Shown: one piece after another, positions 1 to 64,000 of the stretch
Layout of the letters: each line of letters opens with the position of its first letter
Numbering within the stretch: the first letter of the stretch is position 1
NCBI GenBank assembly: GCA_947501325.1
Contig: CANMVC010000002.1
Span: 682,001 to 746,000 of the forward strand
DNA: 64,000 bases
Direction of reading: 5' to 3'
Source: an uncultured Sphingomonadaceae bacterium
GTDB lineage: Bacteria; Pseudomonadota; Alphaproteobacteria; Sphingomonadales; Sphingomonadaceae
Program-made: the position numbers and the translations under genes
The notes under the pieces: model-generated
Seen by the model: the letters and a program-made list of their open reading frames with translations, nothing else
Told to the model about the DNA's origin: nothing
Databases searched by the model: none

Positions 1-706
1 GGACGAATATGAAATGCTCTGGTGGCTGGCCAAGCATATGGGTATTGAAATGAACTATCCCGGCGGCTCCGTCTCGATGTATGAATGTCCCGACAAAGCG
101 ACCGTTCTCGACCTGATTTCCGAAGGCTCATTGCTCAAACCGAGCAAGGCCAAAGCGGATGCGGCGGCACTCGAACGCAAGGGCGCGGCGATCACTTACG
201 ACGAGTTGCACCCGGTTGTCGGGCCAGCCGATCCGGACAGTGAAAACCGTTTTGATCTCAATGCCGGTGCCATGCCGAGCCAGTTGATCGATTACGCGGC
301 CAATGACCCCGTGAAGGACGGCTTTGACTTCCGCCTGATCTCACGCCGTTCCAAGCATCGCTACAACAGCAACGGCCATCCCTTCCCGAAACTGGTTGAG
401 AAAATGCCAACCAATCCGGCGTTCATCAATCCCGAAGATATGGCCAAAGCGGGCATCGACGACGGCGCGATTATCGAAATCACGTCCCCGACGGCCTCTA
501 TCTTTGGAATGGCCAAAGCCGACGAGAAAGTCCGTCCAGGCGTGATCTCCATGAGCCACGCTTTTGGCGATAGCGACGCCGGCAAGGATGACGTCATGAC
601 CAAGGGTGGTTCCACCAACCGCCTGATTGTCGATGATGATTGGCTGGACCCCATTACTGGTCAAGCGGTACAGAGCGCCATACCGGTCCGGGTGAGCGCA
701 GCCTGA
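1..706 (+). CDS. Molybdopterin-dependent oxidoreductase, C-terminal part (5' end outside window)
   Basis: The open frame enters from the left edge, so only the last ~235 residues are present. They carry the molybdopterin-dinucleotide-binding domain that closes enzymes of the DMSO-reductase superfamily: the YNSNGHPFPKL segment followed by NPEDMAKAGIDDGAIIEI, where the glycine and 'DG..v.i.s' turns form the beta-barrel that holds the second pterin. This family transfers electrons or oxygen atoms at a Mo-bis-MGD centre. The substrate cannot be told from this part, because the Fe-S and active-site regions lie outside the window. The gene ends at a TGA and the next gene is convergent. Confident as to family, not as to function. 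Confidence 0.85.
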   Translation, partial: DEYEMLWWLAKHMGIEMNYPGGSVSMYECPDKATVLDLISEGSLLKPSKAKADAAALERKGAAITYDELHPVVGPADPDSENRFDLNAGAMPSQLIDYAANDPVKDGFDFRLISRRSKHRYNSNGHPFPKLVEKMPTNPAFINPEDMAKAGIDDGAIIEITSPTASIFGMAKADEKVRPGVISMSHAFGDSDAGKDDVMTKGGSTNRLIVDDDWLDPITGQAVQSAIPVRVSAA

Positions 707-792
707 CGGCAATAGCTTTGGCTATACTGATCGGTCGCAAGACGCGAAGCAGCGGTTATGCGGTGAAAGGCAATATAGACAAACATCTATAA

Positions 793-3696
793 TCAGTCCG
801 CCGCGACAGCCGCGCCCATCTCTGGATCGCTTTTCACGGCTGGTAGAACAAAGCCAGCAACCGCATTTTCCGTGATGAAAATTTGTCCTGCTAAAGCATT
901 GATGTCGTCAACGGTCATCGTCTTCAAAACTTTCTCGCGTAGCCGATGTCTTTTCATGCCATAACCCTCGGTCTGGGCATCTCCCAATACCGACATCCAA
1001 TAGCCGTTATTCTCCAGCGTGCTATCGATATCATCGACAATAGGTTTCAAAGCCCGCCCGAAAATATCCTGATCAATGGTCCCTTTAGAAAGATCCTCGC
1101 CAACAGTGAGAACAGCCTGGCGAATGTCCTCGGCTTTTTCTGGAGCGGCAGTGACGCTCGCGAATATATAGCCATAGTCGTCGAACAGATCGCTCACGAA
1201 TATCCCAGCACCCGGTGAATAGGTGGCGCCCATTTCTTCCCGAAGCACCGTCGTCAGCCTGTTGCGAAACACGCTACGCAGCACCTGCATCCTGAAAACA
1301 TTGCTGGGATCGGAAGCATCCGGCGCGGGCCAATAGACCCGAACGACCGCCTGATCATCATTGCCTTGATGATAATAGGTAAAAGGTTCGGTAGGCGCTT
1401 CGGGAAATTTCAGCATCCGCATATCGGGATATGCATTCTTGTTGTCGGCTCGCTTTGGCAGAGCGCCAAATGTCCGAGCCACTTCGGCGACAGCGGTGGC
1501 TCTATCAATATCGCCGACGATGGTGACTTCAATCAGCCCGTTTTGCAGCTGCGGGCCCATCCAGTCCCTCACGTCCTGAATTTCGGGTGCCAGAAAACTA
1601 TCAAGGTCTGAATAACCATAGCGCAGATCACCGGAGCGGATCATCCGCGGCAACTCCTTTTCCGCCACCGTCATCGGGGTGGCATCATGCGTGGGATACC
1701 AAGCCTTCATTTTCTCATGATAGCGTGTGGCTGTCTGCTCGCGATAGGCGGGCGCTACCACATGGGCCGTCATCAAATTCAGCTGGTCCGCCAAGTCTTC
1801 ACGGCCAGTGCCGCCAACAAGTTCCAATGCATTGTTATCCGGACGCAGCCGGACCCGTGTACCGACCCTTTTGCCGGCAAAGAGCGTCTGTAGCTCATCG
1901 GAGCTATGCCCTTCTACGCCGCTGCCATTGAGTAGATTTTCCGCCAGCCGCCGCAAGCTCTCGCTTTTTTCCGGCATGGAGAGAAAACCGCTGCCTATTC
2001 TGACCCGGATGCCGATAGTGTCAGCATCAAAATCCGTCTGTTTGAAGTTCAACCGGACGTTATTGGCGAATGTAATTATATAGGCATCTGCGTCCGGCAA
2101 ATAGGCCTCCTTTGCAACAAGGCCGGGCTTGCCAAAGTCGGTATGGGCAAACTGCTGTACCTGTTGTTTTTCCAGCGGTGAAACCGCAAGCTTACGCGAG
2201 GCGAGAAGAGCAGCCGCTATCTCCGCTTCGGGATTATCCAGCTTGTCGTTGGTTGCGAGATACAGAAAAGGCTTTTCAATCCCCGTCCAACGCTCGCGAA
2301 ACACGCGCTCGACATCCGCCAGCGACACACTCGCAGCGAATGTCTCAAACCGCTCCAGATCGTCCTCCGGCGACGTAAAAACACGATCCTTGGCAAAGCT
2401 GTCGACCAGTTCCTTGGCATAGTTATATTCGAGCCGCGCATAAGTTTTGCGTGTATCCTTGCGATCCACTGCCACCTGCAGTCTTTTGCGCCAACGCATA
2501 ATGGCTTCGTTCATTTCCGCCTCCGAAAAGCCATAGGTAAACGCCCGTCGGATCTCCTGATCTCCTGCCGCTAGCGCCTCTCGCCAATTTTCAGGCCTGC
2601 TGCGTAGCCGGATGATCCACGCGTCCACGGTGTCTTCCGGTGCGTAGCGGCTGATCGCCCCGTCCAGATAAGGTGCATCACCAGCATCCACTTTGCGGTC
2701 CAGCCGGCGATTGACGATCTGCGCGCCCAGCGCTCGCAGAAAACCCTCTTTCCGCCGTGCCATATTATCTGGCCATTCCTCGTAAGGGTGGAGGACACCA
2801 AGCGAGACGAACGTCAATATTTCGTCATTATGATGATAGCCGATTTTGCCCGGGATAATATCAGCGGGTGGAATTTGAATGTCGGGGAGCGGCGGCGTAG
2901 TTGGCCGCCAATCGCCAAAATAGGTTTCAATTTTTTGGATGGCGAGTGCAGTATCAACGTCTCCGATAAAGGCGATAAAGGTATTTTCCGGACGGTAATA
3001 ACCACGATAATATTTGACAAATTCTGAACGTGGCATCGTCGCGATGGTTTCGTCTTTGCCGATCGGCAAGCGATCGACCAGTCCGCTGCCTTCGGTCAGG
3101 AAACCCATATTGGCCACCAAGGCCTGAAAGTTGACCGAATCCCGGCTGCGTTTTTCCGAAGCAATAACGCCGCGTTCGCGCTCGATGGCATCTTTATCAA
3201 GCGTCAGGTTTTGCGCTGTTTCGCGCATGAGGAAAAAGGCTTCGTTCAGTATTTCTTCGCCGACAGTGGGCAGGTTTAGCTTGTATGTCGTTTGGCTGAA
3301 ACCGGTACTGGCATTGGTGTCCGCGCCAAAGGACAGACCATAGCGCTCGAGCCGCTTTATCATTTCGCCTTCCGCAACATTTTTGGAACCGTTAAAAGCC
3401 ATATGTTCAAGGAAATGAGCAATTCCCTGCTGCTCGTCCGTCTCGTTCAATGACCCTGTGGCTATCCGCATCCGCAACGCTGCAACCCCGCTGGGCGTGC
3501 TGTTCTTCATCACCGCATAGCGCAGGCCATTGTCGAGTGTCCCGTGAATGACCCGGGAATCTGGTTTCAGGTCACTCCCGTCATGGGCGAAGCCGGCGTT
3601 TTGATTACTCGCCTGTGTCAATGCAGGAGTTGCAACGAATAAGCAGGATATGACAACCAGCGCATTGAGAAATCGCAACCGGGATATCTGTCGCAT
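793..3696 (-). CDS. Secreted M16 (insulinase/pitrilysin-type) zinc protease, two-lobed
   Basis: A 967-residue peptidase with an N-terminal signal peptide (positive start, hydrophobic stretch to about residue 27, cleavage near LTQA). The inverted zinc motif HFLEH is at residues 94-98, and Glu174 in the ERERGVIASE segment fits the distant third ligand expected about 75 residues later. The length matches M16 enzymes with both the catalytic and the inactive half in one chain, which form a clamshell degrading peptides or small proteins. The start is supported by GGAG eight bases upstream. It lies downstream of the TonB-dependent receptor gene on the same strand and has its own ECF-type box at 3756-3783 identical to that of the receptor. 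Likely periplasmic. The natural substrate is unknown; processing of something imported by the receptor is an inference. Confidence 0.92.
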   Translation of the reverse strand: MRQISRLRFLNALVVISCLFVATPALTQASNQNAGFAHDGSDLKPDSRVIHGTLDNGLRYAVMKNSTPSGVAALRMRIATGSLNETDEQQGIAHFLEHMAFNGSKNVAEGEMIKRLERYGLSFGADTNASTGFSQTTYKLNLPTVGEEILNEAFFLMRETAQNLTLDKDAIERERGVIASEKRSRDSVNFQALVANMGFLTEGSGLVDRLPIGKDETIATMPRSEFVKYYRGYYRPENTFIAFIGDVDTALAIQKIETYFGDWRPTTPPLPDIQIPPADIIPGKIGYHHNDEILTFVSLGVLHPYEEWPDNMARRKEGFLRALGAQIVNRRLDRKVDAGDAPYLDGAISRYAPEDTVDAWIIRLRSRPENWREALAAGDQEIRRAFTYGFSEAEMNEAIMRWRKRLQVAVDRKDTRKTYARLEYNYAKELVDSFAKDRVFTSPEDDLERFETFAASVSLADVERVFRERWTGIEKPFLYLATNDKLDNPEAEIAAALLASRKLAVSPLEKQQVQQFAHTDFGKPGLVAKEAYLPDADAYIITFANNVRLNFKQTDFDADTIGIRVRIGSGFLSMPEKSESLRRLAENLLNGSGVEGHSSDELQTLFAGKRVGTRVRLRPDNNALELVGGTGREDLADQLNLMTAHVVAPAYREQTATRYHEKMKAWYPTHDATPMTVAEKELPRMIRSGDLRYGYSDLDSFLAPEIQDVRDWMGPQLQNGLIEVTIVGDIDRATAVAEVARTFGALPKRADNKNAYPDMRMLKFPEAPTEPFTYYHQGNDDQAVVRVYWPAPDASDPSNVFRMQVLRSVFRNRLTTVLREEMGATYSPGAGIFVSDLFDDYGYIFASVTAAPEKAEDIRQAVLTVGEDLSKGTIDQDIFGRALKPIVDDIDSTLENNGYWMSVLGDAQTEGYGMKRHRLREKVLKTMTVDDINALAGQIFITENAVAGFVLPAVKSDPEMGAAVAAD

Positions 3697-3755
3697 TACT
3701 AGGTCTCCAGAGAATCAGGGGGGTTCATTCGGACTGGCTAACGGCTATTACTATA

Positions 3756-3783
3756 TAAGACGCACCGGAACGCCAATCCCTCA
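3756..3783 (-). promoter_or_regulatory. Candidate ECF-sigma promoter of the M16 protease gene
   Basis: On the minus strand the sequence reads TGAGG, 16 bases, CGTCTTA, ending about 60 bases before the protease ATG. A box with the same two motifs and the same 16-base gap precedes the TonB-receptor gene (7556-7583). CGT(C) at -10 is typical of ECF-sigma promoters. Assignment to the sigma factor encoded at 8735 is inference. Confidence 0.6.
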
Positions 3784-3833
3784 ACAAATGACTTGATATT
3801 TGCACCCCGTGCTAATCCACGACTTTGTGCTGC

Positions 3834-3879
3834 TTCCTGAGGCCGATGCGGGGTGTTGGGGTGGGAACGGCCTCAGGAA
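3834..3879. repeat. 12-bp perfect inverted repeat after the TonB-receptor gene
   Basis: TTCCTGAGGCCG at 3834-3845 is the exact reverse complement of 3868-3879, with a 22-base loop, and starts about 24 bases past the receptor stop codon. It can form a stable stem at the 3' end of the receptor mRNA. No T-run follows on the minus strand, so it is not a standard intrinsic terminator. It may serve as an mRNA-stabilising stem between the strongly expressed receptor and the protease gene. Confidence 0.6.
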
Positions 3880-3902
3880 ACAGATGGGGAAACAGGTCCG
3901 TT

Positions 3903-6900
3903 CTAAAATTTCGCACGGATACCCATCGTGATGGTGCGACCGCCGTTAAATTGAAACGTGTCGGGGAAATTGAACGACGTATCTCCATCACCAAATTGCG
4001 AGCTGGTCGTTTGTCGTATGTCCGGCTTTTTGGAACCACGCAGTAAGTCGTCGCCTTCCAAAAACAGAGTGAACAGTCCCCCCGCTTTTTCAAAGCTATA
4101 GGAAAAACGCGCGTCGAGCGTGTCATAACCCGGAATAACCGTATTGATGTTAAATTCGTCGAAAGTTTCTACTGTCGCGGACTGGCTGGTGTAGATGACG
4201 CGCCCCTGGAAGCCATCCCGCTCATAATCGAGCGACAGGTTGTACACCCACCGCGCCTGATCACGTAACGGGCGATCAAGGCTGAGTTGAATGGTATTGC
4301 CATCATCGTCACGGGCAGAAACCAATGTCGGAAAATCGCCGTTAGTATAGGTCACGTTGGCGAGAACCCCGAAGTCACTTAGAAAACCGGGTAAGAAGTT
4401 CAGCCGCCGGATAAGCTCGCCCTCGATGCCCCAAATCGTGCCACCTTCACCGTTTTCAGGCCGATTGACGAGGAATACCGTGCCGGGGTCAAGGTCAAGG
4501 AGATCAGGCCGGGTCGCGGCGAGCGGCTGGTACCGATCCAAAAATCTCTGACGCACATCTGTGTTATCAACCGCCGTGAAGGACACATTAGTAAAATTGT
4601 TGCTGATCTTTTTATAGAAGAAGCCTGCGCGAACCAGGCCAGGGGAGTCATCGAAATAATAAGCAATATCCAGGTCGAAATTGTCGGTCGTCGACGGCTT
4701 CAGACTGGGATTGGCTTCCAATATCGTCACACGCGCAAATTGGGGGCGAAGGTCAACGCTGAAAGTGGTGGATCGGTTTAGCAACCGGAAATCCGGATTG
4801 ATAGTGGAACGGAAATATCCGAGGCGTGCGGTGAAATTTTCAATCGGGCGATAGGTCAGCAGAAAGCTGGGCGTCCATGTATCCACCGAACCAGAAGTGC
4901 TGTCGAAACTGACCAGGCCTGCTTCCACAAATGTTTCACGGGGCTCGCTGCGCCTGCCTGGCTCGTTCAAAACGAAACTCTGCGAAGTAATGGTTACGCC
5001 GGACCGCTTCTCCCTCTCATAGCGAACGCCAGCAATAAGATCGAAATCACCAACGGTAAGCTTTGATTCCAGATAGCCGGAAAATCTTTCTTCAATGGTT
5101 TTGGTAGGTATTAGGGCAGCGCCCGTTACAAGCGGATCCAGCGCCGCGAAGTCCAAGAAAGTGAACCTTGCCTCATTGAAATCTGTAGCAGGGTCATCGG
5201 TTATGAAATCTGGCAGTTGATCAACAATATTGCTTGTATTTGAGGGGCTTAGAAACGGAATGGAAAATTCTGATACACCTAATTTCGCAAAACCGTCCTG
5301 GTCAAATGTGCCGTTATTGAACAATGTTACAGGTGTGGGAAGGCTCGCAATCCTTGTGTATCGCTGACTTGCGATCGTCCGAGGATTGGACGGATTGTCA
5401 TTGGTAGTACGAGTGTTGCGTTGGTATTTGCCGCCCAGTTCCATATATTCAAGAAAATCCAGAGGCGTGTTATATCGCGCCTGAAACTCCCCAGTATAAG
5501 TTTCAGTCACATTCTCGATCGGGTTAATGACAGCGTTGAAAAAATTGTAATTAGAAGGATCGTTTACAAAATCAATTCCGGCCTGCGTTAGCGATGGGAT
5601 GATTAATCCGTTACCAACCGTAACGAACCCGCCATTGACTACCCGCGGAGTTGCAGCGGCGTCATCATCAGGATTGATCACAATAGTTTCGGGATCAATA
5701 AGATCCGTCAGATTTGTTGCCACAGCGTTGAAATTAACGAAACTATTATCCCCCTTGAACTCGGACCGTCCATAACCGGCCTTATATTCAAATTCCCAAC
5801 GCCCGACATCCGTGTCGCCCCGAAAACTGATACTATCGCTCGTGCGCTGTTCATCCGTCGATGTAAGTATGAGGCGCGGATTCAACGACCTTAACGTCAC
5901 GCGCCGACGCACTTCATTGTCCAGCTCCGGAATGGGCATATCGGTAGAAAAAGACGAATATCCAATAGTAGAGGTAGATCTACTGCTAACTATATCCGAC
6001 TCATTGCGCTGAAAGTCCAAACGGAAGCGGGTATGATCCGCGACATCCCATGCGAGGTTCACCGAACCCACTATGGCCTCTTCCGCGCGATCGGTACGGG
6101 CATATTGCGCGCTCGTAATAAGCCGTTGTTGATCGAGTTCCGGATCAAACGGAAATTCAAGACTTGCCGGCGTGTTAAAAAGAGAAGTCGCACCGACGGG
6201 AAAAACCGAAGGAATAGCATCGACCACCGATGCCGTATAATTCAACCGATCCGTTTTCCGATATTGCAGCGACGCCGCGATCCCGAAATTGTCGGTCAAC
6301 TTCTTTGCGACCGTTCCATTGATCTGATACTCCTCACCAAAGGCCCGGTCGAAATTGGTTTCGCCCTCGACAGAAAGATTGAGCGAGAAATCCCCGTAAT
6401 CGAGCCCCGACTTGGTCTCAATCTCGACCAGTCCACCAGAACCCGTCGCCTCATGGCTGGGCAACAAGGATTTGTGGATGGTAATTTCAGAAATATTGTC
6501 CGTCAGAAATCCGCTGAGATCGACAGTGCGTTCAAACCCTGTGCCCTGCACTTCCAGACCGTTCAATTGCACATTAATCGCCTCGGAACTAAATCCCCGC
6601 ACCGTGATGCGCGATCCTTCCCCGGTTTCATCATCCCGCCCGAACGCGACGCCTGGCACGCGGCGCAGCGCTTCCGAAACTGTTTCGGCAGGAAATCCGC
6701 CAAGCAAATCCGAAGACACAACCGTCGCATTGTTATCCGCATTTTTCTGCTTGTTCAGCGCTTGCTGGATAGAACTGCGATAGCCGAAGACCACAATATC
6801 CTGATTGGCAGCACCGAGCTCGATATTCGCTTGCTGACGTGATCCAGCGGATACCGAAACTATAGCGGTCTTCACCTGCTCGCCCAAATATTCCACGCGA

Positions 6901-7490
6901 ACAATCTGTTGGCCGCGAGGCACCGCCGCGAAATAATATTGCCCGCGAGAATCGGTTACCGTTTCCAAGTTGGTCCCATCTATGCTGACCAGTGCCCCGC
7001 CCAACGCTGCGCCTGTGCTGATGTTCACTACCGTCCCGGAGACGACACCGGTATCACCATCGTCCGATGACGAGACCTCTTGAACAACTGCGGCCGCAGA
7101 CGCATTCTGAACATTTGTTGGCTTTGCGGAAGCGCTTTGATTCGAAGCATTCTGCCGAAACCGCGCCGCGTTGGTAACACTCAGCGCCACAACATTGGGC
7201 TGGATTTCCCGGAAAGAAATAGCGGTCCCCCGGAGCAAAAGACGCAACGCCTGCGACGGAGTGTGGCTGCCGGACAACGCCCTGGCTCGTTTGTTCGCAA
7301 CCATTTGCGGCGGATAGACGAGGTTTTTTCCGGTCTTTAGCGCATAGTCCTGCAAAGCGGCGGACAGGGGCTGAGCGGGCATGTCAAACGTCATAACCTG
7401 CTCTTGGGCGTGTGCCGATCCGACGATTGCGATATTGGCAGCGCCGGTTAGCATTGCTGCTTGGAGCAGTTTAAACGAACGAGATTGCAT
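3903..7490 (-). CDS. TonB-dependent receptor with STN signalling domain and carboxypeptidase-like domain
   Basis: An outer-membrane active transporter of 1195 residues. In order: signal peptide (ends ...GSAHA), STN domain (about residues 30-105, FDMPAQPLSAALQDYA), which in FecA-like receptors signals to a FecR protein, a carboxypeptidase regulatory-like Ig fold (about 145-215), plug domain (ETVSEALRRVPGV, ITVRGFSSE), then a long beta barrel ending in the aromatic residue Phe. The start is taken at the third in-frame ATG because AGGGGA lies eight bases before it and the signal peptide begins there; two upstream ATGs have no usable site. Upstream on the same strand are fecR and the ECF sigma gene, and downstream the M16 protease. 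Probably autoregulated through STN-FecR-sigma. The large size suggests a bulky ligand, which is not identifiable. Confidence 0.93.
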   Translation of the reverse strand: MQSRSFKLLQAAMLTGAANIAIVGSAHAQEQVMTFDMPAQPLSAALQDYALKTGKNLVYPPQMVANKRARALSGSHTPSQALRLLLRGTAISFREIQPNVVALSVTNAARFRQNASNQSASAKPTNVQNASAAAVVQEVSSSDDGDTGVVSGTVVNISTGAALGGALVSIDGTNLETVTDSRGQYYFAAVPRGQQIVRVEYLGEQVKTAIVSVSAGSRQQANIELGAANQDIVVFGYRSSIQQALNKQKNADNNATVVSSDLLGGFPAETVSEALRRVPGVAFGRDDETGEGSRITVRGFSSEAINVQLNGLEVQGTGFERTVDLSGFLTDNISEITIHKSLLPSHEATGSGGLVEIETKSGLDYGDFSLNLSVEGETNFDRAFGEEYQINGTVAKKLTDNFGIAASLQYRKTDRLNYTASVVDAIPSVFPVGATSLFNTPASLEFPFDPELDQQRLITSAQYARTDRAEEAIVGSVNLAWDVADHTRFRLDFQRNESDIVSSRSTSTIGYSSFSTDMPIPELDNEVRRRVTLRSLNPRLILTSTDEQRTSDSISFRGDTDVGRWEFEYKAGYGRSEFKGDNSFVNFNAVATNLTDLIDPETIVINPDDDAAATPRVVNGGFVTVGNGLIIPSLTQAGIDFVNDPSNYNFFNAVINPIENVTETYTGEFQARYNTPLDFLEYMELGGKYQRNTRTTNDNPSNPRTIASQRYTRIASLPTPVTLFNNGTFDQDGFAKLGVSEFSIPFLSPSNTSNIVDQLPDFITDDPATDFNEARFTFLDFAALDPLVTGAALIPTKTIEERFSGYLESKLTVGDFDLIAGVRYEREKRSGVTITSQSFVLNEPGRRSEPRETFVEAGLVSFDSTSGSVDTWTPSFLLTYRPIENFTARLGYFRSTINPDFRLLNRSTTFSVDLRPQFARVTILEANPSLKPSTTDNFDLDIAYYFDDSPGLVRAGFFYKKISNNFTNVSFTAVDNTDVRQRFLDRYQPLAATRPDLLDLDPGTVFLVNRPENGEGGTIWGIEGELIRRLNFLPGFLSDFGVLANVTYTNGDFPTLVSARDDDGNTIQLSLDRPLRDQARWVYNLSLDYERDGFQGRVIYTSQSATVETFDEFNINTVIPGYDTLDARFSYSFEKAGGLFTLFLEGDDLLRGSKKPDIRQTTSSQFGDGDTSFNFPDTFQFNGGRTITMGIRAKF

Positions 7491-7555
7491 TATGATCCCC
7501 TGTCTTTTCATTCCCTGCAGACCGTCAGTCATCCGCTGACTGGCCCGATATGAAG

Positions 7556-7583
7556 TAAGACGCGCGAGCTTTTTGTTTCCTCA
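7556..7583 (-). promoter_or_regulatory. Candidate ECF-sigma promoter of the TonB-receptor gene
   Basis: On the minus strand TGAGG, 16 bases, CGTCTTA lies about 65 bases before the receptor start. Spacing and both hexamer-like elements are identical to the box before the M16 protease gene, while the spacer bases differ, so this is not simply a duplicated region. Confidence 0.6.
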
Positions 7584-7667
7584 AAATCTTTTCAGATAGA
7601 GAGAGAAAATTCGCTAAATTGGGACTAATTTATGTGCAGAAAAGGTCGCTTTTTCAGCGGCCAGCGA

Positions 7668-8734
7668 CTATTCTTTCCACTCGAGAATAATATCGCCTTC
7701 GCCAGACGGAGCGCTATTGGCCACGGGGAAAGACGCTTCGAGCGCAGCGGCGAAACTGTCGATCGAACCGACCTGGAAAATACCACTGACCCGCATATCG
7801 GACAGTGTTGGATCGCCGACCACAAGCTTGCGCGAGGAATAGCGGTTCACTTCCTGCACGATCATACCAAGTGGTTCATTGTCAAAAATCAGGCGGCCGT
7901 CTTTCCAACTCGTAGCCGTGTCTGTGTCGATCATATTGACCTTGAATGGCTGGTCACCGAGCGCGACCAGCTGCTCGCCCGGTCGCATTTGTTTTCTGCT
8001 TACCGCGTCCGGATCAGCGTTATCGCCGTCTTCTTTGTCAACGGTCACGATTCCTTCAATCAAGGTAACACGCACTTCGTCATCCGCCCTTCGGACGGAA
8101 AAGGTTGTGCCGACGGCCGTTATTAACTTCCCATCTGCTTCGACCACAAAGGGGCGGTTAGCATCCTTCGCAACGTCAAAGAGCGCCTCGCCGCGCAGCA
8201 GGATAAGGTCGCGTCTTTCATCACTGAAATTAATCTGGATCAGGCTATCCGTGTTCAATTCGACCACGGAACCATCCGGCAAATTGACGGTCGACCGTTG
8301 ACCGATGGCCGTTCGGTAAATCGGCGATGATTGAGGTTCCGCCTGTGCCAATTGCTCTGCCGGATCAGCACTACCAGACCCGCTAGAATTTCCGAATGGG
8401 TTCACCAACATCACGGAAACTGCCAGAACCAACAACGACGCCGCGATCGCGCCATATTTGAACCAGTTATTATTGTTCGCCGCCGCCGATGCACCAAGGG
8501 CTTGTTGGCGCATGGTCATAATTTCATCATCGACCGCGCTGTCTTGCATCGCCGTCCAGACTTCTTCCTGCAAGGCATAGGCTTCGGCATGTCGCGGAGA
8601 TTCCTCCAGCCACGCTTTGAACCGCCGCTTATCGCCTTTGCTGGCATTATCGGCACGCAAACGCGCAAACCAATAGGCCGCCTGTTCTTCGATGCTGTCC
8701 TTGCTGTTCAGCGCATTCATGGAAAGAGCATCTT

Positions 8735-8738
<4 letters not shown>
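7668..8738 (-). CDS. FecR-type anti-sigma factor / sigma regulator
   Basis: An inner-membrane regulator of 356 residues that holds its ECF sigma factor and relays the receptor's ligand signal from the periplasm. The N-terminal cytoplasmic domain (about residues 17-65, AAYWFARLRADNASKGDKRRF...W) is the sigma-binding DUF4880 type. One membrane segment follows (about 94-113), then the FecR domain (about 140-235, RSTVNLPDGSVVELNTDS) and a C-terminal STN-like domain that would contact the receptor STN domain. Its ATG overlaps the sigma gene stop by four bases (ATGA), so the two are translationally coupled. The receptor gene follows after a 177-base gap with its own promoter box. Confidence 0.93.
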
Positions 8739-11502
<2,764 letters not shown>

Positions 11503-11702
11503 ACCCAATGTCTTGGCCCGGTCGCTTGGTACAACCGGATGGTCAGAGACTGGCACGCAAGATATTGTACAAGCAATGTTTATCTATAATAAGAAAATCT
11601 TGACAGCCATCGGGTTGCAAGTTCGCTATATGCATGTCTCTTGATCGCTTCCCTTAACCCCATGGGCAGTCGAGAGTGACATGTAATGAAAGCAAATCCG
11701 CA

Positions 11703-12599
11703 ATGAGCCTGACCCATCTCCAGCGCCTCGAATCCGAAGCCATACATATTATGCGTGAGGTTGCCGCCGAAGCTGCAAAGCCTGTCATGCTCTATTCCGT
11801 AGGCAAAGATAGCGCGGTTATGCTCCATCTTGCAAAAAAGGCCTTCTTTCCCTCTCCTCCTCCGTTTCCTCTCCTGCACGTCGACACAACCTGGAAGTTC
11901 CAGGAAATGTACAAGCTGCGCGAGAAATCAGCCGAAGATGCCGGGATGGAATTGCTCGTCCACCAGAATCCCGAGGCGAAAGAGCGCGGAATCAATCCGT
12001 TCGATCATGGTGGTCTGCATACAGACATGTGGAAAACCGAAGGATTGAAACAAGCACTGGATGAGCATGGCTTTGATGCCGCCTTTGGTGGCGCGCGAAG
12101 GGATGAAGAAAAAAGTCGCGCGAAAGAGCGTATTTTTTCGTTCCGATCCGCCAACCACCGTTGGGATCCGAAAAATCAGCGTCCAGAGCTTTGGAAACTC
12201 TATAATACGAAAAAAGCAAAGGACGAAACCATCAGGGTATTTCCTTTGTCCAACTGGACTGAGCTGGATATTTGGCAGTATATCCATTTGGAAAATATTG
12301 AAATCGTTCCGCTCTACTTCTCCGCCCGGCGCCCGACAGTTGAGCGTGACGGGATGCTGCTGATGGTCGATGATGACCGTTTCCGCTTTGAGGAAGGCGA
12401 GCAGCCGGTAGAACGCTCCATCCGGTTCCGGACACTGGGCTGCTATCCCCTAACCGGCGCGGTCGAGAGCGAGGCAACCACCCTGCCCCAGATTATTCAG
12501 GAAATGCTGTTGACAACCACATCAGAGCGGCAGGGACGGGCAATTGACCACGATCAGGCCGCCTCAATGGAGAAGAAAAAGCAGGAGGGATATTTCTGA
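11703..12599 (+). CDS. cysD: Sulfate adenylyltransferase subunit 2
   Basis: ATP sulfurylase small subunit, a PAPS-reductase-fold enzyme that makes adenosine 5'-phosphosulfate from ATP and sulfate, driven by GTP hydrolysis in CysN. The 298-residue sequence follows E. coli CysD from end to end: the PP-motif [36 protein letters not shown], and the C-terminal [17 protein letters not shown]. The ATG at 11703 matches family starts; a GTG 27 bases upstream is also open. The stop overlaps the cysNC start by one base. A TTGACA at 11600-11605 could be the -35 of the operon promoter, but no well-spaced -10 was seen. Confidence 0.96.
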
Positions 12600-14539
12600 T
12601 GGCCCATTCTGAGAATATCGATCCCGAAACGATCTACAAAACCGATGCACTTATTGCCGAAGACATTGATGCTTATCTGGAAACGCATCAACATAAGACG
12701 ATGCTGCGTTTCATTACTTGCGGCTCAGTTGATGATGGGAAATCGACGTTAATCGGTCGTTTGCTCTATGATTCAAAGATGATCTTTGAAGATCAACTGG
12801 CTTCGCTGGAAGCCGACAGCAAAAAGGTCGGCACACAGGGTCAGGAGATTGACTTTGCGCTTCTCGTAGACGGATTGGCTGCGGAACGGGAGCAGGGCAT
12901 AACCATTGACGTTGCTTATCGGTTCTTCGCGACAGAAAAGCGCAAGTTCATTGTCGCAGACACGCCAGGTCACGAACAATATACACGCAATATGGTAACT
13001 GGCGCCTCCACTGCTGATCTTGCGGTGATATTGATCGACGCTCGCCAAGGCATTTTAACCCAGACGCGTCGCCATAGCTATTTGGCGCATTTGATCGGCA
13101 TCAAACATCTCGTTGTCGCCGTGAACAAAATGGATCTGGTCGGATATGACCAAGCCGTTTATGACGACATCATCGCCGACTATACCGCTTTTGCTAAAGA
13201 AATCGGCATAGAAGCCTTCACACCCATGCCGATTTCCGGTTTGGCTGGAGACAATATCACCAGTAAATCGGATAATACGCCATGGTATAAAGGTCCAGCT
13301 TTGGTGGAGCATCTCGAAAATGTCGAAGTGATGGTAACGGCCAATCAAGCGCGCCCGCTTCGCATGGCCGTACAATGGGTTAATCGGCCCAATCTGGATT
13401 TTCGGGGCTTTAGCGGACAAATATCCGGTGGAACCGTAAAACCCGGTGATCCTGTTCGCATCCTGCCGTCGGGCAAGACGAGCACTGTAAAACGTATCGT
13501 GACGTTCGACGGCGATCTTGATGAGGCCGTCGCGGGACAATCGGTCACTTTAACACTGGCAGATGAAATTGATTGTTCTCGCGGGGATGTCATCGCAGCC
13601 GTTGATGCGCCGCCGCAGGTTGCGGATCAGTTTGAGACGACTATTGTCTGGATGGATGAATCTGAACTTTTGCCAGGTCGAAGCTATTGGATGAAGATCG
13701 GCACGCAATTTGTCAGCGCCACGGTTCAACCGCCAAAATATCAGGTCAATGTCAATAATATGGAGCAACTCGCGGCCAAAACGCTCGAGCTCAATGGCAT
13801 TGGTGTTGCGGAGATTGCCACGGACCGATCGATCATATTCGAACCCTATGCCGAAAATCGGGATCTGGGCGGTTTCATCCTGATCGACAAGATCAGCAAC
13901 GCAACCGTTGCCGCTGGCATGCTGCACTTTTGCCTCCGTAGGTCACAAAATGTCCATTGGCAGGACGTTGATATAGATCGCGCTGCGCACGCTTTGCAAA
14001 AACGGCAAGAGCCAAGAGTGGTCTGGTTTACCGGTCTCTCCGGCTCCGGCAAGTCAACAATTGCCAATATGGTTGAAAAGCGCTTGCACGCGCTTGGCAA
14101 GCACAGCTTCTTATTGGACGGCGACAATGTCCGGCACGGGCTAAACAAGGATTTGGGTTTCACCGATGCCGACCGGGTAGAAAATATCCGACGCATTGGC
14201 GAGGTCGCCAAATTAATGGCTGATGCCGGATTAATCGTGCTCACCGCCTTCATCTCTCCCTTCAGAGCCGAGCGGCAGTTGGTACGCTCAATGCTACCTG
14301 AAGGCGAGTTTATCGAGATATTCGTCGATACACCGCTGGCCGTAGCCGAAGAACGCGATGTCAAAGGCCTGTATAAAAAGGCCCGCGCTGGCGAGCTTAA
14401 AAACTTTACCGGCATTGATAGCGATTATGAAGTTCCTGAAAATGCCGAAATGCGGATCGATACAACCAAGATGAGTCCCGAAGAGGCAGCAGAAATTATC
14501 GTGGACAAAATCGTTGGCAGTTGGTCCTATACGATATGA
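12599..14539 (+). CDS. cysNC: Bifunctional sulfate adenylyltransferase subunit 1 / adenylylsulfate kinase
   Basis: A 646-residue fusion. The N-terminal half is the CysN GTPase with P-loop GSVDDGKST (residues 42-50), switch [10 protein letters not shown] (from 121), and NKMD, followed by two EF-Tu-like barrels. The C-terminal ~180 residues are APS kinase with P-loop GLSGSGKST near residue 480 and the FISPFRAER segment. Together with CysD it converts sulfate to PAPS. The fusion is common in alphaproteobacteria. It starts on the last base of the cysD stop and overlaps cysQ by four bases, so all three should be translated in step. Confidence 0.96.
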
Positions 14540-15264
14540 CAGATGCTGAATTGGCCGCAAAGCTGGCCGAAGATGCCGGAAATTTGCTTCTGGAATTACG
14601 CCAAAGCTGCAATTTGACCGGTAAAAGCTTAGGCGATGCGGGCGATAAGGCCGCCAACGACTTGCTTGTCGCCGCGTTGCGCGAACAGCGACCCGATGAT
14701 GGCCTCTTGTCGGAAGAGAGCAAGGACACGAGCAGTCGCTTGGGTAAAGACCGGGTCTGGATCATTGATCCGGTAGACGGCACCCGGGAATATGGTGAAG
14801 GGCGTGAGGATTGGGCTGTGCATGTGGCTCTGGCGATCAAAGGGAAAGCTGCGGTTGGAGCCGTCGCACTGCCAAGCCTCAATCTCACGCTGCGCAGCGA
14901 CTTGCCCATCGCGTCACCGATACGGAACGACAAGCTACGTATGGTCGTGAGCCGCTCCCGGCCCGCTAAGGAAGCTGTGGCAATTGCGGATATATTGGAT
15001 GCGGACCTGATCCCGATGGGTTCCGCAGGAGCAAAGGCCATGGCTATTGTTCGTAGCCAAGCCGATATTTATCTGCATTCCGGTGGTCAATATGAATGGG
15101 ATAATTGCGCACCCGTTGCGGTTGCCCAAGCCCATGGACTCCACTGTTCCCGCATTGATGGTGGGCCACTGGTTTATAATCAAAGCGAGACTTACTTGCC
15201 AGATTTGCTAATCTGTCACCGCGACGATGCAGAACATTTATTGAATTTGATGAAAGACCTGTAG
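14536..15264 (+). CDS. cysQ: 3'(2'),5'-bisphosphate nucleotidase
   Basis: An inositol-monophosphatase-fold, Mg-dependent enzyme that removes 3'-phosphoadenosine 5'-phosphate left over when PAPS is used. The metal-binding motifs are visible: LLSEES and DPVDGTREY, plus the C-terminal QYEWDNCAP (W-D-x-A/C-P type). At 242 residues it has the usual length. The ATG at 14536 overlaps the cysNC stop (ATGA), and the upstream in-frame TTG at 14521 lies inside cysNC and is unlikely. The gene ends in a small palindrome (CCTGTA-GAAA-TACAGG, 15258-15273) facing the convergent glycan gene. Confidence 0.94.
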
Positions 15265-15288
15265 AAATACAGGCCGCTTCCAAAACAG

Positions 15289-17211
15289 CTAGGACGCAAT
15301 ATCCGCCTTTACATTGTCACGCTGATGATCAAATTCAGGGACCATTGCCTTCAAGAGCACAATCGCTTCATCAGAGTCGCGGGATTTCCGGAAACCGTCC
15401 AACAGTCTATCTAACTCACCCTGATCGAGATGACTCTCGCGCGCCATCATGATCCGGTTATGGACGGTTGATTTGGGATTATTACCGATAATCAGTTCTT
15501 CGTAGAGCTTCTCGCCGGGTCGCATCCCAACTTCCTCAATCTCGATATCGCCGTCAGGATTGCTTTCGCTCCGGACTGTCAGGCCGGATAGTTGAACCAT
15601 TGTATTGGCCAAATCGATAATTCGTACGGCTTTACCCATATCGAGCACAAAAACCTCGCCGCCCTTGGCCATACCGCCAGCCTGAATAACCAACTGTGCA
15701 GCCTCCGGTATCGTCATGAAATAGCGTGTAACATCACGATGAGTGAGAGTGATCGGGCCTCCCATTTCAATCTGTTGCCGGAAGAGTGGGACCACGGAAC
15801 CGCTAGATCCCAGAACATTGCCAAAGCGAACCATTGAAAACCTGGTTTTGCTTTTTTCTGCAAAAGCCTGGACTATCTGTTCCGCGCCCCGTTTGGTCGC
15901 GCCCATGACGTTTGTCGGACGAACCGCCTTATCCGTGCTAATAAGAATAAAATCATTCACTTTGGCTTTATGTGCTGCATCGGCAAGCTCAAATGTACCC
16001 AATATATTGTTTCGAATGCCCTCAACAGGATTGGCCTCCACCAGCGGCACATGTTTGTAGGCCGCGGCATGGAAAATCGTGTCCGGCTGCCAATAGGACA
16101 AGACTTCCTGAAGGCGCAGAGCATCGGTGACGGACCCGAGCACCGGTATAATATCGATATTATCCAAACCATGGCTTTTGGTATATCTCTTGAGCTCAGT
16201 CTCAATGGCGTAAAGCGAAAATTCGGACAGCTCGAAAAGTAATAATTTACGGGCTCCTGATTGTGCAATTTGTCGGCAAAGCTCGCTACCAATGGAGCCA
16301 CCAGCCCCCGTTACCATGACTATTTTACCTACGATTGTCCGCCCAAGCAGCAATTCATTCGGCGCCACCGGCTCCCGGCCGAGAAGGTCTTCAATGTCCA
16401 ACTCGCGAATGTCATTAAAAGACACCTGCCCGTCCATGATATCCTTCATATTCGGGAGCGTCTGGACATGAACTTTGAATTTCTGAATCTGGTCGACAAT
16501 GGCCCGCCGTTTTTTGCGGGATATTTTCGGCAAAGCCAATAAAATATCAGTGACCGCATATTTGCTGATTATGTCTGGTAGGTCGCCACTCCAAAAAACT
16601 CTGTCGCCATCCAGTTTTTGCCCACTCAGCCTGCGATCATCATCTACGTAACCACGTAAACGCATCGCCGGTTCCGAGCGTAAAGACGATGCTAGCTGCT
16701 GGCCTGCACTGCCGGCCCCGTAAATAAGTACGGTCTTGACCTGCCCACCGAAAAGGTTACGACCCAATATATCGACCATCAGATACCGGGCTGTAACGCG
16801 TGAGAAACCAACCATTATAAAGAAAATAATCGGCTGTATAACCCCGATAGTCCGAGGAACGCCCGCCATGCCGATTACCGTAAAAATGAAAACCATCGGA
16901 GTAGCATATATAATGAAGGCCCTCGCAAGGGTTTTCATCATGCCGGACCCAGCATAGCGAAAAATCGCATTGTAAACGCCGCTGAAATAAAAGACCGGTA
17001 ATAATATCAGAAGCGAACCAATCACCACCTTCTGTACAGCCAGGTCCCAGTAGACCCAGACCCCAATTCGCAGAGAGTAAGCGATTATTATGGACAGAAT
17101 ACAAAGAACTATATCCAGGCTCACCACCGTAAGCTGCTTTTTCCATCGCGCCATATTCGCAATTTTAGCCAAAACGGCGGTAATCAAGGCGGTGATTGTA
17201 TCGATTGTCAA
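15289..17211 (-). CDS. CapD/WbpM/FlaA1-like membrane nucleotide-sugar 4,6-dehydratase
   Basis: A 640-residue polysaccharide-biosynthesis enzyme. About four hydrophobic segments occupy the first ~150 residues, followed by a CoA-binding-like Rossmann unit (IYGAGSAGQQLASSL) and the catalytic extended SDR domain with GAGGSIGSELCRQI and the STDKAVRPTNVMGATKR signature. WbpM/PglF-type members convert UDP-GlcNAc to a 4-keto-6-deoxy sugar, the first step to QuiNAc, FucNAc or bacillosamine-type residues. The start appears to be TTG with AGGA only a few bases away, so the N-terminus is uncertain (ATG at 17154 is the alternative). Divergent from the UDP-glucose dehydrogenase gene and likely part of the same surface-glycan region. 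Confidence 0.92.
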   Translation of the reverse strand: MTIDTITALITAVLAKIANMARWKKQLTVVSLDIVLCILSIIIAYSLRIGVWVYWDLAVQKVVIGSLLILLPVFYFSGVYNAIFRYAGSGMMKTLARAFIIYATPMVFIFTVIGMAGVPRTIGVIQPIIFFIMVGFSRVTARYLMVDILGRNLFGGQVKTVLIYGAGSAGQQLASSLRSEPAMRLRGYVDDDRRLSGQKLDGDRVFWSGDLPDIISKYAVTDILLALPKISRKKRRAIVDQIQKFKVHVQTLPNMKDIMDGQVSFNDIRELDIEDLLGREPVAPNELLLGRTIVGKIVMVTGAGGSIGSELCRQIAQSGARKLLLFELSEFSLYAIETELKRYTKSHGLDNIDIIPVLGSVTDALRLQEVLSYWQPDTIFHAAAYKHVPLVEANPVEGIRNNILGTFELADAAHKAKVNDFILISTDKAVRPTNVMGATKRGAEQIVQAFAEKSKTRFSMVRFGNVLGSSGSVVPLFRQQIEMGGPITLTHRDVTRYFMTIPEAAQLVIQAGGMAKGGEVFVLDMGKAVRIIDLANTMVQLSGLTVRSESNPDGDIEIEEVGMRPGEKLYEELIIGNNPKSTVHNRIMMARESHLDQGELDRLLDGFRKSRDSDEAIVLLKAMVPEFDHQRDNVKADIAS

Positions 17212-17519
17212 AATCCTGTTTTACCCAAGCAATAAGAATACTCGATCCTATTTTATCGTGCTTATTAACGCCTATCTTTGGATTTTCCAACAGTTTCAGC
17301 TAAGATCAACAAGGTTGTGTAGACCTATCGAATTGCTGCTGGATTGACCTTAGGGTCTCAATGCAAATCAAATATTTACCTGCCATCGTTAACACGCGAC
17401 AGAACGCACCTTAGAAAAGCTGGAATAGTCTACCGCGCTTGACCCCTAATGGCGATCAGGCCAAAAGCCCGACATTACGCGTAAAAATCATCAAAATAAC
17501 AGAATATCAAAGGATCACT
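17212..17519. other. Intergenic region between divergent glycan genes
   Basis: This 308-base AT-rich stretch separates two divergent genes and must hold both promoters. No convincing -35/-10 pair, long palindrome or small gene could be identified by eye. An AAAGGA ribosome-binding site lies at its right end for the dehydrogenase gene. Confidence 0.5.
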
Positions 17520-18824
17520 ATGAAAATTGCAATGATCGGATCCGGTTATGTCGGCTTGGTCTCAGGCGCTTGTTTTGCCGATTTTGGGCATCAAGTCATC
17601 TGTGTCGACAAGGATCCTGCGAAGATCGACAAACTCAGCCAAAATATCATGCCAATTTTTGAGCCAGGCCTAGCCAGCTTGGTCGAACGGAATGTTAATG
17701 CCGAACGGCTGTCTTTTTCAGGCGATCTGAAAGAATCTGTAAAGGACTGCGATGCTGTCTTTATTGCGGTAGGGACTCCGTCCCGCCGCGGTGACGGCCA
17801 TGCAGACCTCAGTTATGTCTATGCCGCAAGCGAAGAAATTGCGGCGGCTATAACAAAGCCCACAGTCATCGTCACGAAGTCGACTGTGCCTGTCGGCACA
17901 GGCGACGAAGTGGAACTCATATTATCAAAACACCTTAGCCCGGATCAATTTGCCGTCGTCTCCAATCCTGAATTTTTAAGAGAGGGTGCTGCGATTGATG
18001 ATTTTAAACGCCCTGATCGCATTGTCATTGGCGCTGAAATCGAATGGGCGAAGGACGTGATGAGCGAGATTTATCGCCCATTATTCCTCAATCAATCTCC
18101 CATTCTCTTCACAGGCCGCCGCACAGCCGAGTTGATAAAATATGCGGCCAACGCTTTTCTTGCCACCAAAATAACCTTTATCAATGAAATTTCCGATCTC
18201 TGCGAAAAAGTGGGCGCTGATGTTCAGGAAGTTTCGCGCGGTATTGGTTTGGACAATCGCATCGGCTCCAAATTTCTTCATGCTGGGCCCGGCTATGGTG
18301 GCAGCTGCTTCCCCAAGGACACCTTAGCACTATTGAAGACTGCACAGGATAATGAAAGCCCTGTACGGATTGTGGAAGCCGTGGTTCAGGTGAACGATCA
18401 ACGCAAACGCGCTATGGGCCGCAAGGTTATTCAGGCATTGGGCGGAGAAGCAAGAGGCAAGAAAATTGCCTTGCTGGGCCTGACCTTCAAACCCAATACC
18501 GACGACATGCGTGACGCACCCGCGATTGCAATTGCTCAAACTCTGACGGACGCAGGGGCCCAAGTTAGCGCCTATGATCCGGAAGGAATGGAAGTGGCGA
18601 CCGCTCTGATGCCGAACGTGACCATGACAAAAAGCAGCTATGATGCCGCTTCTGGCGCTGATGCTGTGGTTATTGTGACAGAGTGGGATGCGTTTCGCGC
18701 GCTTGACCTTGAAAAGCTGTCATCCACAATGTCTGGAAATGTACTGGTTGATTTGCGTAATATTTATCATCCGGCCGATGTCGCCAAAAGCGGGCTGGAA
18801 TATACCAGCATCGGCCGAAACTGA
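17520..18824 (+). CDS. UDP-glucose 6-dehydrogenase
   Basis: A 434-residue NAD-dependent enzyme oxidising UDP-glucose to UDP-glucuronate for surface polysaccharide. It shows the N-terminal Rossmann motif GSGYVGLVSGACFAD, KSTVPVGTG, and the catalytic cysteine C263 in GPGYGGSCFPKD, and LTFKPNTDDMRDAPA of the C-terminal UDP-binding domain. The ATG at 17520 begins at the conserved MKIAMIGSGYVG and has AAAGGA about seven bases upstream; the frame is open 81 bases further but without homology. The family also contains GDP-mannose dehydrogenases, which are close relatives; the neighbouring GDP-mannose genes make that a weaker alternative. Confidence 0.92.
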   Translation: MKIAMIGSGYVGLVSGACFADFGHQVICVDKDPAKIDKLSQNIMPIFEPGLASLVERNVNAERLSFSGDLKESVKDCDAVFIAVGTPSRRGDGHADLSYVYAASEEIAAAITKPTVIVTKSTVPVGTGDEVELILSKHLSPDQFAVVSNPEFLREGAAIDDFKRPDRIVIGAEIEWAKDVMSEIYRPLFLNQSPILFTGRRTAELIKYAANAFLATKITFINEISDLCEKVGADVQEVSRGIGLDNRIGSKFLHAGPGYGGSCFPKDTLALLKTAQDNESPVRIVEAVVQVNDQRKRAMGRKVIQALGGEARGKKIALLGLTFKPNTDDMRDAPAIAIAQTLTDAGAQVSAYDPEGMEVATALMPNVTMTKSSYDAASGADAVVIVTEWDAFRALDLEKLSSTMSGNVLVDLRNIYHPADVAKSGLEYTSIGRN

Positions 18825-18839
18825 TAGTCGGCGGACGAT

Positions 18840-19643
18840 ATGAAACTCAAACAAAAAACCGTTCCAAAGCCTTGGGGGCAATTAATTCTTCCCAAGATAT
18901 TTGGCGGCAAACAAAAAGAAAAAATTGGCGAAATCTGGTTTCAACCACCCGATGGTGTCTCACCGAAACTATTGACCAAATATCTGTTCACAAGCGAAAA
19001 GCTATCGATACAGGTCCATCCCAATGACCGCCAAGCCCGCCGAAACGGCCTTCCTAGTGGAAAGGAAGAATGCTGGTACATATTGGAAGCTGAACCTGAC
19101 GCTTTGTTAGGCATTGGGCTCACCAAGGAAGTCAGCCGGACAAAATTGCATGCAGCCGTAGCCTGTGGTCAGATTGAGCAGCTGGTAGATTGGAAGCCGG
19201 TAAGGGCGGGTGATCTGTACTATATCCCAGCCGGCACTATCCATGCCATTGGCTCCGGAATAAAACTGATAGAAGTTCAACAAAATGCTGACACAACCTA
19301 TCGACTGTACGACTATGGCCGCCCGCGTGACCTGCATATAGAGGACGCCATATCTGTTGCGACCCTCGCCCCTTACGACACCAAACACTATCAGGAAACG
19401 GTGGCCGACCAATCAGCTAAATTAATTGATGGCCCACATTTCAAACTGTTCCAAGTCGTGGGAGATGACCCTGAGATATTGACAGGCACAGTTGCAGGAG
19501 AATGGCAGGTACTGCCCTTAGATGGCAAAGTAACAACCAGAGACAAAACCATTGCTGCTGGACAATGCGGACTTTGCACAAAGGCGTCGGAAATCGATTT
19601 GTCAAAAAATGTCAGATCCCTAATTACTTGCAGTATGAATTGA
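18840..19643 (+). CDS. Class I mannose-6-phosphate isomerase
   Basis: A 267-residue zinc cupin that interconverts fructose-6-phosphate and mannose-6-phosphate, feeding GDP-mannose. The zinc ligands are visible as Q and H in LSIQVHPND, E in GKEECWYIL, and H in IPAGTIHAIGSG, followed by LIEVQQNADTTYRLYDYGR. It is of the short class I type without the extra eukaryotic domain. It sits 15 bases after the UDP-glucose dehydrogenase stop and 10 bases before the guanylyltransferase gene, so the three form an operon. Confidence 0.92.
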   Translation: MKLKQKTVPKPWGQLILPKIFGGKQKEKIGEIWFQPPDGVSPKLLTKYLFTSEKLSIQVHPNDRQARRNGLPSGKEECWYILEAEPDALLGIGLTKEVSRTKLHAAVACGQIEQLVDWKPVRAGDLYYIPAGTIHAIGSGIKLIEVQQNADTTYRLYDYGRPRDLHIEDAISVATLAPYDTKHYQETVADQSAKLIDGPHFKLFQVVGDDPEILTGTVAGEWQVLPLDGKVTTRDKTIAAGQCGLCTKASEIDLSKNVRSLITCSMN

Positions 19644-19653
19644 ACCCAAAAAC

Positions 19654-20721
19654 ATGAACCCAAACGATCTTATCACGCCCGTAATATTATCCGGTGGCTC
19701 TGGGACACGCCTGTGGCCCGTTTCAACCAGTGAACGGCCCAAACAGTTCTTAAATCTGACTGGTCCTATGAGCATGTTCCAGATGACACTCGAACGTTGC
19801 CAAGAAGCTAGTCTCTTTGACCTACCAATCATTGTCGGGGGTGAAAAACATGCTGCTCTGGCCGAAGAACAGATGGATGAGATTGGAGCAAAAGTTCAGG
19901 CTCATATTTTGGAACCTTGCGCCAGGAACACAGCCCCAGCGATCGCGTTGGCGGCTCTCGCCTGCAAATACCCGCAAAGCTTGTTATTGGTTATGCCCAG
20001 CGACCATATCATCAAAAATATACCGGCTTTTCAAGACGCTGTCCGGCAATCGGTTTCGTTGGCAAAAGCCCGCTGGTTGGTTACTTTCGGGATTGAACCT
20101 CATGGTGCTGAAACAGGCTACGGCTATATCCAGCAAGGCGACCCGGTTTTTGGCAGCGCAGGCAGCTTTTCCGCCCAGCGTTTTGTCGAAAAGCCAAATC
20201 AAAGCAATGCAGAAAAAATGCTGGCTGAAGGCGGATATTATTGGAATGCCGGTATTTTCTTGTTCCGAGCGGACACCTATTTGGAAGCTTTGGCCGAACA
20301 TGCACCTGAAATGTTGCAAGCCACGAAAAAGGCGATGGAAAAAGCAAGCCGGGACGAGGCACAAATAAAGCCGGATACAACAAGTTTCGCCAACGCGCCG
20401 TCGGACTCGATTGACTATGCGATAATGGAAAAGGCAGAAAAAGTAGCGGTAACACCGGTTGACCCCGGTTGGTCTGATGTAGGAAGTTGGGATTCCTTGT
20501 TCGAAATCAGCCTGTCGGACGATGATTCCAATGTCATATCCGGTGACGTAATCGCTGTGGAATCCAAGAATAATCTCATTCATTCTGATGGACTTGAGAT
20601 TACGACATTTGGGGTGGAGAATCTGATCATCATTGCTGCCGGCAATCGGATCATGGTCTTGCCAAAGGGTCAGTCACAACATGTGAGAAAGATTGTGACA
20701 GCGCGAAACAAAACGCCCTAA
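19654..20721 (+). CDS. Mannose-1-phosphate guanylyltransferase
   Basis: Makes GDP-mannose from mannose-1-phosphate and GTP. The nucleotidyltransferase signature is at the N-terminus (ILSGGSGTRLWPVS..ERPKQFL), with FVEKP and WNAGIFLF further on. At 355 residues it has the catalytic domain and a short beta-helix tail but not the fused isomerase domain of longer ManC proteins; that activity is supplied by the gene just upstream. No phosphomannomutase is encoded in the window, so the intermediate step must come from elsewhere. Its last ~70 bases overlap an antisense membrane-protein gene. Confidence 0.94.
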   Translation: MNPNDLITPVILSGGSGTRLWPVSTSERPKQFLNLTGPMSMFQMTLERCQEASLFDLPIIVGGEKHAALAEEQMDEIGAKVQAHILEPCARNTAPAIALAALACKYPQSLLLVMPSDHIIKNIPAFQDAVRQSVSLAKARWLVTFGIEPHGAETGYGYIQQGDPVFGSAGSFSAQRFVEKPNQSNAEKMLAEGGYYWNAGIFLFRADTYLEALAEHAPEMLQATKKAMEKASRDEAQIKPDTTSFANAPSDSIDYAIMEKAEKVAVTPVDPGWSDVGSWDSLFEISLSDDDSNVISGDVIAVESKNNLIHSDGLEITTFGVENLIIIAAGNRIMVLPKGQSQHVRKIVTARNKTP

Positions 20722-21094
20722 GCGGGGTCCTGTTGCCGCAGATTGCGGCCCTTAGAGGCTTTTGTTTTTTTTCGGTTCCCGTGACCCATGTTGGCCAGAA
20801 CCGCGCGACCAGCATCAAAAAAGTCGGAATCAACATCGTATTCCACATGTCCTTATAGCCTTCAGCCTGGAACAGCGCTATCGACGCATCGCTTTCGCCT
20901 ACCCTTTGGTAATCCACATATTCATTGGCAGCAGCGGCGATAAATACTGCAATCCATGGCCAAGGACTGGCCAAGGATCTGCGAAAAAACAATGCAACCC
21001 CAAATTGGATCACAATGGCGCCATATACATGCAGCACGTCGCGATCTAATCCTGTGATAGTTTCCAGCCAAATCTTAACTTCTATCCATTGCAT
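20651..21094 (-). CDS. Small integral membrane protein, unknown function
   Basis: A 147-residue protein with three likely membrane segments (about residues 19-38, 44-61 and 84-103), an LDRDVLHVYGA start and a conserved-looking ANEYVDY motif. I recall similar short membrane proteins from sphingomonads but cannot name a family. The tail from about residue 110 on is basic and low in structure, and is encoded through the region that holds the T-run after the guanylyltransferase gene. It overlaps that gene by 71 bases antisense, which is unusual and may mean the true stop matters little or that both genes are expressed weakly. Real gene judged likely from membrane pattern and motif. Confidence 0.6.
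   Translation of the reverse strand: MQWIEVKIWLETITGLDRDVLHVYGAIVIQFGVALFFRRSLASPWPWIAVFIAAAANEYVDYQRVGESDASIALFQAEGYKDMWNTMLIPTFLMLVARFWPTWVTGTEKKQKPLRAAICGNRTPLRAFCFALSQSFSHVVTDPLARP
20735..20772 (+). terminator. Possible terminator after the GDP-mannose operon
   Basis: A GCCGCA-GAT-TGCGGC hairpin at 20735-20749 is followed, after 11 bases, by a T-rich run (TTTGTTTTTTTT, 20761-20772). The hairpin is too far from the T-run for a textbook intrinsic terminator, and the antisense gene is read through the same bases. Confidence 0.3.
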
Positions 21095-21180
21095 ATGCGC
21101 CGCTTGGCGGAGTGATCCCTAACCGTCAATGAACAAAAGACGAGATAATTTAATTATGAATATTTTAGGCAAAGGACATT

Positions 21181-22335
21181 ATGAGATTAGCGATGAATAG
21201 CACCGCACCAAAGCCCAAGGTTGTAACGATTTTTGGCACGAGACCGGAAGCAATAAAGCTTTTCCCCGTGATAAATGCTCTGTCCAAACGCGGCGGGCTG
21301 AATGTCATCAGCTGCGTCACCGCGCAGCACCGGGAAATGCTCGATCAAGTGCTGGCCATCGCAAATATTCAACCGGACTATGATTTGAACTTAATGCGCG
21401 CCGATCAAAGTCTTGATGAACTTACGGGACGTTTGCTGATGGGCATTGGCAAAACATTGGATGAAATACAGCCCCAGCGCGTGATTGTGCAAGGGGATAC
21501 AGCCACAGCAATGTGCGGCGCGCTATCAGCCTATTATCGCAAAATTCCTGTGAGTCACGTCGAGGCCGGATTGCGCAGCCATAATATATATCACCCGTGG
21601 CCTGAAGAGGTAAATCGCAAGATCATCGGCAGTATCGCCGATCAGCATTTTGCACCGACGAAGGTGTCAGCCGAAGCGTTGATCAACGAAAATATCTCAG
21701 ATCAGCACATCACCATCACCGGCAACACCGTAATTGATGCATTGCTCTGGACCGTAGAGAAAAATAGCAAAACACCTCTAATAAGCAATGACTTGAAAGA
21801 TATTTTCACCAAATTTTCTGATAAGAAAATCATCGGGGTAACCAGCCATAGACGGGAGAATTTTGGCGACGGTTTGACCAATATAGCCTCCGGTTTGCGA
21901 CAAATTGCTAGCAGGGATGACGTTGCCCTAATTTTCCCGGTTCACCTCAATCCCAATGTTCGGGCCATCATGAATGATGCGCTCGGCGATCTCGATAATG
22001 TAGCGATGATCGAGCCGCTCGATTATCCAAATTTTGTGTCATTGATTAATAATTGCAGTTTCATGCTTACCGATAGTGGCGGCGTACAGGAAGAAGCCCC
22101 CGCGCTGGGCAAACCAGTTCTGGTCATGCGGGACACCACCGAACGACCTGAAGGCGTCGCAGCCGGGACGGCCAAATTGGTCGGTACTGACAAAGACCTG
22201 ATAGTCAAGGAAGCTCATAAGCTGCTAGATAATAAAGATTATTATGAAGCAATGGCAAAAGCCCATAATCCTTTTGGCGATGGTCATGCCAGCGAAAGAA
22301 TAGCCGATGTCATCGAGCAGAGCCTGACGTCGTAA
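21181..22335 (+). CDS. wecB: UDP-N-acetylglucosamine 2-epimerase (non-hydrolysing)
   Basis: Converts UDP-GlcNAc to UDP-ManNAc. The 384-residue protein has the family's GTRPEAIKLFPV start, the HVEAGLRS segment, GVTSHRRENFG, and LTDSGGVQEEAPALGKPVLVMRDTTERPEG with the UDP-contacting and catalytic residues. AAAGGA sits four bases before the ATG. The next gene is the ManNAc dehydrogenase, so the pair supplies UDP-ManNAcA for a surface glycan. Confidence 0.95.
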   Translation: MRLAMNSTAPKPKVVTIFGTRPEAIKLFPVINALSKRGGLNVISCVTAQHREMLDQVLAIANIQPDYDLNLMRADQSLDELTGRLLMGIGKTLDEIQPQRVIVQGDTATAMCGALSAYYRKIPVSHVEAGLRSHNIYHPWPEEVNRKIIGSIADQHFAPTKVSAEALINENISDQHITITGNTVIDALLWTVEKNSKTPLISNDLKDIFTKFSDKKIIGVTSHRRENFGDGLTNIASGLRQIASRDDVALIFPVHLNPNVRAIMNDALGDLDNVAMIEPLDYPNFVSLINNCSFMLTDSGGVQEEAPALGKPVLVMRDTTERPEGVAAGTAKLVGTDKDLIVKEAHKLLDNKDYYEAMAKAHNPFGDGHASERIADVIEQSLTS

Positions 22336-22453
22336 TATCTGTCTGGGGAGCGCGAGGGTTGCCTCCATCATTACCTAAATATTTACGATATCACGCTATT
22401 GAAAATCCTGAAAAATTGCGTCTCGACTGGCGCATGCAGGAGATTATACTACC

Positions 22454-23752
22454 ATGCTTTCCGACGAAAAACCTTCCGTCTGTGTTTTGGGTCTTGGCTA
22501 TATTGGACTACCCACTGCAGCAGTCATAGCCCGGTCGGGAAGTCAGGTGTTGGGCGTCGATGTTACAGCACATGTTGTCGATACGATTAACAGTGGCAAA
22601 ATCCACATCGAGGAAGTTGATCTAGATGGCTTGGTCCAGGGCGTGGTTTCGCGCGGAACTTTAAGAGCTTCATTGCAGGTCGAGCCAGCGGATGTTTTTG
22701 TTATCGCCGTCCCGACACCCTTTGGTGACGATCACGTCCCCAACATCAGCTATGTCATGGATGCCGCCACCAATGTTGCCGCTGCGTTGAAGACAGGTGA
22801 TACGATTATATTGGAATCGACCTCCCCGGTTGGCACTACCGAAAAAATGAGAGATCTGATTGCAAAGCTGCGCCCGGATCTGAAGATACCGGGCCTCTCC
22901 AACGACATACCAGATATCGCAATCGCTTATTGCCCGGAAAGGGTCTTACCGGGAAAGATACTTGAAGAACTGACCAACAATGATCGCTGCATTGGCGGGA
23001 TTACACCAAGATGCGCCCGCAAGGCGTTGGGATTCTACCGTCGTTTTGTACGCGGCGAATGCGTCACGACCACCGCAAAAGCGGCCGAAATGACAAAACT
23101 CGTGGAAAATAGTTATCGCGACGTAAATATCGCATTTGCGAATGAATTGTCGATTGTATCTGACGAAATGGATCTTGACGTCTGGGAAGTTATCCGCCTC
23201 GCTAACCGTCATCCCCGGGTCAATATATTGCAACCGGGCCCTGGTGTCGGGGGGCATTGTATCGCCGTTGACCCTTGGTTCATAATCCATAGCGCGCCTG
23301 ACCACACCCCTTTAATCCGCATTGCACGCGAAGTGAATGACGGCAAAGTCGGCCATGTACTGGAGCAGGCATCCCTGATGATTGACGACCTACCCGGCGT
23401 TTCCATCGCCTGCTTCGGCCTGGCATTCAAAGCCAATATTGATGACTTTCGGGAAAGTCCAGCCCTCAAAATCGCCGCCAAATTGGCAAGACGCTATGGC
23501 GGCCGCATCAAGATTGTAGAGCCTTATGCAAGCGAACTACCGCCCGCATTTGAAGGCACAGGCGCTAAACTGATCGACATCGATGAAGCACTTGAAAGCT
23601 GCCCCGTGATGATCACACTAACCGACCACGACATGTTCAAATCCATTCCGCTGGACGAACGCGCCAGAAAAGTGGTCTATGACACCCGCGGTATTTGGCC
23701 GGACCAACCGGATAATTTAAAGGCTTTCACGGACCTTCAGCTCGCGAGCTAA
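22454..23752 (+). CDS. wecC: UDP-N-acetyl-D-mannosamine dehydrogenase
   Basis: Oxidises UDP-ManNAc to UDP-ManNAcA with two NAD. Motifs: GLGYIGLPTAAVIA (NAD), ESTSPVGTT, NSYRDVNIAFANEL, catalytic C269 in GVGGHCIAVDPWF, and LAFKANIDDFRESPA. The PWF after the cysteine and the pairing with wecB separate it from UDP-glucose and GDP-mannose dehydrogenases. AGGAG lies 12 bases before the ATG, rather far. The 118-base gap from wecB may hold a separate promoter or just a spacer. Confidence 0.93.
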   Translation: MLSDEKPSVCVLGLGYIGLPTAAVIARSGSQVLGVDVTAHVVDTINSGKIHIEEVDLDGLVQGVVSRGTLRASLQVEPADVFVIAVPTPFGDDHVPNISYVMDAATNVAAALKTGDTIILESTSPVGTTEKMRDLIAKLRPDLKIPGLSNDIPDIAIAYCPERVLPGKILEELTNNDRCIGGITPRCARKALGFYRRFVRGECVTTTAKAAEMTKLVENSYRDVNIAFANELSIVSDEMDLDVWEVIRLANRHPRVNILQPGPGVGGHCIAVDPWFIIHSAPDHTPLIRIAREVNDGKVGHVLEQASLMIDDLPGVSIACFGLAFKANIDDFRESPALKIAAKLARRYGGRIKIVEPYASELPPAFEGTGAKLIDIDEALESCPVMITLTDHDMFKSIPLDERARKVVYDTRGIWPDQPDNLKAFTDLQLAS

Positions 23753-23770
23753 GCCTCAGTAATTTAACTG

Positions 23771-25501
23771 TTAAAAGCCTCGATAAATGGGCTCTTTTGA
23801 AGGTTCGAAATCTGGTCGATAGGCAGCTTGACTCCAACGCAATATGATATCTTGATCGTTTTTTGAGACCGAAAAATGATCACCTCTGCCGAGCGTAAAA
23901 ACTTGCTCTGGCGCAATCAGCTTGCCATCAATTGTAACAGAAGAGCTAGCTTCCAGCTTATACGCTCCCGGTATGACAATGGTGAATTTTTTCGATCGAC
24001 TGTTAACAGAGAGTTTTTTGCCAGCGACCCAGATTTTACCCCAATGCGCAATATAGTTTGACCTCAGCATATCCTGATCTGCGCCGAATAATTCGCCTCT
24101 CAAGCGCCCTGAAATCGGATCACCCACGGCATGCTCAAGCGTTGGGCTGTTAAGAATTAGCAAAGGAACGACCTCTTCCCGCAAAATCTCTTCGAAAACA
24201 GGTATACTTTTTTGGCGGTATTCTTGCAGGCCCCAACTAGACATGAAGATACCACGCTTCGGAAAACTGGCGATCATGCTATTGCGGTCAATGACGGGGA
24301 CCGGTTGTGGAAAGATTTTGTGTACGGTCTCAATTAGTTCGGACTGCACTTCCTGGTTTCGATCGGAAACTGACCACACTGTTAAAATAGCAAATAACGT
24401 CATCATTGCTGTTGCGAGCAATATGTGGCGCTGGTTCAACTTCAACTGATCAACGGCGTAACCAGCTAATATCATGGCAGGTGGAAAAATGAAGGCAAAG
24501 TAGTACGGAAACGCATTACGATAGAATAAAAAACTCAAAAGGGGTGCGGCCAGGCCCAACAAAGCTAGTGAAACAGCCGATCCAACCTGCTGCTTCAAGA
24601 CTGCAGAAATCGCACGATATAGACCGGCAAGCAACAAAAATGCTGAAATTGGGGCTGTTAAAGCTCCGATCAAGAAATCACGCCATGTTGGAAAGAAGTT
24701 AACGCTCAATAGTGTTTTTTGTGCAGCAGATGTCATCATCCTCTGCGAACCATCGATGTCGGCTGACGGTAAAGAAGCCTCATGCCAGATGTACAGAGAT
24801 ATAAACATAATAAGAGCTCCAATGCCAGTAGCCACCATGCGCACCAGCATTTGAAGCGGTCTATCGAACCGAAAAACCTGCCAAAGACCAATCGCGACCA
24901 GAGCAGGTGCATAGAATCCAACCTTTACCGTTACCATCGCTCCCAGCGCTATAGCGCCAGCCGCGAGTGCGAAGTGGAAATGTCTCAACCGGCGGCGCGA
25001 AAGCAACGCTATACTCGCCATCATAAAAAACGCCGCCAAAGGATCGGCACGAAAGCTTGCGCCGTGTATCATTGTAAAACCAGCGCTGACGTATGCCAGA
25101 ACTGCGACCATTGCTGCAGTCCGTGAGACAAACCTTTGCGCCACCAAGTAGACAGAAGTAGCTGTGCCAGCCTCCAAAAAAAACATGACGATTCGTCCAG
25201 CCTCGACTTGCCGAACCTCATTGGCGTCTACAAGCGGGAGCCAATTAAAAAAGTAGACATGAAAGGTCTGCAGAGCGCGATTCAACATTTGGCTCTGGTA
25301 GTCATAGACTCTACTCAGATAGAGGAACTCATCCCAGTTCACTTCCAGATTGAATAGGCAATAAAATTGAATCGCCAGACAGCTTAGAATTGCAAAAAAT
25401 ATCCAACGATCCAAAGCAACCTGGTGTATCGGTACTGAAACAGGTTTTGTCTCAGACAGAGCCCCATCGGCAATATTACTATTCTTAAGTGCCTTTTGCA
25501 T
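23771..25501 (-). CDS. GT39-like (GT-C fold) membrane glycosyltransferase
   Basis: A 576-residue polytopic protein with around ten membrane segments through residue ~380 and a soluble periplasmic-type tail. After the first membrane helix comes NWDEFLYLSR, where the Asp-Glu pair matches the catalytic acidic motif of GT-C enzymes that use polyprenyl-phosphate sugars. Its ATG overlaps the stop of the preceding gene by one base (TGATG), so it is coupled to it. It is the last gene of a four-gene minus-strand cassette. Likely role: transfer of a lipid-linked sugar to a glycan, lipid or protein outside the inner membrane; acceptor unknown. Confidence 0.8.
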   Translation of the reverse strand: MQKALKNSNIADGALSETKPVSVPIHQVALDRWIFFAILSCLAIQFYCLFNLEVNWDEFLYLSRVYDYQSQMLNRALQTFHVYFFNWLPLVDANEVRQVEAGRIVMFFLEAGTATSVYLVAQRFVSRTAAMVAVLAYVSAGFTMIHGASFRADPLAAFFMMASIALLSRRRLRHFHFALAAGAIALGAMVTVKVGFYAPALVAIGLWQVFRFDRPLQMLVRMVATGIGALIMFISLYIWHEASLPSADIDGSQRMMTSAAQKTLLSVNFFPTWRDFLIGALTAPISAFLLLAGLYRAISAVLKQQVGSAVSLALLGLAAPLLSFLFYRNAFPYYFAFIFPPAMILAGYAVDQLKLNQRHILLATAMMTLFAILTVWSVSDRNQEVQSELIETVHKIFPQPVPVIDRNSMIASFPKRGIFMSSWGLQEYRQKSIPVFEEILREEVVPLLILNSPTLEHAVGDPISGRLRGELFGADQDMLRSNYIAHWGKIWVAGKKLSVNSRSKKFTIVIPGAYKLEASSSVTIDGKLIAPEQVFTLGRGDHFSVSKNDQDIILRWSQAAYRPDFEPSKEPIYRGF

Positions 25502-26541
25502 CAATTTTGAACAATCAATGCATGGCGGTCTGCCGCATCCACAACAAATTGAGCTAGATTGGGTCTTGCCGCCAAATAAGTCCTGCGCTTAGAATCGACA
25601 GCCTTCTTAACATCCTCTTCCAAAAGCTCTGCGACCTCCGCTAGCAATGCTTCAATGCCAGGCTGTTTAAGCGCAGTGAGTAGCCCTTCTTTAGCAAGTT
25701 CGCGTGTAGTTCCAGGATGATCAGTGCCATCATATATAGACGGAACGCCAAGTAAGCAGGCCTCATGTGCCATGGTCGCACTTTCTCCCACATATAAATC
25801 ACATTTCGCCATGACATGGTGAAGCTGATTTTTTTCGCCTTGGTATCGATATTTTTCCATTCCTGCTGGCAAGGGCCGTTCGCTGGAAATATGGACCTTA
25901 CCCTTCGCCGACAGCGTCGTTAGAAGTTGATTAAGGAGGTCATCACTCCAGCCACTTTTCCCCAGATCGTGATTAGCGCGCCAACTCACAGTGCGAATAA
26001 AATAGTTAGGAACATTCTCATCCCAGCCGTTGGTGCGAGCAATATTTTCGTCCACTTCAAAATTCTCGGGATGAAAATAGGATAGTTCCTTAATTCCTGG
26101 AAAGCGAGATGTACGCCCCTTGGGGACATGGCCAGCATAAGCTTGAGGAACGTAGAGGTGGTCAATAAACGGCCAAGTTATCCGTGTTTGCAGAGACGCG
26201 GTGTCGGCTGCGTAAAAGCTCACAGAAGGGATACCGAGCAACTTACCGACATGGGAAATTGCAACACCGCCAAAACCAAGCATCACATGAGGTCTGAATC
26301 TTCGGACTGCTTTTAGCATCTGCCAATCGCGAACGCTCAATTCCTTAGCAAGACCAATCCTACCATTACCGGCCTTCGAAATCGATTCATGCTGCAGGCC
26401 AAATTGATCCAGGAGGTCGCAAGCGACATCTTTCTGTCTAGAGACAATCTTGATCTCATCACCACGTTCCTGCATCAGTCGTATCGGCCAGAGAAAGAAC
26501 AGTACGTCGGCAGGGTGAACGATGTCGAACAGAATTTTCAT
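25501..26541 (-). CDS. DUF354 family protein (WecB/glycosyltransferase-like fold)
   Basis: A 346-residue soluble protein resembling the DUF354 family, whose fold is related to UDP-GlcNAc 2-epimerases and GT-B glycosyltransferases: MKILFDIVHPADVLFF at the start, VMLGFGGVAISHVGKLLGIPSVSFYAAD in the middle, and YVGESATMAHEACLLGVPSIY near the nucleotide-sugar site. The ATG at 26541 is chosen because homology begins there and it overlaps the previous stop (ATGA). Its enzymatic role is unproven in any family member I know. Position between a flippase-like and a GT-C gene suggests it acts on a nucleotide sugar or lipid-linked sugar. Confidence 0.85.
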   Translation of the reverse strand: MKILFDIVHPADVLFFLWPIRLMQERGDEIKIVSRQKDVACDLLDQFGLQHESISKAGNGRIGLAKELSVRDWQMLKAVRRFRPHVMLGFGGVAISHVGKLLGIPSVSFYAADTASLQTRITWPFIDHLYVPQAYAGHVPKGRTSRFPGIKELSYFHPENFEVDENIARTNGWDENVPNYFIRTVSWRANHDLGKSGWSDDLLNQLLTTLSAKGKVHISSERPLPAGMEKYRYQGEKNQLHHVMAKCDLYVGESATMAHEACLLGVPSIYDGTDHPGTTRELAKEGLLTALKQPGIEALLAEVAELLEEDVKKAVDSKRRTYLAARPNLAQFVVDAADRHALIVQN

Positions 26542-27416
26542 GATGACATACCCAGTGAAACGCTGGAGCGATCTGTTTTCAACCAAAAAAATGTAGCGAT
26601 AACACCGCTGCCCAAAAGACCCAAAATACGGTTCAAGCCAAGAGCCAGGAATGCAGCAGCTGGCGCAGATCCGATCGCTTCCGCTAGCATTGCACCAAAG
26701 CCCTCAGCAATACCAAGCCCTGCTGGTACGATGGTAACTGCTGTTCCGGCAATGCCTGCGACTGCGTAAATGGCGGCTTCTTCGAATGCGATAGCAGCAT
26801 TGATTGCAAGGAAGCAAAAATACAATCGAACAATCAAAATTGCGAGCATCGCTGCGCGAACCCCTACGAAGGAAATGGAAGTGCCGATGCTACTTCTATT
26901 TGCGATCCAGTTCGAAATAATGACTGTAGCGACGCTCGATGTCGCTGCAATGGTTCCGGCGGTCCAACCGTCTGTCAAGAAAAAGCCAGAAATCCCAATC
27001 GCCATCACGAGCCACATGATAGCGGCGACCAATATGATCGCGCCTGCCTGACCAACTTTAGCGCCACTGCTCACTAACGCACTGCCGCGGATTAACATAC
27101 CTGCTGGAACAGGGAGTAAATTCGCAATGGTAGCCGTAGTGGAATATCCCAGTGCCTCTTTGAAACGCAGTTTCTGATTCGCAGCCTTCGCACAGAGTTG
27201 AAGCTCGGCCGTATTGAAAAGAATCGATAGTGGAACAAAGCAGATGACAGCGCCTAAGGCGGCGGCGTTTAGCTCTCCAACCTTCAGATCAAGTGCAAGA
27301 AGAGAATAGGATATTCCGCAAACGAAAATGAGCGCAAAAACTATTACAATGGATTTCCTGCGTATTTTCAACCACGCCCGCACCACACTGAACGTCGAGA
27401 GAACCTTATCGATCAT
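26538..27416 (-). CDS. Lysylphosphatidylglycerol-synthase-TM / flippase-like membrane protein
   Basis: A 292-residue protein with about eight hydrophobic segments and no soluble domain, of the type annotated as lysylphosphatidylglycerol synthase transmembrane region (AglD/YbhN-like). Motifs include LPVPAGMLIRGSALV and IVPAGLGIAEGFGAMLAEAIG, matching the Pro/Gly-rich loops of that family. Members are often found with polyprenyl-phosphate glycosyltransferases and are suspected to flip or hold lipid-linked sugars. The stop overlaps the DUF354 start by four bases, and the start is four bases after the GT2 stop. Confidence 0.82.
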   Translation of the reverse strand: MIDKVLSTFSVVRAWLKIRRKSIVIVFALIFVCGISYSLLALDLKVGELNAAALGAVICFVPLSILFNTAELQLCAKAANQKLRFKEALGYSTTATIANLLPVPAGMLIRGSALVSSGAKVGQAGAIILVAAIMWLVMAIGISGFFLTDGWTAGTIAATSSVATVIISNWIANRSSIGTSISFVGVRAAMLAILIVRLYFCFLAINAAIAFEEAAIYAVAGIAGTAVTIVPAGLGIAEGFGAMLAEAIGSAPAAAFLALGLNRILGLLGSGVIATFFWLKTDRSSVSLGMSS

Positions 27417-27419
27417 AGA

Positions 27420-28445
27420 TTAGCTCAGCGTTCCAGTTGCCTTGGGCCGTTCGTCTAGGGAGCTAGCGACAGACGAATCACCATTCTCTTTGTCTGGTCG
27501 GACAGAAAGTTGATCCTCGAGTAATCGCAGTCGCTCTAGCGTCTGCTCAAGCAATTGCCGGTTTCGCCCGACCAAATCGGCGACTGCACCGAACATGATT
27601 GCGACAACGCCCAGCACAATAAGCGATCCGCCGATGACTAGCGACTGCACATGGCCGCCGCCTTCACCAATAGCGTAAAAATATAGAAATCGGATGATCG
27701 GCGCTGCGCCAACTAAAGCGATAATCGTTCCCGCCATCACGAAAACTTTCAGCGGGTTATACATGGCATAAGACCGTATCATAGTCGCGCCCGTATTGGT
27801 GATGAACTGCGGAACGGATTTGAACAATCGCGAAGGACGAACCGCTCCGTTGGTGCGGATCGGCACCGACACAATCGCCATGCGTTTGCGCCCCGCCTGT
27901 ATGAGCATCTCCGTCGTATAGGAAAAGCTGGAGGTAATATTGATCCGCTGCGCCGCGCTGCGACTAATCGCGCGAAAACCACTAACGGCATCGGTAATTT
28001 GTGTGTTGGACAGGCGTTTGACCGTAGCGCTGCCCAGCATCTGCAGCAGGCGTTTGAATTTGCCGAAATGGGCGTTGTCTTTGACACCACGGTCACCCAC
28101 AACAATATCAGCGTCGCCGGACAAAACCGGAGCAACTAACTTACCGATATCTCGACCTTCATATTGATTGTCAGCATCGGTATTCACAATAATATCCGCG
28201 CCTTCGGCCAGTGCCTTGTTGATTCCCGATTGGAAAGCGGCGGCCAATCCACGATTGGTGCGATGACGGACGATGTGATGGACCCCAAAGCGCTTTGCAA
28301 CGGCGCTGGTATCGTCACGGCTACCATCATCAATCACCAATATCTCGATAATATCTATGCCGTCAATTTGACGTGGGAGTGCAACCAATGTTTCCGGCAG
28401 GCTCTCGGCTTCATTGAAACAAGGTATTTGGATGATCAGTTTCAT
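27420..28445 (-). CDS. Family 2 glycosyltransferase with C-terminal membrane helices (DPM/GtrB-like)
   Basis: A 341-residue enzyme with a GT-A domain (IQIPCFNEAESLPETL, VIDDGSRDDT, VNTDADNQYEGRD with the DxD-type metal site) followed by two membrane segments (about 245-300). This arrangement is typical of polyprenyl-phosphate sugar synthases, which load a sugar on the lipid carrier used by GT-C enzymes such as the last gene of this cassette. The ATG at 28445 is preferred to the GTG at 28463 from the conserved N-terminus. First gene of the minus-strand cassette. Confidence 0.9.
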   Translation of the reverse strand: MKLIIQIPCFNEAESLPETLVALPRQIDGIDIIEILVIDDGSRDDTSAVAKRFGVHHIVRHRTNRGLAAAFQSGINKALAEGADIIVNTDADNQYEGRDIGKLVAPVLSGDADIVVGDRGVKDNAHFGKFKRLLQMLGSATVKRLSNTQITDAVSGFRAISRSAAQRINITSSFSYTTEMLIQAGRKRMAIVSVPIRTNGAVRPSRLFKSVPQFITNTGATMIRSYAMYNPLKVFVMAGTIIALVGAAPIIRFLYFYAIGEGGGHVQSLVIGGSLIVLGVVAIMFGAVADLVGRNRQLLEQTLERLRLLEDQLSVRPDKENGDSSVASSLDERPKATGTLS

Positions 28446-28497
28446 CTCGATCGAAAGCCCCACTTATCCGAACGCCCAAATCTTTATGAGCGTAAAA

Positions 28498-28529
28498 AAC
28501 CATTAAAAATGCCTTAAAAGGCTATGGTT
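28498..28529. repeat. Nested palindrome between divergent genes
   Basis: AACCAT (28498-28503) pairs with ATGGTT (28524-28529), and inside it GCCTT pairs with AAGGC (28511-28522). It lies upstream of both the glycosylation cassette and the CitE-like gene. It could be a regulator site or a weak hairpin; no T-run follows. Confidence 0.35.
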
Positions 28530-28597
28530 AACAAAACGTATAAAAATGCCGGAATTCATAGTTTTCCCAGTCGGGTTGAAATGTTAGAGACCACGCC

Positions 28598-29476
28598 ATG
28601 ATAAAAACACCCTTCCAACCCCGCCGTTCCTGTCTTTATATGCCCGCATCCAACGCGCGGGCGTTGGAGAAAGCTAAAACGCTGGCCGCTGACACGATCA
28701 TACTTGATCTCGAAGACGCCGTTGCGCCGGACGCGAAGATCGGCGCGCGCGATGCGGCCTGCGTAGCGCTGGTTGAAGGCGGTTATGGGCAGCGGGAAAT
28801 GGTTGTGCGCGTAAACGCCATGGATACGTCCTGGTTCACCGATGACATAAAGAGCATCTGCGCCAGCAAAGCGGACGGGATTCTGGTTCCCAAAATTCAT
28901 AACGCCGCCGACATTGTTAAAATATCCGAGATGATCGACCGCGAGGGCGCGCATGGCGACTTGCAACTATGGGCCATGATAGAAATGCCGATTGCCGTGC
29001 TGAATATTGCCCGAATTGCAGAGACCGCTTCTGCAACCCGGCTTACCACGTTCGTCATGGGCTTTAACGATCTCGCCAAGGAAATGCGCGCAGAGCAGGA
29101 TCGCGCCCTGTTTACGCCAGCAATCGCTCAAACGATCATGGCCGGACGCGCCTTTGGCGTGAACATCCTGGACAGTGTCTATAATGATTTCAAGGACCCC
29201 GAAGGTTTTGAACAGGAATGCCGGCAGGCCAAGGCCTTTGGTTTTGACGGAAAAACGCTCATCCACCCAGCACAAATTGATATCGCAAATCGCGAATTTG
29301 CGCCCCATGAGGATAAAATCACAGAGGCAATGGCCATCATTGCTGCCTTTAAAGACCCGGCCAATGCGGGCAAAGGCGTCATTACCGTCAACGGCAAAAT
29401 GACGGAACTCTTGCATCTCCAGCAAGCGGAAGAGACCATAGCTTTGGCGGACGCCATTGCAGCCGCTTCCCAATAA
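28598..29476 (+). CDS. HpcH/HpaI aldolase / CitE-like CoA-ester lyase
   Basis: A 292-residue TIM-barrel enzyme. RRSCLYMPASNARALEKA, DLEDAVAPDAK (metal-binding Asp/Glu), MIEMPIAVLNI, and GFDGKTLIHPAQI are the family's signature segments. Bacterial members cleave or form beta-hydroxyacyl-CoA esters such as malyl-CoA, citramalyl-CoA or citryl-CoA using Mg. No citrate lyase alpha or gamma genes are nearby, so a stand-alone malyl/citramalyl-CoA lyase is more likely than a citrate lyase subunit. The exact substrate is not readable from the sequence. Confidence 0.88.
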   Translation: MIKTPFQPRRSCLYMPASNARALEKAKTLAADTIILDLEDAVAPDAKIGARDAACVALVEGGYGQREMVVRVNAMDTSWFTDDIKSICASKADGILVPKIHNAADIVKISEMIDREGAHGDLQLWAMIEMPIAVLNIARIAETASATRLTTFVMGFNDLAKEMRAEQDRALFTPAIAQTIMAGRAFGVNILDSVYNDFKDPEGFEQECRQAKAFGFDGKTLIHPAQIDIANREFAPHEDKITEAMAIIAAFKDPANAGKGVITVNGKMTELLHLQQAEETIALADAIAAASQ

Positions 29477-29572
29477 AGCGTTCAGCCTCGACAAACTGCA
29501 AAAATATGGTTTAAGTGGTCAATTGAAACCAAAGATGATGGGCGCAAGAAAGCGCTTTGCAGGAGATGAGAC

Positions 29573-31027
29573 ATGGAAGCATTGGAAGCAGCAGCAGGCG
29601 AAGTGAGCAAAGACGAAATCATGGCAGCGTTTCAAGCGCAGCGTGATGCCTTTCATGCGGAGTTGCCGGTCAGCTATGAAGCCCGGATGGATCGGATCAA
29701 CCGGACAGCGCAAATGATCATCGATAACAAGGATGCGCTTTGCGAAGCCGTATCCAATGATTTCGGACATCGCAGCAGCGTGCAAACAGTCATGACCGAC
29801 CTGATGTCGGTCGTCGGCCATGCCAAGGACCACAAGAAAAACCTGAAAAAATGGATGCGGCCGGAGCGGCGGAAAATGGATTTCCCGCTTGGCCTGCTCG
29901 GTGCCAGTGGTCAGGTCGAATATCAGCCCAAGGGCGTCGTCGGTGTTATTGCGCCCTGGAACTTCCCGATCAATCTTGCTTTTGATCCCGCCATTGGTGC
30001 TTTTGGCGCCGGTAATCGGGTCATTATCAAATTTTCTGAATTTTGCCCTGAAACGGGTGAACTGGTCAAAAAACTGGTGGCGGAGTATTTTGCGCCAGAA
30101 GAAATGGTCGTGATTACCGGCGGCCCGGAAACCGGAAAGGCTTTTTCCGAAATTCCATGGGATCACCTGATCTTCACGGGCGGTGGCGGGATTGCCAAAC
30201 ATGTCATGGCAGCGGCGGCGCAAAACCTCACGCCCGTTACACTGGAGCTCGGCGGCAAATCGCCTACTATCATTGGCCCCGATGCCGATGTGCAAAAATC
30301 AACCCAGCGCATCGCGATGGGCAAGATGATGAATGCCGGGCAAATCTGCCTTGCCCCCGACTATCTGCTGGTTCCACAGGACAAGGAAGAGGCGGTCGTC
30401 GAAGGTATCGCGAGCAATGTGGCTGAACAATATCCAACCATGATCTCGAATGACGACTATACATCGGTCATCAACGCACGGCACAAGGAACGCTTGCAGG
30501 GCCTGATTGACGACGCAGTGGCCAAAGGCGCCAAGCAGACAGTGGTCAATCCGGGCGATGAAGATTTCTCCAACACCAACAGCAACAAGATGCCGCTTAC
30601 CGTGCTGCAAAATGTCAACGAGGACATGCGCGTCATGCAGGAAGAGATTTTTGGTCCGGTACTGCCGGTGAAAACCTATCGCAATCTCGATGAAGTGATC
30701 GACTATGTGAATGATCATGACCGTCCGCTGGGTCTTTACTATTTCGGAGAAACGGAATCGGACAAGCGCAAGGTGCTCGATCGTACCATTTCAGGAGGTG
30801 TCACCGTCAACGATGTGATTTTCCATATCGCTCAGCACGACTTGCCCTTTGGCGGCGTTGGCCCTTCCGGCATGGGCGCCTATACGGGACCGGATGGCTT
30901 CAAAGAATTCAGCCATGCCAAAGCCGTCTATCGCCAACCCAAAGTGAACATCGCCAAAATTGCCGGCTTCCTGCCGCCCTATGGAGCGGCGACGGAAAAG
31001 ACCATGAAACAGCAGATGAAGCTGTAA
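29573..31027 (+). CDS. Aldehyde dehydrogenase, coniferyl-aldehyde-dehydrogenase type
   Basis: A 484-residue NAD(P)-dependent aldehyde dehydrogenase with IAPWNFPINL, the catalytic Glu in LELGGKSP, and catalytic C259 in AGQICLAPDY. GG at the usual GS(x3)G NAD site (FTGGGGIAKHV) and the short C-terminus resemble coniferyl aldehyde dehydrogenases and class 3-like enzymes. GGAG lies seven bases before the ATG. It is followed after 12 bases by a CoA transferase. The aldehyde could be aromatic or aliphatic; the coniferyl label comes from family resemblance only. Confidence 0.88.
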   Translation: MEALEAAAGEVSKDEIMAAFQAQRDAFHAELPVSYEARMDRINRTAQMIIDNKDALCEAVSNDFGHRSSVQTVMTDLMSVVGHAKDHKKNLKKWMRPERRKMDFPLGLLGASGQVEYQPKGVVGVIAPWNFPINLAFDPAIGAFGAGNRVIIKFSEFCPETGELVKKLVAEYFAPEEMVVITGGPETGKAFSEIPWDHLIFTGGGGIAKHVMAAAAQNLTPVTLELGGKSPTIIGPDADVQKSTQRIAMGKMMNAGQICLAPDYLLVPQDKEEAVVEGIASNVAEQYPTMISNDDYTSVINARHKERLQGLIDDAVAKGAKQTVVNPGDEDFSNTNSNKMPLTVLQNVNEDMRVMQEEIFGPVLPVKTYRNLDEVIDYVNDHDRPLGLYYFGETESDKRKVLDRTISGGVTVNDVIFHIAQHDLPFGGVGPSGMGAYTGPDGFKEFSHAKAVYRQPKVNIAKIAGFLPPYGAATEKTMKQQMKL

Positions 31028-31039
31028 AGTCGGGCGGAT

Positions 31040-32209
31040 ATGGCAGATTTCCCTTTAGCAGGACTGAAAGTCCTGGATTTCTCGCGCGTGGTCGCGGGTC
31101 CTTATGCCACGCGGATGCTGTCCGATCTGGGCGCCGAAGTATTGAAGGTCGAACCTCCAGAGGGTGATGTCACACGCAAACTCGCCAAGCGGGATAGCGG
31201 TGTCAGTGGAAACTATCTGCAGCTCAATATCGGCAAGCAGAATATCTGCCTTGACCTCAAAGCCGACGGTGCGGCGGAACTGGTTAGAAAACTGGCCGCA
31301 GAGGCCGATATCGTGGTTGAAAATTTCCGTCCGGGTATCATGGACAAATTTGGCATCGGCTGGGACGATCTCTCCAAGGTCAATCCGCGGCTCGTGATGC
31401 TGTCCATCTCCGGCTATGGCCAGAACGGGCCGGAACGGGAAAAAGCCGCATATGCGCCAGTCCTTCATGCAGAGACTGGTCTGATCGCCCGGCAAGCCGA
31501 GGTGAGCGGCGGTCATCCGACCGATATCCAGTTTGCCATGGCAGACAGCTATAGCTCTTTGCATGGTATCATCGCGATCCTGTCTGCATTGCGCACGCTC
31601 GACCAAACCGGCGAAGGACAACATATTGATCTCGCGATGCTTAATGTCCTGCATTCGGCCGATGATTATGCCCATTTTGCGTTGGATGATATCTGGCCGA
31701 AACCGCCGGAAACGTTAGTCTGGGAAGCACCTGAGGATCGTCAGATCCTGATTGTGGGTGATATGAAATGGTTGTGGATCATGTTCTCAACCAAAGACGG
31801 CCTTGAAGATCCGACACCAGAGGGAGCAGATATCCCAACCAAGGTAAGGCTGCGGCGCGAAGCAATGGAGCAGCATATCCGGGCGCACGATGGTTTCGAC
31901 GCTCTGACTGCTACGCTCGACCGGCTCAATCTGGCCTGGGGTGAAGTGCATCCCTTTGGCCCCGAGGTCTATGACCAGCCCAGCATCGAGCATCTCGGCA
32001 CTATTGTCGATGTCACCGATGACGACGGCAATGCCCGCCGTACGGTCCAGTCACCCTATCGCTTTTCCAAATCCAAAAGCGGCATCGACAGCAGCGCCAA
32101 AACGGCGAAACGCGGCGAACATAATGTCACCGCGCTTCAAAATTGGCTGGGACTAACGGATGAGGAAATTTCCCATCTGTCAGAGACTAAGGCTTTGCGT
32201 AGCGATTAA
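31040..32209 (+). CDS. Family III (CaiB/BaiF) CoA transferase
   Basis: A 389-residue CoA transferase: LKVLDFSRVVAGPYATRMLSDLGAEVLKVEPP at the N-terminus, NIGKQNICLDLK, ENFRPGIMDKFGIG, and SISGYGQNGPE are characteristic. The catalytic aspartate is most likely in the MADSYSSLHG segment (Asp about residue 169). These enzymes move CoA between organic acids by a ternary-complex mechanism and also include racemases. Preceding genes encode a CoA-ester lyase and an aldehyde dehydrogenase, suggesting organic-acid catabolism. The stop overlaps the convergent helicase stop. Confidence 0.9.
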   Translation: MADFPLAGLKVLDFSRVVAGPYATRMLSDLGAEVLKVEPPEGDVTRKLAKRDSGVSGNYLQLNIGKQNICLDLKADGAAELVRKLAAEADIVVENFRPGIMDKFGIGWDDLSKVNPRLVMLSISGYGQNGPEREKAAYAPVLHAETGLIARQAEVSGGHPTDIQFAMADSYSSLHGIIAILSALRTLDQTGEGQHIDLAMLNVLHSADDYAHFALDDIWPKPPETLVWEAPEDRQILIVGDMKWLWIMFSTKDGLEDPTPEGADIPTKVRLRREAMEQHIRAHDGFDALTATLDRLNLAWGEVHPFGPEVYDQPSIEHLGTIVDVTDDDGNARRTVQSPYRFSKSKSGIDSSAKTAKRGEHNVTALQNWLGLTDEEISHLSETKALRSD

Positions 32210-33582
32210 GCATCCGCTTTCCGGGTCTGACGACGCTTGAATGATTTTGCGCCGTTGTTCCAATGCTTTGGACCATCGCTGTTTGGTTTTGAGCCCGGGC
32301 CACCGCGGCCGCTGCCGCCACCGCCGGCTGGACGACCTTTGCGCGCGCTATGCTTGTTCTTGGACGGGCCGCCGCGTGTGGGCTTGGCGCCGTATTTCTT
32401 GGGCTTTTGGCCGTAGATACGCGGTGCCACTTCTTCGCGAGCGGGTTCATCATAACCGTCCGGCAGCGCGATTACTTCGGGTTTCACGCCGGTAAGCTTG
32501 ACCACGTCACGCAGGAACTGGCGCTCATCTGGAGCGACCAGCGAGTAGGAAATGCCTGAGGCCCCTGCCCGTGCGGTCCGGCCGATACGGTGAACATATT
32601 GCTCGGACACATTGGGCATGTCGAAGTTGATGACATGGGTGATGCCGTCGACATCAATTCCGCGCGCGGCAATGTCGGTAGCAACAAGAATGTTGATCTT
32701 GCCCTTTTTGAAGTCGCCCAAAGCGCGTTCACGCTGTGGCTGACTTTTATTGCCGTGAATGGCTGCGGAGTGGATACCCACCGCCATCAGATTTTTCACA
32801 ACTTTATCCGCGCCATGTTTGGTCTGGGTAAAGACGAGCATGTGATCAGGATTTTCCTTGTTGATAAAGTCTTTCAACAGACGCTGTTTATCGTCCTGAT
32901 TAATATAGGTAACCTTCTGATCAACGCGCTCGGCTGTGGTCGATTGCGGCGCAACCGAAACCTGAACCGGGTTGGTCAGAAACTGGTCCGCCAGTTGAGA
33001 AATAGTCTTAGGCATGGTCGCCGAAAAGAACAGGCTCTGGCGCTGGCGTGGCAGCATCGGAACGATCTTCTTAAGCGGCACGATGAAACCCAGGTCCAGC
33101 ATTTGGTCGGCTTCGTCGAGCACGAGAATTTCGACTTTGTCGAGCGTCAGAAAACGCCGGTCGATCAGATCAAGCAAGCGTCCCGGTGTCGCAACGAGGA
33201 CATCGACGCCCCGTTCCAATACGCGTTTCTGTTTGTTGATCGGGACGCCGCCAAAAGCGGAGGTCACAAACATGCCAAGGCCTTTGGAATAACCGGTCAT
33301 GCTGTCGGCAATCTGCCGCGCGAGTTCGCGCGTCGGTGCCAGCACCAGCATCCGGCATTCAAAACGGCCGGCGCGTTTCTTGTTATTCAGCAGGTGGTGG
33401 ATAGAGGGCAAAGAGAAAGCAGCGGTCTTGCCGGTGCCGGTTTGGGCGATGCCCAATATGTCTTTGCCTTCCAAAGCTGGCGGGATTGCCTGCTGCTGGA
33501 TGGGGGATGGTGTGGTGTAACCGCCATCGGCCACACGTTTTTGAATTGGTTCCGCGAGAGCGAAATCAGAAAATTTAGTCAA
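32206..33582 (-). CDS. DEAD-box ATP-dependent RNA helicase (RhlE-like)
   Basis: A 458-residue helicase with Q motif (TTPSPIQQQAIP), AQTGTGKT, PTRELA, DEAD in LDEADQML, SAT, and HRIGRTARAG, then a tail rich in Lys, Arg and Gly (RPAGGGGSGRGG) typical of RNA-binding extensions. It unwinds structured RNA in ribosome assembly or decay. The start is proposed at TTG (33582), which has AAGGT seven bases upstream and begins at the conserved TKFSDFALAEPIQ; the frame is open to an ATG at 33633, but that ATG precedes the ribosome-binding site. It converges on the CoA-transferase gene with overlapping stops. Confidence 0.93.
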   Translation of the reverse strand: MTKFSDFALAEPIQKRVADGGYTTPSPIQQQAIPPALEGKDILGIAQTGTGKTAAFSLPSIHHLLNNKKRAGRFECRMLVLAPTRELARQIADSMTGYSKGLGMFVTSAFGGVPINKQKRVLERGVDVLVATPGRLLDLIDRRFLTLDKVEILVLDEADQMLDLGFIVPLKKIVPMLPRQRQSLFFSATMPKTISQLADQFLTNPVQVSVAPQSTTAERVDQKVTYINQDDKQRLLKDFINKENPDHMLVFTQTKHGADKVVKNLMAVGIHSAAIHGNKSQPQRERALGDFKKGKINILVATDIAARGIDVDGITHVINFDMPNVSEQYVHRIGRTARAGASGISYSLVAPDERQFLRDVVKLTGVKPEVIALPDGYDEPAREEVAPRIYGQKPKKYGAKPTRGGPSKNKHSARKGRPAGGGGSGRGGPGSKPNSDGPKHWNNGAKSFKRRQTRKADA

Positions 33583-34062
33583 GAATAATACCTTAAAATA
33601 AGCAGCCAGTGGGCGCAGCACGAGAAAACTCATGCGCGCGTTCGCCGTCGGTTAAGACGACCCGCGTGATCAGGCTGCCGGAAAATGAGAAGCAATGAAG
33701 GCGATAGGTTCGAGATACATTGTGCATCTCTCACGCAGAACTTTCGCCAGACAGTATCTGCCTTTGCTGCAATGCAACATAGAGACAAATGTAACGAAGT
33801 CAAGATAAGCTTTTAAGCGATCCTGCAAAAGAGCGATCCTTAACGACCACACATCAGCAATGCAGCAACCGCAGATCGCTCTTTCCTACACGACCGGCGC
33901 TGTGATAGGGACTTGTGAGGCTCTCGGGCGAAATCTCTTTTTCCAGCGAGGGCGACGAAATTTTTGATCGATTCTGCGTAGAAGCTGTAGAAACTGTCAG
34001 AATAATCGGCCTTAAGATGAACGCAAATGTGTCTTCCGGCACAGACAAGGGATCCATATATA
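33583..34062. other. 480-base intergenic region with an 11-bp inverted repeat
   Basis: No protein-coding gene is supported here. It holds AAAGAGCGATC (33828-33838) and its exact reverse complement (33874-33884), with a 35-base loop, and probably the promoters of the divergent helicase and gamma-glutamyltransferase genes. The helicase side leaves room for a long 5' leader, as is known for some cold-inducible RNA helicases; that is only a possibility. Confidence 0.4.
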
Positions 34063-35862
34063 ATGAAGCAGTTTATGATTTTGGCCGTTGCCGCAACCGC
34101 CTTTGCCTTATCTCCTGCTTCGGCCCTTGCGCAGGAGGAGAAGGCTGAGATCGCGAGGCCAGTGCTGGAAATCGGCGGCGGTGGGCGGCCTGTCGGTGAG
34201 GTTTGGTCGCGCAGCCCAATATATGCCGCCAATGGCATGGCCGCGACCGCGCATCCACTGGCCAGCCAGATTGCCATCGATATCCTGAAAAAAGGTGGCA
34301 CCGCGGTTGATGCCGCAATTGCCGCCAATGCGGCGCTTGGGCTCATGGAACCGACCGGCAACGGCATCGGCGGCGATCTGTTCGCAATTATTTGGGACCC
34401 CAAGACCCAAAAGCTTTATGGTCTGAACGCATCTGGCAAAAGTCCGATGGGTACGTCCTATGAAGAGTTTATCAAACAGTTGGATGGCCGCGAAACCATC
34501 CCGCCCTTCGGTCCGCTACCGGTCACTGTGCCCGGAACGGTGGACGGATGGTTTGAGATGCACGAGCGGTTTGGCAAGCTGAGCATGGCCGACATCCTCG
34601 CGCCAACAATTGACTATGCCAATGAAGGGCATCCGATTGCGCCAGTGATCGGCTATTATTTCGGCCGCAATCTCAAGCGTTTTGAAGAAAATCTTGATAT
34701 GATCGGGGAGTTTGACAATGCCCGCGCGACCTATTTTGCGGATGGCCCGCCTGAGGAAGGCAAGATTTTCAAGAATCCCGATCTGGCCAGCACCTTGACC
34801 AAGATTGGCCAAGGCGGGCGTGATGTGTTTTACAAGGGCGAGATCGCCCGGACGATGGACGCCTATTTCAAGCGCATTGGCGGCAATTTGCGCTATGAAG
34901 ATTTTGCAGCACATAGCAGCAAATGGGTAGAGCCCGGCTGTGTGACCTATCGCAAGGGCTATGAATTGTGTGAACTTCCACCGAACAGCCAGGGCTTTGC
35001 AGCGCTGCAAATGGCCAATATTCTTAAGAATGTTGATCTCGCCCAATATCCGCGCGGTAGTGCAGAGGTGCTGCATTATATCACCGAAGCCAAACGGCTG
35101 GCTTTTGAGGATGTCGCGCGCTTCTATGCCGATCCCGACATGTCCCCCGCCCCGCTCGACTGGCTGCTATCGGATGAATATGGCAAAGAGCGGTTCGCGC
35201 TGATTGATCCGGCGAAGGCATCACCGGAATTTGGTCCAGGCGAGCCTAAGCTGGAGGGTGAAGGCGACACGACTTATCTGACGGTTGCTGACAAGGACGG
35301 CATGATGGTCTCGCTGATCCAGTCAAACTATCGCGGGATGGGTAGCGGTCTGGTCGCCGATGGACTGGGCTTCATGTTCCAGGATCGCGGCGAACTCTAC
35401 TCGCTCGACCCGGACCATCCCAATGTCTATGCACCGGGCAAACGTCCGTTCCAGACGATTATCCCGGCTTTCATGAAAAAAGACGGCAAGCCTTATATGT
35501 CCTTTGGCCTGATGGGCGGCGGGATGCAGCCGCAGGGCCATGTGCAGGTGATGATCAACATGGTCGATTATGGCATGAACCTGCAGGAAGCAGGCGATGC
35601 GGCGCGGCTCAACCATGATGGCGGGCGGCAACCGACCCAGGATCTCGCCGGTACTGGCGCTGACTTGCTCGGCACGCTGAACGTGGAACCGGGTATCTCG
35701 GACGCGACGGTCGAACGGCTCAAGGCAATGGGCCACAAAGTCAAGCGTGTAGATAATGGTGTGATGTTCGGTGGCTATCAGGCAATCGTCCGCGATCCGG
35801 AAACCGGGGTCTATCATGGCGCCACCGAGATGCGCAAAGACGGACAGGCGCTGGGTTATTAA
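34063..35862 (+). CDS. ggt: Gamma-glutamyltransferase (periplasmic)
   Basis: An N-terminal-nucleophile hydrolase of 599 residues that self-cleaves and removes or transfers the gamma-glutamyl group of glutathione. A signal peptide (MKQFMILAVAATAFA...ALA) is followed by GGTAVDAAIAANAALGLMEPTGNGIGGD, and the autocleavage/nucleophile pair Thr403-Thr404 lies in GEGDTTYLTVAD; MGGGMQPQGH is near the C-terminus. The start at ATG 34063 begins the signal peptide and has AAGGGA about ten bases before it. The gene stands alone, facing away from the helicase. Confidence 0.93.
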   Translation: MKQFMILAVAATAFALSPASALAQEEKAEIARPVLEIGGGGRPVGEVWSRSPIYAANGMAATAHPLASQIAIDILKKGGTAVDAAIAANAALGLMEPTGNGIGGDLFAIIWDPKTQKLYGLNASGKSPMGTSYEEFIKQLDGRETIPPFGPLPVTVPGTVDGWFEMHERFGKLSMADILAPTIDYANEGHPIAPVIGYYFGRNLKRFEENLDMIGEFDNARATYFADGPPEEGKIFKNPDLASTLTKIGQGGRDVFYKGEIARTMDAYFKRIGGNLRYEDFAAHSSKWVEPGCVTYRKGYELCELPPNSQGFAALQMANILKNVDLAQYPRGSAEVLHYITEAKRLAFEDVARFYADPDMSPAPLDWLLSDEYGKERFALIDPAKASPEFGPGEPKLEGEGDTTYLTVADKDGMMVSLIQSNYRGMGSGLVADGLGFMFQDRGELYSLDPDHPNVYAPGKRPFQTIIPAFMKKDGKPYMSFGLMGGGMQPQGHVQVMINMVDYGMNLQEAGDAARLNHDGGRQPTQDLAGTGADLLGTLNVEPGISDATVERLKAMGHKVKRVDNGVMFGGYQAIVRDPETGVYHGATEMRKDGQALGY

Positions 35863-35867
35863 GGTCG

Positions 35868-36530
35868 CTAACCGGCGTTGATCACCGCGTATAGGCTGGC
35901 AGCGACGATGATCACGCTGGCAATGAGGGCCATGGGACGTACAGTTACGGTCGATACCGCCTCGACATCGCCGCGGCGGCCGGTGACCATCGGGCGAACC
36001 AAGTCGTCTTTCAGGACGAACCGGTAGATGGCGACGGCGATAATATGCAGCGCAATCAGCGCCACCAATATGTTGAAGTTGAGCTCATGGAAATCGGCTA
36101 TCTCCCGGCCAGTTTTGAAACTGACAAGAATGGCCAGGGGCCCAGATTCAAGCCCGTCGACATCCACGGAAAACAGACCGGTTCCCACCTGAATGGACAA
36201 AGCCGCCAGCAGGGCAAAAACGGCTAACGAACCAATCGGACTATGACCGAAAGAGGGGCCATTACCGCGCGCAATCAGGCCGCGAACATAGGTAGGGAGA
36301 GACCCCAACCGCCGGATCATCGGCACGAAGCGCGCCGTCCAGCTGCCGACAATGCCCCAGACCAGCCGGAACAGAACCAGAGCAAACATGGTCAGGCCTA
36401 GCCGCCGGTGCCAGTCCATCATCCCTTCTTCACCCGTCCACCACATCAGCGGGATGAGCAGGACGATCAGCCAGTGAAACAGGCGGATCGTCCAGTCCCA
36501 GACCAGTGTCTGCGCGGAATCTGAGGTCAT
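35868..36530 (-). CDS. Cytochrome b561-type membrane cytochrome
   Basis: A 220-residue di-haem membrane cytochrome with four to five hydrophobic segments and histidines placed for haem ligation: LFHWLIVLLI near the start, MDWHRRLGLTMF, DFHELNFN, and LIALHIIAVA. Such proteins pass electrons between the quinone pool and periplasmic cytochromes. It follows the cytochrome c gene by six bases on the same strand, so the two are likely an electron-transfer pair. Confidence 0.88.
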   Translation of the reverse strand: MTSDSAQTLVWDWTIRLFHWLIVLLIPLMWWTGEEGMMDWHRRLGLTMFALVLFRLVWGIVGSWTARFVPMIRRLGSLPTYVRGLIARGNGPSFGHSPIGSLAVFALLAALSIQVGTGLFSVDVDGLESGPLAILVSFKTGREIADFHELNFNILVALIALHIIAVAIYRFVLKDDLVRPMVTGRRGDVEAVSTVTVRPMALIASVIIVAASLYAVINAG

Positions 36531-36536
36531 CGCAGG

Positions 36537-37064
36537 TTAGTCGTCCAGGCGATAATCATCATGACAGGCTTTGCAGGTGCCGCCCGTCGTTTTGAACGCC
36601 TCACCAATGGCGGCCATGTCACCGCCTTGTGCGACGGTATTCAGGTTCGCCGCCGCTTCCTGCATGTTGCCGACTTTCTCTTGAAAATCTGCCATATTTT
36701 CCCAGATGGCGGGCAGCGCATCAGTATCAATACCGGATTCAGGACCACTGCCTTCCGGCCACCAATCGGCCATGCCTTGGGTCGCTTCCGGGACTGCTGC
36801 TGCTGCTTCCTGGATAATCGCGATGTCCGGGGTGCTGGCTTTCAACTGGTCGCTGATCGCTTTGAACGCGTCGCCAACCTTTTCAAGCTGACCCTGGCGC
36901 GCTTCAATCTGCTCCTTGATCGTCATCCCGTTGGGCAATTGTGCGCTGGCCGTTTCACTGGAGGCTTCCGGAGCCGCCTCTGATCCACCACTATCTCCGC
37001 ATGCGCTGAGCATCATCACGGCGGCAACGGCCGGAACTGCAAGCTTTACCCTAAGAGTTTTCAT
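36537..37064 (-). CDS. Cytochrome c' -like (class II) lipoprotein
   Basis: A 175-residue exported protein with a lipobox (LSACG near residue 23), a Ser/Glu/Ala linker, a four-helix cytochrome-c'-type domain (IKEQIEARQGQLEKVGDAFKAI) and a single haem site CKACH very near the C-terminus, as in class II cytochromes. The ATG at 37064 is chosen because GGAG lies six bases upstream and the signal peptide begins there. Class II cytochromes bind NO or carry electrons; pairing with the b-type cytochrome suggests electron transfer. The lipid anchor is a less common addition. Confidence 0.88.
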   Translation of the reverse strand: MKTLRVKLAVPAVAAVMMLSACGDSGGSEAAPEASSETASAQLPNGMTIKEQIEARQGQLEKVGDAFKAISDQLKASTPDIAIIQEAAAAVPEATQGMADWWPEGSGPESGIDTDALPAIWENMADFQEKVGNMQEAAANLNTVAQGGDMAAIGEAFKTTGGTCKACHDDYRLDD

Positions 37065-37160
37065 CAAGGTCTCCATCTCTGTTTTGATCCCCAAGGGATG
37101 TTGGGGTGTTTGGTAAATATAGGAAAATCCTTGATTCGGCCAGTCCGGACAAAATCAAAG

Positions 37161-38321
37161 TCAGTATGAGCGCGGCAATTTCAGGACATGCTCTGCCAGA
37201 TAGGACAATATCAGGTTCGTGGAAATCGGCGCGATTTGATAGAGCCGCGTTTCCCGCCATTTGCGTTCGATGTCATAATCCTCGGCAAAAGCGAAGCCAC
37301 CGTGCGTTTGCATGCAGGACTCCCCAGCTGCCCAAGACGCCTCGGACGCGAGCATCTTCGCCATATTGGCTTCCGCTGCCATCGTTTCACCGGCATCAAA
37401 CATGGCCACCGCCTTACGAACCATCAGGTCCGCTGCTTCGGTTTGGGCGTAGCTGCGGGCGATTGGAAACTGGACACCTTGATTTTGACCGATGGGCCGG
37501 TCAAATACCTCACGCTCGCTGGCATAATCCGACGCCTTCTTAGTGAACCAGCGCGCATCGCCGATACATTCGGCTGCGATTAATACTCGCTCGGCATTCA
37601 TGCCGTTGAGAATATAGCGCAACCCCTTGCCCTCTTCACCAATCAGATTTTCCGCTGGCACACGCAGGTCGTCAAAATAAACTTCCGTCGTGCTGTGATT
37701 GATCATCGTGCGGATCGGCTTGATCGTCAGACCGTTACCAACCGCCTCACGCATATCGACGATGAATACAGACAATCCGTCTGTGCGCTTTTTCACTTGG
37801 TCCTGCGGCGTCGTGCGGGCCAGCAAAACCATAAGATCGCTATATTCCGCGCGGCTGGTCCAGACCTTTTGACCGTTGATGACATAATCATCGCCATCAC
37901 GAACAGCGGTGGTTTTCAAACCCAGTGTGTTGGTTCCGCTTCCGGGCTCGGTGACGCCAAAGGCTTGCAGACGCAGCTCTCCCGTCGCGATTTTGGGAAG
38001 ATATTTCTGCTTCTGCGCCTCGCTGCCATCCCGCAGGATCGTCCCCATGATATACATTTGCGCGTGACAGGCGCTCGCATTGCAACCGCTGCTGTGGATT
38101 TCCTCAAGGATCGCGGCTGCAGCCGATAGACCCAATCCGCTCCCGCCATATTCTTCCGGTATCAGCGCCGCCAGAAATCCGGCTTTCGTCAACGCATCAA
38201 CAAACTCGCCAGGATAGGCGCGTTCGCGGTCTTTCTCCCGCCAATAGCTGCCGGGAAAATCGCTGCACAGAGCACGGACTGCCTCGCGCATCTGCGCTAT
38301 TTCTGGCGGGTTATTCCACAT
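37161..38321 (-). CDS. Acyl-CoA dehydrogenase
   Basis: A 386-residue FAD enzyme for alpha,beta-oxidation of an acyl-CoA. GVTEPGSGTNTLGLKT and NGQKVWTSRAEYSDLMVLLART are the classic FAD/substrate segments, and MQTHGGFAFAEDYDIERKWRETRLYQIAP closes the active site. Its ATG overlaps the S-formylglutathione hydrolase stop by one base (TGATG), placing it last in the formaldehyde-detoxification operon, an odd partner whose acyl substrate is unknown. Confidence 0.9.
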   Translation of the reverse strand: MWNNPPEIAQMREAVRALCSDFPGSYWREKDRERAYPGEFVDALTKAGFLAALIPEEYGGSGLGLSAAAAILEEIHSSGCNASACHAQMYIMGTILRDGSEAQKQKYLPKIATGELRLQAFGVTEPGSGTNTLGLKTTAVRDGDDYVINGQKVWTSRAEYSDLMVLLARTTPQDQVKKRTDGLSVFIVDMREAVGNGLTIKPIRTMINHSTTEVYFDDLRVPAENLIGEEGKGLRYILNGMNAERVLIAAECIGDARWFTKKASDYASEREVFDRPIGQNQGVQFPIARSYAQTEAADLMVRKAVAMFDAGETMAAEANMAKMLASEASWAAGESCMQTHGGFAFAEDYDIERKWRETRLYQIAPISTNLILSYLAEHVLKLPRSY

Positions 38322-39148
38322 CAGAGCCGCTCCGCATGCCAGCGCAAATGATCGTCCATGAAGGTTGAGATGGTGAAATAGCTATGATCATATCCTTCGC
38401 GCATGTTGAGCGTCAGAGGGATAGCGGCACGTTCGCATGCTTCCACTAACAAATTTGGTTTGAGCTGTTCTTCGAGAAACTGGTCTGCCGTTCCCTGATC
38501 CACAAGAATATCGCTGACCCGCGCACCATCGTCAATAAGCGCGCAGGCATCATAGGCCCGCCAAGCCGCTTGGTTTGCGCCGATATATTCACCCAACGCC
38601 TTTTCGCCCCAAGGACAATGCAGCGGGGAAACGATTGGCGCAAAGGCCGATACGCTTTTGAAAATATCCGGATTCCGCAACGCCATGGTCAGCGCGCCGT
38701 GGCCGCCCATGCTGTGACCGAAAATGCCTTGCCGTTCCATGTCGGCAGGAAATTGTTGCGCAACAAGCGCAAGAAGCTCAAGCTCGATATAGCTGCGCAT
38801 GCGGAAGTTGATGGCCCAGGGTTCTTCTGTCGCATCAACATAAAAGCCGGCGCCCTGCCCCATATCATAGCTGTCATCATCGGGAACGCCTTCACCGCGC
38901 GGCGATGTGTCTGGACAGACGATGATCAATCCCAGCTCACTGGCCAGCCGGCGATATTCGCCCTTGTCCATCACGTTGGCGTACGTGCAGGTCAGGCCGG
39001 ACAGAAACCAGAGCACCGGCAGTTTCTCCCCAGCCGGATGATCGGGCACAAAGACCGCGAAGGTCATATCGGTTTTGGTTTCCGCGGAGGCGTGGGAATA
39101 AACCCCCTGCACTCCGCCGAACGCCTTATTGGTTGATAATGTCTTCAT
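38321..39148 (-). CDS. fghA: S-formylglutathione hydrolase
   Basis: A 275-residue alpha/beta hydrolase (esterase D family) that splits S-formylglutathione into formate and glutathione. The catalytic Ser lies in GHSMGGHGAL, the Asp probably in DQGTADQFL, and the His in GYDHSYFTI. LWFLSGLTCTYANVMDKGEYRR is typical of the family. It lies in an operon with the class III alcohol dehydrogenase that makes its substrate, nine bases after a VOC gene. Confidence 0.96.
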   Translation of the reverse strand: MKTLSTNKAFGGVQGVYSHASAETKTDMTFAVFVPDHPAGEKLPVLWFLSGLTCTYANVMDKGEYRRLASELGLIIVCPDTSPRGEGVPDDDSYDMGQGAGFYVDATEEPWAINFRMRSYIELELLALVAQQFPADMERQGIFGHSMGGHGALTMALRNPDIFKSVSAFAPIVSPLHCPWGEKALGEYIGANQAAWRAYDACALIDDGARVSDILVDQGTADQFLEEQLKPNLLVEACERAAIPLTLNMREGYDHSYFTISTFMDDHLRWHAERL

Positions 39149-39157
39149 GCAGCCGGA

Positions 39158-39538
39158 TCAGTCCATCATGCGCAATGCACATAATTTGTTTCCGGCTGGA
39201 TCGCGGAGATAAGCAAGATAAACTCGGCCACTTTCACTTTCGCGAATGCCCGGTGGGTTCTCGATTGCGGTGCCGCCATTTTCCAATCCAGCCCTGTGCC
39301 AAGCGTCACCTTGTTCGGGACTGCTGACCGTGAAACCTATCGTGCTTCCGTTCCCAGCTGTCGCTGGGTTTCCGTCAATTGGTTTGGTAATTGCAAAGAA
39401 CACACCGTCTTTTGACCAGAAGCAACGTCCCTTGGGGTCAATAAAACCTTCTTTGAAGCCCAATGCACCAAATGTCGCATCGTAGAATTTTTTGGACTCG
39501 TCAAAATCTTTGGCGCCCAGCATGACATGGCTAAACAT
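39158..39538 (-). CDS. VOC-superfamily (glyoxalase/bleomycin-resistance fold) protein
   Basis: A 126-residue protein with the paired beta-alpha-beta-beta-beta units of the vicinal oxygen chelate fold: FSHVMLGAKDFDESKKFYDATFGALGF at the start and VYLAYLRDPAGNKLCAL at the end. AAGGAG lies six bases upstream. It sits between the glutathione-dependent formaldehyde dehydrogenase and the formylglutathione hydrolase, so a role with formaldehyde or a glutathione adduct is plausible, but the family is broad. Confidence 0.88.
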   Translation of the reverse strand: MFSHVMLGAKDFDESKKFYDATFGALGFKEGFIDPKGRCFWSKDGVFFAITKPIDGNPATAGNGSTIGFTVSSPEQGDAWHRAGLENGGTAIENPPGIRESESGRVYLAYLRDPAGNKLCALRMMD

Positions 39539-39559
39539 GGTAATCTCCTTGGTTGTTGG

Positions 39560-40669
39560 TTAAAAAACGACGACGCTGCGGATGCTTTCGCCCGCATGCA
39601 TCAAATCAAAACCCTTGTTGATTTCTTCGAGGGTCAGCGTGTGCGTGATCATTGGATCAATTTCGATCTTGCCGTTCACATACCAGTCGACAATTTTCGG
39701 GACATCGGTCCGGCCTCTTGCACCGCCAAAGGCTGTGCCTTTCCAAACCCGCCCCGTGACCAGCTGAAAAGGCCGGGTCGCAATTTCCTTGCCCGCTTCT
39801 GCGACGCCGATGATAATGCTCTCGCCCCATCCGCGGTGGCAGGATTCCAGAGCTTGACGCATCACGTCGGTATTGCCGGTGCAATCGAACGTATAGTCTG
39901 CGCCGCCATCCGTCAGTGCGACCAGATGCTCGACAATATCACCGTCAATTTTCGCTGGATTGACGAATTGGGTCATGCCAAATTTGCGGCCCCATGCTTC
40001 CTTGTCGTCGTTCAGATCGACACCAATAATCTTATCCGCACCCACCATGCGCGCACCCTGAATGACGTTGAGACCAATACCACCGAGACCGAAAACAATG
40101 ACATTGGCACCCGGTTCCACCTTAGCGGTGTTGGTCACCGCACCAACACCGGTGGTCACGCCGCAACCAATATAACAACTCTTATCAAACGGCGCATCGG
40201 TGCGAATTTTGGCCACCGCAATTTCCGGCAACACAATGAAGTTGGAGAAGGTCGAGCAACCCATATAATGATAAATTGCTTCGCCCTTATAGGACATGCG
40301 GCTGGTGCCATCAGGCATCAGCCCCTGCCCTTGCGTCGCCCGGATCGCGGTGCACAAGTTGGTTTTGCCGCTGAGACAGGATTTACACTGCCGACATTCG
40401 GGTGTGTATAGAGGGATCACATGATCATCGGGTGCAACAGACGTAACGCCCGCGCCTACTTCGCGGACAATTCCGGCCCCCTCATGACCCAAAACGCTGG
40501 GAAATTTTCCTTCGCTGTCAAGACCATCCAGCGTGTAGGCATCGGTATGACAGATACCGGTCGCCATAATCTCCACCAATACTTCGCCCGCTTTCGGACC
40601 TTCCAGATCCAGTTCGACAATTTCCAAGGGCTTCTTGGCTTCAAAGGCAACAGCAGCGCGGGTTTTCAT
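39560..40669 (-). CDS. S-(hydroxymethyl)glutathione dehydrogenase / class III alcohol dehydrogenase
   Basis: A 369-residue zinc enzyme oxidising the glutathione-formaldehyde adduct to S-formylglutathione. The catalytic-zinc segment [19 protein letters not shown], the structural-zinc cysteines in [17 protein letters not shown], and the Rossmann motif [13 protein letters not shown] are all present. Translation starts at the ATG at 40669, where homology begins; the open frame runs 87 bases further. First gene of a four-gene minus-strand operon with VOC, S-formylglutathione hydrolase and acyl-CoA dehydrogenase. Confidence 0.96.
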
Positions 40670-40776
40670 GAGGCAGTATTTCCTGACAGGTGGATCCGTC
40701 GATGACCTTATCCTATCGCTGCGCGCAATCAACCGGATTTCAGCTTTCATTCCCATTTTTGGAAACGTCCGACGGG

Positions 40777-41295
40777 TCAGGGCAGACGATAAAAATCACC
40801 CAATCGATCCAATGCTATTTTCAATACCAATTTCCCCGATCGTGCCGGCCAGCCGAGCCCCTTCTCTGCAGCGGGTACAGCTTCGCCTGCGCAGATAATC
40901 CGCCATGCAATGTCAGACAAATCACTACCGAGATAGGCAATAGCATTATCAAAGCGCTGCTTAGCAGCAACCTGTGCCTCGGTCGGATTGAGCCCGTCGG
41001 GAGCGCCGCGCCGACCGCCGCTCGGTGGCGTGATATTCCAATGCATGGTCACGCTGGGTGACAGATTGGCGCGCTCCCAATCGGTACGCAATTTTTCTCC
41101 GCTATCGAGCTGGCGATCCGTCAAATGTCCTCGTGCATGGAGCCAACCCAAAGGCGACTCTGAAAGATTGACTTTAACGCTGCGGGCCAGACGCTTCTTT
41201 CGCCGCGCCTTGCTCCGATCCCTGCCATCCTGGGGCAGTGGCCGCTCAGCCAATATGCGGGGGTCTCTAAATTTATCCTCTCCAGTTGACGACAT
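40777..41295 (-). CDS. DUF6456-like protein, putative DNA-binding
   Basis: A 172-residue protein whose C-terminal half resembles the alphaproteobacterial DUF6456 domain: [36 protein letters not shown], then AWRIICAGE and [22 protein letters not shown], where the last helix pair looks like a helix-turn-helix. The N-terminal 40 residues are highly basic ([13 protein letters not shown]). GGAG lies five bases before the ATG. Divergent from a HTH regulator; function unknown. Confidence 0.75.
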
Positions 41296-41327
41296 AAGTG
41301 CTCCGTTTCAATTAGTCCGAATCACTC

Positions 41328-41342
41328 TTGCCATTTTGGCAA
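41328..41342. promoter_or_regulatory. Palindrome upstream of the HTH regulator gene
   Basis: TTGCCA-TTT-TGGCAA is a perfect 6-3-6 inverted repeat 42 bases before the regulator ATG and 33 bases before the divergent DUF6456-like gene. It is a good size for a HTH dimer site, suggesting autoregulation. Confidence 0.4.
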
Positions 41343-41383
41343 AGATGTAGGAAAGAAAAAACCATATAGGTTGGAGAATAATC

Positions 41384-41947
41384 ATGATCAGTCGTATAAG
41401 GGATGTCCGAAAAGCCAAGGGAATGACGTTGGATGACGTCGCAAAGCGATGTGAACCGCCAACCACGGCCCAGACGATTGGAAGACTTGAAACAGGGATG
41501 CGCACGCTTTCGCTGGATTGGCTGAATCGGATAGCCGATGCGCTGGGCGTGGATAGCGCGGCGTTGCTCGCCTTGCCGGATCAGGATGAATTGCCGGTCG
41601 CTGCAATTCTTGATCATAAAGGCGCGCATGCTCTCAAAAAAGTGGAAACTATCTCCCAACCGACGATAGAGACCGATATGGTCGCATTGCGCGTCAAAAG
41701 CAGCTTGGGAGATTATCGCGCCGGAGATGACGTTTGGCTGTCTCGCCGGACACCTGATCAATTTGGCGCCGCGTTGAACCGTGACATTCTGGTGCCGCGT
41801 CCTGCCGGGCGGTTTCTGTTCGGCCGTCTGATCGGGCGGGAAAGTGACATGATACAAGTTCTGCCGCTGGGCAGCGGAGCCCGACAGCAGGTAGTCAAGG
41901 ACCCTGAATGGATTGGTGTGGCGGTGCGATTGGTGAGGGCACTTTAA
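41384..41947 (+). CDS. XRE-family transcriptional regulator with C-terminal sensing-type domain
   Basis: A 187-residue protein. Residues 1-60 form an XRE helix-turn-helix (IRDVRKAKGMTLDDVAKRC, IGRLETGMRTLSLDWLNRIADALGV). The rest has no cupin signature but resembles the S24/LexA-like beta domain (DMVALRVKSSLGDYRAGDDVWL, FGRLIG) without an obvious Ser-Lys protease pair. GGAG lies eight bases before the ATG. A 15-base palindrome in its upstream region may be its own operator. Confidence 0.82.
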   Translation: MISRIRDVRKAKGMTLDDVAKRCEPPTTAQTIGRLETGMRTLSLDWLNRIADALGVDSAALLALPDQDELPVAAILDHKGAHALKKVETISQPTIETDMVALRVKSSLGDYRAGDDVWLSRRTPDQFGAALNRDILVPRPAGRFLFGRLIGRESDMIQVLPLGSGARQQVVKDPEWIGVAVRLVRAL

Positions 41948-41970
41948 GCGCTTTGCGCTAAGCCATTCCC

Positions 41971-43146
41971 ATGACCCGCCCACTCAACATATTGACGCTA
42001 TCGACGCTCTTTCCGAATTCTACGGCACCCAATTTCGGTATTTTTGTTGAGCGGCAAACCGCCGCGCTCGCCGACAGAGCGCAAGCCAATGTGACGGTTA
42101 TCAATCCCATCGGGATGCCGCCGCAACCGCTTAGAGGACTGGCGCCCTATCGCGCGCTTACCGGGCTGCCCCTCCATCAACATTGGGGCAAGCTCAACGT
42201 CCATCGTCCCCGCTTTCCCATCGTTCCGAAATTCGGTGGAGCGAAAAACCCCGAACGGATTGCGTCTGCCATCCTGCCACTGGTTCGGCGATTGCATGAA
42301 GAGAATCCGTTTGACCTAATTGATGCGGAATTTTTCTATCCCGATGGTCCTGCGGCGATGCGCTTGTCGGAAGCACTGGATATTCCCTTCGCGATCAAGG
42401 CGCGCGGAGCGGACATTCATCATTGGGGCAGCGATCCAAAATGCCTGCGACACATATTGTCTGCCGCTGACAAAGCATCCGGTCTGCTGGCGGTATCCAA
42501 GGCTTTGAAGCAGGATATGATAGAGCTCGGTATGGATGGCGACAAGATCACGGTGCATTATACCGGTCTTGATCAAAGCAAATTCCTGCCTGTCGATCGC
42601 GCTGTTGCCAAGAGAGAGTTAGGCGTCGGGGGACCGCTATTCATCAGCGTTGGCGCGCTTATCAAGCGCAAGAACCAGGCGTTGGTGATTGAAGCCATGG
42701 CATCTCTTACCGACGCCACCCTGATGCTTGCCGGCACGGGTGAGGAAGAAAAGGCCTACCGGACGTTGGCGGACAAATTGGGCATCAAGGATCGCGTCCG
42801 TTTCCTTGGTAATGTTCCGCATGACCAGCTACCAAAACTGGTCGCCGCGGCTGATGTCTCGATATTGCCTTCGCGGTCAGAAGGTCTGGCCAATGCCTGG
42901 GTGGAGGCGCTCTCCTGTGGCACGCCTATCATCATCAGCGAGGCTGGCGGGGCGAGGGAGCTGGTTCGCTCCGATATTGCCGGGCGGATTGTAGAGCAGG
43001 ACAGTATCGCGATTGCTGACGCTGCCAAAGCCATATTGGCGATCCCCCCAAAGCAAGAGGATGTGCGCGCAACCGTCAGTCATTTTAGTTGGAAGAATAA
43101 TGGCGATGCGTTGATCAAGCTGTTCGCAGACATCACGCAGCGCTGA
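41971..43146 (+). CDS. Family 4 glycosyltransferase
   Basis: A 391-residue GT-B enzyme: TLFPNSTAPNFGIFVERQTAALA at the acceptor end, FAIKARGADIHHWG, VSVGALIKRKNQ-type hinge (ISVGALIKRKNQALVIEAM), and the donor-site segment LPSRSEGLANAWVEALSCGTPIII with the E-x7-E type pair. It retains anomeric configuration when moving a sugar from a nucleotide donor. It stands apart from the main glycan region; the product is unknown. No clear ribosome-binding site, and its stop abuts the convergent Mth938-like gene. Confidence 0.9.
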   Translation: MTRPLNILTLSTLFPNSTAPNFGIFVERQTAALADRAQANVTVINPIGMPPQPLRGLAPYRALTGLPLHQHWGKLNVHRPRFPIVPKFGGAKNPERIASAILPLVRRLHEENPFDLIDAEFFYPDGPAAMRLSEALDIPFAIKARGADIHHWGSDPKCLRHILSAADKASGLLAVSKALKQDMIELGMDGDKITVHYTGLDQSKFLPVDRAVAKRELGVGGPLFISVGALIKRKNQALVIEAMASLTDATLMLAGTGEEEKAYRTLADKLGIKDRVRFLGNVPHDQLPKLVAAADVSILPSRSEGLANAWVEALSCGTPIIISEAGGARELVRSDIAGRIVEQDSIAIADAAKAILAIPPKQEDVRATVSHFSWKNNGDALIKLFADITQR

Positions 43147-43527
43147 TTAGCGCAGCGGCATGAACGCACCGATTATCCAGCGCTCCTCTGCCCTCAAGAT
43201 ACCCCAGGCCCGCGCCGCCGCGCGGCTATCCATGACCTCGATACCCAGTTTCACAGCATCTGCCGCCCGGCGAAAGGCTGCCGGTGGCTGCTCCATTTTT
43301 GTGCCGCTGCCAAACAGCAGAAATTCAGGGGTTGGGGACAGGTTCAGGGCAGACATAATGTCCGCCAAATCCAGATTTTCGCGCGCGGGCGTGTCCCAGG
43401 GCAAGGCCTGTTCCGGCGACAGCAACAGGCCGTCGTCAAACCGCTGATCACCGACTTTATAGCCTTTGGGCGTAAAGCCGGTGACAACCGGACCTACAAA
43501 TTCGACATCGCGTCTGAGTTCAACCAT
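43147..43527 (-). CDS. Mth938-like domain protein (DUF498 / NDUFAF3-like)
   Basis: A 126-residue protein of the Mth938 fold (FTPKGYKVGDQRFDDGLLLSP, FLLFGSGTKMEQPP, GIEVMDSRAAARAWGILRAEER). The mitochondrial relative NDUFAF3 assists complex I assembly, but the bacterial role is not settled. It follows secF by 13 bases and so ends the yajC-secD-secF operon, an arrangement commonly seen in alphaproteobacteria. Confidence 0.9.
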   Translation of the reverse strand: MVELRRDVEFVGPVVTGFTPKGYKVGDQRFDDGLLLSPEQALPWDTPARENLDLADIMSALNLSPTPEFLLFGSGTKMEQPPAAFRRAADAVKLGIEVMDSRAAARAWGILRAEERWIIGAFMPLR

Positions 43528-43540
43528 CCGTTTTCAACAA

Positions 43541-44524
43541 TCAGCCGATTTCCTCGGGCCCACCGATTTTTTCCGCTCTGTCGCCTGCCGTAGCTGGCGG
43601 CACGAAACTGTCCGGACCGACTTTCAGCCAGATCAATATCGGCGCGGCCATATAAACAGATGAATAGGTACCGATGAAGACACCAAGGAACATCGCGGCG
43701 GAGAAACCGAAAATAACATCGGGTCCCCAGACCATCAAGGCAATCAAGGCAATAAGCATCGTCAAGCTGGTCATCACCGTACGCGCGAGCGTTTCGTTGA
43801 CCGACAGATCGAGCAGCGCGATGATATCCATCTTGCGATATTTCTTCAGATTTTCCCTGATCCGATCATAAACCACAATAGTATCATTCAGCGAGTAACC
43901 AATAATCGTCAGCAATGCCGCCACGATATTGAGGTTGAACTCCAGCTGCGTCAGCGCAAAAAACCCGAAGGTCAGCGAAACATCGTGGAACAAGGCAAAC
44001 AGCGCGCCGGCGCCAAATTGCCACTCAAACCGGATCCAGATATAGAGCGTAATCGCCAGCATCGCGCCAACCAGTGACCAAACACCTTTGGACAAAAGCT
44101 CCTCTGACACTTTGCCGGAGACAGAATCCACACCATCAATACGCACATCGGGATAATCCGCCTTCAACATGAGCGTAATTTCATCCGCCATCGTGTTGGC
44201 CAGCTCTGGCTCCTGATCCGCGCCCTCGGGCAGCTTCATGCGGATCGACACCTCATTGGGCTCGCCGAAACGTTGAATGGTGGGCTCTCCATAGCCCAGC
44301 GCGCCAACTTTTTCGCGCAATTCGGTGATCGGCGCGTCTGTGGTTTCGGTGAAGGTCGTGCGGATCATCTGACCGCCGACAAAATCGACACCGAAATTCA
44401 AACCGCGTTGGGCGACCAGTGCCATCGAGCCAATGATCATCAATATGCTGATCGCAACCGCAATATTCCGCCATTTGAGAAATGCGATGTTGGTGTTGTC
44501 GGGAACGAGTTTGAGAAGTTTCAT
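43541..44524 (-). CDS. secF: Protein translocase subunit SecF
   Basis: An inner-membrane RND-type protein (327 residues, six membrane segments, large periplasmic loop) that with SecD uses the proton gradient to pull exported proteins through SecYEG. The GLNFGVDFVGGQMIRTTF motif after the first membrane helix and GYSLNDTIVVYDRIREN are characteristic. The start is the second ATG (44524), because GGAGGGA ends directly at the first ATG and gives proper spacing only to the second. Confidence 0.96.
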   Translation of the reverse strand: MKLLKLVPDNTNIAFLKWRNIAVAISILMIIGSMALVAQRGLNFGVDFVGGQMIRTTFTETTDAPITELREKVGALGYGEPTIQRFGEPNEVSIRMKLPEGADQEPELANTMADEITLMLKADYPDVRIDGVDSVSGKVSEELLSKGVWSLVGAMLAITLYIWIRFEWQFGAGALFALFHDVSLTFGFFALTQLEFNLNIVAALLTIIGYSLNDTIVVYDRIRENLKKYRKMDIIALLDLSVNETLARTVMTSLTMLIALIALMVWGPDVIFGFSAAMFLGVFIGTYSSVYMAAPILIWLKVGPDSFVPPATAGDRAEKIGGPEEIG

Positions 44525-44536
44525 GACCATTCCCTC

Positions 44537-46141
44537 CTATATGACCAGCTCTTGCGGACGGGTCCGGCGCAACCATAGTGCAACCAGCATCCGCGTCACC
44601 ACAACAGCGGTAAAGACCGATGTGACAATCCCGATAATCAGGACCACGGCAAAGCCGCGAACCGGACCGGAACCAAAGATAAACAATAGCAAGCCTGCGA
44701 TGACGTTGGTAATATTCGCATCGAAAATAGCCCGTGAGGCTTCTTTATAGCCCACTTCAACCGCTTGGACCACACGTCTGCCGCGCCGCCTTTCCTCGCG
44801 TATTCGCTCATTAATCAATACGTTGGCATCCACTGCCGAACCGACGGTCAGAATGAAACCGGCAATACCCGGCAGCGTCAGTGTCGCGTTGAATATCGCC
44901 ATGACCCCGAGGATAAGGAAAAGGTTCAGCGTCAGTGCGAAGTTCGCATAAAAACCGAAACGCCCGTAAGTTACGACCATGAAGGCCAGCACAGCGGCCG
45001 TGCCGATAATGGCGGCGATCATACCCTTGCGGATGGAATCCGCACCAAGGTCGGGACCAACGGTGCGTTCTTCTACGACCTGCAGTTCGACCGGCAGCGC
45101 GCCAGAGCGCAAGGCGATGGAAAGCTGGTTGGCGCCCTCCACGGTGAAGTTACCGGAAATCTGAGCGGAACCGCCCAAAATGGGCTCATTGATATTGGGC
45201 GCAGACAAAACGACGCCGTCCAGTATGATGGCGAAGGGGCGACCGACATTATTCTGCGTCAGGCGCGCAAATTTTGCGCCGCCTTCTGTGTCAAAGGTAA
45301 TATTGACAACCGGGGCGTTGGTTTCCTGATCAAAGCCCTGTCCCGCGTCAGTCAGCTTGTCGCCGGAAATACCGCCGAGGCGTTTTACGGCAATGTTGGA
45401 CACGCCAGACGGGCTATCGGGATATGGGAATATCTGACTACCAACTGGCGGACGCCCTTCAGCGACCGCATTGGGGTCCGCTTCAAAGTCCACCAGCTTA
45501 AACTCAAGCTTAGCGGTTTTACCCAGTAGTTCCTTCAAGGCTTCAGGATCTTCCAGGCCGGGGACTTGCACCACGATCCGGGTGTCGCCTTGCCGGATAA
45601 TCGTCGGTTCCCGCGTGCCCATTTCGTCAATACGCCGCCGGATAACATCCGTTGCGGTATCCATGGCATTATCTACTGCGTTATCCAGACCAGCCGATGT
45701 CGGGGAAACAACAAAGCGGGTGTCGTCCCGCACTTCGATATCCCAATCCCGTTGGCCAGTAAGACCAGCGCCGGTAGTCAGCGGCAACAAAGCTTCGCGT
45801 GCAGAATCCACCTGTGTGGAATCGCGCACCATGAAGGACAACACGCCATCTTTACGAGAGATATCGCCAATATTGATCCGCGGGTTCGCACGGCGCATTT
45901 CAGCGCGCACGGACTCTTCCATCGTCTGCAAACGGGTTTCGGCCACATCTGCGGGATCAGCTTCCAAAAGGATATGGCTACCGCCGGACAAATCGAGACC
46001 CAGATTGATCGTCTCATCGGGCAGGAATGTTGGCCAATATTTGTGGCTTTCGCCAAAAAACAGGCTGGGAAGCGACATCAAAACGCCGAAAGCCAGTAAC
46101 AAAGATATGGAAATGACTTTCCAGCGCGGGAAATCTAACAT
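44537..46141 (-). CDS. secD: Protein translocase subunit SecD
   Basis: Partner of SecF, 534 residues. INLGLDLSGGSHILLE (D1 motif), the P1-head region (VQVPGLEDPEALKELLGKTAKLEF) and GIAGFILTVGSAVDANVLINERIREE of the membrane domain are clear. It lies 12 bases before secF and 28 bases after yajC on the same strand. Confidence 0.97.
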   Translation of the reverse strand: MLDFPRWKVISISLLLAFGVLMSLPSLFFGESHKYWPTFLPDETINLGLDLSGGSHILLEADPADVAETRLQTMEESVRAEMRRANPRINIGDISRKDGVLSFMVRDSTQVDSAREALLPLTTGAGLTGQRDWDIEVRDDTRFVVSPTSAGLDNAVDNAMDTATDVIRRRIDEMGTREPTIIRQGDTRIVVQVPGLEDPEALKELLGKTAKLEFKLVDFEADPNAVAEGRPPVGSQIFPYPDSPSGVSNIAVKRLGGISGDKLTDAGQGFDQETNAPVVNITFDTEGGAKFARLTQNNVGRPFAIILDGVVLSAPNINEPILGGSAQISGNFTVEGANQLSIALRSGALPVELQVVEERTVGPDLGADSIRKGMIAAIIGTAAVLAFMVVTYGRFGFYANFALTLNLFLILGVMAIFNATLTLPGIAGFILTVGSAVDANVLINERIREERRRGRRVVQAVEVGYKEASRAIFDANITNVIAGLLLFIFGSGPVRGFAVVLIIGIVTSVFTAVVVTRMLVALWLRRTRPQELVI

Positions 46142-46169
46142 CGTAAAACTATCCGTTCCCTAAACAGGT

Positions 46170-46499
46170 TTAATCGTTGGCCGGTTTGCCGCTTCCGCGT
46201 GGCATGACGTCGGATAACGTAGCCTTAACCGCTTTGACGCGAATGCCCTTGGCAATCTCTACCTCGACATATTCATCGTCGACTTTCATCGCCTTGCCAA
46301 CCAAGCCACCACCTGTGACAACTTCGTCATTTTTCTGCACGGCGGCGATTTTGCCCTGATGCTCTTTCATCTTCTTTTGCTGCGGACGGATCAGCAGAAA
46401 ATAGAATACGGCAAAGATCAGTACCAGCGGCATGATCGAAATCAGAAATCCGCCCGCTCCGCCGGAAGCTGCCTGCGCCGTGATCAAAAGTGAAGTCAT
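46170..46499 (-). CDS. yajC: Preprotein translocase accessory subunit YajC
   Basis: A 109-residue protein with one N-terminal membrane segment (LVLIFAVFYFLLIRPQQKKMKEH) followed by the YajC beta domain (VVTGGGLVGKAMKVDDEYVEVEI). It accompanies SecDF. GGGGAAATTGAC precedes the ATG. First gene of the yajC-secD-secF-Mth938 operon. Confidence 0.96.
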   Translation of the reverse strand: MTSLLITAQAASGGAGGFLISIMPLVLIFAVFYFLLIRPQQKKMKEHQGKIAAVQKNDEVVTGGGLVGKAMKVDDEYVEVEIAKGIRVKAVKATLSDVMPRGSGKPAND

Positions 46500-46786
46500 G
46501 TCAATTTCCCCAATTAAACAGCCCGATTCCCAGGCCCGTTGACCGTCAATATTGCTACCGCAAAACGCCGGACATTAATGCTGCGCGCGCCTATCATGCA
46601 CCCCGAATGAAAGCAATCTAATAGAAGACTGCGGGAAATCATGACAATGTGTGCGCAATGCTGTTTGGTAAATGGGAAAGGATGCCACAAGATCAAGTGC
46701 TGGAAAATATGGTTGGTAAAGCGCTTGCCAACACAGCTCGACCGCCATATATCCCCGGCCTCGGTCGGCAATGCCGCATCGAAGGT

Positions 46787-46863
46787 CGGGACGTAGCGCA
46801 GCCTGGTAGCGCATCACACTGGGGGTGTGGGGGTCGGAGGTTCGAATCCTCTCGTCCCGACCA
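46787..46863 (+). tRNA. tRNA-Pro (anticodon GGG)
   Basis: A complete cloverleaf can be drawn by eye. The acceptor stem CGGGACG pairs with CGTCCCG (46853-46859), followed by discriminator A and encoded CCA. The D arm is GCGC..TGGTA GCGC, the anticodon stem TCACA/TGTGG encloses loop CTGGGGG with anticodon GGG, and the T arm reads CGGAGGTTCGAATCCTC. Reads CCC and CCU proline codons. Confidence 0.97.
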
Positions 46864-46909
46864 ATTTATCCATAACTTTGCTGAATCTTAGCTACCGGAC
46901 CGGGAACCA

Positions 46910-48433
46910 TCATTCTGCGTCCAATTTGCGCCACGCCAGATCAGCAAATTCGCATAACAACGGCCGGGTTTCGCGCGGGTCGATAATATCTTCCACGCTA
47001 AATTGCTCTGCTGTACGGAACGGCGAGGTCACCTGATTGAGTTTGGCCTTTATCTCCTCCAGCCGCGCGGCAGGATCTTCGGACGATTCGATATCCGCCT
47101 TATAGGCAACCTCCAGCCCGCCTGCGATCGGCAGAGATCCCCAGTCGCCGCTGGGCCAGGCAAAGCGATATTGGAAATTTTCTGCGTTGGACATGGCGCT
47201 GCCCGCAATACCATAGGCCCGGCGGACGATGACGCTGGCCCATGGCACGGTTGCTTTATAAACCGCGTTCATCGCCTGTACGCCATAGCGGATGGTTCCG
47301 GTCCGCTCGGCCTCTTCCCCGATCATAAAGCCAGGATTGTCGACCAAATGAACAACCGGCAATCGGAACTGATTGGCAAGCTTGGCAAATCGCTCGACCT
47401 TTTCTGAAGACTTGGCTTCCCAACTTCCGCCCAGAAAACTAGGGTCATTCGCCAGCACCGCAACCGGATAGCCATCCAGTCGGGCAAAGGCGGTAATCGC
47501 TGCTCGCCCCCAACGTTTGCCCATTTCAAAAACCGAGCTTTTGTCAAAAACCGAATCCATGATCTTGCGCATGGAATATACTTGCTTGTCGCCACGCGGC
47601 ACCGCAGAAAGCAGCGCCTGATCGCGACGACCAGCCGGGTCTCCGGTGACAATACGTTCGGCGCGCTGATTGATATTGCTCGGCAAGTAAGACAGGAATT
47701 TTCGCGCGGTGACGAAAGCCTCCGCTTCGCTGGCGACCTCTTCGTCCACGACGCCGTTACGCGCATGGATCTCGCTGCCACCCAATTCTTCCTTCGTCAA
47801 ACTGTCGCCAATCGCAGCGGCCACCGCCGGGCCAGCAGCGAAAATCTGAGACAATTCGCGCACCATGATCGAATAGTGGCTGGCCACGGTTCGCGCAGCG
47901 CCCATGCCGGCGGTGGGCCCGAGTGCGAGAGCTACCACAGGAACCGTCTCCTGATTCTTGATGATATCTTCCCAGCCAGGAACCGCCGGGACATAGGTGA
48001 AGCCCATGTCTTCGAGCGACTTGACCGATCCGCCGCCGCCAGTGCCGTCAATCATCCGGATCATCGGAATGCCCAGCGTATGGGCCATTTTCTCGCATTG
48101 GGTAAACTTGCGGTGCAGCGCCGCATCCGCTGCACCGCCGCGAACGGTAAAATCATCGGCGCTTGCGACGACCGGACGGCCTTCGATATTCGCGCGGCCA
48201 AAGATCAGGTTGCTGGGTGCAAAATCTTCAAACTCGCCATTCTCGTTATAAGTCCCACGTCCGGCAATCTTGCCGATCTCGCGAAAACTGCCCTCATCGA
48301 CAATTCCGGCAATGCGGGCACGCGCATCAAGTTTGCCCCGCCCATGCTGGCGCGCGACTTTTTCATCGCCGCCCATTTTTTCTGCCAGCCGCTGCCGCTC
48401 GCGCAGCTCTTCAATTTCCGGTTTCCATGTCAT
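46910..48433 (-). CDS. Acyl-CoA carboxylase carboxyltransferase (beta) subunit
   Basis: A 507-residue biotin-dependent carboxyltransferase of the propionyl/methylcrotonyl/acetyl-CoA carboxylase family. RQHGRGKLDARARIAGIVDEGSF is the usual N-terminal motif; GTGGGGSVKSLE, GPTAGMGAARTVASHYSIM and the C-terminal half LVDNPGFMIGEEAERTG and GIAGSAMSNAEN form the two crotonase-like lobes. The ATG at 48433 is favoured over one at 48472. No biotin carboxylase subunit is encoded next to it, so the partner and exact acyl-CoA cannot be told. Confidence 0.9.
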   Translation of the reverse strand: MTWKPEIEELRERQRLAEKMGGDEKVARQHGRGKLDARARIAGIVDEGSFREIGKIAGRGTYNENGEFEDFAPSNLIFGRANIEGRPVVASADDFTVRGGAADAALHRKFTQCEKMAHTLGIPMIRMIDGTGGGGSVKSLEDMGFTYVPAVPGWEDIIKNQETVPVVALALGPTAGMGAARTVASHYSIMVRELSQIFAAGPAVAAAIGDSLTKEELGGSEIHARNGVVDEEVASEAEAFVTARKFLSYLPSNINQRAERIVTGDPAGRRDQALLSAVPRGDKQVYSMRKIMDSVFDKSSVFEMGKRWGRAAITAFARLDGYPVAVLANDPSFLGGSWEAKSSEKVERFAKLANQFRLPVVHLVDNPGFMIGEEAERTGTIRYGVQAMNAVYKATVPWASVIVRRAYGIAGSAMSNAENFQYRFAWPSGDWGSLPIAGGLEVAYKADIESSEDPAARLEEIKAKLNQVTSPFRTAEQFSVEDIIDPRETRPLLCEFADLAWRKLDAE

Positions 48434-48793
48434 GCGATATTTAGTTCCCTGGGCTGCCAATATGGGCCACATGAACGGACCCTTTTCTTTTCTGTGACTT
48501 TAGGCACAAGATATTGAAAAATATATGATTCTATTTGCCTGAACGACCCGACAGTGTGACCTTTCAAGGGCCTGTCCTCCTCGAAATGGGAATTGCTGAT
48601 ATTCATCATCCCGCCTGCATAGCGCGGCCATGCGATGTAGGACAGAGGCTTTTGCAGCAGGATGCGGTACCGTGTTTTGGCATTTGGAATTGATTCTCTT
48701 CTGTTTCGTACGCCCTCACGATACGGGCAAAGAGCGTTTACATCAGCCGTATTGGTGATATAACTCACTAAAACAATTGACGGGAGAGAGGAT
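48434..48793. other. 360-base intergenic region
   Basis: Separates two divergent genes. I see no credible small gene, tRNA or strong palindrome. GGGAGAGAGG at its right end serves the next gene as ribosome-binding site. Confidence 0.45.
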
Positions 48794-50032
48794 ATGCGGA
48801 AATTCCTAACGGCGGTGACGGGCTTATGCGCGCTGACGCTGGCCACGCCGGCAGCGGCTGAAGACGTGGATAAAGCGACAGCACCGGAAATTCCAATCTG
48901 GGAAATTTCGTTCAGTCCAGAAGGCTTGTCCGGTCCGGGCGGCGACATTTTGCGCGCCGAGATCGAGAAGGCGCAATTTGTCGCACTGGGTGAAGATCAC
49001 GGTTTTGCGGATGCCCCTGAGCTAGGCCGGGGTCTGGCAGCCGAGATGAAGAAACACAGCCGTACCTATCATGCCGTCGAAATCGGTCCCTGGTCCAACA
49101 AGGCCGTGCAGCAGGCGCTGCGGACCGATGGCGTCACGGGTGTCGCCACTCTGGTCGCGGCCAAGCCAATTGCCCTGCCCTTCGTCAGCAACCGCGAAGA
49201 TGCGCTGCTCGCCAATGATTTTGCCGAACCCGAAGGCGCGGTGGATCTATGGGGTATTGATCAGGAATTTATCGGCGCGCCAACAATCATTCTGGAGGAG
49301 CTAAAGGCCATCGCCCCCAATACCGCAGCCAGAAAAGCCGCGGACGAATTGCTACAGAAAGATATCGCGGCCGTTGCCGCCGCCGATCAGGGGAATCTGC
49401 TGATGCTATCGGCCCCGCCAGCGACCTTTGCCAAGCTGCGCGATCAATTTGCCGGTGTTGAACAAGCCGAAGCGATGATCGACGCGCTGGCCGAAAGCGC
49501 GGTCATCTATGGGCATAATAATGAGAAGCGGTATTTCGCCAATAATGCCGATCGTATCGCCCTGATCCACCGGCTGTTTCTGGAGCAATATCATGCCGCC
49601 GAAGAGGACGCGCCGCGGGTATTGCTGAAAATGGGTGCCTATCATCTGGGCCGCGGGACGACGCCGACCAAGATGTTCGATATCGGATCGCTGCTCCCCG
49701 GACTGGCTGCCGCCAACCGGATGCAATCGCTGCACATCGCGTTCAGTGGCCTTGGCGGTGAGCAACTGACCATGCGGCCCTCGCCGGAAGGCTATACGCA
49801 AGTCAAAGCGGTGGACGACAAGATCATCACACCTATCCTTGAAGCGGCACAAATTGACAGCGCCCGGATCGGCAATACCGGCCATTATCTCATCCCGCTC
49901 GAACCCATCCGCCGCCGGTTGGAAAGCAAAGGCATTAATGACCTATCGACATTCGGGAAATTTGTGGTGCTGGGCTTTGACTATATTGTCACGACAAAGG
50001 CAGCGAAGGCGGCGACACCGATGGGTGAGTAG
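48794..50032 (+). CDS. Secreted protein with erythromycin-esterase/ChaN-like features, unknown function
   Basis: A 412-residue exported protein (signal peptide MRKFLTAVTGLCALTLATPAAA). Mature-part motifs VALGEDHGFADAPELG near residue 64, a YGHNNEKRYF segment and KMGAYHLGRG resemble the Glu/His-rich motifs (GE.HG, HN.H) of the erythromycin esterase / Tiki / ChaN superfamily of metal-dependent hydrolases or haem-binding proteins. No close family could be named with certainty. Stands alone on its strand, convergent with the isoaspartyl peptidase gene. Confidence 0.7.
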   Translation: MRKFLTAVTGLCALTLATPAAAEDVDKATAPEIPIWEISFSPEGLSGPGGDILRAEIEKAQFVALGEDHGFADAPELGRGLAAEMKKHSRTYHAVEIGPWSNKAVQQALRTDGVTGVATLVAAKPIALPFVSNREDALLANDFAEPEGAVDLWGIDQEFIGAPTIILEELKAIAPNTAARKAADELLQKDIAAVAAADQGNLLMLSAPPATFAKLRDQFAGVEQAEAMIDALAESAVIYGHNNEKRYFANNADRIALIHRLFLEQYHAAEEDAPRVLLKMGAYHLGRGTTPTKMFDIGSLLPGLAAANRMQSLHIAFSGLGGEQLTMRPSPEGYTQVKAVDDKIITPILEAAQIDSARIGNTGHYLIPLEPIRRRLESKGINDLSTFGKFVVLGFDYIVTTKAAKAATPMGE

Positions 50033-50039
50033 CTAACGC

Positions 50040-51143
50040 CTATTCCTCATCCCCGTAGATCGCCACGCTCATTGCCCCGTCGCTGGTCGCACGGCCGCGG
50101 TACATGCCGGGGGTGTTGAAACTATAGCCCGCCTGGCCCCATGGTGTGGCAAATATGATCCCGCCGGTGCCGCCAATTTCACCAAGTTCCGCGATGACTT
50201 CATCGGCAATTTTCTGCACCTCTGCTTCCTCAAGACCAAATTCGCTAGCGTGGATATAATATTCAGGCACGCCGTCTTTGTCCGTGGGTACCGTCGCCTG
50301 CACTTCATCGCGCGCGGCCAGAAAGCGGCTCCAGATGCGGCTGCAAATTTCATGAGCGACGCCGAGCCGGATGAAATATTCGCCCGCGCCCGTGGCTGAT
50401 ATCGCGCAGCTGCGGTTGCGCGCATAGGTGCCCGCACCGATAACCGGACTGTCGCCAATCCGGCCCCAGCGCTTGCCGGTCATGCCGCCGGTGCTGGTTC
50501 CCGCCGCCATATTGCCTTTGCTGTCCATCGCAACCGCGCCGACTGTACCAAATTTATAATCGACATCCGCGGCGCTGACTTCCTTGGCCAGCACATCCTC
50601 AATCTGTTCGAGACGACGCGGCGTGGCGTAATAATCGGGCGTTGCCTGTTCCAATCCCTGTTCGCGGCTGAACTGGTCGGCCCCTTTGCCGGACAGCATC
50701 ACATGGGGGCTATTGTCCTTGACCGCACGGGCGAGCAGGATCGGGTTTTTCGTCGCCGTGACGCCGGCCACAGCACCAGCGGAAAGGTCGCTGCCATCCA
50801 TGATGCTGGCATCGAGCTCGTTGGTTTTATCCCATGTATATACAGCGCCCTTGCCCGCGTTGAAATTGGGATCATTCTCCAGCAGGATGATCGTGGCCGT
50901 GATCGCCTCCATCGCACTGCCGCCCGCTTTCAGGATATTGGAACCTTCAGCCAGAGCCGCCTCAAGAGCAGCGCGGATTTCCGCGTCCTTCTCCGGCGTA
51001 ATCTTCTCACGTTCCAGCGTGCCCGCGCCGCCGTGAATGGCGATCGACCAGCTATCGTCTTCAAAAGGCTGCGCGCTGGCGCTGCTACCAAATGCCAGTG
51101 CGGCAAACGTTAAAGCGGGTAGGATGGACGAGAATTTGAACAT
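50040..51143 (-). CDS. Isoaspartyl peptidase / type III L-asparaginase (Ntn hydrolase), secreted
   Basis: A 367-residue plant-type asparaginase with a signal peptide (MFKFSSILPALTFAALAFGSSASA). IAIHGGAGTLER opens the mature enzyme, FNAGKGAVYT, DASIMDG and the autocleavage nucleophile Thr in FGTVGAVAMDSKGNMAAGTSTGGMTGK are all present, with GATGAGEYF-type (SATGAGEYF) near the end. It removes isoaspartyl residues or deaminates asparagine. The ATG at 51143 has GGAG seven bases before it and begins the signal peptide. Export of this class is less usual than a cytosolic location. Confidence 0.92.
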   Translation of the reverse strand: MFKFSSILPALTFAALAFGSSASAQPFEDDSWSIAIHGGAGTLEREKITPEKDAEIRAALEAALAEGSNILKAGGSAMEAITATIILLENDPNFNAGKGAVYTWDKTNELDASIMDGSDLSAGAVAGVTATKNPILLARAVKDNSPHVMLSGKGADQFSREQGLEQATPDYYATPRRLEQIEDVLAKEVSAADVDYKFGTVGAVAMDSKGNMAAGTSTGGMTGKRWGRIGDSPVIGAGTYARNRSCAISATGAGEYFIRLGVAHEICSRIWSRFLAARDEVQATVPTDKDGVPEYYIHASEFGLEEAEVQKIADEVIAELGEIGGTGGIIFATPWGQAGYSFNTPGMYRGRATSDGAMSVAIYGDEE

Positions 51144-51226
51144 GAAGCAGCTCCTTTTGACCAAGACGTAACGCGCTATCGGAACACTAGCAAGGTCATA
51201 GCAACTTGCGCTCAAAACCGATCCAC

Positions 51227-51892
51227 CTACCAGGGAATTTCGCGGCCGCTATAGTCCTTGAAGCTACCTGTCTGCGCGTGATCGGTCTGGTCGATCACCT
51301 GCCGCATGCCGCTCACGCTTTCCTCCGGCGTCAGGTCGGCATTTTCACCGCCCATATCGGTCTGGACCCAGCCGGGATGCATCATGGTGAGCGTCAGGCC
51401 TTCATCTTTCCACTGGTTCGACAGGGATTTCCACGCCTGATTCACCGCTGCCTTGCTGGTACGGTAATACATCATGTCACCGCTTTCATTTTCAGCAATG
51501 CTGCCGACCTGACTGGAAATCACGACCATTTTCTTGCCATCCGACTTGGCGACATTGTCTTTCAGCGCATTGGCCAATTTGACCGGCGCCACAACATTGA
51601 CGTTGAGCAGTTCCAGCCAGCCATCGCGATCAAACTCCTGCGGCCCGTATATGCCCGCGTTGTTGATGTAGAGATCAATCGGTTGATCGCCAATTTCGCT
51701 GGTAAAATTCGCAACGCTGGCATCGTCCGCTGCGTCCAATTGCATCGTCTTCGCATTGGCAATCGCGTTCAGCTCTTCCGCTTTATCCGGTTCCCGCGCC
51801 GTGCCGATGACATCCCAGCCATTGTCCGCATATTGCTTGGCCATTTCCAGCCCGATGCCGCGATTGGCGCCTGTGATTAATACGGTTCCCAT
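51227..51892 (-). CDS. Short-chain dehydrogenase/reductase
   Basis: A 221-residue classical-type SDR: TGANRGIGLEMA for NAD(P), INNAG at the NAG site, a serine in VISSQVG, and YRTSKAA with catalytic Tyr and Lys. PGWVQTDMGG follows. The C-terminus is short, without a long substrate lid, similar to C-factor-like/sniffer-type SDRs. AAGGAAAT precedes the ATG. Substrate unknown. Confidence 0.9.
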   Translation of the reverse strand: MGTVLITGANRGIGLEMAKQYADNGWDVIGTAREPDKAEELNAIANAKTMQLDAADDASVANFTSEIGDQPIDLYINNAGIYGPQEFDRDGWLELLNVNVVAPVKLANALKDNVAKSDGKKMVVISSQVGSIAENESGDMMYYRTSKAAVNQAWKSLSNQWKDEGLTLTMMHPGWVQTDMGGENADLTPEESVSGMRQVIDQTDHAQTGSFKDYSGREIPW

Positions 51893-52009
51893 GATGATTT
51901 CCTTTCCAATATTGTGATTATTTCAGATGAAGACGCAATCGCCCCTCGCACCCGCGGTATGAAAACGCTATATAGCCTATAACGAGCAATAGTGTGACAG
52001 GTTCCCATC

Positions 52010-53146
52010 ATGACAGCCGATAATCCTTCCTTGCGTCCATGGCGCGACATAGAGCGCCGCAAGAGCCGCCAGATCATGGTGGGTGACGTGCCGGTGGGCG
52101 GCGATGCACCAATTACCGTACAGACCATGACCAACACGCTGACCAGCGATCCCAAGGCGACGATTGACCAGATCCGCCGCTGTGAAGAGGCGGGCGTCGA
52201 TATCATTCGTGTGTCCTGTCCCGATGTCGAGAGTACGGCCGCGCTGAAACAGATCGTCCGCGCCAGCCGCGTGCCGATCGTGGCCGACATCCATTTCCAC
52301 TATAAGCGCGGGATTGAGGCCGCCGAAGCGGGTGCCGCCTGCCTGCGGATCAATCCCGGCAATATCGGCAGCGCCGCGCGGGTCAAGGAAGTGGTCGATG
52401 CGGCCAAGGCCAACGGCTGCGCCATCCGGATCGGCGTGAATGCAGGAAGCCTTGAGAAAGACCTGCTCGAAAAATATGGCGAGCCCTGTCCAGAGGCGCT
52501 GGTCGAAAGCGCGCTCGATCACATCAAGATTTTGCAGGACCATGATTTCCACGAGTTCAAGGTCGCGGTCAAAGCGTCAGACGTGTTCCTGGCGGTGGCA
52601 GCCTATTCGCAGCTGGCCGATGCGGTGGATTGTCCGCTGCATCTCGGCATTACCGAGGCTGGCGGCCTGATCGGCGGCACAGTGAAAAGCTCCATCGGCA
52701 TGGGCAACCTGCTGTGGGCCGGCATTGGCGACACTATCCGGGTCAGCCTGTCCGCCGAACCGGAAGAGGAAGTCCGCGTCGGCTACGAGATGCTGAAAGC
52801 CCTTGGCCTGCGCACCCGCGGCGTCCGCGTCGTGAGCTGCCCAAGCTGCGCGCGGCAGGGCTTTGACGTGATCCGCACGGTGCAGACGCTGGAAGAACGC
52901 CTGCAGCATATCCGCACGCCCTTGTCGCTCTCGGTTCTCGGCTGCGTCGTCAACGGTCCTGGTGAAGCGCGTGAAACCGATATCGGCATTACCGGCGGCG
53001 GCGCGGGCAAACATATGGTCTATCTCTCCGGCGTGACCGACCACCATGTGTCGGATGGCGATATGGTCGATCATATCGTGAAGCTGGTCGAAGCCAAGGC
53101 GGCGGAGATTGAAGCGGCGACAGAACAGGTCGAAGCGGCGGAATAA
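52010..53146 (+). CDS. ispG: (E)-4-hydroxy-3-methylbut-2-enyl-diphosphate synthase
   Basis: The penultimate enzyme of the MEP isoprenoid pathway, 378 residues. The TIM-barrel part has [34 protein letters not shown] and RINPGNIG; the C-terminal part carries the 4Fe-4S cysteines in [10 protein letters not shown] and [11 protein letters not shown]. It lacks the extra plant-type domain. It seems to stand alone or with the small monooxygenase gene 48 bases downstream. Confidence 0.97.
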
Positions 53147-53194
53147 AACAGGGAAATAGAAGCGGGGGCTTATTAGAACGAAAGTCTCAGATAT

Positions 53195-53488
53195 ATGACG
53201 AATACGCTTTTCGGATTTGCCAAGATCACACCAAAAACCGAGCATTATGACGATGCGCGCGATGCAATCCTGGATATCGTGACAGAAACGCGCACCGAGC
53301 CAGGTTGCATCGAATTTACCGTGCTGGCGGACGCAGATCAGGGTCATCTTTTCCTGTTCGAGGAATGGCAGGATGAAGCCGCTCTAAAAGAACATCATGG
53401 CAAGCCTTATACCAAGGCGGTGATGGACAATTATGACCATTGGCTGGCCGAACCCTTGCGGTTCGAGACCATGACCAAGCTCCGATAG
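53195..53488 (+). CDS. Antibiotic-biosynthesis-monooxygenase (ABM) domain protein
   Basis: A 97-residue dimeric alpha/beta ferredoxin-like fold protein: FAKITPKTEHYDDARDAILDIVTETRTEPGCIEFTV and FLFEEWQDEAALKEHHGKPY are typical. Relatives include YgiN-type quinol monooxygenases. It lies next to, and convergent with, the Rrf2 regulator gene. The substrate is unknown. Confidence 0.88.
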   Translation: MTNTLFGFAKITPKTEHYDDARDAILDIVTETRTEPGCIEFTVLADADQGHLFLFEEWQDEAALKEHHGKPYTKAVMDNYDHWLAEPLRFETMTKLR

Positions 53489-53492
53489 CTGG

Positions 53493-54002
53493 CTAACCGC
53501 CTTTTTGGCTGAGCGGTTCGGCCTCTGCATTCAACCAGTTCATTATCGCAAACAGATGGTCTGGTTCTGAATCGTTGACGACCTGCCCTGCCAGGTCTGC
53601 CAATGAGATCGCGGCCAGACTGTCCCGAAACGCTTTTTCTGCCGCGGCAAAGGCTGCTGCAATCTGGCAGGGTCGTTTGCAGTCGCTGCGTTTCAATCCA
53701 CATGGGCCGTTTTGGCGAATCTCGGTGCACCTAAATGCCGGCCCCTTGCCATCAACCGCCGCGGTGATATCCCATAAACTTATCTCATCCGCCGGTTTGG
53801 CTAGGCGATAACCGCCATGCGCGCCGCGCGACGTTTGCGTGATCCCCGCCTTGCTCAACGCTTGCAACTGTTTTGCCATATAGGCCGCAGGAACACCATG
53901 ATAGCGCGCCAGTGCTTCCGCCTTCAAACCACGACCGGGGGGAAGACCGTTCAGCAACGCGGCGGCGTGCGCCGCCCATTCAACACCTTTGGAAATCTGC
54001 AT
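53493..54002 (-). CDS. Rrf2-family transcriptional regulator with four clustered cysteines
   Basis: A 169-residue winged-helix regulator (GRGLKAEALARYHGVPAAYMAKQLQALSKAG, SRGAHGGYRL). C92, C101, C108 and C112 lie in the loop where Rrf2 proteins such as IscR, NsrR and RsrR bind an iron-sulfur cluster, so redox or NO sensing is plausible. AGG lies eight bases before the ATG. It faces the membrane-AhpD fusion gene across a region with two near-palindromic sites (54024-54048 and 54091-54119), one beside its own start and one over the neighbour's promoter. Confidence 0.9.
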   Translation of the reverse strand: MQISKGVEWAAHAAALLNGLPPGRGLKAEALARYHGVPAAYMAKQLQALSKAGITQTSRGAHGGYRLAKPADEISLWDITAAVDGKGPAFRCTEIRQNGPCGLKRSDCKRPCQIAAAFAAAEKAFRDSLAAISLADLAGQVVNDSEPDHLFAIMNWLNAEAEPLSQKGG

Positions 54003-54023
54003 TGTCTACCTGTTTTCTTGCCA

Positions 54024-54048
54024 TATTCCGATATTTCATATCCGAATA
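54024..54048. promoter_or_regulatory. Rrf2-type operator candidate 1 (11-3-11 inverted repeat)
   Basis: TATTCCGATAT, three bases, ATATCCGAATA: the arms differ from perfect symmetry at one position. It starts 22 bases upstream of the Rrf2 ATG, suited to autoregulation. Confidence 0.65.
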
Positions 54049-54078
54049 ACATAGTGGCAGCAGTTTCCCGAGACCAGA

Positions 54079-54107
54079 TTGACAAAATATTTAATTCGGA
54101 TATTTAT
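54079..54107 (+). promoter_or_regulatory. Promoter of the membrane-AhpD fusion gene
   Basis: A perfect TTGACA at 54079-54084 is followed after 16-17 bases by TATTTA/ATTTAT (54101-54107). The -10 region lies inside operator candidate 2, so a bound repressor would block it. Confidence 0.5.
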
Positions 54108-54119
54108 TGTCTGAATTAA
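54091..54119. promoter_or_regulatory. Rrf2-type operator candidate 2 (inverted repeat over the promoter)
   Basis: AATTCGGATAT, three bases, TTGTCTGAATT; arms match at 8 of 11 positions and the outer seven bases (TTAATTC / GAATTAA) are perfectly symmetric. Same 11-3-11 design and same core (TTCGGATAT) as site 1. Confidence 0.6.
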
Positions 54120-54141
54120 AAGACTCAGAAGGGAATTTGTG

Positions 54142-55068
54142 ATGCAAACCGGAAAACCCGACTTCCTCGACAGGCTGGCACAGCTGCTGGTCCTCGCCGT
54201 TGGCATAGGCGCGCTGTTTTTTGGGATGTTCATGATCATCAGTCCGCTTGACTGGTATACCGCGATCCCCACCGTCATCACCACCGGTCCGCCGAACAAG
54301 CATTTCATTCGCGACATCGGGATTGCCTATGCGGCCTGCGGAATCATCCTGCTCTATGCGGGGGCCAGTTTGCACATGCGCTGGCTCGGCGCGCTGGCCG
54401 GGGCCTTGTGGCTTTCCCTGCATGGCGTCCTCCATATCTACGAGGTGGCTGTGGGCATCTGTTCCCCGGATATTTTCTGGGCGGACGCCCCGGGCGTGCT
54501 TGGCCTGCCGCTATTGGTATTAATCGCGCTCGCCATCCTGTTCTTTCGGCAGCGCATCGTGCCAGCTGGCGTCCCCGACCGTCTCTTTCTGGCAATGGTT
54601 GACCGGATGTCACCCGGCGAAAGCGCCTATGTGCATGAGGTGGCTAGCGCGCCCGGGCATATGTTGGAAAAGTTCAAGCATTTCATGCCCGCCAGCAATC
54701 ACCGTTATGAAGCCAGTGCAGGCCTGTTGTCCGCCACGCGGATTGGCGCCGTGCTGGTCGAGGATTGCGGCCCCTGCGCAATTACCGCTGCGCACGGCGC
54801 ATTGGCGGAAGGATTGCCTAAAGATGAGGTCAACGCCATGCTGTCCGGCAATCTGTCCGGCGACAATAAGCTGGCTTTTGATTTCGGTCAGGCCATTGCC
54901 CGGCAATCTGCGGAGGCGGACGAACTGGGGCAGCGCATCGAACAGCAATTCGGGCGCGGCGTCCGGCGGGAACTTGCCATGGCTGCGGCGATGGTCAGGG
55001 CCTATCCCGCCATGAAGCGCGGCCTTGGCCTCACCACCGCCTGTTCCCTCACCCCGCTGGAAGTTTGA
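54142..55068 (+). CDS. Four-helix membrane protein fused to an AhpD/carboxymuconolactone-decarboxylase-like domain
   Basis: A 308-residue protein of two parts. Residues ~10-135 hold four membrane segments with conserved-looking loops (ISPLDWYTAIP, GPPNKHFIRDIGIAYA, LHGVLHIYEV). Residues ~150-308 are helical and contain VEDCGPCAITAAHGAL, matching the CxxC...H redox motif of AhpD-like carboxymuconolactone-decarboxylase folds. AAGGGA lies about seven bases before the ATG (a GTG lies immediately upstream). An inverted-repeat operator covers its promoter and an Fe-S-type Rrf2 regulator is divergent. A membrane-bound peroxide or thiol-redox function is an inference. Confidence 0.75.
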   Translation: MQTGKPDFLDRLAQLLVLAVGIGALFFGMFMIISPLDWYTAIPTVITTGPPNKHFIRDIGIAYAACGIILLYAGASLHMRWLGALAGALWLSLHGVLHIYEVAVGICSPDIFWADAPGVLGLPLLVLIALAILFFRQRIVPAGVPDRLFLAMVDRMSPGESAYVHEVASAPGHMLEKFKHFMPASNHRYEASAGLLSATRIGAVLVEDCGPCAITAAHGALAEGLPKDEVNAMLSGNLSGDNKLAFDFGQAIARQSAEADELGQRIEQQFGRGVRRELAMAAAMVRAYPAMKRGLGLTTACSLTPLEV

Positions 55069-55127
55069 TTGCCCTCTTGCTTTTTAGTCCCTAAGAAATC
55101 GGATAATCCAGCGAAGGGACTCTATAT

Positions 55128-56537
55128 ATGGCACAGGCCGAAACGGATTATCTGATTATCGGCAGCGGTGCTGTCGGCATGGCCTTTGCCGACACGTTGC
55201 TGGAAGAAAGCGATGCGCATATCACCATTGTCGACCGGCATGGCAAACCGGGCGGTCACTGGAATGACGCTTATCCGTTCGTGTCCTTGCACCAGCCGTC
55301 GGCCTTTTACGGGGTGAACTCGACCCAATTGGGCAGCGGAGAAATCGATACGACCGGCCTTAACAAGGGCTATTATGAGCTGGCCACCGGCGCCGAGGTG
55401 AACAGCTATTTCGAGAAAGTCATGCACCAAAGATTCCTGCCCAGCGGACGGGTGAGCTATCATCCGATGTCTGACTATCTGGGAGACGGGAAATTTGTGT
55501 CCCTGCTGTCGGGCAAGGAAACCGAGATCAATATCCGCAAGAAAACGGTAGATGCGACCTATTATGGCACCACGGTGCCATCGACCCACACCCCAAAATT
55601 CGAAGTGAAGGATGGCGTAAAGATGATCCCGCCCAATGACCTGCCAAAATTGTGGCAAGGCACAGGACCAAGGCCCAAGAAATTCGTCATCCTCGGCGCG
55701 GGCAAGACCGCGATGGATGTCGGTGTCTGGTTACTGCGTTCCGACGCCGATGCGGATGACATCGTCTGGGTCTGTCCGCGCGATAGCTGGTTGCTCAACC
55801 GGAACAACACCCAGCCCGGTCAGGAATTTTTTCACCAGACCATTGGTGGTCAAAGGGATTTGATGGCGGCGCTGGCAGCGGCGGAAACAGCGGACGACCT
55901 GTTCCTGAAGCTCGAAGCGTGCGGCGTAATGCTGCGCATCGATCCTGAGGCCAAGCCGAGCATGTTCCACTATGCGACCATCTCGCAGGGTGAAGTCGAT
56001 ATCTTACGACAGATTAAAAATGTTGTTCGCATGGGCCATGTCGAGACTATCGATCAGGGCGGCATGCATCTGAAAGAGGGCGACTATCCGATGCCGGCGG
56101 AGACGCTTTATATTGATTGCACCGCCACTGCTGTCGAACGTCGCCCGGTGGTGCCGCAATTTCAGGATGATCTCATCACATTACAGATGATCCGTGTGCC
56201 GCAACCGGCTTTCAGCGCCGCGCTCAGTGCTTTTCTCGAAGTCACCTATGATGATGACGAGACCAAAAACCGCCTGGGTCAACCGATCCCCCTGCCCGAT
56301 GGCATTGACACATATCCCGCAGCAACCATGGTCAATATGATGAACCAGTTTCAATGGTCTCAGGACAAGGTCGTCAACAAATGGATTGCCCAGAGTAGGC
56401 TTGACGGTTTCGGCAAGATGATTTTCGGTGTGTCCCCCGATGATGAAGAAAAAATGGCGATATTGGGCGAGTTCCGTACCAATGCCATGGCCGCTATGGG
56501 GAACCTGCCGAAACTGATCGTGCAGGCCGGTGGATAA
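55128..56537 (+). CDS. FAD-dependent oxidoreductase (flavin-monooxygenase-like)
   Basis: A 469-residue flavoprotein with an N-terminal FAD motif (LIIGSGAVGMAFADTL), the VDRHGKPGGHWNDAYPFVSLHQPS segment like that of flavin-containing monooxygenases, and a second dinucleotide motif (FVILGAGKTAMDVGVWLL) for NAD(P)H. The exact reaction is unknown. AAGGGA lies ten bases before the ATG. First of four closely spaced genes with the thioredoxin-like, GspN-like and luciferase-like genes. Confidence 0.85.
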   Translation: MAQAETDYLIIGSGAVGMAFADTLLEESDAHITIVDRHGKPGGHWNDAYPFVSLHQPSAFYGVNSTQLGSGEIDTTGLNKGYYELATGAEVNSYFEKVMHQRFLPSGRVSYHPMSDYLGDGKFVSLLSGKETEINIRKKTVDATYYGTTVPSTHTPKFEVKDGVKMIPPNDLPKLWQGTGPRPKKFVILGAGKTAMDVGVWLLRSDADADDIVWVCPRDSWLLNRNNTQPGQEFFHQTIGGQRDLMAALAAAETADDLFLKLEACGVMLRIDPEAKPSMFHYATISQGEVDILRQIKNVVRMGHVETIDQGGMHLKEGDYPMPAETLYIDCTATAVERRPVVPQFQDDLITLQMIRVPQPAFSAALSAFLEVTYDDDETKNRLGQPIPLPDGIDTYPAATMVNMMNQFQWSQDKVVNKWIAQSRLDGFGKMIFGVSPDDEEKMAILGEFRTNAMAAMGNLPKLIVQAGG

Positions 56538-56538
56538 G

Positions 56539-57027
56539 ATGTTGAAGCATTTTTTCTTTGCTGTGGGACTATCGCTAGCGGCGCCCGTTCTTGCAGCGCC
56601 GCAAACTGATGCGGCTGCAGAGCATCCCGAGGCCACACCGTATGAAAAGGACGCGAAGGCATCGAAAGACGTCGATGCCGCTTTGGCCCGCGCCGTGGCG
56701 ACGGACAAGCGTGTGCTGCTCGTAATGGGTGCCAACTGGTGCCATGACAGCCGTGGGCTCGCCGGGTGGTTTGAACAGCCGCGCTTTGCGGCAATGCTGA
56801 AAACCAAATATGAAGTCGTTTATGTCGATGTCGGCTACCGGGATCGCAATATCGACATTGCCCAGCGATTTGGCATTAAAAAGATCAAGGGCACCCCAAC
56901 CGTGCTTGTCCTGTCCCCGCGCGGCGCTTTGCTCAATCCCGAATCTGCTCCGACCTGGCGGAACGCTGCCAGCCGCGATGAAGAGGAAATCTTCTCTTAT
57001 TTTGATCAGTTTACGCCGGAACTATGA
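56539..57027 (+). CDS. Exported thioredoxin-fold protein with a non-standard active site
   Basis: A 162-residue protein with signal peptide (MLKHFFFAVGLSLAAPVLA) and thioredoxin fold (VLLVMGANWCHDSRGLAGWF, YVDVGYRDRNIDIAQRFGIKKIKGTPTVLVLSP, with the cis-Pro in KGTPT). The usual CxxC is replaced by C-H-D-S, leaving a single cysteine, so it cannot do normal disulfide exchange alone; it may act as a reductase or chaperone-like protein on one thiol. The ATG directly after the previous stop is used. Confidence 0.85.
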   Translation: MLKHFFFAVGLSLAAPVLAAPQTDAAAEHPEATPYEKDAKASKDVDAALARAVATDKRVLLVMGANWCHDSRGLAGWFEQPRFAAMLKTKYEVVYVDVGYRDRNIDIAQRFGIKKIKGTPTVLVLSPRGALLNPESAPTWRNAASRDEEEIFSYFDQFTPEL

Positions 57028-57044
57028 TAGTGGATCCGAGATAA

Positions 57045-57782
57045 ATGGGAAAACAGGTGCCGCGCGCTTTGATCTATATTGTGACTGTTATCGGGCTGAT
57101 CCTATTGGCCCTCATATTCATGCCGCTGAAACTCGCTGTCAGCATGGCGGGCCTGGAAGGTTCGAAATTCTCTGCGCGGGAGATCAGCGGCAGCATCTGG
57201 AATGGCCGTATCGAACAGGCGCAACTGGGCGCCTTTGCGCTGGGTGATCTGGATGCGGGCGTGCAATTTTTCCCCTTGCTGACCGGCAAGATAAAACTGG
57301 ACCTCGAACGCCCTGCCACCACCGGAGATACCGGGTTCACCGCTACGATCGGGAAACAGGGCGCTGCGCTGCTGGTGGAAGATGCCACGACGGTCTTGCG
57401 CGTTGGAGAAACACTCGCACCCCTGCCCGCATCCGATATCGCGCTGGATAATATCAGCGTCGCCTTCGCCGGTGGCCGTTGCCAGTCTGCCAGTGGCAAG
57501 GTTCGCCTGTCGCTCGACGCCAATATCCCGGGGCTTGATCTCAAACAGGGGCTGCTCGGCAATGCCCTTTGCGAAGACGGCGTGCTGGTTCTGCCGCTGA
57601 CCAGCGGATCGGGCATGGAAGAATTGACGATGAAGCTGGAGGGCAATGGCTTTTATACCGCCCGCTTATTCCTGAACGGGAATGACCGAGCCTGGACGCT
57701 GCTGCTGCCCACATTGGGATTTCGAAAAGTGCCCAGCGGCTATGCGATAAAAGTGGCCGGTCAGCTGGGGCAAAAGAGGTAG
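57045..57782 (+). CDS. GspN-like (type II secretion N) protein
   Basis: A 245-residue protein with one N-terminal membrane segment (ALIYIVTVIGLILLALIFMPLKLA) and a beta-rich remainder resembling T2SS protein N: GSIWNGRIEQAQLGAFALGDLDAGVQFFPLLTGKIKLDLE. In type II secretion systems GspN is an inner-membrane accessory protein. No other gsp genes lie in the window, so it is an isolated copy here. It sits between a thioredoxin-like gene (17 bases) and a luciferase-like gene (3 bases). Confidence 0.8.
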   Translation: MGKQVPRALIYIVTVIGLILLALIFMPLKLAVSMAGLEGSKFSAREISGSIWNGRIEQAQLGAFALGDLDAGVQFFPLLTGKIKLDLERPATTGDTGFTATIGKQGAALLVEDATTVLRVGETLAPLPASDIALDNISVAFAGGRCQSASGKVRLSLDANIPGLDLKQGLLGNALCEDGVLVLPLTSGSGMEELTMKLEGNGFYTARLFLNGNDRAWTLLLPTLGFRKVPSGYAIKVAGQLGQKR

Positions 57783-57785
57783 AAA

Positions 57786-58787
57786 ATGAACAAAGCCGTG
57801 AAATTCTCGATACTTGACCTGTCGCCGGTACCGCAGGGCGCGGACGTCAAAACCGCATTGGACCGCTCGCTCGCGCTGGCGCAACATGGCGAATCCCTTG
57901 GCTTTGAACGGTTCTGGATGGCCGAGCATCATGGCATGGCCGGAATTGCCAGCGCCGCAACATCGGTTGCGCTGGCTCATGTCGGGTCGGGCACAAAAAC
58001 CATCCGCATCGGTGCCGGCGGGATCATGCTGCCCAATCATGCGCCGATGGTGATTGCCGAGCAATTCGGAACGCTGGAAGCGCTCTTTCCCGGCCGGATT
58101 GATCTTGGCCTTGGCCGTGCGCCGGGTTCCGACCAGCGGGTAGCGCAGGCCATGCGGCGCAACCTGAACACCGACCCCAACCAGTTTCCGCGCGATGTTC
58201 TGGAGTTACAGGCCTTGTTGGAAGGCGACGAGGCGCTTGGCATTCAGGCTACACCCGGTGCCGGTTCGAAAATCCCGCTATATATATTGGGTAGCAGCCT
58301 ATTCGGCGCGCAGCTCGCCGCCGCCCTCGGCCTGCCCTATGCCTTTGCCTCGCATTTCGCGCCGCAAGCCCTTGATGAAGCGCTGGCCATTTACCGCCGC
58401 GACTTCAAACCGTCGGCGCAATTGTCGGAACCATATGCCATGTGCGGTTTCAACATATTTGCTGCTGACACGGATGATGAAGCCGAACATCTCGCCACCT
58501 CGATGATGCAGAGCTTTGTCGCCCTGCGTACCGGCAATCCCGGCAAATTACCGCCACCGGTGGAGGGCTATCGTGAAAGCCTGCCGCCGCAAGCGCAATC
58601 CATGCTTGCCCAGATCATGCAGGGCAGCGCCGTAGGGGCGCCCGATGCCGTGCTGAGCAGCGTCCGCGCCTTTCTCGACCGCACGCAGGCGAATGAGCTA
58701 ATCGTCTGCGGCTCGATCTTCGATCAAGCCGCGCGCGAAAAATCCTATGGTCTGGCTGCCGAAGTCCGCGACCTGATTGCGGCATAG
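57786..58787 (+). CDS. Luciferase-like (LLM-class) flavin-dependent oxidoreductase
   Basis: A 333-residue flavin-using monooxygenase-type TIM barrel. RFWMAEHHGMAGIASAATSVALAHVG, RIGAGGIMLPNHAPMVIAEQFGTLEALFPGRIDLGLGRAPG are the characteristic family segments. These enzymes usually use reduced FMN, or F420 in other groups, on varied substrates. AGAGG is close upstream. Last gene of the operon; a REP-like palindrome follows. Confidence 0.92.
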   Translation: MNKAVKFSILDLSPVPQGADVKTALDRSLALAQHGESLGFERFWMAEHHGMAGIASAATSVALAHVGSGTKTIRIGAGGIMLPNHAPMVIAEQFGTLEALFPGRIDLGLGRAPGSDQRVAQAMRRNLNTDPNQFPRDVLELQALLEGDEALGIQATPGAGSKIPLYILGSSLFGAQLAAALGLPYAFASHFAPQALDEALAIYRRDFKPSAQLSEPYAMCGFNIFAADTDDEAEHLATSMMQSFVALRTGNPGKLPPPVEGYRESLPPQAQSMLAQIMQGSAVGAPDAVLSSVRAFLDRTQANELIVCGSIFDQAAREKSYGLAAEVRDLIAA

Positions 58788-58801
58788 GGCCGTTTCCAAT
58801 G

Positions 58802-58872
58802 CCGTTCGTCCTGAGCCTGTCGAAGGACATCTCAAGACCATAGATGCACTTCGACAGGCTCAGTGCGAACGG
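58802..58872. repeat. REP-like palindromic element
   Basis: Two 29-base arms (58802-58830 and 58844-58872) are reverse complements at 25 of 29 positions with a 13-base loop. The core CTGAGCCTGTCGAAG is the widespread dispersed palindrome of sphingomonads and some other proteobacteria. It lies between convergent genes and may also end transcripts. Confidence 0.8.
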
Positions 58873-58892
58873 GTATCTGATAAGGGCTGGAC

Positions 58893-60077
58893 CTAGAAAG
58901 CCGAGAAAGGCTTGTCCTTGTCGACCCGCACATCCTGCGGTAGGCCCAGCACGCGTTCCGCGATAATGTTTTTCAATATCTCGTCGGTACCACCGGCGAT
59001 CCGAAGGCCCGGCGCCCACATGAAGCTTTCCTGAAAAATCGCATCCGCTGGGGCATGATCCTTGTCGGAAATAATCCCATAATGGTCCTGCATCTCGATC
59101 GCGCTGTTGCAGATATCCTGCAAATGGTTTGCGGTGATCACCTTGCCGATGGAGTTTTCCGGCCCCGGAGTTTCGCCTTTGGACAAGGCTGTCTGGGTGC
59201 GGAATTTGGTCAGCTTGTAACCCTGCGCCGCGACATACCAGTCCGCCAGTTTCGCTCGGAACGCCTGATCGCTCATCGAACCGGATGACCGGGCATAGTC
59301 CATAATCTCGGCCCAGTCCGGTCCCGGCGAGCCGCCCACGGCAAGCCGCTCGTTCATCAGCGTGACCAAGGCCACTTTCCAGCCCATGCCCGGTTCGCCA
59401 AGCCGGTCGCTGTCGGGAATGCGGACGTCGGTGAAGTAAACCTCGTTAAACTCACTGCCGCCCGATGCCTGATGGATCGGGCGCACATCGACGCCTTCCT
59501 GGTTCATGTCGACGATGAACATGGTCAGGCCCTTATGCTTGGGCACATCCGGGTCTGTGCGCACCAGCAGGATGCCATAGTCGGAATAATGCGCACCGGA
59601 GGTCCAGACCTTCTGGCCATTAATCACCCAGTCATCGCCATCCTTGACCGCTTTGGTTTTCAGGCCAGCAACATCAGACCCGGCGGCCGGTTCAGAGAAT
59701 AGCTGGCACCAGATTTCTTCACCGAACAGCGCCTTTTGGACATAGCGCTTCTTATGTTCATCAGAACCAAAAGCGATAACCGTCGGCACGCACATGCCCA
59801 GACCAATGGCAAACGGCCCGGTTGGCGCATCAAATTTGGATTCCTCCTGATTCCAGATGACCTGCTGCATCGGCGATCCACCGCGGCCGCCAATTTCCTT
59901 GGGCCAGGTGATTTGCGCAAACCGGTTTTCCGCTTTGATCTTCTGCCAATCCTTGGCGCGCTGCAGATAATTGCCTGACCGGCTCGCTGCTCCCTTTTTG
60001 GGTTGCAGATGCTGGCTTAAAAAGGCGTTGGCTTCTGCTCTGAAAGCCGCTTCTTCGGTTGAGTCTGTAAAATCCAT
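58893..60077 (-). CDS. Acyl-CoA dehydrogenase (subunit of a paired enzyme)
   Basis: A 394-residue acyl-CoA dehydrogenase with LFSEPAAGSDVAGLKTKA, NGQKVWTSGAHYSDYGILLVRT and the C-terminal RIAGGTDEILKNIIAERVLGLP, which supplies part of the FAD/substrate site. It lies 24 bases after a second, divergent-in-sequence acyl-CoA dehydrogenase, suggesting a heteromeric enzyme as for steroid and cholesterol side-chain dehydrogenases. GAGG lies about nine bases before the ATG. Substrate unknown. Confidence 0.92.
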   Translation of the reverse strand: MDFTDSTEEAAFRAEANAFLSQHLQPKKGAASRSGNYLQRAKDWQKIKAENRFAQITWPKEIGGRGGSPMQQVIWNQEESKFDAPTGPFAIGLGMCVPTVIAFGSDEHKKRYVQKALFGEEIWCQLFSEPAAGSDVAGLKTKAVKDGDDWVINGQKVWTSGAHYSDYGILLVRTDPDVPKHKGLTMFIVDMNQEGVDVRPIHQASGGSEFNEVYFTDVRIPDSDRLGEPGMGWKVALVTLMNERLAVGGSPGPDWAEIMDYARSSGSMSDQAFRAKLADWYVAAQGYKLTKFRTQTALSKGETPGPENSIGKVITANHLQDICNSAIEMQDHYGIISDKDHAPADAIFQESFMWAPGLRIAGGTDEILKNIIAERVLGLPQDVRVDKDKPFSAF

Positions 60078-60101
60078 TTTCTCGTCCTCGTCTTAAATTG
60101 A

Positions 60102-61220
60102 TTACGCAGCGTTTTTCGCTTCAAGCGCGGAAACCAGTTTCTCTTTCCAGACCGCCGGACTGCCTGCCTGCACCGCCAATAATTTGGCGCGGCGATAATA
60201 GAGGTGGCAATCCACTTCCCAGGTAAAACCCATACCGCCATGGGTCTGGATATTTTCCTTGCTGGCAAACCAGAACGCTTCCGACGCAGCAACCCGCGCC
60301 GCCGCCGCAGCTTCCGGCAATTCGGCCGCATCGGTCGACAGGGCCCACGCGCCATAATAGGCGTTGGAACGCGCCACTTCATTTTTCACATATATGTCGG
60401 CGAGCTTATGCTTGATCGCCTGATTGCCGCCAATGGGGCGTCCAAAAGCATGGCGCTCTTTGGCATATTCCGTTGCCATCTCCAGACAGCGCGAAGCTCC
60501 GCCCAATTGTTCAAAGGCCAATAATACCGCGCCGCGATTCATCACCTGGTCGAGAACAGCCATTCCGTTGCCGGTTTCCTGGCCCAATCGCGCAGCAGAT
60601 GCACCGTCAAATTTAATCTCGGCATGGCTCCGCGTCGGCTCTATCGTTTTCAGGGCTTTTCGCGATACGCCATCCTGATCCAGCGCCACTATATAGATGC
60701 CAGCGCCACTGCCTTCTTTCGCCAGCACCGCCGCATGGGTGGCTATGTCGCCATCCGTCACAGGGACTTTGGTACCCGTTAGGGTGCCGTCCTTGGCCGT
60801 CGTCCGCACGGTTGCCGCGGACAGCGCTCCTGGCCCTTCGGTTGTCGCGAGACATCCGACAATCGTGCCATCAGCGACTTTGGGCAGCCATTCGGCTTTC
60901 TGCTCGTCGGTCCCGGCCAACTTTATCGCCTCTGCAAAAAAGAATGCAGATGAGCCGAACGGCACAGGTGCCAACACCCGGCCAAGCTCTTCAGCAATGA
61001 CACAAAGCTCCAGCATGCCAAGACCAAGGCCGCCAAATTCCTCCGGAATCGCGGCCCCTAGCCAGCCCATTTCGACGATCTTCTGCCAGACTTCGTCATT
61101 GTGGCTCATTGCGTCGTCGTCAAGCACAGCACGAACATGCGCGCTTGTGCATTGCGCTTCGAGGAATTTGCGTGCTTCGTCACGCAAGAATTTCTGATCG
61201 TCCGAGAAATCAAAGTTCAA
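60102..61220 (-). CDS. Acyl-CoA dehydrogenase, second subunit
   Basis: A 372-residue relative of the downstream enzyme, with FDFSDDQKFLRDEARKFLEAQ, ALATTEGPGALS-type region (CLATTEGPGALSAA) in place of the usual T.P.aGSD, and THGGMGFTWEVDCHLYYRRAK. It lacks the C-terminal GTxEI motif present in its partner, as is typical of the non-catalytic or complementary subunit. Translation is proposed from TTG at 61220 with GGAG eight bases upstream; an ATG at 61256 is the alternative. Confidence 0.88.
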   Translation of the reverse strand: MNFDFSDDQKFLRDEARKFLEAQCTSAHVRAVLDDDAMSHNDEVWQKIVEMGWLGAAIPEEFGGLGLGMLELCVIAEELGRVLAPVPFGSSAFFFAEAIKLAGTDEQKAEWLPKVADGTIVGCLATTEGPGALSAATVRTTAKDGTLTGTKVPVTDGDIATHAAVLAKEGSGAGIYIVALDQDGVSRKALKTIEPTRSHAEIKFDGASAARLGQETGNGMAVLDQVMNRGAVLLAFEQLGGASRCLEMATEYAKERHAFGRPIGGNQAIKHKLADIYVKNEVARSNAYYGAWALSTDAAELPEAAAAARVAASEAFWFASKENIQTHGGMGFTWEVDCHLYYRRAKLLAVQAGSPAVWKEKLVSALEAKNAA

Positions 61221-61357
61221 TCTACCAGCTCCTGAATTTGCTATTGTTGGGCGCATCGCTCTTGAAGCGAATCATGCACCGAACCTTCAGCGGAATTAGG
61301 CCCGAACGAAGTTAATCAGTCAATTAAATTTATTATGACAAGGTCTCGTCTTTCCTA

Positions 61358-61380
61358 CATATAACCAAATAGGTTATATG
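61358..61380. promoter_or_regulatory. 9-5-9 palindrome with back-to-back -10 boxes
   Basis: CATATAACC, five bases, GGTTATATG (perfect). Each arm holds a TATAAC. On the plus strand ATGACA lies 19 bases upstream of it; on the minus strand TTGTTA lies exactly 17 bases upstream. It is 35 bases before the endolysin ATG and upstream of the divergent acyl-CoA dehydrogenase operon. A shared operator is inferred. Confidence 0.5.
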
Positions 61381-61415
61381 CGTAGCTTCCTCCATTAACA
61401 AGAAAGCTATTAGGA

Positions 61416-61955
61416 ATGAAAATAGACAAACTCATTGACGACGTGATCGCTATAGAAGGCGAATATTCGAACCATCCCGCAGATCGCGGCGGCCCCACCC
61501 GCTGGGGCGTCACCGAAGCTGTTGCGCGCCGTAACGGCTATATCGGCGAAATGCGGCATTTTCCTTATGACCAAGCGGTTGCCATATATAAGCGCAACTA
61601 TTGGGTAAGGCCGGGCTTTGACAAAGTCAGTAGCCATGCTCCCAGATTGGCCAAAGAGCTGTTCGATACCGGCATTAATATGGGCCCAGCTGCGGCAGCC
61701 GGATTTTTGCAACGCGCGCTTAATGCACTGAATCGCAATGCGCGGGATTATGCTGACATAAAAATCGACCGTCAAATTGGACCACAGACTATCGGCGCGC
61801 TGGAACAATTCATGCGAAAACGCGGAGCCAGCGGCGAGACTGTTCTGCTGAAGGCCGTCGAAGCCCTCCAGGGTGAACGCTATATCAAATTGGCAGAGCA
61901 GCGTCCGGCCAATGAAGCCTTTCTATATGGCTGGCTGGCCAATCGTATCGGCTGA
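61416..61955 (+). CDS. GH108-type endolysin (N-acetylmuramidase) with peptidoglycan-binding tail
   Basis: A 179-residue phage-like lysozyme: IAIEGEYSNHPADRGGPTRWG carries the catalytic-type Glu (EGGY/EGEY motif), followed by ELFDTGINMGPAAAAGFLQRALN and IDRQIGPQTIGAL, the peptidoglycan-binding domain. Family members serve phages and gene transfer agents in cell lysis, or act as secretion activators. No signal peptide, so export would need a holin; one is encoded 176 bases downstream. The start follows AGGA immediately, so translation initiation may be weak. Confidence 0.88.
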   Translation: MKIDKLIDDVIAIEGEYSNHPADRGGPTRWGVTEAVARRNGYIGEMRHFPYDQAVAIYKRNYWVRPGFDKVSSHAPRLAKELFDTGINMGPAAAAGFLQRALNALNRNARDYADIKIDRQIGPQTIGALEQFMRKRGASGETVLLKAVEALQGERYIKLAEQRPANEAFLYGWLANRIG

Positions 61956-61979
61956 ACCTGTCCACGGATTATAGCCAAT

Positions 61980-62090
61980 GAACTCTGTGCACTTTGTCAA
62001 CTTCGTAGTGTTGCACAATCCGGCATGCGCTGACCCAAATCAGAAATGCTGAGAATACAGGCTTTATTGGTGAGAACTGTGTGAACTTTG
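61980..62090 (+). repeat. 17-base direct repeat between endolysin and holin genes
   Basis: GAACTCTGTGCACTTTG (61980-61996) and GAACTGTGTGAACTTTG (62074-62090) match at 15 of 17 bases, 94 bases apart, the second ending about 41 bases before the holin ATG. They could be regulator sites for the holin gene; function unknown. Confidence 0.45.
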
Positions 62091-62131
62091 GCCTCTCCTT
62101 CCCACTCCCAATTAATAAGGAACCCAGATCC

Positions 62132-62545
62132 ATGTCTCTGCTTTCCACCCTCATCGAACCCATCTCCAAAATAATCGACAAGGTCATCCCCGACAAAGAA
62201 GCCCGCGACCGCGCCAAGCTGGAACTGCTCAAACTGGAGGGCAGTCAGGAAATGGAACAGGTCCGCGTCCAGATATCTGCCATCTTGGCAGAAGCGCAAT
62301 CCACCGACCCCTGGACCAGCCGCGCTCGCCCGAGTTTTTTATACGTCATGTATATCTTGCTGCTCTGGTCTCTACCCATGGGTTTGATCGCCGCGATCAG
62401 ACCAGAGGCAGCCCAGGACATTGCCAGCGGGATGAACGCTTATCTCGCCGGGATTCCCGAACCCCTATATGCCTTATTTGGGACAGGATATCTTGGCTAT
62501 ACTGTGGCAAGACAATGGGGGAAAATACGCGGTGTCGAGAAATAG
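62132..62545 (+). CDS. GTA-type holin (3TM family)
   Basis: A 137-residue protein: an amphipathic N-terminal region (IIDKVIPDKEARDRAKLELLKLEG) with a membrane segment near residues 68-90 (RARPSFLYVMYILLLWSLP) and further hydrophobic stretches to residue ~130 (YALFGTGYLGYTVARQWGK). This resembles the holin family first defined from gene transfer agents (GTA_holin_3TM). With the upstream endolysin it would form a lysis cassette. No capsid, tail or terminase genes lie in the window. ATG at 62132 rather than 62081, from the homology start and AAGGA upstream. Confidence 0.85.
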   Translation: MSLLSTLIEPISKIIDKVIPDKEARDRAKLELLKLEGSQEMEQVRVQISAILAEAQSTDPWTSRARPSFLYVMYILLLWSLPMGLIAAIRPEAAQDIASGMNAYLAGIPEPLYALFGTGYLGYTVARQWGKIRGVEK

Positions 62546-62573
62546 ACAAAGAATCGCGTAGATTAACCGCCTG

Positions 62574-62631
62574 TTTTTTGGGCAATTAACTATTTTCTTG
62601 CCCAAAAAATGGACAATTTCCGCCATTTTTT
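62574..62631 (+). promoter_or_regulatory. Two overlapping hairpins in the leader of the Cys-rich lipoprotein gene
   Basis: Hairpin A: TTTTTTGGGCAA (62574-62585) pairs with TTGCCCAAAAAA (62598-62609). Hairpin B: AAAAAATGG (62604-62612) pairs with CCATTTTTT (62623-62631). Both need the A-run at 62604-62609, so they exclude one another; B ends in a T-run like a weak terminator. The layout resembles an attenuator. Whether a promoter lies upstream of A is not known. Confidence 0.4.
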
Positions 62632-62715
62632 AAGACGACGCACAAATAGACTTGCCATGCCTACATCTTTGCAGATAGAGGGGAAAGTCTAGTTCATTCC
62701 AAAGGGGATATTTAA

Positions 62716-63012
62716 ATGTCTAACGAAACAAGTTTCCGCAAAATGCTGGCAGTAGCCGGTGGTCTTGCTCTTGCAGTACCTGCTCTTTCAGCATGTGCCG
62801 AGCAAGCTGAAGACGCTGCTGCAACAGCAGAATGTGCTGCATGTGCAGCTGAATGCGCTGCTGAGTGTGCCGCATGTGCTGCTGAATGTGCTGCTGACGC
62901 GACCGGCGATGCCGCTGCTTGTGCTGCTGGCTGTGCTGCATGCGCTGCTGAGTGTGCTGCTGAAGCTGCTGGCGATGCAGCTTGTGCTGCTGCAGACGCA
63001 GTTACCGAGTAA
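62716..63012 (+). CDS. Cys/Ala/Glu-rich repeat lipoprotein, putative metal binder
   Basis: A 98-residue protein of unknown family. A signal peptide ends in lipobox LSAC (C27); Ala at +2 favours the outer membrane. The mature part is nearly all Ala, Cys, Glu and Asp. Cysteines at 40, 43, 47, 51, 54, 58 and again 69, 73, 76, 80, then 90, are spaced 3 or 4 apart, the pattern that puts them on one face of an alpha-helix. Two TGD/AGDA turns (63-65, 86-87) would separate helices. Copper-storage proteins use Cys-lined helices in this way, but there is no sequence homology to them that I can see. AAGGGG lies about eight bases before the ATG. Real gene judged likely from ribosome-binding site, signal and lipobox. 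Confidence 0.8.
   Translation: MSNETSFRKMLAVAGGLALAVPALSACAEQAEDAAATAECAACAAECAAECAACAAECAADATGDAAACAAGCAACAAECAAEAAGDAACAAADAVTE
62818..62985 (+). repeat. Codon-repeat tract inside the Cys-rich lipoprotein gene
   Basis: Imperfect tandem repeats of GCTGCTGAATGTGCT-like units, encoding Ala-Ala-Glu-Cys-Ala. Such tracts can grow or shrink by replication slippage, so copy number may vary between strains. Confidence 0.7.
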
Positions 63013-63029
63013 GCTAAGCTTATTCAGCA

Positions 63030-63656
63030 TTGGAAAATGCATTAGAAAGGCTGTTTGAGCTTACGGGCCAGATAGCTAAAGAGGGCGTCTCGCTAGTACC
63101 CAGAGTGGTACCGGCAGACGCCCCTTTCGTTCAGTACCAACATTATCCGAAGGGCGACTGTGTTGCACCCGGCAACAAGTCTCGCTGGTTTTACCATGCG
63201 CACAAACCCGAAGAACGGGAAGAAGGCGAACATGGCCATTTCCACATGTTCCTGCCGCTCGATATGTTCAAAGGCGTAGACGCGCTGTACGAACCACCGA
63301 AAAAATTACCCAATGGCAAACCAACCCAAGGCGTTGTCCATTTTGGTGCTTTGAGCTTTGATCTCGATGGCATGCCGCTTAGCTGGTTCACGACCAACTA
63401 TTGGGTCACTTACGAATATTTCATGCCTGCTGATGCCATAGCATCACGGCTAAAGCTATTTTCGATGAAAAACGCGCCGGGTGATCCGCTGGTCAACGAC
63501 TGGCTTACCGCCGCTGTAACGGTTTTTAACGAGCCAATTATTGACATGCTCAACGAACGGGACAAGCTGTTAGCCGAAAAGAAGGCGGAGCTTGGCGACG
63601 CTGTCTTCGAGAATAAATCGGTCGAGATCATGTCACGCCGGGCCTTCGACCTTTAA
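63030..63656 (+). CDS. Protein of unknown family with a clustered His/Glu motif
   Basis: A 208-residue cytoplasmic-looking protein (no signal peptide or membrane segment). It contains RWFYHAHKPEEREEGEHGHFHMFLP (about residues 51-75), with five histidines and several glutamates close together, a likely metal site, then FGALSFDLDGMPLSWFTTNYWVTYEYF. I do not recognise the family with confidence. The start seems to be TTG, as no ATG or GTG fits and a stop lies 15 bases upstream. It begins 17 bases after the Cys-rich lipoprotein gene and is probably co-transcribed. Confidence 0.8.
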   Translation: MENALERLFELTGQIAKEGVSLVPRVVPADAPFVQYQHYPKGDCVAPGNKSRWFYHAHKPEEREEGEHGHFHMFLPLDMFKGVDALYEPPKKLPNGKPTQGVVHFGALSFDLDGMPLSWFTTNYWVTYEYFMPADAIASRLKLFSMKNAPGDPLVNDWLTAAVTVFNEPIIDMLNERDKLLAEKKAELGDAVFENKSVEIMSRRAFDL

Positions 63657-63719
63657 GCCGAAAGCGTCTCGAATTATCGCGCTGAGCCGCATTTGGCAAT
63701 GCAACCGGGCCAAGCGCTT

Positions 63720-64000
63720 CTATCGTTCAACAACGTCCTTTTTCATCGGAGCAAGCTTCGCCAGAAACCGATTTTGCAGCCGGAAGGGGACCTTTTCTTC
63801 TTCCATAGCTACCTGTAAATTCTCAACCAGCGCGTTCATATCGGCCATCTGAATGCCCAGATTTTTATGCGCAGCGCGCATGTCGCGGCCAGAATAATCG
63901 CAACCGGCATTGAGTATGTAACAAAATTGTTCGAAAAGCGTTCGGCGCAGACGCATCATGTCCTGACCTTTGAAAATATCACCGATCCTCGGATCTTCAA
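63720..64000 (-). CDS. Group 1 truncated haemoglobin, C-terminal part (5' end outside window)
   Basis: About 92 C-terminal residues in a frame running off the right edge. DPRIGDIFKGQDMMRLRRTLFEQFCYI followed by CDYSGRDMRAAHKNLGI (proximal His in AAHKN) and MADMNALVENLQVAMEEEKVP matches the last helices of group 1 truncated globins. These bind O2 or NO. The ATG at 63959 is internal to the domain and not the true start. Confidence 0.88.
   Translation of the reverse strand, partial: EDPRIGDIFKGQDMMRLRRTLFEQFCYILNAGCDYSGRDMRAAHKNLGIQMADMNALVENLQVAMEEEKVPFRLQNRFLAKLAPMKKDVVER

Follow-up and report, generated by a model that had tools for sequence, protein, structure and literature searches.

In this study, we propose that a short cysteine-repeat lipoprotein gene and the DUF6969 gene directly behind it, both located in a window of 64,000 nucleotides (the whole stretch analysed) from an uncultured Sphingomonadaceae bacterium, contribute one half each to an apparently undescribed two-gene system. 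The association between DUF6969 and cysteine-repeat proteins is wide and reciprocal, and repeat cysteines are missing in the two congeners that have no DUF6969; DUF6969 and the cysteines of its companions thus very probably function together. This assigns DUF6969, a family of unknown function, a specific partner and a role that can be tested, and it unites seemingly unrelated Cys-repeat proteins with CAAE, GCCAAEG, NPCNPC, CGACGA or CSPC motifs in one system.

The lipoprotein gene (62716..63012, + strand) runs from ATG to TAA and encodes 98 amino acids. Read by eye, residues 1-26 (62716..62793, +) constitute a lipoprotein signal peptide with the lipobox LSAC at residues 24-27 (62785-62796, +) and a Cys at +1 that is predicted to be lipidated, while residues 39-91 (62830..62988, +) form a Cys/Ala/acid repeat region holding 11 cysteines besides the lipidated one. 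The frame is open in the homologues of the genus (Parasphingorhabdus/Sphingorhabdus, with relatives named Parasphingorhabdus, Sphingorhabdus or uncultured Sphingomonadaceae). Its signal peptide is near-constant, LSAC being unchanged in all 16 homologues that were aligned, and the repeat region is reshuffled. An alignment of the upstream stretches of 27 relatives delimits a conserved block (62644..62715, +) that includes a Shine-Dalgarno sequence AAAGGGG (62701-62707, +), and TTGCCA (62652-62657) together with GATAGA (62674-62679, both +) may represent a promoter. The conserved frame, lipobox signal and Shine-Dalgarno sequence bear out the open frame proposed in the first-pass annotation and support its lipid anchor as a predicted feature; judged by this conservation, the ORF is real. 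Other open frames in the ORF list overlap the same stretch and appear to result merely from the repeats. The coordinates given earlier are correct for the ORF, but stop short of the key downstream DUF6969 gene.

Of the 32 genomes available for the genus, 31 gave a lipoprotein match, among them all 24 of good quality. The match in G015 (E 0.0099, 32% identity, within a 198-aa frame) is probably spurious, which leaves 30 convincing genomes, and the lipoprotein was not found in G016. Both of these genomes are incomplete (80 and 67%, respectively), have no DUF6969 match and stand outside the count of 30 loci used below. In searches of Pfam, NCBIfam and PDB sequences the lipoprotein of the window gave no match at E up to 1.

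The DUF6969 gene (63030..63656, +) has a TTG start, lies 17 nt past the stop codon of the lipoprotein gene and encodes 208 amino acids that match PF22308 with an E-value of 3.7e-58 and 196.9 bits against a Pfam cut-off of 27. Ten residues are invariant in 54 diverse sequences of the family (P40, H56, H58, G69, H70, H72, H104, F120, N123 and R177), and E67 and H68 are kept in 90% or more of them; the invariant residues resemble a metal site. Since no signal peptide is visible by eye, the protein should be cytosolic. An AlphaFold2 model based on an alignment of 16 close homologues has a mean pLDDT of 68; with this low-confidence model Foldseek retrieved nothing from the PDB at E up to 0.001 and VIA-align reached a best Z of 2.7. 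Comparison of a profile with PDB sequences yielded a best E of 0.39, and we do not take these results as a sign of a new fold. Under the family name no paper was found, literature searches for NPCNPC and for NPCAAK, NPCAAN, CNPCNPC and CAACAAEC repeats retrieved unrelated matches only, and none was found that joins cytochrome P460 with cysteine-rich low-complexity proteins.

DUF6969 occurs in 90 of the 385 genomes of an alphaproteobacterial class sample, with matches spanning 65 genera, in 20 of 398 genomes of a phylum sample and in 31 of 249 Sphingomonadaceae genomes. The exported-looking proteins encoded upstream of it differ widely in their Cys repeats, e.g., NPCNPC and CGACGA elsewhere in Pseudomonadota, their export signals being judged from a hydrophobic stretch or by eye. 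We defined a Cys-repeat ORF as one in which a hydrophobic stretch precedes a 40-residue window with at least five cysteines and few residue types; it could lie at any place in the locus and on either strand. Such an ORF is present in 46 of 96 DUF6969 loci versus none of 20 control stretches taken at a distance of 100 kb in DUF6969-bearing genomes of that set (Fisher 1.9e-5, a value that is too small given shared ancestry); the 50 loci that have none by this definition include some short ones. Within Sphingomonadaceae, where 30 of 32 DUF6969 matches were read as loci, 28 of the 30 show, on the same strand and at most 420 nt upstream of DUF6969, an exported-looking ORF with five or more cysteines, the exceptions being companions with three cysteines (L257) and one (L272). 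The reciprocal search, with a degenerate DNA pattern for NPCAAKNPC across the class sample, identified 28 genomes. DUF6969 is present in 27 of them where 6.5 are expected (p 7e-18, again too small because of shared ancestry), and in 24 of these 27 the repeat lies at most 10 kb from DUF6969; the one exception without DUF6969 is G327. In the case of L272 (genome G881), DUF6969 stands behind an exported-looking Lys/Arg/Ala-rich protein whose start resembles that of the companion in L266, which ends in NPCAANPCAA repeats; in L272 the repeat may have been lost recently.

The congeners of the window's genome provide what amounts to a natural knock-out. DUF6969 adjoins the lipoprotein gene in 28 of the 30 loci of the genus, and those 28 lipoproteins carry between 2 and 16 repeat cysteines, four of them only two despite the presence of DUF6969. 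In the remaining two genomes, G014 (97% complete) and G017 (87%), the lipoprotein gene lies beside the same holin gene, and no DUF6969 match was obtained at the locus or elsewhere in the genome. Their lipoproteins retain the lipobox Cys alone, the repeat consisting of Ala, Asp, Glu, Thr and few other residues. A split of 28 to 2 would coincide by chance once in 435 cases (30 choose 2) if the loci were independent, which they are not. That the repeat cysteines are missing exactly where DUF6969 is missing is the strongest hint that they may be of use only with DUF6969.

From the conserved frame and signal, the gene order, the reciprocal association and the absence of repeat cysteines in the two congeners without DUF6969, we infer how DUF6969 would act on the chain, by which chemistry, in which order of events and for which metal. 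The lipoprotein ORF and the downstream DUF6969 gene would make up a cassette of two genes. The first would encode an exported lipoprotein; its mature part is a rapidly changing Cys/Ala/acid repeat, the thiols of which would line one helical face. DUF6969 would stay in the cytosol and act on the cysteines of the chain ahead of Sec export, either through a metal-dependent modification, comparable to that of MNIO enzymes on bufferins, or by loading or protecting the cysteines. Once lipidated, the chain would be anchored in the envelope, and its thiols, or ligands derived from them, would form an array for binding a soft metal outside the cytoplasm, with Cu(I) as a first guess. The step in which DUF6969 acts on the cysteines of its companion before export is probable, and metal binding by the lipoprotein is plausible, the exported repeat being perhaps a metal-binding coat. 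The explanation as a whole, from an action on thiols before export to a soft-metal ligand array, stands in our estimate at even chances. Modification of the cysteines by DUF6969 would be a new way, in addition to that of the MNIO enzymes, of producing exported metal ligands; loading or protection of the thiols would bear on the safe delivery of dense thiol arrays into the envelope. A more specific version is tentative, and we would sooner expect it to fail than to hold: DUF6969 could be an MNIO-independent, metal-dependent maturase that iteratively modifies the cysteines of low-complexity repeat proteins prior to Sec export. If so, a new class of RiPP-like metallophores, exported and either membrane-anchored or cytochrome-fused, would extend over Pseudomonadota, and the lipoprotein described here would be its helical-stripe version.

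The closest parallel to this cassette is found in bufferins and oxazolins, which according to passages of PMC12452194 are copper-binding, have Sec signals and undergo modification at Cys. Similar to these Cys-rich RiPPs, which are served by MNIO and DUF2063, the cassette combines a Cys-rich precursor bearing a Sec-type signal with an adjacent gene for a non-exported partner, and an envelope location is presumed. In one locus (L235) the DUF6969 pair even directly follows a bufferin operon of the order DUF2282-MNIO-DUF2063-DoxX. The partner here is DUF6969, however, and not MNIO plus DUF2063. Moreover, the lipoprotein has no DUF2282 as in Buf1, the genome's bufferin-like cluster lies on another contig, and its only MNIO match is on contig C6, the window being on C2. 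With no MNIO beside the lipoprotein and no DUF2282, the cassette is not a bufferin system; by analogy its topology appears to work like one without making it a member. A general role of DUF6969 as an MNIO partner was considered and rejected, as 5 of 17 DUF6969 genomes are without MNIO and only one of 93 loci has bufferin/MNIO genes in the vicinity of DUF6969.

The gene contexts hint both at metals, through the bufferin operon in L235 and the YHS genes described below, and at sulfur. FGE-like genes are found in 29 of 93 DUF6969 loci, P460-like genes in 25, cytochrome c genes in 24 and TRAP transporter genes in 14, each absent from the 20 control stretches; the queries were picked from the same DUF6969 loci, so that the controls are not an independent test. 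The FGE-like, cytochrome and TRAP transporter genes did not fit a single mechanism. An exported-looking FGE/SUMF1-like protein is encoded, e.g., at L158:526-1413. Near DUF6969, NPC repeats are also fused to heme-type domains (L151:7277-8314, L172:6970-8139, L186:432-1169 and L188:2223-3068), in L151 to a P460-like domain (E 0.00079, under the Pfam cut-off) and in L186 to a SoxA/TsdA-type cytochrome domain (E 5.8e-7). The latter fusion would suit a serious rival explanation, in which the exported thiols carry sulfane sulfur in the envelope, as persulfide or polysulfide, and DUF6969 serves to sulfurate or protect them. Genes for YeeE/YedE, for rhodanese or of the SoxA/TsdA type are present in 23 of 93 DUF6969 loci versus 0 of 20 controls, a comparison in which the query genes were chosen after the loci had been inspected, and in L240 the pair is flanked by ArsR-type, YeeE/YedE and rhodanese genes. 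Yet, none of the queried sulfur genes is seen by eye beside the pair in the window (L069), and the cassette in L235 follows a copper-bufferin operon. Serious as it is, we regard a sulfur-carrying role as unlikely.

YHS domains may bind copper. In locus L302 a related Cys repeat (CGACSAC) is fused to such a domain (5925-6557, - strand; E 8.7e-12). A second, paralogous exported-looking Cys-repeat protein of the window's own genome is encoded on contig C2 at about 89.7 kb (L300:5692-5979); it is flanked by two YHS matches, one above the Pfam cut-off and one 0.1 bit below it, and has no DUF6969 nearby.

Within the genus, the arrangement of the cysteines supports a stripe that is compatible with a helix. 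Translation confirms the 12 cysteines counted earlier in the 72 residues from C27 (positions 27, 40, 43, 47, 51, 54, 58, 69, 73, 76, 80 and 90), and both spacing series are exactly as claimed, whereas the statement that only Ala, Glu and Asp stand between them is mostly correct, Thr and Gly also occurring between the two series. The helical moment of the cysteines at 100 degrees is 0.83 compared to a mean of 0.25 for shuffles of the same composition, none of 2000 reaching 0.83. AlphaFold2 predicts two long helices nearly throughout, at a low mean pLDDT of 64. After collapsing identical sequences, 27 distinct lipoproteins were available, one of them (L239) from another genus; two more (L030 and L031) were missed by the automated pattern and read separately. 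The 206 successive Cys-Cys gaps of the 27 proteins measure mainly 4 (80), 7 (79) and 3 (37) residues, more rarely 11 (6), 10 (2), 8 (1) and 14 (1), so that 203 are 3, 4, 7, 11 or 14 and none is 5, 6 or 9; 6s and 8s would be expected if units of 3 and 4 residues were strung together at random. When the order of the gaps was shuffled in the 19 proteins with at least five repeat cysteines, the observed moment exceeded the shuffled mean in 18 (average 0.88 versus 0.78), an effect that is weak per protein (single-protein p values of 0.03 to 0.40, and 1.0 for L015) and may be explained in part by duplication of a 7-residue unit and by shared ancestry. Exact spacing differs between species and the helical register is kept. 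Taken together, the gap and moment statistics indicate that the stripe is conserved as a register and not as exact positions; a search for homologues with conserved Cys spacing, as suggested in the first-pass annotation, recovers the former within the genus but not the latter. Nor does the helical stripe hold as a general design, since many DUF6969 companions are rich in Pro or Gly (GCC, NPC and CGAC repeats).

The stripe would also fit the earlier reading of the lipoprotein as a plain metal sponge, in which Cu(I), Zn or Cd would be bound by thiols that carry no modification, DUF6969 being merely co-regulated. Dense cysteines that trade off against Asp/Glu in number (r = -0.96) agree with such a sponge as well. 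The lack of repeat cysteines in the congeners that lack DUF6969, and the company that DUF6969 keeps with unrelated Cys repeats, nevertheless call for more than co-regulation, and we consider this reading rather unlikely.

The likeness to four-helix copper-storage proteins that had been drawn with it finds no sequence support in Pfam, NCBIfam or PDB, and the lipoprotein was rejected as a copper-storage protein by sequence. As far as described in parts of PMC7558416, Csp1 has many cysteines in a helical stripe and is exported with a Tat signal. The lipoprotein shares the many cysteines and the helical stripe with Csp1 and Csp3 and the export with Csp1, but has a lipobox where Csp1 has the Tat signal in that account, and it differs from both in its 72 mature residues, its Cys positions that are not fixed and its DUF6969 partner. 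The bacterial metallothioneins SmtA and MymT, both mentioned in the same parts of PMC7558416, are small and Cys-rich. The lipoprotein is likewise small and Cys-rich; unlike them it has a lipobox signal peptide, an Ala/acid repeat and a partner gene, and no metallothionein family appeared among its Pfam and NCBIfam searches. SmtA and MymT are not known to carry export signals. That the protein is simply an envelope lipoprotein rich in Ala and acidic residues, encoded by low-complexity DNA that drifts through slippage of its repeats, with incidental cysteines, would account for the highly variable repeat region, for repeat Ala codons that are mostly GCT unlike those of six other window genes and for orthologues devoid of repeat Cys, but is very improbable considering that Cys presence tracks DUF6969 in the genus, that throughout Pseudomonadota DUF6969 goes along with Cys-repeat proteins of different kinds and that the helical register is kept.

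Directly upstream of the cassette, the window encodes a holin-type muramidase (Glyco_hydro_108, PG_binding_3; 61416-61955) and a GTA_holin_3TM protein (62081-62545), and both genes stay beside the cassette in most genus loci read. Behind it, a truncated-globin-like gene (PF01152, E 3.7e-05; 63720-63998, - strand) runs past the window end. Further upstream, the ORF at 58615-59019 (- strand) contains the words FALSLSK and FDRLRTNG, which we take to be characteristic of a palindromic repeat that is dispersed in sphingomonads.
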